This document shows positions 1 through 34,004 of a stretch of DNA of 34,004 nucleotides, piece by piece. Position numbers and translations under genes: made by a program. Origin of the DNA: an uncultured Gammaproteobacteria bacterium (GTDB lineage: Bacteria; Pseudomonadota; Gammaproteobacteria; GCA-001735895); contig CALJYH010000046.1 in assembly GCA_937984095.1 (NCBI GenBank), positions 1 to 34,004 on the forward strand. Direction: 5' to 3'. Numbering within the stretch: the stretch's first letter is position 1; every line of letters begins with the position of its first letter. Below the pieces are notes generated by a model. That model made no database searches, had not been told where the DNA came from, and saw only the letters and a program-made list of their open reading frames with translations.

Positions 1-71
1 CTCCTAATGTTTAAACAATCTTAAGGCCAAGGCTACCGATTTTACGGGCAGAGTATCTTTACTAACGCTAT

Positions 72-206
72 CCCGGGGGAATGCCCGCAAAAGACGCTCC
101 CAACCGGCGCAAGCGCCGGTTGGTCCATCCATGGAATCGCTTGGAGCCCGATGCGTCGGACCGCGGCGTCCTGCCTCGCTACACTTTTGCAGGCATTCCC
201 CCGGGG
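72..206 (+). repeat. Palindromic interspersed element, type 1 copy A (MITE/REP-like), with terminal inverted arms
   Basis: Left arm CCCGGGGGAATGCCCGCAAAAG (72-93) pairs with right arm CTTTTGCAGGCATTCCCCCGGGG (184-206), about 21/22. Internal perfect hairpin CCAACCGGCGC-AA-GCGCCGGTTGG (100-123). The core recurs inverted at 33861-33967. Confidence 0.8.
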
Positions 207-222
207 TAGCTTGAGCCAGAGA

Positions 223-417
223 GGCAACCGAGAACGCTACTTACGACATAAAGGCCGGGTGCTGAAAAAGCATCAATTTTCAAGGGTCAGGCGGCATGGA
301 TGCCGCCTGTGGCGAGTCGAGACATGGAAGTCGAGTCTCGCCTTGCCCTTTAAAATTGATGCTTTTTCAGGAAGCCGTAGGCCACCCGGTCAGTCGTAAG
401 TAGCGTTCTCGGTTGCC
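223..417. repeat. Long palindromic element, copy B, with multi-segment near-perfect arms and two internal hairpins
   Basis: GGCAACCGAGAACGCTACTTACGAC (223-247) is the exact reverse complement of 393-417 (25/25). CTGAAAAAGCATCAATTTT (262-280) is the exact reverse complement of 352-370 (19/19). CCGGGTG (255-261) pairs with CACCCGG (383-389). Internal hairpins GGCGGCATGGATGCCGCC and GAGAC...GTCTC. Confidence 0.8.
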
Positions 418-478
418 TTTGTGGAGATGGAATCCTTACGGGATAACTGCACATCGGTTTGAAGGATGAGCAAGTTTG

Positions 479-847
479 TTATTCGGCGTAGAAGGCGTTT
501 TTGATCCAGTTGAAATCGCTGGTGCCGACGGATTGCTGCTGGATCAGCAGTGCGTCAAAACGCAGCGCATGATGGGCGAGACGCTTATTTGCCGCGAGGT
601 AGAAGAGGGCGGTCTTGATGATTTTACGTTGCTTGCTGCGGGGAATCGCACCCGCGGCACCACCAAAGACTAACGACTTGCGAAATTTTACCTCGATGAA
701 ACAGACGGAATCACGATCACGCATGATTAAATCGATTTCGCCAAACCGGCAGCGGTAATTGGACTGTATCAACAGCAGACCGCGCTCTAGCAGGTAGTCC
801 CTGGCCCGATCTTCAAAACGCAATCCTTTGCGAAGACTGATATTCAT
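479..847 (-). CDS. yraN: YraN family (UPF0102) endonuclease-like protein
   Basis: Protein MNISLRKGLRFEDRARDYLLERGL...NYRCRFGEIDLIMRDRDSVCFIEVKFRKS has the UPF0102/YraN signature (GEIDLI, FIEVK). Located directly after lpoA. Start chosen at the internal ATG that avoids overlap with lpoA. Confidence 0.9.
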   Translation of the reverse strand: MNISLRKGLRFEDRARDYLLERGLLLIQSNYRCRFGEIDLIMRDRDSVCFIEVKFRKSLVFGGAAGAIPRSKQRKIIKTALFYLAANKRLAHHALRFDALLIQQQSVGTSDFNWIKNAFYAE

Positions 848-851
848 CGAA

Positions 852-2786
852 TTATGGAGGTAGTCCCGGGACCAGGCTCTGGGTGTCTGGAGCTTCCAGT
901 AACTTGGCTCGACCTTTTTCATAGGTTGCCATCATCAGCGATCGTTTCACCCGGCCGTTTTTATCAACTGATAGCTTACCGGTGTTATGCGGCAGTGATT
1001 CTTCTGGATTAATCATTAGCCGGCGCAGCGATGGAATCATCCGATAAGCATCGATCCCGAGCGCAAACAGGCGACTGAAGCGTTGGCTTTCATCGGGCCA
1101 GAGGCGACTGATTTGCCTGTGGTCGGGATTATCGCGGTTGTCTAGCATCCACGGAATGTCGACGAAAAGGATTTCATCGAGATCGCGATCATCGTCCGGA
1201 TTAGCGTTACTGGAAGAAATATGAGATGTCGAGTATACGGGCAAATCCTGCGCATGGTGGAACTTGAGTTGCGGTTTGATCAGCCTGGCCTGTCTCGAGT
1301 TGCCGGCGATAAATATCATATCGACGTCCTGTCGGCGGCGCGCATCGAATTTGACCTGTTCCTTGATCACTTGCTGCAAAATGCTTTTACGGTGGTTGCT
1401 GGTAGTCAGGTTGAGCAGGTTTTTAATTTCCGCCGAATAGTCGTTCTTTTTCGCCGGGTAAATGGTATTGCCGACCACGTGCCCGCCTAGCGACTCGAAG
1501 CGTTTACTAAATGCGCGCTGGAGTCGATAGCCCCACTCGGTGTCGGGTACCAGGACAAGCGCGTGATGCCTGTCCTGGGCTAATGCGTAGTCCGCAATCT
1601 GTACGGCTTCGTCTTCGGGGCGTAGTCCGAACTGGTAAAGATTTAACCGGGTTTCATTCTGGTCGTTGCCGTAGTTCAAGGTTAAGGTTGGAACCTCTAG
1701 CTGTTCACGTTGTTGCAGCAGGTCGATCAGGTCCTTGTCGATCGGCCCAACAATAAAATCGGCACCATTCTGGATCGCCTGCTCGTATTGCAGGTTAAAT
1801 TCTGCGGGGTCGGTGCTGGCATTGATAATCTCCAGGTTGGCAACCTGCTCGGGATCCTGGTAATAAGCATACAGAAAACCATTCTGGATCGCGTCTGCAA
1901 CCTTTTCGAGGCGCCCGGAAAAAGGCAACATCAGCGTAATGTGCGTTGGATTAATGTAAATACGCTTGCTTTCTTCGAGCAGGTTGATTGCGTAGTTCGG
2001 TGCCGCGGAGTGATCACCATAAAGCTGATACCATTGGTTGATCCAGGGCTCCATTTTTACGGGGAGCATATTCGAACGGCGCGTTATCAGGTTTAACTCC
2101 AGCCAACCGCGCACCTCGCTGGTTTGTTGTTCGGCCAGCGCCCGGATCATTGCAGGTTCGGAAATGCGGTTGAGCGCATCCCAGATAAAGTCATGATTTG
2201 CCTCAATTTCCTGTGGTGTTTGTAAAAACTGGCTGATTTGCATCCGCAATTTAGCGCTTTCCAGGGGTTTGCCGATCGCAAGCACCCCGCGCGCGCGAAT
2301 CCTGAGTGCGAGGGTCTTGTAACGGTAATCAATGATCTCTTCGATCTCTGGCAGCGCCAGCAGGCTCTGGTAAATCTTGCCTTCACCCAGGTAACCTCCC
2401 GCCCGGATTGTCTCCCGGTATTTCAGGTCCAGCTCTATGATGTCCTGCTCACCGAGTTGATCGAAATAAGGATCAATTTCTTCGTAGAGCTCTCCTTCGT
2501 AATACATCAGGGCGACCTTGAGTAGATATGCGGAGCGCTCCGGTTGAGTGCTGGATTGTGCAAGCCTGTCGTACAACACCGCGGCTTCCAGCCACTGCTT
2601 GTCAACCTCGTAGTGAAAGGCGCGGATTATGTCTTCTTCGGTTGGCGTTAAAATCTCGCTCGCAGCATCCGGATCTGTGGGTAATGTCGTCCCGCTGCCA
2701 TCCGAACCAAATTGGCGGCCTGATTCACAAGCGCCAAGTCCCAGGCTCAGTGCCAGCAAAAACAGGATTGAACGAGTCGGTCTCAT
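852..2786 (-). CDS. lpoA: Penicillin-binding protein activator LpoA (LppC family lipoprotein)
   Basis: Lipoprotein signal MRPTRSILFLLALSLGLGAC; C-terminal periplasmic-binding-like domain (ITLMLPFSGRLEKVADAIQNGFLYAYY). Neighbours yraN and divergent rsmI. The upstream 84 aa of the ORF overlap rsmI and are probably not translated. Confidence 0.9.
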   Translation of the reverse strand: MRPTRSILFLLALSLGLGACESGRQFGSDGSGTTLPTDPDAASEILTPTEEDIIRAFHYEVDKQWLEAAVLYDRLAQSSTQPERSAYLLKVALMYYEGELYEEIDPYFDQLGEQDIIELDLKYRETIRAGGYLGEGKIYQSLLALPEIEEIIDYRYKTLALRIRARGVLAIGKPLESAKLRMQISQFLQTPQEIEANHDFIWDALNRISEPAMIRALAEQQTSEVRGWLELNLITRRSNMLPVKMEPWINQWYQLYGDHSAAPNYAINLLEESKRIYINPTHITLMLPFSGRLEKVADAIQNGFLYAYYQDPEQVANLEIINASTDPAEFNLQYEQAIQNGADFIVGPIDKDLIDLLQQREQLEVPTLTLNYGNDQNETRLNLYQFGLRPEDEAVQIADYALAQDRHHALVLVPDTEWGYRLQRAFSKRFESLGGHVVGNTIYPAKKNDYSAEIKNLLNLTTSNHRKSILQQVIKEQVKFDARRRQDVDMIFIAGNSRQARLIKPQLKFHHAQDLPVYSTSHISSSNANPDDDRDLDEILFVDIPWMLDNRDNPDHRQISRLWPDESQRFSRLFALGIDAYRMIPSLRRLMINPEESLPHNTGKLSVDKNGRVKRSLMMATYEKGRAKLLEAPDTQSLVPGLPP

Positions 2787-2861
2787 TAGATGGATCAATT
2801 TAGAATAGAAGTGGAGGCCAGGCGATTTTCGTAACAGGCGAATAGTGTACACTCTTTTTGC

Positions 2862-3719
2862 ATGACCGGCGTACTCTATATTGTCGCAACCCCGATTGGA
2901 AACCTGGACGATATCAGCCTGCGTGCAATCGCAACCCTCAACACGGTGGATTTGATTGCCGCCGAGGATACCCGCCACAGTAGATACCTGTTGAATCATC
3001 TCGGAATTGAAACCCCGATGATTTCCTGCCATGAACATAATGAAAATTCACGCGGCGAGATGTTGCTTAAAAAATTGGCGGCTGGCAGTAATGTTGCTCT
3101 GATATCGGATGCGGGAACACCGCTGATTTCGGATCCGGGATACAGGCTGGTACTTGCCGCTCAGCAGGCGGGTATACGGGTTTCACCTATTCCAGGTGCC
3201 AATAGTGCGATTGCGGCGTTGAGTGCTGCCGGTTTGCCGACGGAAAACTTTTATTTTTGTGGCTTCCTGTCTTCGCGTACCAAAGAACGTGGTCTTCAAC
3301 TGCAAGCATTACGCGAAATTCCTGTGACTCTTGTTCTGTTTGAGTCGAGCCATCGTATCGAGCGCCTTACGCAGCAATTAGTGCAGGTATTTCCGGATAA
3401 ACAGTGTGTGATAGCCAAGGAAATCACCAAATTACATGAAAATTTTATGCGTGGCAGCGCTGCGGAACTGTTGACGCGATTGAAAGATGATAGCGTATTA
3501 AGCAAAGGTGAATTCGTGGTGTTGATCGATAATTCAGACGACGCGGCGAGTAAGCAACTGAACAAGGACGACGTTGAAATACTCAAGGTTCTCCTCGAGG
3601 AAGTATCCGTCAAAATTGCGGTAAAAATTGCCATGCGTTTGACGGGAAAAAAGAAGAATGAGCTTTATCAGCAAGCACTGCAATTGCAAGATGCATCTGA
3701 GTCGAAAATAACGAACTAG
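2862..3719 (+). CDS. rsmI: 16S rRNA (cytidine(1402)-2'-O)-methyltransferase RsmI
   Basis: MTGVLYIVATPIGNLDDISLRAIATLNTVDLIAAEDTRHSRYLLNHLGI is the characteristic RsmI N-terminus; also SDAGTPLISDPGYRLV. Confidence 0.97.
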   Translation: MTGVLYIVATPIGNLDDISLRAIATLNTVDLIAAEDTRHSRYLLNHLGIETPMISCHEHNENSRGEMLLKKLAAGSNVALISDAGTPLISDPGYRLVLAAQQAGIRVSPIPGANSAIAALSAAGLPTENFYFCGFLSSRTKERGLQLQALREIPVTLVLFESSHRIERLTQQLVQVFPDKQCVIAKEITKLHENFMRGSAAELLTRLKDDSVLSKGEFVVLIDNSDDAASKQLNKDDVEILKVLLEEVSVKIAVKIAMRLTGKKKNELYQQALQLQDASESKITN

Positions 3720-3833
3720 CTGCCGCCACTCCCTAAACATTTGATATTTATAACAATAAATCCTCAAGAACCTATTTACAGACTTCTTATCCAGACGATA
3801 AATTCATTCCATCGCAGGCTGCATGCACCAACT

Positions 3834-3849
3834 TGGTCAGTTTCTTGCA
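3834..3849 (+). promoter_or_regulatory. Candidate sigma54 (-24/-12) promoter upstream of prkA
   Basis: TGGTCAGTTTCTTGCA matches the TGG-N8-TTGCA pattern with the required 10-nt GG-to-GC spacing, about 250 nt upstream of the prkA ATG. Confidence 0.5.
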
Positions 3850-4025
3850 TTGCAATTCCTAGTGGTATTGAATGGTGGTGTTGATTCAGCAATCATGGCG
3901 ATGACACAAAAGTGAAATAATTTATGAGCAAATAAATTTATTTTACGAACGAAATTCACAGGTCAACGTCTAAAACTTTACTATGCTTAGTAAGCAAAAC
4001 CACACAACGAGCCAGAATTAAATTT

Positions 4026-4042
4026 ATCAGGCGGCGCCTGAT
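4026..4042. promoter_or_regulatory. 17-bp perfect palindrome (8+1+8) in the prkA leader; operator or hairpin candidate
   Basis: ATCAGGCG-G-CGCCTGAT, ending 57 nt before the ATG at 4100. Confidence 0.4.
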
Positions 4043-4099
4043 CAATGAAGCGATTCGCGGGGTGCCGATCCTGATCCGAACTTGGAATAGGTAGCCCAA

Positions 4100-6022
4100 A
4101 TGAGCATTTTTGAAAGTTATCGTGAACGATTTGACCAACACCTGCAGGAAGAGTACTCGCTGCAGGAATACCTAGAACTCTGTAAAAAAGACCCCCTGGT
4201 TTACGCCACCGCGGCAGAGCGCATGCTGGCCGCAATTGGCGAACCCGAGTTGGTCGATACCTCGCAGGATTCCCGGCTCAGTCGCATATTTTCCAATAAA
4301 ATGATCGCGCGCTACCCGGCCTTTTCAGAATTTTACGGCATGGAGGAGGCGATCGAACAAATCGTTTCCTATTTCAAGCATGCCGCGCAGGGATTAGAGG
4401 AAAAGAAACAGATTCTCTACCTATTGGGCCCGGTCGGCGGCGGCAAGTCATCACTCGCTGATCGTCTCAAGATTTTAATGGAGAAAATGCCGATCTACGC
4501 GATAAAGGATTCCCCGGTATTCGAGTCACCGTTGGGATTGTTTGACGTGAATGAAGATGCCGCAATCCTGGAGCAGGATTTTGGTATTTCCAAACGCCAC
4601 CTGAACAAGATCATGTCACCCTGGGCTGCCAAGCGCCTTATTGAGTTCGGTGGTGATATCAGCAAGTTCAAGGTTGTCAAGATTCAGCCATCGATCCTCA
4701 ACCAGATCGCTATTGCAAAAACCGAGCCCGGTGACGAGAACAACCAGGATATTTCAGCGCTGGTCGGTAAGGTAGATATCCGCATGCTGGAGCATTATGC
4801 GCAAAATGATGCCGATGCCTATAGTTATTCTGGAGCACTGTGTCGCGCCAACCAGGGCTTGATGGAATTCGTAGAAATGTTTAAGGCGCCGATCAAGGTG
4901 TTGCATCCACTGCTGACTGCCACCCAGGAAGGTAATTACAACGGTACCGAGGGACTTTCCGCGTTACCGTTTGAAGGTACCATTCTGGCACACTCGAATG
5001 AATCAGAGTGGCAGGCATTCCGTAATAACAAGAACAACGAAGCCTTCCTCGACCGGGTTTACATAGTCAAGGTCCCCTATTGTCTGCGCGTATCGGAAGA
5101 AATTCGGATTTACGATAAGTTGTTGCACAACAGCTCACTCTCGGAAGCCTCATGCGCACCGAGCACACTCGAAATGTTGGCCCAGTTCAGCGTTTTGTCG
5201 CGCCTGGTGGCGCCGGAAAATTCGAGTATTTACTCGAAGATGCGTGTCTATGATGGGGAAAGCCTCAAGGATACAGACCCGAAGGCGAAGTCTTACCAGG
5301 AATACCGTGATTATGCCGGTGTTGACGAGGGCATGAGAGGTCTATCTACGCGTTTTGCGTTCAAGATCCTGTCGCGCGTATTTAATTTTGATCAGACCGA
5401 GGTCGCCGCAAACCCGGTGCATCTGCTGTATGTGCTTGAGCAACAAATTGCGCGCGAGCAATTTCCTCAGGATTCGCATGATCGTTATCTTGAGCATATC
5501 AAGGCCTTCCTGGTACCCAACTATGTCGAGTTTATCGGCAAGGAGATCCAGACTTCTTACCTCGAGTCATACTCGGAATATGGACAGAACATTTTTGACC
5601 GCTATGTCACCTACGCTGATTTCTGGATCCAGGACCAGGAATATCGTGATCCGGAAACGGGTGAAAACTTTGGACGAGCATCACTCAATGAAGAGCTCGA
5701 AAAAATTGAAAAGCCGGCGGGCATTTCCAATCCCAAGGATTTTCGTAACGAAGTGGTTAATTTCGTATTACGCGCTCGTGCTCAGAACGATGGCAACAAC
5801 CCGGAATGGGTGAGCTATGAAAAATTGCGTACCGTGATCGAAAAGAAAATGTTTTCCAACACCGAAGAATTATTACCGGTGATTTCTTTCAGCGCAAAAG
5901 CTTCCGAGGAAGACGAAAAGAAGCATGCCAACTTTGTTTCGCGTATGGTCGAGAAAGGCTATACCGAGAAACAGGTACGCCTGTTATGTGAGTGGTATCT
6001 GCGTGTCCGAAAATCTTCTTAA
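4100..6022 (+). CDS. prkA: PrkA/YeaG family serine protein kinase (AAA+ PrkA domain)
   Basis: 640 aa; [50 protein letters not shown]; Walker A-like [16 protein letters not shown]; gene order prkA-yeaH-spoVR. Confidence 0.96.
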
Positions 6023-6051
6023 GCAATGGGTCTGATCCCGAGAAGACTGAC

Positions 6052-7314
6052 ATGGCACAACTCATTGACAGACGTCCGAACGCAAAAAACAAGAGCACGG
6101 TAAACCGGCAGCGATTTTTAAGGCGTTATAAGAAGCAGATTAAAAAAGCGATTTCGGAACAGATTTCGGAGCGTTCAATCACCAATATCGATGGCGGCGA
6201 AAGCGTGTCGATTCCAACGCGTGATATTTCGGAGCCGACCTTCCGCAACGACAAGGGTGGTGTTCGAGAAGGGGTTTATCCTGGTAACAAGGAATTTGCA
6301 CAGGGCGACAAGATCAAACGCCCGCTCAACCAGGGCCAGGAAAAGGGTCGACGTGCGAGTGATACCGGTGAAGGCGAGGACGAATTTGCCTTTGAAATCT
6401 CGAAGGATGAGTACCTCGATATGCTGTTTGACGATCTCGAGTTACCCAACCTGAAAAAGAACCAGTTGCGCAAGATGACCAAGAGCAAAACCGTGCGCGC
6501 CGGTTTCACCAGTGACGGTGTACCTACCAACATCAATATTGTGCGATCCCTGCGCTCGGCATTGTCAAGACGCGTTGCCATGGGGGCAGAGCCGAGGCGA
6601 GTTCTGCACGAGCTCGAAGCCGAATTGCAGGCCCTGGATCAGGAAGTCGGTGGTGACGAAACTAAACGCCTTGCACTGCAGGAAGAAATCGAAGTTTTAC
6701 GCGGTCGTATTCGCAAGATTCCCTTCATCGATACTTTCGATTTGCGATTTAACAATTTTGTACAGCGCCCGGAACCTACCTCCCAGGCCGTGATGTTTTG
6801 CCTGATGGATGTGTCGGGGTCCATGGACCAGGAAACCAAGGATATCGCCAAGCGCTTTTATATTCTGCTTTATCTGTTTTTAACTCGCAGCTATCGTGAC
6901 GTTGACGTGGTTTATATTCGTCATCACACCCAGGCCAAGGAGGTCGACGAAGAAGAATTTTTCTACTCGCGTGAGACCGGCGGTACGATCGTGTCGAGCG
7001 CATTGGAAATGACCCGCGATATTATCGCCCAGCGTTATCCGCCGACCGACTGGAATATTTATGCCGCCCAGGCTTCTGATGGTGATAACTGGAACGATGA
7101 TTCCCCGGTTTGCGAACAAATCCTGGCTAAGCAACTGTTACCCCAGTTGCGCTATTTCGCTTATGTTGAAATTACCAAGCGTGATCACCAGGGTTTATGG
7201 GATCACTATTCCCGCCTGTTGGAGAGCAATGATAATTTTGCAATGCAACATATACGTGAGTTCGAAGATATTTACCCGGTATTCCGCGAATTTTTCAGGA
7301 AACAAACCCAATGA
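6052..7314 (+). CDS. yeaH: YeaH/YhbH family protein (DUF444, VWA-like)
   Basis: [37 protein letters not shown]-type motif [29 protein letters not shown]. Start at ATG 6052. Confidence 0.95.
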
Positions 7315-8804
7315 GCGAACCGATCTCGAGCGGAGCAGAATGGACCTTCGAATTGATCGAGGAATACCACGCCGAGATTGCTAATATCGCCGAGGAATTC
7401 AAGCTCGATACCTACCCCAACCAGATCGAGTTGATTACCGCCGAGCAGATGTTGGATGCCTACGCCAGTATCGGCATGCCTATCGGCTATAGCCACTGGT
7501 CGTTCGGCAAGCATTTTATTCGCAACGAACAACAGTACCGGCGTGGGCACATGGGCTTGGCCTACGAAATCGTGATTAATTCAAATCCCTGCATCGCCTA
7601 TTTAATGGAAGAAAATACCATGATGATGCAGGCATTGGTGATTGCGCATGCCTGTTTTGGCCACAATTCATTTTTCAAGGGCAACTACCTGTTCCGCGCA
7701 TGGACCGATGCCGAGGCAATCATCGATTACCTGGTTTTTGCCAAGCGCTATATTAGCGACTGCGAAGAGCGTTACGGTATCGACGAGGTTGAGAATGTGC
7801 TTGATTCCTGCCATGCGCTACAGAATCATGGCGTCGATCGTTACAAGCGACCCAACCCGGTTTCAATGCGCGAAGAAAAGGAACGGCTCAAGGAACGTGA
7901 AGCCTACCTGCAGTCACAGGTCAACGACCTTTGGCTCAAAACAGTGCCGCAAAAAGAGGCCACGGAAGAGGATATGACGCAGCCGAATTTCCCGGAAGAG
8001 CCGCAGGAAAATATCCTTTACTTTATCGAGAAGAATGCACCCCTGCTCGAACCCTGGCAGCGCGAAGTAGTGCGCATCGTGCGCAAGATCGGCCAGTATT
8101 TTTACCCGCAACGTCAAACCCAGGTGATGAACGAGGGTTGGGCCTGTTTTTGGCATTATCATATTATGAATACCTTATACGATCGGGGCAGGGTTACCGA
8201 AGGTTTCATACTCGAATTTCTGCAAAGCCATACCAACGTCGTGGCACAGCCCGAGTTTGACAGCGAATACTTCAGTGGTATCAATCCCTACGCGCTGGGT
8301 TATGCAATGATGACCGATATCAAGCGAATTTGTGTTGATCCGGATGAAGAAGACCGCAAGTGGTTTCCCGACATCGCTGGTTCGAACTGGCAGGAAACAC
8401 TTGATTTTGCAATGCGTAACTTCAAGGATGAAAGCTTCGTTTCGCAATTCCTGTCGCCGCGACTGATCCGCGAGTTCAAGTTGTTTTCAATTCTCGATGA
8501 CGAGCAGCTCACGGAACTCGAGGTGACCTCGATTCACAATGATGCGGGTTACCAGCATATACGTCAGGCATTGTCCAATCAGTATAACCTCAGCATGAAC
8601 GAGCCCAATATCCAGGTTTACAATGTTGATACCCGGGGCGATCGTACGCTTACCCTGCGTCACGTGCCGCACAATGAAATTCCCCTGGCTAATAACCGCG
8701 AGGAAGTGTTGAAGCATTTGCGACGTCTGTGGGGATTTGATGTGAAACTCGAAACGCTCGACGCAGAGGGTAAGGTCAAAACTACCGACGAATGCGCTGC
8801 CTGA
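7311..8804 (+). CDS. SpoVR family protein (YcgB-like)
   Basis: 497 aa; [39 protein letters not shown] is a SpoVR hallmark. ATGA 4-nt overlap with yeaH. Confidence 0.95.
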
Positions 8805-8810
8805 CAGGCT

Positions 8811-9065
8811 TCAACCGCCCTTGATCGGTGGTAGCAGCACTACCTCGTCATCCCCCTGAATGGTGATTTCATCGAAATGATCGCTGGCGACCTTTTCGTC
8901 ATTCAGAATGACCATGTAGGGTTTATCGGACGGAACCGGAATTTTTTGCAACAGTGCTGCGAGACTGCTGCCCTCGTCGACATCGATCATGCACTTGTTG
9001 AAGGAACTACCGGCGGGCAGGTAGTGACGCAGCCCGCCAAACAGGGTGACCGAAATATCCATCAC
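8811..9065 (-). CDS. MoaD/ThiS-family sulfur carrier protein
   Basis: 84 aa beta-grasp-like protein ending in VVLLPPIKGG (C-terminal GG). Directly downstream of the AOR gene on the same strand. Confidence 0.85.
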   Translation of the reverse strand: MMDISVTLFGGLRHYLPAGSSFNKCMIDVDEGSSLAALLQKIPVPSDKPYMVILNDEKVASDHFDEITIQGDDEVVLLPPIKGG

Positions 9066-9086
9066 ACGGCAATCAAGTAAGTAGCA

Positions 9087-10904
9087 TCAATCGATACCGA
9101 GTCGACTCAGTGTATCCCTGGTGGGCACGCCTTCCGCGTCCCAGCCGTTGATTGCATAGTACTCGGGTAACATTTCATCGAGTCTGCATACCAGGCCCTT
9201 GCCGGTACCGACATCCGCAGGTTCCTCGAGGATGCGTTTGGGCAGGGTATCGTCTTTCTTGCCAAGGCCTGCTTTCAGGTTGAACAGCTTTTCCAGGTTC
9301 CAGATACGTTCACCGGTTTCAACCATCCGCGCCTCGGTGCTCCAGTCGCCTTCACAGACCAGGTCGACTAGTTCACAATAGTCTTCGGTGCCCCAGCCGC
9401 AACCGGCCGGGAACAGGCACAGACCACTGGAATCCATGAATGCAACCAGGCGCTGGCTCTCGGCGACGACCTGCGCCTTGCCTTCGATTTCGGTGGTGTC
9501 GAAATCGTGTTCGTATGGATCGGCGCGCAGGTGACAGGCGCCACGGTTACTGGTTGCGTAAGCCAATCCCATGCCCTGCATGGAGCGGCCGTCGTAGGCA
9601 GCGAATTCCTGGCCCTTGACCGTCATCGACAAATCCGGATGGCCGTATTTCTCACACAGGCGTTTCGAGCCCAAAGCGACATCGGCACCAAAGCCTTCAC
9701 CCTTACCGACCAGCTCTGCAATTTGGCACAGAGCCTCGGCATTGCCGAATTCGAGTTTGATACCGCCGGTGGTACTTTCATCGATAGCGCCGATGTCGAA
9801 CAGCTCCATTGCGGCGGCAATGGAGCCACCGAGCGAGATCGGATCCATGCCGTATTCGTTACAGATGAAGCCAGCGAAAGTCGCCGCGTCAATATCGTCT
9901 ACACCACAGGCGGAGCCAAGCGCATAGGCGGTTTCGTATTCGAGACCACCAGAGGCGCCCTGGTACTCGGGGCGGTCCTTGACCGAGAAATGGGTCGGAT
10001 CTATTTTACAGATGCGCCCGCAGCCGATGGTGCAGCCGAAGCAGGCGCCGTTGGTAACGATATTGGTGTGACCGTTGGGGTTGGGTGTATGCATGGCCTC
10101 GGGATTCAGTTTGTTGGCGCCCTCGAAGCGCACGCTGCGGTTGTTGCGCGTCGGCAGACTGCCGAAGCCGTTGGTCACATCCATCATCGCCAACGTGCCG
10201 TCACGCGCCATGCCCTCGCGGTCGTTCATGCGCGCATTGATTTCGTTGATCTTCTGGTAAACCTCTCTGCTGGCCGCAGGTGTGCCGACGGTGCCGCGCA
10301 CCGCGATGGTTTTGAGGTTCTTGGAGCCCATAACCGCACCCACACCGGAGCGCCCCGCGGCGCGATGCTTGTCATTGACCACGCAGGCGTAACGGCACAG
10401 GGTTTCCCCGGCCTGTCCGATGCCGGCAAAGCGCATCAGCGGATCGCCGTACTTCGCTGCGAGGATATCCTCGGTCTCCCATACGGTTTTGCCCCAGATG
10501 TCGCCGGCGTCGCAGATTTCGACCTTGTCATCTTCGATATGCAGGTAGACCGGTTTGTCGGATTTGCCTTCGATGATTAGCATATCGTAACCAGCGTTTT
10601 TCAGCTCGCCGCCGAATTTGCCGCCAGAGTTGGAACAAGCAATAGCGCCGGTTAGCGCGCCCTTGGTGACTACCGTGTAGCGGCCGCTGGTCGAGGCCAT
10701 GGTTCCGGTCAACGGACCGGTGGCAAAGATGATTTTATTCTCCGTCGACAGGGCATCCACCGCCGGTTCCATCTCTTCGTAAAGATACTTGCTGCCGAGC
10801 CCACGTGAGCCAAGATATGCCTCGGCCCATTCCATGTTAAGCGGTTCAATATCGCAGCTACCCTTGCTCAGGTTGACGCGAAGAATCTTTTGTTGCCAGG
10901 CCAT
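9087..10904 (-). CDS. Aldehyde ferredoxin oxidoreductase family protein (tungsten/pterin type)
   Basis: 605 aa; N-terminal RVNLSKGSCDIEPL...YLGSRGLGSKYLYEE...GPLTGT; cluster motif CFGCTIGC (CxxCxxxC) plus downstream DSSGLCLF Cys. Confidence 0.93.
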   Translation of the reverse strand: MAWQQKILRVNLSKGSCDIEPLNMEWAEAYLGSRGLGSKYLYEEMEPAVDALSTENKIIFATGPLTGTMASTSGRYTVVTKGALTGAIACSNSGGKFGGELKNAGYDMLIIEGKSDKPVYLHIEDDKVEICDAGDIWGKTVWETEDILAAKYGDPLMRFAGIGQAGETLCRYACVVNDKHRAAGRSGVGAVMGSKNLKTIAVRGTVGTPAASREVYQKINEINARMNDREGMARDGTLAMMDVTNGFGSLPTRNNRSVRFEGANKLNPEAMHTPNPNGHTNIVTNGACFGCTIGCGRICKIDPTHFSVKDRPEYQGASGGLEYETAYALGSACGVDDIDAATFAGFICNEYGMDPISLGGSIAAAMELFDIGAIDESTTGGIKLEFGNAEALCQIAELVGKGEGFGADVALGSKRLCEKYGHPDLSMTVKGQEFAAYDGRSMQGMGLAYATSNRGACHLRADPYEHDFDTTEIEGKAQVVAESQRLVAFMDSSGLCLFPAGCGWGTEDYCELVDLVCEGDWSTEARMVETGERIWNLEKLFNLKAGLGKKDDTLPKRILEEPADVGTGKGLVCRLDEMLPEYYAINGWDAEGVPTRDTLSRLGID

Positions 10905-11013
10905 CGGGGTTCCTCCGAGAAATTATTGTGTTCTGGGCGTGATTGTATATCCTGCTGGATTGATTTAACACATATAAGCGGCCGTGAAGCGGTCATTAAT
11001 GAGGTGATAATCA

Positions 11014-11325
11014 ATGATCAGGGTAATCATCGAGCGCGAAATCGTGGAAGGCCTGGAGCAATACTACGAATCTGCGATTGCAGACTTGCTGGGTGTAATG
11101 GCCAATGCTGAGGGATATGTATCGGGAGAGTCATCGGTTGAAATTCATCGCCCCAATCGATACGTGGTGATAACGCGATGGATTGACGAAGCGGCCTGGA
11201 ACCGCTGGTTTCAATCCAGTGAACGGCAGGAGTTATTAAATGCAATCCGGCCATTTTTGCTCAACGAGGAAAAATTTACCCTACTGAAACAGCTCAGTAT
11301 GCACCGCGATAAGTGGACTACCTGA
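11014..11325 (+). CDS. Antibiotic biosynthesis monooxygenase (ABM)-like dimeric alpha/beta-barrel small protein
   Basis: 103 aa; MIRVIIEREIVEGLEQYYESAIADLLGVMANAEGYVSGESSVEIHRPNRYVVITRWIDEAAWNRWFQS matches the ABM-domain pattern. RBS-like GAGGTGAT just upstream of the ATG. Confidence 0.75.
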   Translation: MIRVIIEREIVEGLEQYYESAIADLLGVMANAEGYVSGESSVEIHRPNRYVVITRWIDEAAWNRWFQSSERQELLNAIRPFLLNEEKFTLLKQLSMHRDKWTT

Positions 11326-11499
11326 ACTTCAGCACACTACCGCCTGGAACAAAACCCCTGCCAATGTATCCGTAATCAGGTTTTTTGTTGATCTCGGTAA
11401 TGTGTTCTCGCGGCGGTCCGATCTGCCACCACAACGCAATACTTGTTTTAAGTGTCATGCGGGTGGCGTCCTGTTGTTAACATGGTAATATTGCCGCCA

Positions 11500-11836
11500 A
11501 GTCAGCTGGATAATCGCTGGTTCGTGGTACGAGCTGGAGGAAAGTCCGGGCTCCGCAGGGCAGAGTGCCAGATAACGTCTGGGGGGCGTAAGCCCACGGC
11601 CAGTGCAACAGAAAGTACACCGCCAGCCTCGGCTGGTAAGGGTGAAATGGTGCGGTAAGAGCGCACCGCGCTTCTGGTAACAGAAGTGGCAAGGTAAACC
11701 CCACTCGGAGCAAGACCAAATAGGAAAACGATGACGCGGCCCGCGTCGTTTTCGGGTTGGTCGCTTGAGGCTGGAAGGCGACTTTCGGTCCAGATGAATG
11801 ATTATCCTCGACAGAACCCGGCTTACAGGCTGACTA
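11500..11836 (+). ncRNA. rnpB: RNase P RNA (bacterial class A)
   Basis: Conserved blocks GAGGAAAGTCCGGGCTCC, GGGTGAAATGGTGCGGTAAGAGCGCACCGCGC, GGCAAGGTAAACCCCA, AGCAAGACCAAATAGG and ACAGAACCCGGCTTACAGGC. The ends AGTCAGC and GCTGACT can pair as P1. Ends approximate. Confidence 0.97.
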
Positions 11837-11846
11837 TCTATTTTGA

Positions 11847-11878
11847 GGGGGCGCAATCCATTGCGTCCCCTTAATTTT
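11847..11878 (+). terminator. Rho-independent terminator of rnpB
   Basis: GGGGGCGCAA-TCCA-TTGCGTCCCC followed by TTAATTTT, immediately after the rnpB 3' end. Confidence 0.8.
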
Positions 11879-12051
11879 CAAACCATAAAAATTGTGCAAA
11901 AGCGCACAATATTCCCCTCAACTTAATGTATTACTTTAACTATTAGCCCTAAGTATCGGTTTTGGCTGTGTATTATTTTATGAGCTTTAAGTGAATGGGC
12001 TAAGTTATTGACGCCATTGAGAAAAAACCAGTATTTGAGCCCCAAATTTAC

Positions 12052-12081
12052 TTGACTTGTGGTAAAAATCAGCCATATTGT
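12052..12081 (+). promoter_or_regulatory. Candidate sigma70 promoter of mraZ / the dcw cluster
   Basis: TTGACT, 18 nt, TATTGT, just upstream of the MraZ-box repeats. Confidence 0.55.
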
Positions 12082-12087
12082 GTCTCT

Positions 12088-12114
12088 AAGTGGGAAAAAG
12101 TGGCACGAAGTGTC
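12088..12114 (+). promoter_or_regulatory. Candidate MraZ operator (three repeats phased at 10 nt)
   Basis: AAGTGGG (12088), AAGTGGC (12098) and AAGTGTC (12108), each exactly 10 nt apart, ending 16 nt before the mraZ GTG start. Confidence 0.75.
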
Positions 12115-12130
12115 ATATAACGGGTCAAGC

Positions 12131-12589
12131 GTGCATAAATTTCGAGGGGTTTCCAATTTATCTTTGGATGCGAAGGGGAGAATTGTTCTACCCGCGCGTT
12201 ATCGCGAACGGCTGCTCGAAATCTGCCAGAGTCAGTTGATCATTACTATTGATACCGATCAACCCTGCCTGTTAATTTACCCGCTTTCCGAATGGGAACT
12301 GATCGAAGAAAAAATCGAAGCCCTGCCAAGCTTCAATCCCACTACCCGCCGTATTCAGCGTTTGTTGATCGGTCATGCTACCGAGGTCGAGGTTGATAGC
12401 AGTGGCCGAATGCTGCTGTCCAATCCGTTACGAGAATACGCCCAGCTCGGAAAGAAGGTGGTGCTCATTGGGCAGGGCAAGAAATTTGAACTCTGGGATG
12501 AATTACTCTGGGCAGAACGCATGGAGTCCTGGCTGGGCGATGGCACCGGAGATGAGATGCCGACGGCGCTAGCGGAATTAACGCTGTGA
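12131..12589 (+). CDS. mraZ: Transcriptional regulator MraZ
   Basis: GTG start giving (M)HKFRGVSNLSLDAKGRIVLPARYRERL, the canonical MraZ N-terminus; first gene of the dcw cluster. Confidence 0.95.
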   Translation: MHKFRGVSNLSLDAKGRIVLPARYRERLLEICQSQLIITIDTDQPCLLIYPLSEWELIEEKIEALPSFNPTTRRIQRLLIGHATEVEVDSSGRMLLSNPLREYAQLGKKVVLIGQGKKFELWDELLWAERMESWLGDGTGDEMPTALAELTL

Positions 12590-13521
12590 AGCAGGCGCAT
12601 GCACCAGTGCTGCACGCCGAGGTTCTGGCGGCACTCGAAATCAAGCCGGATGGTCGTTATGTCGACGGTACCTATGGTCGAGGTGGGCACGCGCATTCGA
12701 TTCTGGCTGAGCTTGGCGAGCACGGCAGCCTGATTGTTATGGATCGAGACCCGCAGGCGATTGCGGATGCCCACCAGACTATTGGCTCCGACTGTCGGGT
12801 TACCATCATCCATGACGACTACGCCAACCTGCACAGCCGAATTGCCGAACTCGATCTGCTTGAGCAAATAGATGGAATCCTGCTCGACCTTGGTGTTTCC
12901 TCACCTCAACTCGACGACGCCGGGCGCGGTTTCAGTTTTCAGCATAATGGACCCCTCGATATGCGCATGAATCCCGGCCAGGGCGAGTCAGCGGCAGATT
13001 GGCTCGCGCAGGCCGATGAGGCGGAGATCGCGAAGGTACTGTGGGAATACGGCGAGGAGCGTTTCTCGCGCAGGATCGCGAAAAAGATAGTTGAAGTGCG
13101 CCAGTCCCGCAAAATCGAAGATACTGCAACGCTGGCCGCGTTAATCAGCGAAATCGTGCCGCGTCCTAAAAACAATCGGCACCCGGCTACCCGTAGCTTC
13201 CAGGCTGTCAGGATTCATATCAACCAGGAACTCGAACAGATCCAGCGCCTGCTTGAATCGGTGCTGGATATACTGAAAATCGGTGGGCGCCTGTTGATTA
13301 TCAGCTTCCACTCCCTCGAAGATCGCCTGGTAAAACGTTTTTTCAAGTCACAGAGCACACGGGGCAAAATTCCCCGTGGCCTGCCACTGCGCGATAGCGA
13401 AATTCCGTCCAACATCCGTCTTAAGTTGAAGACGAGAGCTATCAAGGCGGGAGCCCGGGAGCTGGCGTCAAATCCACGCGCCCGAAGTGCGGTACTGCGC
13501 ATCGCAGAGCGAGCGGCCTGA
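12586..13521 (+). CDS. rsmH: 16S rRNA (cytosine(1402)-N4)-methyltransferase RsmH (MraW)
   Basis: HAPVLHAEVLAAL...YVDGTYGRGGHAHSIL...GILLDLGVSSPQLDDAGRGFSF. Confidence 0.97.
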   Translation: MKQAHAPVLHAEVLAALEIKPDGRYVDGTYGRGGHAHSILAELGEHGSLIVMDRDPQAIADAHQTIGSDCRVTIIHDDYANLHSRIAELDLLEQIDGILLDLGVSSPQLDDAGRGFSFQHNGPLDMRMNPGQGESAADWLAQADEAEIAKVLWEYGEERFSRRIAKKIVEVRQSRKIEDTATLAALISEIVPRPKNNRHPATRSFQAVRIHINQELEQIQRLLESVLDILKIGGRLLIISFHSLEDRLVKRFFKSQSTRGKIPRGLPLRDSEIPSNIRLKLKTRAIKAGARELASNPRARSAVLRIAERAA

Positions 13522-13784
13522 TGAACGGCAAAGCCTGGTTTTCACTGCTGCTAACACTGGTTCTCGGCAGTGCACTGACCGTGATATACGTGAAGCATCA
13601 AAGCCGCGTTTTGTTCGCAGATTTACGTAACATCCAGAAACAACAAGACCAGCAAGTTATCGAGTGGGGGCGGTTGCAACTGCAAAACACGACTCTGGCG
13701 ACGCATAGCAATGTTGAATCCCGGGCCCGCAAAGACTTGAAAATGCGCCTGCCCGAAAACGTCGAACTGGTGCGCTTGCAATGA
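13521..13784 (+). CDS. ftsL: Cell division protein FtsL
   Basis: 87 aa; single N-terminal TM segment and coiled-coil; between rsmH and ftsI. Confidence 0.92.
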   Translation: MNGKAWFSLLLTLVLGSALTVIYVKHQSRVLFADLRNIQKQQDQQVIEWGRLQLQNTTLATHSNVESRARKDLKMRLPENVELVRLQ

Positions 13785-15517
13785 AACATAGCGATCGCAT
13801 TAACAAGATCGACGGTGGGGCGATGTTCCTGGGTATGCGTCATAACTTTGTATTGTTGGTATTGATTTCATTGCTCCTCGGCCTGACCACGCGGGCTTTG
13901 TATCTACAGCTCGTTGAGCAGGACTTTCTGACCAGCCAGGGAGTTCAGCGACAAATCCGTACCATCGAAACCCCCGCCTATCGAGGCGCTATTCTGGATC
14001 GTTTTGGGACCCCTCTGGCGATTAGTACCCCGGTCGATTCGGTTTGGGTCAATCCGAGTGAAATTCTCGAAAACCTCGAAGCTCTGAAACAGGTAACTGG
14101 TAAGCTGAAACTCGATTACCGTGCTACGGTATCAATGCTAAAGCAACGCGCCGACCGGGAGTTTGTTTACCTGAAACGCCAGCTTGAACCTGATTTTGCC
14201 CGCACGGTTGCAGCTGGAATTGAAGGCGTGTCCCTGCAGCGCGAATATCATCGATACTATCCTGCCGGAGAGGTGGTATCGCACCTGGTGGGATTTACCG
14301 ATATTGATGACCAGGGCCAGGAAGGACTTGAACTGGCCTACCAGGACTGGTTGCGTGCAGAGCCGGGTGTGCGTCGCGTTATCCGCAACCGTCGTGGCGA
14401 GGTTGTCGAGGAACTTGCGCAGGTCAAGCCGGCCGAATCGGGCAAAGATATCTATACCAGTATCGATATGCGCTTGCAGTACATCGCTTATCGTAGCCTC
14501 GCACGAGCGATTAAGTATCACGCCGCCAAGGCAGGTTCAGCAGTACTGCTGGACGCTCGCAATGGTGAAATTCTGGCGATCGTAAACCAGCCGTCCTATA
14601 ACCCGAATCGACGCAGGACGACAGCGACCAAGAAATTGCGTAACCGGGCTCTCACCGATGTATTTGAACCAGGTTCCGCGATCAAACCTTTTACCCTGGC
14701 CGCTGCCATTGACCGCGGCCATTACAATCGTGGCAGCAATATTGATACCTCACCAGGTTACATGATGGTCAGCGGACATCCGGTTAAGGACATCCGCAAC
14801 TACGGCATACTCGATCTCTCCGAAATCCTGAGCAAATCGAGTAATGTTGGCGCATCGCGTATCGCCATGTCGTTAGAAAAAAAGGAGCTGTGGGAGAGTT
14901 TTAAAGCCTACGGATTTGGTGAGTTATCCGGCGTGTCTTTTCCGGGGGAGTCGTCCGGATATTTCCGTCATTATAGCCAGTGGCAGTCCCTGGATCACGC
15001 AACCATGGGATTCGGATACGGAATGTCGATGTCGATCACCCAGCTCGCGCGCGCCTATGCAGTAATTGCGAACCAGGGACGTTTAGTGGATCTCAGCCTG
15101 ATTCGAAAAGAACCAGTTCGCAATCCGATGAATGAGATTTCGCGGCATGTCATGAAAACTTCCACCGCGCAGCAAATGATCAAGATGCTGACCGAGGTGG
15201 TAGGACCCAAAGGCACGGCGCAGGCGGCCGCAGTCGACGGTTACCAGATTGCAGGCAAGACCGGGACCGCCAAGAAAAGCATTGCCGGAGGCTACCAGCA
15301 AGATGATTATGTTGCCGTGTTTGCGGGTATCGCACCAGCCAGCAATCCGCGCCTGGTGATGGCAGTCATGATCGACGAGCCTACACAAAACGGATACTAC
15401 GGTGGCCTCGTCGCGGCCCCCGTATTCCAGGAAGTGATGTCAAATGCCCTGCGTATTCTCGATGTTCCGCCCGACGATTTGCCGACGTTGGCACGCAGCA
15501 AGGGACAGGGGGCATGA
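13781..15517 (+). CDS. ftsI: Peptidoglycan D,D-transpeptidase FtsI (PBP3)
   Basis: RGAILDRFGTPLAIS; SNVG; KTGTAKKS; position in dcw cluster. Confidence 0.97.
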   Translation: MKHSDRINKIDGGAMFLGMRHNFVLLVLISLLLGLTTRALYLQLVEQDFLTSQGVQRQIRTIETPAYRGAILDRFGTPLAISTPVDSVWVNPSEILENLEALKQVTGKLKLDYRATVSMLKQRADREFVYLKRQLEPDFARTVAAGIEGVSLQREYHRYYPAGEVVSHLVGFTDIDDQGQEGLELAYQDWLRAEPGVRRVIRNRRGEVVEELAQVKPAESGKDIYTSIDMRLQYIAYRSLARAIKYHAAKAGSAVLLDARNGEILAIVNQPSYNPNRRRTTATKKLRNRALTDVFEPGSAIKPFTLAAAIDRGHYNRGSNIDTSPGYMMVSGHPVKDIRNYGILDLSEILSKSSNVGASRIAMSLEKKELWESFKAYGFGELSGVSFPGESSGYFRHYSQWQSLDHATMGFGYGMSMSITQLARAYAVIANQGRLVDLSLIRKEPVRNPMNEISRHVMKTSTAQQMIKMLTEVVGPKGTAQAAAVDGYQIAGKTGTAKKSIAGGYQQDDYVAVFAGIAPASNPRLVMAVMIDEPTQNGYYGGLVAAPVFQEVMSNALRILDVPPDDLPTLARSKGQGA

Positions 15518-17037
15518 TGGCAAATACCCATATTCCCGGAATGGCATTGTCGGAACTGCTATCAGGTTTTGCGCTTCAGGATCCCGTGCCGTCGATCAGG
15601 ATTAGCGATATCGTCAGTAACAGCGCTAATGTTACGACAAATTCAGCATTCATTGCATTGCCCGGTATCAAGTCCAATGGAATCGATTACGCCATAGATG
15701 CGGTCAAGGCAGGTGCAGTGGCGGTGATTTATGACGCCTCAGATGAATACAGCCTGCAGCGAATTCCGCTATTGAGCAAGCAGGTCGAAACCCACTGGAT
15801 CGGTGTTGATCACCTGGAACGTGCCAATGGCCATATCGTTAGTCGTTTCTTCGGTGACCCGGGGCAGGCAATGACGATCATTGGAATTACGGGCACCGAT
15901 GGAAAGTCAAGTGTTACTCATCTCGTTACCCAGGCCTTGACGCGGATTGGTAAGTCATGCGCCAGTATCGGCACTCTCGGCTACGGCATTGGCAATAACC
16001 TGACGCCAGATTCATTGACAACACCAGACGCGGTAAGCCTGCAGTCGCGCTTGCACCAGTTCCAGTTGCAACGCTGCGAGTACGTGGTCATGGAAGTGTC
16101 ATCGCATGCGTTGGAGCAGTATCGCGTCAACGGTTGCGATTTTGATATTGCAGTGCTAACCAACCTGGGAAGGGATCACCTCGATTATCACGGTGACCAG
16201 GACAGTTATGCGGCTGCCAAGGCGCGACTATTTCATGATTTTCAACTCTCTGGGCGCGTGGTCAATGTTGACGATAGTTTTGGACAACAGATAAGCGAGT
16301 CAGTTGAGGAAAAATCATTGCTGCGCTATTCGGTTGAATCCGAGGATGAGTGCGAAGCCGAGATAAGGTTGATTGCCAACGAATTGAGCGCAAGCGGTCA
16401 GAATATCCGTGCTTCGACCCCGTTGGGAGAAGTGACTGCAGTCACTGCATTACTGGGCCATTTCAATGTCGAAAATACGCTTGCCTGTATTGCCACTCTG
16501 GTGGCACTGGGGCTCGATTACAATCAACTCGAACTCGCAGTTAAAGACTTAAAACCGATTCCCGGTCGCATGGAAAAATTCGCTGGCAAGCCCGACAGCG
16601 CGGCAGCAGTGATCGACTTTGCTCATACCGAGCAGGCTTTGCGCGCCTGCCTCAGTGCCTGTCGAGAACATGCCGGCGGATTACTCTGGTGTGTATTTGG
16701 CTGCGGTGGCGATCGTGACCAGGGCAAGCGCAGCGGCATGGGACGTGCCGTGGAAGAACTCGCGGACCGGGTGATTGTTACCGACGATAACCCGCGTAAC
16801 GAGTCACCCGAAAAAATCGTCAGCGAAATTCTGGCGGGTATGAAACGACCCGGGCAGGCCTGCGTTGTGCATAATCGTCAGGCGGCTATCGAATATGCCC
16901 TGTCGCAAGCGGCTCCTGAAGATCTCGTCGTGATTGCGGGCAAAGGGCACGAACAGGAACAAATAGTCGGTAACGAACGCCGCCCGTTTAGCGATCGTCA
17001 TGTGGTTAGTCGAATTCTGCAGGTGAGCCATGATTAG
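15514..17037 (+). CDS. murE: UDP-MurNAc-L-Ala-D-Glu:meso-DAP ligase MurE
   Basis: GITGTDGKSSVTHL; VMEVSSHAL; DDNPRNESP (DAP-specificity DNPR motif). Confidence 0.96.
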   Translation: MMANTHIPGMALSELLSGFALQDPVPSIRISDIVSNSANVTTNSAFIALPGIKSNGIDYAIDAVKAGAVAVIYDASDEYSLQRIPLLSKQVETHWIGVDHLERANGHIVSRFFGDPGQAMTIIGITGTDGKSSVTHLVTQALTRIGKSCASIGTLGYGIGNNLTPDSLTTPDAVSLQSRLHQFQLQRCEYVVMEVSSHALEQYRVNGCDFDIAVLTNLGRDHLDYHGDQDSYAAAKARLFHDFQLSGRVVNVDDSFGQQISESVEEKSLLRYSVESEDECEAEIRLIANELSASGQNIRASTPLGEVTAVTALLGHFNVENTLACIATLVALGLDYNQLELAVKDLKPIPGRMEKFAGKPDSAAAVIDFAHTEQALRACLSACREHAGGLLWCVFGCGGDRDQGKRSGMGRAVEELADRVIVTDDNPRNESPEKIVSEILAGMKRPGQACVVHNRQAAIEYALSQAAPEDLVVIAGKGHEQEQIVGNERRPFSDRHVVSRILQVSHD

Positions 17038-18400
17038 CATGTCGTTACCAATGCTGGCGGAAAAACTCGGGGGAAGTGCCAGCGGTCTGCAGGATATTAT
17101 GTTTTCCGGGGTCACGATCGACAGCCGCAAATCCTGTGATGGGAACCTGTTTGTTGCTATTAAGGGCATTAATTTCGATGGCCATAACTTTGTCGATCAG
17201 GCCTACCAGAGCGGCGCAGTTGTAGCATTGGTCGAACAGCGGCAGCAGTGTGATATCGCGCAGATCGAAGTAGCCGATTGCAAGCAGGCGATGGCGCAGT
17301 TGGCTAGATACTGGCGTCGGCAATGCAATACCTGCGTGGTTGCGCTTACCGGCAGCAACGGTAAAACCACTGTCAAGGAAATGCTATACCAGATTTTGTC
17401 GAAACAGGCCGCGACACTTGCCACCCGCGGAAATTTCAATAATGACATCGGTGTCCCGCTGACATTATTCGAACTGGAACAGAATCATGATTTTGCCATT
17501 ATCGAGATGGGCGCTAACCATCGCGGCGAAATCGCAAATCTAGCCGAAATTGCCGAACCCGATATTGTCTACGTAAATAATGTTGCGGCTGCACACCTGT
17601 CGGGATTTGGAGACGTGCAGGGCGTAGTCGAAGCCAAGGGAGAGCTCTACGCTTATTGCACGGATCAGCAGAGAGCATTGTTTAACGTCGATGAAGTGGC
17701 CAGCCATTACTGGAAAGACCTTTGTTGTGCGCAGATACAACTTAGCTGTGGCCTGCAAAATGAAGCCGATGTGACTGCCACCTGGTCAGTCGAAGGAGAA
17801 AGCCTGAAAGTCGAATTTACTTATCAGGATGAAACCCATGGCTGTGAGCTTGCTGTCATCGGTGAACATAATGTCCGCAATGCGCTAGCAGCGGTATCGC
17901 TAGCGATTCTCTGTGGCAGGGACTTTAGGGCGTCGGTAGATAATCTGGCTGGATTTTCGGGGGTGAAAGGACGCTTGCAAATGTTACCCGGTCCCCGCGG
18001 TAGTCGTCTGATCGACGATAGCTACAATGCGAATCCCGATTCGCTGGAAGCAGGCGTTAAGGTGCTATGTTCATTGCCGGGATCAGCCTGGTTGGCACTT
18101 GGTGACATGGGGGAATTAGGGGAGGCTGCGGAGGCATTGCATCGCGAGGCCGCACAGACCGCTCGTAGCAACGGCGTAGAAAAATTTTTTGGCGTTGGCG
18201 AAATGAGTTGCATTGCCAGTGAAGAATTTGGCGACGGTGGCTATTGCAGCGAACGCATTGATGAAATGGCGGAGATCATCCTGTCGCAAATACATCAGGG
18301 CGTTAACCTGCTGGTCAAGGGCTCACGAGCCGCCGGAATGGAGCGACTGGTTGCCATGCTAAGCCAGTCCATGAACCGAGGCGACGTCAATGCTGTATAG
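17030..18400 (+). CDS. murF: UDP-MurNAc-tripeptide:D-Ala-D-Ala ligase MurF
   Basis: [46 protein letters not shown]. Confidence 0.97.
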
Positions 18401-19472
18401 CCTGTCGGAGTACCTCACGCAGTTCCACAGTGGCTTCAATGTATTCCAGTACCTGACGATGCGCACCATCCTGGGCGTGCTCACCGCGCTCGTGATTTCT
18501 CTGATTGTCGGACCGACAATGATCAGTTATCTGAGCAACTCCAAGATAGGGCAGAGTGTGCGCGACGACGGCCCGGAGAGTCATCTGTCCAAGGCTGGTA
18601 CGCCTACCATGGGCGGTGCGCTAATCCTGGTTGCCATTGTTGTCAGCACCGTGTTGTGGAGTGATTTGTCATCGCGCTTCGTATGGATAATCCTTTTTGT
18701 CACGATTGGCTTTGGTGCAATCGGCTGGATCGATGATTACAAAAAGATCGTTTTTGGCAACTCCAAGGGTTTGTCGGCAAAAGCCAAAATTTTCTGGCAA
18801 TCGGTAATCGGGCTGAGTGCTGCGTTGGCGCTATTTCACACTGCACAGTTTCCAATCGAGACTCAACTGATTGTTCCCTTTATCAAGAATATTCTGTTTG
18901 ATCTGGGCTGGTTATATGTGGTGCTGGCTTATTTTGTGATTATCGGTAGCAGCAATGCGGTCAACCTGACGGATGGACTCGACGGTCTTGCGATACTGCC
19001 AACCGTGTTGGTCGGAGGCGCCCTTGGCGTTTTTGCCTACCTGACGGGAAACTTTAACTTTTCCAATTATCTTGGTATTCCCTACGTACCGGGGGTCGGG
19101 GAAATGGTGGTTTTTTGCGGCGCACTGGTCGGGGCCGGCCTGGGGTTTCTATGGTTTAACACTTATCCGGCCCAGGTCTTCATGGGTGATGTCGGCGCGC
19201 TCGCGCTGGGCGCCGCACTGGGCACACTGGCGGTAATCGTGCGTCAGGAGCTCGTGCTTTTTATCATGGGCGGCATCTTCGTCGTGGAAACAGTTTCGGT
19301 GATGCTGCAGGTGGCATCATTCAAATTAACCGGGCGCCGTATATTTCGTATGGCGCCATTGCATCATCATTACGAGCTCAAGGGCTGGCCGGAGCCCCGC
19401 ATTATCGTGCGCTTCTGGATTATTACCGTGGTGCTGGTGCTGATTGGCCTTGCGAGTTTAAAGATCCGGTAA
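18390..19472 (+). CDS. mraY: Phospho-MurNAc-pentapeptide-transferase MraY
   Basis: [60 protein letters not shown]. Confidence 0.98.
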
Positions 19473-20815
19473 TGTTAAGCGTGAACCAGCAAAAGACAGT
19501 ACTGCAAGATATCAACTACCTGGTAGTAGGGCTCGGGGTAACCGGATACTCGGTTGCGCGCTATTTGCTTGGGCATGGGTACCGATGCAGGATCCAGGAT
19601 ACGCGTGAACTGCCGCCTTTTCTGGGTAAACTAATTGCCGAGTTCGACGAGATTGATTTTAGAGCTCAGGCACTCGATATCGACCTGATCGGATGGGCCG
19701 ATGCGCTGGTGGTCAGTCCCGGGATATCGATTCGGCAGGAAGCAATCCAGCAGGCCCTTGATCTCGGAAAGGTAGTGCTCGGCGATATCGAGTTGTTTGC
19801 AGGTTTGGTAGACAAGCCTGTTATCGCGATCACCGGTTCCAATGGAAAGAGCACGGTTACGACCCTGGTCGGCGAAATGATCAGGCGTGACGATAAGGCA
19901 GTTGCTGTCGGTGGCAACATCGGTACTGCTGCGCTGGATTTGCTTGAACAGAATCCTGATTTCTACGTGTTGGAGCTGTCGAGCTATCAACTCGAAACGA
20001 CAACTTCGCTGCAACCCCGGGTTTCTGCCCTGCTTAATCTCTGTGAAGACCATCTCGATCGTTACGCGGGATACCCCGAGTATATCCAGGCCAAATTAAG
20101 TATTTATGATAACGCCAGTGTGTGCGTCAGCAATCTAGATGATGAAGTAACGCGGCATGACGCCCGGGATATCTGTTTTAGCCTGAACCCTGACTCGGAT
20201 GCCGAATTCAGGTTGCTTGAGAAAGATGGGCACTGGCTGGCACATCGTGATGAGTGCTGGATAAACGTTAACGATATCAAGTTGAGCGGGCGCCATAACT
20301 GGGCCAACTGCCTGGCAGCAATGGCGATCGCGCATAGCGTTGGCATCTCCAGAAAGGCCATAGTTACTGCAATGGAAGAGTTTGCTGGCATTCCCCATCG
20401 CGGCCAGTGGGTTGCTGAAATCGATGGCGTCGAATGGATCAATGATTCCAAGGCAACCAATATTGGCGCCGCCCAGGCGTCGATCGAAGGACGCGAACGC
20501 CCGGTTATATTGATAGCCGGTGGCCAGTCGAAGGGTGCCGATATGGCGATCATGTCGGAGACGATAAGAGCAAAAGTCAAGCTGGCATTATTGCTTGGAG
20601 AGGATGCTTCTCTGCTGCAACAAGCCTGGCAGGACGTGACCCGAATCGAGCGGGTTCGCGATATGCAGGCAGCCGTGCAGCGCGCTCACGAGATCGCCAG
20701 GAGTGGCGATTGCGTGCTGCTGGCACCAGCCTGTGCGAGCTTTGACATGTACCCGAAATTTGAAGCGCGCGGAGACGATTTCATGCGGCGTGTTAAGGAG
20801 TTGAGCGATGACTAG
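19472..20815 (+). CDS. murD: UDP-MurNAc-L-Ala:D-Glu ligase MurD
   Basis: VVGLGVTGYSVARYL; AITGSNGKSTVTTLVGEM; LELSSYQLE; INDSKATN. Confidence 0.97.
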   Translation: MLSVNQQKTVLQDINYLVVGLGVTGYSVARYLLGHGYRCRIQDTRELPPFLGKLIAEFDEIDFRAQALDIDLIGWADALVVSPGISIRQEAIQQALDLGKVVLGDIELFAGLVDKPVIAITGSNGKSTVTTLVGEMIRRDDKAVAVGGNIGTAALDLLEQNPDFYVLELSSYQLETTTSLQPRVSALLNLCEDHLDRYAGYPEYIQAKLSIYDNASVCVSNLDDEVTRHDARDICFSLNPDSDAEFRLLEKDGHWLAHRDECWINVNDIKLSGRHNWANCLAAMAIAHSVGISRKAIVTAMEEFAGIPHRGQWVAEIDGVEWINDSKATNIGAAQASIEGRERPVILIAGGQSKGADMAIMSETIRAKVKLALLLGEDASLLQQAWQDVTRIERVRDMQAAVQRAHEIARSGDCVLLAPACASFDMYPKFEARGDDFMRRVKELSDD

Positions 20816-22007
20816 TCAGGCAATCAGAAGTAACAACGCAGCTGTAAAACCTGGGTTTGATCTAGCACCGGAATATGACCGTGTCACGATGTTGCTCTAC
20901 GTGACGCTGATCAGCATCGGTCTGGTGATGGTGGCTTCGGCATCGATCGGCATTGCGGATCAGCAAAACCACGATCCGTTCTATTTTGCCAAGCGCCAGT
21001 TTTTACGAATTTTACTGAGCATCGCCCTGATGTGGTTTGCCTGCAAAATCCCGCTCGAGGTGTGGAAGAAAAATGGCATGGTGCTGATGCTGGGCTCGAT
21101 TATTCTGCTTGCCTGCGTATTGATTCCTGGAGTCGGTCATACTGTTAACGGGAGTACGCGCTGGCTTAATTTTGGTGTGTTTACGTTCCAGGTCTCGGAA
21201 GTCGCCAAACTATTTCTCGTTATTTACCTCAGTGGCTACCTGGTTCGGCGCAGCGAAGAAGTGCAAACCAATACCATGGGATTTATCAAACCGATGCTGA
21301 TTCTCGCGATGGCGAGTGGCTTACTGGTGCTGGAGCCCGATTTTGGCGCAGCCGCGGTGCTGCTGATGACCGGGCTCGGATTGATGTTTCTCGGTGGCGT
21401 GCGCTTTGGGCAATTCATTCTGTTCGTCATTGGTACGCTTTGTATTATGGGCCTGCTGGCAGTTTCCTCGCCTTATCGGCTCGCACGTATCACATCGTTT
21501 ATCGATCCATGGGCCGACCCCTTCAACAGCGGTTTTCAATTGACACAATCTCTAATCGCAATCGGCAGTGGAGGTTGGTTCGGAACGGGTCTCGGCGGCA
21601 GTATCCAGAAGCTGTTTTACCTGCCCGAGGCGCATACCGATTTTATGTTTGCAATTTTTGCCGAAGAATTCGGCGTTGTCGGACAGGTCTTTTTGATCAG
21701 CTTGTTTGCCCTGCTCGCGCTGCGTTGTTTTTCGATTGCTAAAATGGCGTTGCTTAAACAAAAGGCATTTGGTGCCTACCTGGCCTACGGGGTCGGGCTG
21801 CTGATTACGCTACAGGCGGCGATAAATATCGGTGTCAATATGGGTGCCTTGCCGACCAAAGGATTGACCTTACCTTTTATCAGTTACGGAGGTAACTCCA
21901 TTCTGAGCATGTCTTTTGCGGTGGGGCTGGTGTTGCGGGTCTACTACGAATGCCGGGTTGGTGAAAGTGGCAAGAAGCAGCGCCGGCGAGCGATGGACCG
22001 CCCATGA
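20808..22007 (+). CDS. ftsW: Peptidoglycan glycosyltransferase FtsW (SEDS family)
   Basis: Polytopic; NGSTRWLNFGVFTFQVSEVAKL; LPEAHTDFMFAIFAEEFG; LPFISYGGNSI. Confidence 0.97.
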   Translation: MTSQAIRSNNAAVKPGFDLAPEYDRVTMLLYVTLISIGLVMVASASIGIADQQNHDPFYFAKRQFLRILLSIALMWFACKIPLEVWKKNGMVLMLGSIILLACVLIPGVGHTVNGSTRWLNFGVFTFQVSEVAKLFLVIYLSGYLVRRSEEVQTNTMGFIKPMLILAMASGLLVLEPDFGAAAVLLMTGLGLMFLGGVRFGQFILFVIGTLCIMGLLAVSSPYRLARITSFIDPWADPFNSGFQLTQSLIAIGSGGWFGTGLGGSIQKLFYLPEAHTDFMFAIFAEEFGVVGQVFLISLFALLALRCFSIAKMALLKQKAFGAYLAYGVGLLITLQAAINIGVNMGALPTKGLTLPFISYGGNSILSMSFAVGLVLRVYYECRVGESGKKQRRRAMDRP

Positions 22008-23098
22008 GCCAGGGTTTGCAAAAACCGATCCTGGTGATGGCGGGTGGTACCGGGGGCCATGTTTTCCCGGCGCTGGCAGTAGCCGAAAACCTGCGCCAGC
22101 GCGGGGAAAGTATTATCTGGCTGGGTACCCGCTCCGGCATCGAGGCACGGGTCGTGCCAGCGGCAGACTTCGCGATTGAGTGGCTGAACGTGCAGGGGTT
22201 ACGCGGCAAGGGAATGATGACACTTATCCTGGCGCCTTTTCGATTGCTGCGTGCATGCTGGCAAGCGTTGTGGCTTATGCGCCGTATTCGACCAAAGGCG
22301 GTGCTGGGTATGGGTGGATTTGTATCCGGGCCGGGTGGTTTGATGGCCTGGTTACTTAATATTCCCCTGTTTCTGCATGAACAGAATTCGATTATCGGTT
22401 TGACTAATCGAATTCTGAGCCGCTTTGCAACCCGTAACTACGCGGCCTTCCCGAATGTCGCCAGTTCGGTCCCGCGTTGCGAGTGCATTGGTAACCCGGT
22501 ACGCGCCAGCCTGGCCGAGCTGGAGGAACCGGGTGTACGACTGCAGGCGAGAATCGATGCGCCGATGCAGTTGCTGGTCATCGGCGGTAGTCTGGGGGCT
22601 ATCGCATTAAACCGCATTCTGCCGCAGGCGATCGCCTGTCTCGATCGTGACCAGCGTCCACGGGTCAAGCATCAATGTGGTGACAAGCATTTACAACACT
22701 GTCAGCAAAACTATCTCGATGCCGGTGTCGATGCTGAAGTGATTAGCTTTATCGAAGATATGCAACAAGCCTATAGCTGGGCAGACCTGGTGGTGTGTCG
22801 GGCCGGGGCCCTGACGATTGCGGAACTAACCGCGGTCGGTTTGGCATCCTTACTGATTCCGTTCCCTTATGCGGTCGATAACCACCAGTACCACAATGCG
22901 CGTTTCCTGGAACAAAACGGAGCGGCACAAATTCTCCCGGAAGCGGATTTAAGCGCTGAAAACCTGGCGCTCAAGTTAAAGTTCTTTCAACAGAATCGGC
23001 GCGCACTGGTGGAGATGGCGATCAATGCCCGCGCCCAGTTCAAATCCGACGCGGCCGACCGCCTGGCTACAGGGATACTGGCGGGAGCGATGTCATGA
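22004..23098 (+). CDS. murG: UDP-GlcNAc transferase MurG
   Basis: ILVMAGGTGGHVFPALAVAENL; GGSLGA; VVCRAGALTIAELTAVGLASLLIPFP. Confidence 0.98.
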   Translation: MSQGLQKPILVMAGGTGGHVFPALAVAENLRQRGESIIWLGTRSGIEARVVPAADFAIEWLNVQGLRGKGMMTLILAPFRLLRACWQALWLMRRIRPKAVLGMGGFVSGPGGLMAWLLNIPLFLHEQNSIIGLTNRILSRFATRNYAAFPNVASSVPRCECIGNPVRASLAELEEPGVRLQARIDAPMQLLVIGGSLGAIALNRILPQAIACLDRDQRPRVKHQCGDKHLQHCQQNYLDAGVDAEVISFIEDMQQAYSWADLVVCRAGALTIAELTAVGLASLLIPFPYAVDNHQYHNARFLEQNGAAQILPEADLSAENLALKLKFFQQNRRALVEMAINARAQFKSDAADRLATGILAGAMS

Positions 23099-24522
23099 CA
23101 GTGAGTTCAAAGCACTTCATGCGGCGCATTCGCAACATTCATTTCATCGGCATCGGTGGTGCTGGAATGAGTGGTATTGCCGAGGTGTTTCATAACCTGA
23201 ATTATCACATCAGTGGCTCGGATATCGCCGACAACGCTATGGTCAGGCATTTGCGTGATGTTGGTATCGATATCGCCATCGGGCATCGCAGTGAAAACGT
23301 CGCCGAAGCCCATGTCGTCGTGGTTTCTAGCGCAATTGATGACGACAATCCAGAAATCGAGGCCGCACGCGAAATGCGTATTCCGGTCGTCAGGCGTGCC
23401 GAAATGCTGGCCGAACTGATGCGCTTCCGGCGTGGCATCGCGGTTGCAGGTACTCACGGAAAAACCACCACCACCAGCCTCGTGGCGAGTGTGCTCGCTC
23501 GGGGCGACATCGATCCAACTTATGTGATAGGTGGCAAGCTGATTAGTTCTGGCAGTCATGCCCGGCTAGGCCTGAGCGATTATCTGGTTGCCGAAGCCGA
23601 TGAAAGTGATGCTTCGTTTCTCTACCTGCAGCCAATGATGTCGATTGTTACCAATATCGATAATGATCATCTTTCAACTTATGAAGGCGACTTCGAACGA
23701 CTCAAACAGGCCTTTATCGAGTTTCTGCATCACCTGCCTTTTTATGGACTTGCCGTACTGTGCCTTGATGATCAGGTGGTACGCGAAATAATGGGTGACA
23801 TTGCGCGCCCGGTCCTGACCTATGGTGAGTCCGAAGATGCCGATGTCCATATTACCGATATTGTCGCCAAAGGTGCCAGAACCTGCTTCAGTGTCAGGCT
23901 TCCCGACGAGCCTGAGTTGCTGAATATCGAACTCAACCTGACTGGTAAACACAACGTGCTAAACGCTACCGCGGCAATCAGTATTGCCTGGGAGCTGGGA
24001 GTCTCGCCGGCGGCAATTGTTGAGGCACTGGCCGATTTCTCCGGAATTGGTCGGCGCTGCGAGATTAGCGAAAACCTGCAGGTTGCCAACGGCAGGATCA
24101 TGCACATTGATGATTATGGGCATCATCCCAACGAAATTGCCGCAACCCTGGCCGGGATTCGCGCCGCCTGGCCGGAGAAAAGACTCACTGTGTTGTTTCA
24201 GCCACATCGGTTTACCCGTACGCGTGACCTGTTCGAAGATTTTACCCAGGTGCTGGCCGACGTCGATCAATTGATCTTGCTCGAGGTGTATCCCGCAGGT
24301 GAAGCCCATATCAAGGATGCCGACGGACGCGCACTGGCGCGTTCAATTCGAAATCGGGGCAAGGTCGATCCGGTATTCGTAGAGGAACTGGAAGGCCTCG
24401 ACGAAGTAGTCGACAAGATTTTGCAGGATGAAGATATATTCCTGACCCTGGGTGCCGGGAGTATCGGTGCCTGGGCGGCGGAGTTTCTGGCGCAACATCA
24501 GCCAGCAGGGAAGGGAAAATGA
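23095..24522 (+). CDS. murC: UDP-MurNAc:L-Ala ligase MurC
   Basis: IHFIGIGGAGMSGIAEV; VAGTHGKTTTTSLV; EADESDASFL; DDYGHHPNEIAATL. Confidence 0.98.
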   Translation: MTVSSKHFMRRIRNIHFIGIGGAGMSGIAEVFHNLNYHISGSDIADNAMVRHLRDVGIDIAIGHRSENVAEAHVVVVSSAIDDDNPEIEAAREMRIPVVRRAEMLAELMRFRRGIAVAGTHGKTTTTSLVASVLARGDIDPTYVIGGKLISSGSHARLGLSDYLVAEADESDASFLYLQPMMSIVTNIDNDHLSTYEGDFERLKQAFIEFLHHLPFYGLAVLCLDDQVVREIMGDIARPVLTYGESEDADVHITDIVAKGARTCFSVRLPDEPELLNIELNLTGKHNVLNATAAISIAWELGVSPAAIVEALADFSGIGRRCEISENLQVANGRIMHIDDYGHHPNEIAATLAGIRAAWPEKRLTVLFQPHRFTRTRDLFEDFTQVLADVDQLILLEVYPAGEAHIKDADGRALARSIRNRGKVDPVFVEELEGLDEVVDKILQDEDIFLTLGAGSIGAWAAEFLAQHQPAGKGK

Positions 24523-25412
24523 ACGTGGCTAGTAACCATTCTATCAAAGGTAAATTGATGTTTGACGAACCCATGTCAAAGCACACTAGCTGGCGCCTGG
24601 GTGGACCCGCGGATCGTTACTACATTCCCGCCGATTTGCAGGATCTGCAGAATTTTCTGGCGGGACTCGAACTGGACATCGATATTCTCTGGATCGGTCT
24701 TGGCAGTAACCTGTTGGTACGTGATGGTGGTTTCCGTGGACAGGTGATCGCGCCACTAAATTCTCTGAGAGAAATACGCCTGGATCCAGACGAACTCCTC
24801 TATGTCGAGAGTGGAGTCAGCTGCGCCAAACTCGCCAAGTTCTGCCAGAAACAGGGACTCGATGGCGCTGATTTCTTTGCCGGAATTCCTGGTACGATCG
24901 GTGGCGCTCTAGCGATGAACGCGGGCGCGTTTGGTGGTGAAACCTGGGCCATGGTAGAGCAGGTAGTCATGATTGACCGAGCAGGAAACCTGATCGAACG
25001 GAGTCCTGCTGAATTTGAAGTGAACTATCGGCACGTCTGCTTGCCGCGACAGGAATGGTTTGCCGCAGGACGGTTTCGTCTGGCAGCAAGAACGCCGGGT
25101 GTGCCTTCCAACATCCGTCAGTTGTTGCAGCAGCGTAATGCCACGCAACCCATTGGTCTGCCTTCCTGCGGCTCGGTTTTCAAGAATCCAGAGGGAAAGC
25201 ATGCCGCACAGCTAATCGAAGCAGCGGGCCTCAAGGGTTATTGCCTGGGCAGCGCCTGCGTCTCGGATAAGCATGCCAACTTTATCATCAGTAATAGCGA
25301 CACCACGGCGAGCGATGTCGAGGCACTGATCGAGCATATTCGTGACACTGTAGCGTCTCAATTTGGCGTCAGTCTCGAGCCTGAAGTTCATATCGTGGGG
25401 GAAGCCCTGTGA
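24519..25412 (+). CDS. murB: UDP-N-acetylenolpyruvoylglucosamine reductase MurB
   Basis: KHTSWRLGGPADRYYIP; GLGSNLLVRDGGF; GIPGTIGGALAMNAGAFGGE; GSVFKNPEGKHAAQLIEAAGLKG. Confidence 0.97.
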   Translation: MNVASNHSIKGKLMFDEPMSKHTSWRLGGPADRYYIPADLQDLQNFLAGLELDIDILWIGLGSNLLVRDGGFRGQVIAPLNSLREIRLDPDELLYVESGVSCAKLAKFCQKQGLDGADFFAGIPGTIGGALAMNAGAFGGETWAMVEQVVMIDRAGNLIERSPAEFEVNYRHVCLPRQEWFAAGRFRLAARTPGVPSNIRQLLQQRNATQPIGLPSCGSVFKNPEGKHAAQLIEAAGLKGYCLGSACVSDKHANFIISNSDTTASDVEALIEHIRDTVASQFGVSLEPEVHIVGEAL

Positions 25413-26368
25413 GCATTGTGCTGCAAAAGCCGTCGCCGGACACAGCTGCAAAATGCGGCCGGGTGGCGGTTCTAATGGGCGGGCAATCTGCCGAGCGTGA
25501 GGTTTCGCTCAAAAGTGGCAACGCTGTTTACCAGGCCTTGCTTGCCGCCGGCGTCGATGCATTTCCAGTTGATTTACAGGCGCATGCTTTCCACCAGCTT
25601 GCAGATCTTGAGGCTGATCGTGTTTTTAATGTACTGCATGGTCGTGGCGGTGAGGATGGCACCATTCGAGCGCTACTCGATTTTCTCGACATACCCAGCA
25701 CCGGAAGCGGCGTATGTGCGGCTGCGTTAACCATGGACAAGGTCCTGACCAAAAAGGTGATTCGCTGCAGTGGTATTCCAACTCCGGATTTTATCGAACT
25801 GCGCAATGAAGCCGATTGTGAGCGTTTGCTTGGCGATCTGGGCTTACCGGTGTTTGTAAAACCTGTGCTGGAAGGGTCAAGCATCGGCATGACGCCAGTG
25901 CATCATGAAAGCGAATTGTTATCCGCCTGGAAATCCGCCCGAAGTTTTGGAGCTGTTTTCGCCGAGCAATTCATCGATGGTACTGAATACACCGCCGGAT
26001 TTATTGGCGGGGAAGTTATGCCTCTGATCAAGCTGGAGACGCCGCACGAATTTTACGATTACGATGCCAAGTATTTAGCCGATGACACTATTTATACCTG
26101 CCCCAGCGACCTCGATGATGACAGCGTCGCCGCGATTAATGAAATGGTACTCGAGACTATTCGCGCCACCGGAGTATCTGACTGGGGCAGGGTGGACTTG
26201 ATGATGGATAAGGAGCAACGACCCTGGGTGATCGAGGTCAATACGGTACCCGGAATGACTGATCATAGCCTGATTCCAATGGCCGGCAGGGCCGCCGGAC
26301 TGGAAATGCCTGAACTGGTTGTAAAGATCCTCGAAGCAACGCTGGCAGGAGATGATAGCAATGGCTAA
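25409..26368 (+). CDS. ddl: D-alanine--D-alanine ligase Ddl
   Basis: GRVAVLMGGQSAEREVSLKSG; VFVKPVLEGSSIGM; WVIEVNTVPGMTDHSLIPMA. Confidence 0.97.
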   Translation: MSIVLQKPSPDTAAKCGRVAVLMGGQSAEREVSLKSGNAVYQALLAAGVDAFPVDLQAHAFHQLADLEADRVFNVLHGRGGEDGTIRALLDFLDIPSTGSGVCAAALTMDKVLTKKVIRCSGIPTPDFIELRNEADCERLLGDLGLPVFVKPVLEGSSIGMTPVHHESELLSAWKSARSFGAVFAEQFIDGTEYTAGFIGGEVMPLIKLETPHEFYDYDAKYLADDTIYTCPSDLDDDSVAAINEMVLETIRATGVSDWGRVDLMMDKEQRPWVIEVNTVPGMTDHSLIPMAGRAAGLEMPELVVKILEATLAGDDSNG

Positions 26369-27158
26369 GGTCCGCAAGCAGAGTAACCAGGCAAAACGCA
26401 ATACGCCGGCATCGACGTCAAAGTCATTCCAGTGGCGTAAATCTTATAACTGGGTATTTTTATTATTGCCACTGAGCCTCGGGGGCGTTTATCTCAGCCA
26501 GGCAGAACAGCTACTTCCAATTCGAACGATACAGCTCTCCGGGACCTTTGAAAACCTGGAGCAACAGGAGGTTGAGTCGACTTTGCAACAGTACCTTGGC
26601 CAGGGATTCTTTTCATTTGATATCCACCACCTGCAGCAAACCCTGCATGAAAATTCATGGACAGAGCTGGTCTCGGTACGCAGGATTTGGCCTGACAAAT
26701 TGAGGATCATGATCAAGGAAAAAAAGCCGGTGGCTCGCTGGGATGAACAACACCTGCTGAGTGATTCGGCCAGTGTTTATCTGGCGGATACAGGGGCTTT
26801 CAGCCATCTGCCGATCGTCCATGCGGCCAACCATCCCCCCGCCTGGGTATTGCAACAGTTTTATCGCCTGCAAACCCGATTCAACAGTGTCGATGAGCGT
26901 TTGATGGCGCTGCAGGTAGATAGCCGCGGCGCACTCGACGTTGAATTGATCAATGGTTTGAAAATCAAACTGGGGCGGAAAGATATCGATCACAAGATCG
27001 ACCGCCTGGTCAGCATTTACATGCAGCAAATCCTGCCCCGGCGTGAGCAGATCCAACGACTGGATTTACGTTACAGCAATGGTTTCGCTGTAGCCTGGAA
27101 AAAGGAAGCCCTACAGGGCAGCGACAAAGCATCAATCTGGAGTAATGGTAATGTCTAA
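26361..27158 (+). CDS. ftsQ: Cell division protein FtsQ
   Basis: N-terminal TM, POTRA-like region (LLPIRTIQLSGTFENL), FtsQ family position between ddl and ftsA. Start at 26361 or 26352. Confidence 0.93.
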   Translation: MAKVRKQSNQAKRNTPASTSKSFQWRKSYNWVFLLLPLSLGGVYLSQAEQLLPIRTIQLSGTFENLEQQEVESTLQQYLGQGFFSFDIHHLQQTLHENSWTELVSVRRIWPDKLRIMIKEKKPVARWDEQHLLSDSASVYLADTGAFSHLPIVHAANHPPAWVLQQFYRLQTRFNSVDERLMALQVDSRGALDVELINGLKIKLGRKDIDHKIDRLVSIYMQQILPRREQIQRLDLRYSNGFAVAWKKEALQGSDKASIWSNGNV

Positions 27159-28386
27159 AAAGACATCGGGAAACCTGATCGTAGGTCTTGATATCGGAAC
27201 CTCAAAGGTGGTTGCGATCGTGGGCGAAGTCACGGTCGAGGGCGATATCGATATCATCGGAATCGGTACGCAACCCTCGCGCGGTTTAAAGAAAGGCGTT
27301 GTAGTCAACATCGAATCAACCGTGCAGTCGATTCAACGCGCGGTGGAAGAAGCAGAATTGATGGCAGGCTGTCAGATCCGCTCCGTATACGCGGGCATTG
27401 CCGGCAGTCATGTTCGCAGTATCAATTCGCATGGCATCGTTGCGATCAAGGAAAAAGAAGTTACTCCGGCAGATGTTGCCCGCGTTATCGATGCCGCCAA
27501 GGCGGTAGCCATTCCGGCTGATCAACGAATTCTGCACGTGTTGCCGCAGGAATTTGTAATCGATAGTTCCGAAGGAATTCGCGATCCGATCAGCATGTCT
27601 GGAGTGCGGCTCGAGGCCAAGGTGCATCTGGTCACCGGCGCGGTGAGTGCAGCACAAAATATTATCAAGTGTGTGCGTCGATGTGGCCTTGAGGTCGACG
27701 ATGTAATTCTGGAGCAGCTGGCCTCCGCCAGCTCGGTATTGACCGACGATGAAAAGGAACTGGGTGTGTGCCTGGTCGATATCGGCGGGGGCACCACCGA
27801 TATCGCGGTGTTTTCGGACGGTGCGATTCGCCATACCGCGGTCATCCCGATCGCCGGGGACCAGGTCACCAACGATATTGCGGTGGCGTTACGTACGCCA
27901 ACCCAGTATGCCAACGATTTGAAGGTCAAGTATGCCTGCGCCTTGCGTCAGCTGGCGGCGGATAACGAAACCATCGAGGTTCCCAGCGTTGGTGATCGCG
28001 AACCCCGACGCCTGGCCCGGCAAACCCTGGCAGAGGTGGTGGAGCCGCGTTACGAGGAATTATTAAGCCTGGTGCAGGCGGAATTACGCCGCAGTGGGTT
28101 CGAAGAGATATGTGCCGCCGGGGTCGTGTTGACCGGGGGCAGTTCGAAAATGGAAGGTGCAATTGAACTGGCGGAAGAGATTTTCCATATGCCGGTTCGA
28201 CTGGGCTATCCACAGTATGTATCGGGATTGGTCGATGTGGTACGCAACCCGATTCATGCGACAGGTGTTGGATTGTTGCTGTTTGGAAACAGGCAACAAT
28301 CCGGCTTGTCCGGTTATCAACTGGACGATCACAATGAAGCCGGTGTTTTGGCGAGAATGAAAAGCTGGTTTCAGGGTAATTTTTAA
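27145..28386 (+). CDS. ftsA: Cell division protein FtsA
   Basis: NLIVGLDIGTSKVVAIVGEV; GVCLVDIGGGTTDIAVF; VVLTGGSSKMEGAIELAEEIF. Start 27145 or 27151. Confidence 0.97.
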   Translation: MVMSKKTSGNLIVGLDIGTSKVVAIVGEVTVEGDIDIIGIGTQPSRGLKKGVVVNIESTVQSIQRAVEEAELMAGCQIRSVYAGIAGSHVRSINSHGIVAIKEKEVTPADVARVIDAAKAVAIPADQRILHVLPQEFVIDSSEGIRDPISMSGVRLEAKVHLVTGAVSAAQNIIKCVRRCGLEVDDVILEQLASASSVLTDDEKELGVCLVDIGGGTTDIAVFSDGAIRHTAVIPIAGDQVTNDIAVALRTPTQYANDLKVKYACALRQLAADNETIEVPSVGDREPRRLARQTLAEVVEPRYEELLSLVQAELRRSGFEEICAAGVVLTGGSSKMEGAIELAEEIFHMPVRLGYPQYVSGLVDVVRNPIHATGVGLLLFGNRQQSGLSGYQLDDHNEAGVLARMKSWFQGNF

Positions 28387-28407
28387 ATAACGCAAGAGGA
28401 CTAAAAA

Positions 28408-29556
28408 ATGTTTGAACTGATGGATTCACACTCCAAAGACCCGGTTATCAAAGTCATAGGTGTCGGTGGAGGCGGCGGTAACGCCGTCCAGCACATGGTT
28501 TCGGCGGGTATTGAAGGCGTCGAATACATGTGTGTTAACACCGACGTACAGGCACTCAAGAAGATGGATGTGCGAACGTCAATGCAAATTGGCGCTAGCA
28601 TTACCAAGGGACTCGGCGCTGGTGCCGATCCCGGTATTGGCAGGCAGGCTGCGCTTGAAGATCGCGAGCGTATCCAGGAAATGATCGAGGGTTCCAATAT
28701 GCTCTTTGTCACCGCTGGAATGGGCGGCGGCACGGGCACCGGGGCGGCGCCGGTTATCGCCCAGATTGCCAAGGAAATGGGAATCCTGACGGTTGCCGTG
28801 GTAACCAAACCCTTCGGATTTGAACGTACCAAGCGGATGTCTCAGGCCGATGTGGGGATCAAGGAGCTTTCCATCGTGGTCGATTCATTGATTACGATTC
28901 CGAATGACAAGCTAATGCCTGTGTTGGGTAAGCAGACATCGTTGCTGGAAGTGTTCGGAAAGGCGAACGACGTATTGCGCGGAGCGGTGCAGGGTATTGC
29001 CGAGTTAATAACCTGCCCGGGTTTGATCAACGTTGACTTTGCGGATGTACGTACGGTTATGTCAGAAATGGGTATGGCGATGATGGGCACGGGGTCTGCC
29101 ACGGGCGATAATCGCGCCAAGGAAGCGGCCATGGCGGCTATCGCGTCACCGCTGCTCGAGGATATCAATATATCTGGCGCGCAGGGGATCCTGGTTAATG
29201 TCACTGCAGGCCTGGATCTTGCGATTGGAGAGCTCGACGATGTTGGTACCGCCATAACAGAACTGGCATCGACTGACGCCAACGTCGTCGTCGGCACCGT
29301 GATCGATTCGAATATGAATGATGGCGAGTTGCGAGTCACCATGGTCGCGACGGGGCTTGGTGCGGATAAGGTTCTTGCCGAAATGCCGGTTTCCGCGATT
29401 CAGCCAGAAAGCAATGGCGAGGTCGATTACAAGAAGCTGGAACGACCGACTGCGATTCGCAAGAAAATTGTGGGTGATAGTGTCGAGATGCCCGAAGACA
29501 AGGAAAGCATGGAATACCTGGAAATTCCGGCATTTCTGCGACGCCAGGCAGATTGA
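28408..29556 (+). CDS. ftsZ: Cell division protein FtsZ
   Basis: [52 protein letters not shown]-terminal [12 protein letters not shown]. Confidence 0.98.
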
Positions 29557-30239
29557 ACGGCAATTCCTCTTGCCAGGAGATGGGTTCAGGGACGAACCAC
29601 TCCATGCTCCTTTCCGAAAACGCTCTCGTTATGAGCGATACGGTTTCGCTACCTGCACAGCTACTTGTGGCCGAAGGCTCCTATTTCAAATGTTTTCGAC
29701 ATCCGACCAAAGCGTATTATTGCATTAAGATTTTGCGCCCGGAACATGATCCGGGTTATTTCCGGCGTCGCGTAAATTATTTCTCGAGGCTGCAACGACG
29801 CGGAATATATATGGAACATATCGCTGCATTTCATGGACTGATTGATACCAGTCTGGGCAAAGGTGCGATCTTTGAAATGGTACTGGATGACGACAAGCGG
29901 ATATCAAAATCGCTGGACTATTATCTGGCGCAAAATGATAGACGTTTTAATAGCTGGGTCATTGAACAGATAGGGGCCTTGAAACAGTGCCTCTATGACC
30001 AGTGGGTTACCTGTTACGATCTGAATCCGACTAATATTCTGGTTCAGCGCCTTGGCTTCGACGAGTTTCGCCTGGTTGTGATAGATGGCATCGGTCATAA
30101 CCAGTTTATTCCACTGGCTAGCTATAGCAGGATACTGGCACGTAAAAAACTAATGCGGGTCTGGAACAGACGCTATCAGCAATGGTATGCCGCCTACCCA
30201 GCCGTACTCAGATGCTTAAAACCATACCTGATGGCCTGA
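29553..30239 (+). CDS. YrbL-like kinase-fold protein (PhoP-regulatory-network YrbL family)
   Basis: VAEGSYFKCFRHPTKAYYCIKILRP; catalytic-loop-like CYDLNPTNILV; metal-binding-like VVIDGIG. The longest ORF starts at a TTG overlapping the ftsZ stop; the true start may be an internal ATG (29580, 29604 or 29631). Confidence 0.75.
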   Translation: MNGNSSCQEMGSGTNHSMLLSENALVMSDTVSLPAQLLVAEGSYFKCFRHPTKAYYCIKILRPEHDPGYFRRRVNYFSRLQRRGIYMEHIAAFHGLIDTSLGKGAIFEMVLDDDKRISKSLDYYLAQNDRRFNSWVIEQIGALKQCLYDQWVTCYDLNPTNILVQRLGFDEFRLVVIDGIGHNQFIPLASYSRILARKKLMRVWNRRYQQWYAAYPAVLRCLKPYLMA

Positions 30240-30304
30240 CGCCAGGTAGCGTTTGCCGATTGAATTTTCTGGATTTCCCGAAACGCCTGCCGCTCGGTTA
30301 CTAA

Positions 30305-30763
30305 TCAGTCTTTGTCAAACTTTGACTTGAACCACTGGTCGATCGAAAACAATCCACCACCGTACAGAATACTGACCAGTAACATTGTTCCATAAAGATA
30401 ATGCCAAACCAGGCCGGCTCCTTTAGCAAGGGTTGCATAGTAGGAAACCACCGCGATGATATTGATGAACGAAATTGCGATTGCGGTGAGGCGAGTGCCG
30501 AGCCCGGCGATTAAAAAGACCGGGAATACAAGCTCTCCGAAAGTCGCAAGGTAAGCGGCGAGTTCGAAATTCAGCAGTGGTACCTGGTATTCGTATTCGA
30601 ACAGCACCAAAGTGGTTTCCCAGTCACCAATCTTGTGCATGCCGGATTTTAAAAAGACCCATGCAACATACAGTCTGACAAACAGCAGGAACGGCGATTG
30701 CAGCTTCGACAATAAACCGTTGATCGTTTGGACCGGCGTACTTAACTTTTCAATTGACCCCAT
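30305..30763 (-). CDS. DoxX family membrane protein
   Basis: 152 aa, 4 TM-like segments; LFVRLYVAWVFLKSGMHKIGDWETTLVLFEYEYQVPLLN. Confidence 0.88.
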   Translation of the reverse strand: MGSIEKLSTPVQTINGLLSKLQSPFLLFVRLYVAWVFLKSGMHKIGDWETTLVLFEYEYQVPLLNFELAAYLATFGELVFPVFLIAGLGTRLTAIAISFINIIAVVSYYATLAKGAGLVWHYLYGTMLLVSILYGGGLFSIDQWFKSKFDKD

Positions 30764-30846
30764 TTTTTGGTTCTCCAGAATTATTATTTACGTTTGTAGC
30801 TGGTTTGAACCGAAGCCGATTAAAAAGTTCACAATACTTGCAGTGA

Positions 30847-33615
30847 TTATATTGCCGCTATCCTCTCAGCTTGTGCGCGCAGGCTCCCAAGCGCCGACTC
30901 GGTGTCTGCGAGCTTACTCTTTTCCTTGTTGACCACGTCTTTTGGTGCACGCGAGATAAAGTTTTCATTCGCGAGCTTTGCGCTGATACGTTGCGCATCC
31001 TGTTCCAGCTTTTCGATATTCCTTTGCAGGCGCAGGAGTTCAGAGTTTTTATCGATGAGTCCGGCGAGTGGAATCAAAAGTTGCATTTCTCCTACGAGCG
31101 AAATGGCGGATTCCGGAGCCTGGGCATCTTGCTCCAGCCAGTCAATGGATTCCAGCTTTGCCAACGACATCAGAAGTGAGCGATTGGCTTCGATGTTTTG
31201 GCGATCCTGCTCATCTCCATTCCGGCAGATTACCGGTAATAGCTTGCCTGGTTTTATGTCCATTTCGGAGCGGATTTGACGCACCCCCATGACAAATGTC
31301 TTTACCCATTCCAGTTCAACCAGCGCCGCGTTGTCAATCAGTGCCGGGTTGGCCTCGGGGTAGGGGCGGCGCATTATTGTTTCGCCCTCGATCCACGCCA
31401 GCGGTGCGACACGTTGCCAGAGCTCTTCGGTGATATAGGGCATGATCGGGTGTAACAACCGCAGTATTGATTCGAGTACTGTAACCAGTGTATGTCGGGC
31501 CGCTTTTTTCGCTGCAACCGGGTAATCATCTGTATAAAGTACCGGTTTAGATAGTTCGATGTACCAGTCGCAATAGTCGTTCCAGACAAATTCATAGAGA
31601 TCGCGGGCTACCAGATCGAAGCGATAATTATCGATATGCCTGGCGACATCCCCGCTTACCTGCTGCAGGCGCGAGATGATCCAGCGGTCTGATAACGTCG
31701 AGGTGCCCGCGGTACAGTCCTCGCCCTCGGTATTCTGCATTACGTAGCGCGTCGCGTTCCATAACTTGTTGCAGAAATTGCGGTAGCCCTCGATGCGACC
31801 CAGGTCAAAGCGAATGTCCCGCCCGGTGGTTGCGAGCGCGGTGAAGGTAAAGCGCAATGCGTCGGTGCCATAGGCTGGAATGCCGTCGGGGAAATGCCTC
31901 CGCGTCGCGGCCTCGATCTTCGGCGCCATCTCTGGCTGCATCAGTCCGGTAGTGCGCTTGGTTAGCAGGTCATCGAGTGAAATGCCATCGATCAGGTCCA
32001 GCGGGTCGAGTACGTTGCCCTTGGACTTTGACATTTTATTGCCATCGGCGTCGCGCACCAGCCCGTGAATATAGACTTCCCTGAAAGGCACCTCATCCAT
32101 GAACTTGAGTCCGAACATGATCATGCGCGCGACCCAGAAGAAAATAATATCGAAGCCGGTGACGAGTACGCTGGTTGGGTAAAAAGTCTGTAGTGCCGGA
32201 TCTTTGCGGTCGGGCCAGCCAAGTGTACTGAATGGCCACAGTGCCGATGAAAACCAGGTGTCGAGTACGTCTTCGTCCTGGGTAAGTTCGACATCTTCGG
32301 CGAGTCCATATTTGCTGCGTACCGCGTCGATATCGGCGGCGACATAAATATTACCGTAGTTGTCATACCAGGCAGGGATCCGATGACCCCACCAGAGTTG
32401 GCGTGATATACACCAGTCCTGGATATCTTCCATCCAGTTGTAATAGGTTTTGCTCCAGTTTTCGGGAATGAAACGGATGCGGCCGTCTTTTACGGCTTTG
32501 ATGGAAGGCTGCGCGAGCGGTTCGGCTCGAACGAACCACTGATCGGTCAGGTAAGGCTCGATGACGACACCAGAGCGATCACCATAAGGGCGCTTGTAAA
32601 CATGGTCTTCGGCCTTGACCAGCAGTTCCGCGGTGTCGAGATCCTTGACGATTTTGTCGCGGGCCTCGAAGCGATCCATTCCCTGGTAAGCCGGGGGTGC
32701 GTTCTCATTCATGATCGCATCGATCGTGAACAGGTTGATCACTTCCATTTCGTGACGCTGCCCGACCTCGTAATCGTTGAAGTCATGCGCGGGTGTGATC
32801 TTGACGCAGCCGGTACCAAATTCGGGATCCACGTAATCGTCGGTAATAATCGGGATAATACGGGGTGTCAGCGGTACTTGAACCTGTCGGCCAATAAAGT
32901 CCCGGTAACGATCATCGTCCGGATTCACCGCCAGGGCTCCGTCCGCGAGTATAGTTTCCGGCCGGGTGGTGGCGATTTCAAGATGCGTGACTCCGTTGAC
33001 GGGACCATCGATGAGGGGGTACCTGACATGGTAGAGAAATCCTTTTTCTTCCTCGTTGATGACTTCCAGATCAGAAATCGCGGTATGCAGCACCGGGTCC
33101 CAGTTCACCAGGCGCTTGCCCCGGTATATCAGGTCTTCTTCGTAAAGCTTGATAAAAACTTCCTGCACCGCGGCCGATAGTCCATCATCCATGGTGAAGC
33201 GTTCGCGCGCCCAGTCGGGTGACGTGCCCATGCGTCGCAACTGGCGCGTAATTGTGCCACCGGATTCCGCTTTCCATTTCCACACGCGATCGGTGAATGC
33301 GTCGCGGCCCAGGTCATGCCGGGTCTTGCTCTCCTGGGCTAATTGCCGTTCGACCACCATTTGCGTCGCAATTCCGGCGTGATCCGTACCCGGTTGCCAC
33401 AGCGTATTATCACCCTTCATACGGTGATAGCGGATCAGGGTGTCCATGATCGTGTCCTGGAACGCGTGACCCATATGCAGGCTGCCGGTCACGTTCGGTG
33501 GCGGGATCACGATACAGTATGGGTCGCCGTCTCCGTCGGCAGCGAAGTAGCCCTGATCTTCCCATCGCTGGTACCAGGTTTCCTCGATTGAATGTGGATC
33601 GTAGGTTTTTTCCAT
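30847..33615 (-). CDS. valS: Valyl-tRNA synthetase
   Basis: [40 protein letters not shown] (HIGH); [22 protein letters not shown] (KMSKS); C-terminal coiled-coil. The ORF extends to 33636. Confidence 0.97.
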
Positions 33616-33714
33616 CAACTCGGTGGCGCAAATCAAAGGCCGCGATTATACCGTGCCCCCCTTCAAAAATGCACTGTTTCTATATGCGTTCGGACCTGGA
33701 GATAATCCCAGCAA

Positions 33715-33827
33715 GGGTGCGGGCGTTGGTATTTCTTTTCAGAATCGCCGTGTATACATCCATGTAGGCTCGCGCGCGACATCCCTGTCGCGCAGCGTTC
33801 TGAAAAGAAATACCAACGCCCACACCC
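33715..33827. repeat. Palindromic element, copy C, with 30-nt inverted arms
   Basis: GGGCGTTGGTATTTCTTTTCAGAA (33721-33744) is the exact reverse complement of 33798-33821 (24/24). The arms extend outward to 33715 and 33827 with one mismatch. The interior carries TACATCCATGTA and CGCGCGACATCCCTGTCGCGC hairpins. Confidence 0.8.
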
Positions 33828-33838
33828 GGAAATCAATC

Positions 33839-33988
33839 GGCACCTCGGGGGGGGTGGCTCCGCAAAAGTGTAGCGAGGCATGGATGTCGCGGTCCGACGC
33901 ATCGGGCTCCAAGCGATTCCATGGATGGACCAACCGGCGCTTGCGCCGGTTGGGAGCGGCTTTTGCGGAACTACCCCCTCGAGGTGCC
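33839..33988 (-). repeat. Palindromic interspersed element, type 1 copy D (inverted copy of A)
   Basis: Arms GGCACCTCGGGGGGGGTGGCTCCGCAAAAG (33839-33868) and CTTTTGCGGAACTACCCCCTCGAGGTGCC (33960-33988). The reverse complement of the core matches 87-190 with only a few differences by eye. Confidence 0.82.
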
Positions 33989-34004
33989 TGGGATACGCAA
34001 GAGT

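Follow-up and report, generated by a model that had tools for sequence, protein, structure and literature searches.

To our knowledge, no function has been assigned to the RNA family TwoAYGGAY, an orphan since 2010. Integron attC sites, in which the sequence varies, the fold is conserved and one strand is used, are a further system with which a structured repeat can be compared. For TwoAYGGAY, tandem G.A pairs have been reported, poor conservation of the outer stem has been noted, and binding by CsrA has been proposed (PMC4333381). REPINs undergo compensatory changes and have conserved outer ends around a variable inside (PMC3116915), and REP sequences show a preference for convergent genes (PMC1525189). 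Here, a palindromic element, type 1, is described that shares features with each of these systems.

The window, a stretch of 34,004 nucleotides, is the complete contig C46 of a gammaproteobacterial MAG (G000, 63% complete). It holds two long-core copies of type 1, A and D, each with a head-to-head partner of another type (Table 1), as well as a bacterial RNase P RNA of class A (11498-11841). Copies A and D had been described in the first-pass annotation as inverted and almost identical in the core, with arms that pair within each copy. This stands, since positions 75-171 and 33882-33978 are 93% complementary and the two cores are 96% identical; both copies also fold far better than shuffled sequences (z values of -6.7 and -8.5). 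The spans had to be corrected to those in Table 1. The full stem of copy A pairs 67-93 with 184-210 and reaches 27 bp when AAAAG/CTTTT is counted. The core, formerly called nearly invariant, is indeed conserved but exists in two forms, of ~104 nt (copies A and D) and ~90 nt. The form differs inside 9 of the 24 ortholog groups, which were defined by flanks, through the mini-hairpin CCGATGCGTCGGACCG (15-16 nt; 147-162 in the window), present or absent at the same spot of orthologous type 1 cores. This mini-hairpin was also seen within type 2 elements, in either direction (L053, L128), and in flanking DNA, with L097 and L010 as further loci at which it was noted, and the type 3 cores of L063 and L135 carry a different short insertion, ACGGCACTCCGGG, at about the same spot, where other type 3 cores have none.

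Table 1 Structured elements in the window and their coordinates.
Feature	Positions	Strand	Remarks
Type 1 copy A, long core	67-210	minus	ATGGAT (functional) strand
Copy A left arm	67-88		variable, 22 nt
Copy A conserved core	89-188	minus	between AAAAG and CTTTT; three minus-strand hairpins, two with GGA loops
Copy A right arm	189-210		variable, 22 nt
Type 2, head-to-head partner of copy A	216-424	plus	Rfam RF01731 (TwoAYGGAY) match at 255-377, 50.6 bits, cut-off 43
Type 3, head-to-head partner of copy D	33715-33827	minus	ATGGAT strand
Type 1 copy D, long core, inverted	33839-33988	plus	ATGGAT strand

Like TwoAYGGAY, type 1 has a pair of hairpins whose terminal loops, on the one strand, read AYGGAY (columns 31-52 and 62-73 in an alignment of 50 copies, the first loop being one base shorter in some copies), tandem G.A pairs in a stem, and an external stem that pairs without conservation of its sequence. 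The tandem pairs lie in the first hairpin, with GA/GA in 55 copies alternating with G-C/C-G (GC/GC) in 32. Unlike TwoAYGGAY, type 1 has a third hairpin, occurs in 20-35 copies per genome and is frequently paired head-to-head with types 2 and 3. Its score against RF01731 also sets it apart, the best values (40.9 and 40.1 bits, obtained on the expected strand at 2 of 18 loci) being under the gathering cut-off of 43, whereas type 2 elements reach 50.6-60.6 bits. With several GGA hairpin loops per RNA, and with CsrA genes in G000 and most of its relatives, type 1 further resembles the CsrA-sequestering RNAs of the CsrB/RsmZ kind. It differs from them in consisting of many short dispersed copies instead of one sRNA gene and in having CsrA as a candidate binder only, and no conserved promoter was seen in its variable arms. 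The combination of variable sequence, conserved fold and one strand is shared with integron attC sites, from which type 1 is distinguished in that, as judged without an attC model, no cassette array or attC core sites were recognised.

In G000, a search with the core found 22 matches corresponding to ~20 distinct copies, and several sister species carry roughly 20-35 copies each. Matches to the short core were obtained in 12 of the 31 genomes belonging to the genus and in none of 10 from other genera of the order, and the long core had no match in 26 genomes outside the genus. Taken jointly with the mechanism proposed below, type 1 is probably a dispersed, genus-specific, structured RNA-like element related to the TwoAYGGAY family. 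In a genome of another family of the same class (G044), 21 TwoAYGGAY-like matches are spread across many contigs, indicating that repeated TwoAYGGAY-like elements are not confined to this genus.

To characterize the arms, 138 full type 1 copies were gathered. The arms had been regarded as specific to each copy, and their letters do vary at every position, with all four Watson-Crick pairs found at each arm pair position; however, their length is almost constant (22 nt plus AAAAG/CTTTT), and a weak consensus, GCYAYCYCGGG...GCAAAAG, with GCYAYCYCGGG at the outer end, is common to them. As also claimed at the first pass, the left and right arms pair within each copy (89.5%, compared with 51% for arms exchanged between copies and 23-32% for slid arms), which is far beyond chance. 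Covariation was analysed in 50 copies chosen for good pairing and a short core, a pre-selection that raises the paired fraction artificially but leaves the count of pair types unaffected. Double changes were present at 35 of the 51 predicted pairs, and the cells with double changes numbered 380, against 78 in shuffles and 48-75 in slid alignments.

Changes in place were then compared in 35 ortholog pairs, which are not independent, some loci being counted several times. These contained 93 double changes from one Watson-Crick pair to another, against 79 single-sided changes; 46 changes were to minus-strand G.U, 9 to plus-strand G.U and 23 to mismatches. Ortholog divergence was 11.6% in the arms, compared with 8.3% for the left flank and 3.9% for the core. 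The arms therefore diverge at least as fast as the flanks, and transversions make up 20 of 46 ortholog double changes, more than the share expected from a path through G.U alone. Both observations count against the explanation that we favour.

Wobble pairs reveal which strand is constrained. Read as GCAAAAG...CTTTTGC, the type 1 arms contain 95 A.C and 20 G.T pairs, and 18 positions are biased in this direction against 1 in the other. Since each A.C read in this way corresponds to G.U on the opposite, ATGGAT-loop strand, G.U is tolerated on the ATGGAT strand and not on the other. On their own ATGGAT strands, type 3 elements (46 copies) have 62 G.T and 2 A.C pairs and type 2 elements (30 copies) 13 and 1. 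Moreover, the U.G, G-C and U.G pairs below the outer stem of type 1 are nearly invariant on the ATGGAT strand, and according to RNA folding energies the ATGGAT strand is the more stable one in 111 of 124 copies of type 1 and in 33 of 34 of type 3. RNA would be the most natural reading of the folded ATGGAT strand. Selection on the folded structure, one of two explanations offered at the first pass, is well supported for this strand by the covariation, the double changes in place between orthologs and the strand-specific wobble. The accompanying view that compensatory arms would be uncommon was too strong, as such changes are reported in REPINs (PMC3116915). The wobble bias of type 1 is unaffected by the direction of the flanking genes (16:2 for ++ and 10:1 for --), and read-through from these genes was therefore rejected as its source; that plain read-through from neighbour genes does not explain the bias also counts against the favoured explanation.

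Among the 115 type 1 copies whose flanks were long enough, 57 are accompanied on the right by a type 2 or type 3 element, head-to-head in 56 cases, and just 2 by one on the left. Most type 1 elements with a type 3 partner are separated from it by 11-16 nt. Within linked pairs, A.C exceeds G.T by 36 to 8 in type 1, and G.T exceeds A.C by 46 to 0 in the type 3 partners, showing that the neighbours are constrained on opposite strands. Such a constraint would not be produced by one mobilised strand carrying the whole pair, but could arise from separately mobile units.

With ORFs called mechanically, 53 of 99 type 1 copies were located between convergent genes and 1 of 99 between divergent genes, compared with 15 and 34, respectively, of 128 further neighbouring ORF pairs from these stretches. 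The copies occupy the 3' ends of genes, in most cases of convergent pairs, a preference that may simply reflect sites where insertions are harmless. Copy A is flanked by convergent genes, one on the overlapping contig C27 and the other a UPF0102 gene (479-922, minus strand). Positions 1-141 form an exact 141-base overlap with C27, from the same genome, indicating that the assembly broke inside the repeat; the ORFs on C27 next to copy A look, by their sequences, like SspA and SspB. Copy D is situated 5' of the valyl-tRNA synthetase gene (valS; 30847-33636, minus strand) and is, as far as the contig shows, an exception to this placement.

Searches with joined flanks and single flanks identified six loci that lack the element in a relative. 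The element-less orthologs of L237 and L259 are deletions beginning inside the left arm, and the remaining ones are unalignable or hold other DNA. Neither arms without a core nor a clean empty site at which a target-site duplication could be read was found at the six loci. Type 1 resembles MITEs in being short and multi-copy with long inverted repeats at its ends; unlike MITEs with fixed terminal inverted repeats, it has repeats that differ between copies, and no autonomous partner was found for it. At the site upstream of valS (33639-33715 in the window; L044, L046), the genomes G030 and G002 have a pair of type 1 and type 3 in reverse orientation, with other arms and starting near the same base. 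At the L102 locus, too, type 1 stands in the opposite orientation with different arms in sister species, so that sites are reused. Arm-to-arm conversion was considered for the L054/L033/L026 locus and rejected. The mismatched arms of L026 (G030) join a left side like that of G002 to a right side like that of G008, with the switch within the conserved core; on alignment L026 thus looks recombinant, and its arms are no evidence for conversion.

In the explanation that we consider probable as a whole, type 1 is a genus-specific relative of TwoAYGGAY whose ATGGAT strand would fold into a 30-bp outer stem, 22 bp of which need only to pair, closing a three-hairpin junction with GGA in two of the loops. 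The outer stem would drift via compensatory change because only its pairing is selected, and the core would be conserved because something, most probably a CsrA/RsmA-type protein, reads its sequence. Copies would derive from past dispersal, be mostly inherited in place at present, and survive at gene 3' ends, often head-to-head with type 2 or 3, giving one functional hairpin per strand. Beyond the observed covariation, strand choice, head-to-head pairing and convergent-gene placement, CsrA or another protein may bind the folded strand, the case for CsrA resting on the GGA loops and on a match to the published motif (PMC4333381), and the element may serve as a decoy or 3'-end module. More tentatively, the elements could together constitute a distributed regulatory RNA, in which dozens of head-to-head hairpin pairs at convergent gene ends, each with one selected GGA-loop hairpin per strand, jointly titrate CsrA or mark 3' ends and spread without conserved ends.

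The convergent placement, and the arrangement of a head-to-head pair, which in both directions ends with one stable own-strand hairpin, would also suit a mechanical 3'-end signal, such as a bidirectional terminator or a 3'-exonuclease barrier for convergent genes, with incidental GGA loops. We regard this as rather unlikely, because a barrier could do without a conserved core that has tandem G.A pairs and two GGA loops, the transcribed strand is not preferred in tandem gene contexts, and no T-run follows the stem in the type 1 copies read.

Less likely again is a single-stranded DNA mobile element of the REPIN or IS200-IS605 kind, whose folded strand would be recognised by a Y1 transposase and whose hairpins would be selected at transposition. 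Type 1 is multi-copy, intergenic and palindromic, 27 of the 31 genomes in the genus have Y1 transposase genes, and REPINs are known to undergo compensatory change (PMC3116915). Nevertheless, covariation of the arms is seen between orthologs that have kept their locus, type-1-rich genomes have 0-2 Y1 genes, and no type 1-3 element adjoins any of the 8 Y1 loci inspected. Y1/RAYT was accordingly rejected as the mobiliser, being in the genus but neither next to the elements nor numerous where type 1 is. The linked head-to-head hairpins constrained on opposite strands also argue against such mobility, subject to the reservation made above for separate units. Overall, type 1 is similar to REPINs and BIMEs (REP doublets) as a short intergenic palindrome with compensatory changes, head-to-head units and a convergent-gene preference (PMC3116915, PMC1525189), and differs from them in its opposite-strand constraint and in its variable outer ends and conserved inside, the reverse of the conserved ends of REP. 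REPINs are also associated with RAYT genes, an association not found for type 1 at the Y1 loci inspected.

Mutational homogenisation, by which palindrome-templated DNA correction (quasipalindrome template switching) would keep the arms complementary with no selection on the fold, appears improbable. It would accord with arms evolving faster than flanks, with the transversions among the double changes and with the excess of Watson-Crick double changes over single-sided ones, and such correction may still supply the double mutations. DNA correction, however, would not be expected to tolerate G.T on just one strand, to do this on opposite strands of two hairpins separated by 11-16 nt, or to preserve U.G and tandem G.A pairs. 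Finally, the other first-pass explanation, by which the core enters the loop of a hairpin that already existed, for example a terminator, is very improbable: the core is more conserved than the arms and its long or short type can differ among orthologs, but the arms have a near-fixed 22-nt length and a shared end consensus and keep changing in place, and at the six element-less loci deletions or unalignable DNA were found in place of the predicted uninterrupted hairpin with the same arms and no core.

The favoured explanation, a protein-read core within a freely drifting stem, concerns relatives of TwoAYGGAY that are repeated dozens of times per genome and so provide dozens of natural test cases. 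Because there are many copies per genome, the wobble asymmetry can be counted and reveals the folded strand without experiment. The opposite-strand constraint in head-to-head pairs limits mobility models for palindromic repeats, and the wobble count is applicable to REP, BIME and similar repeats of other genomes.
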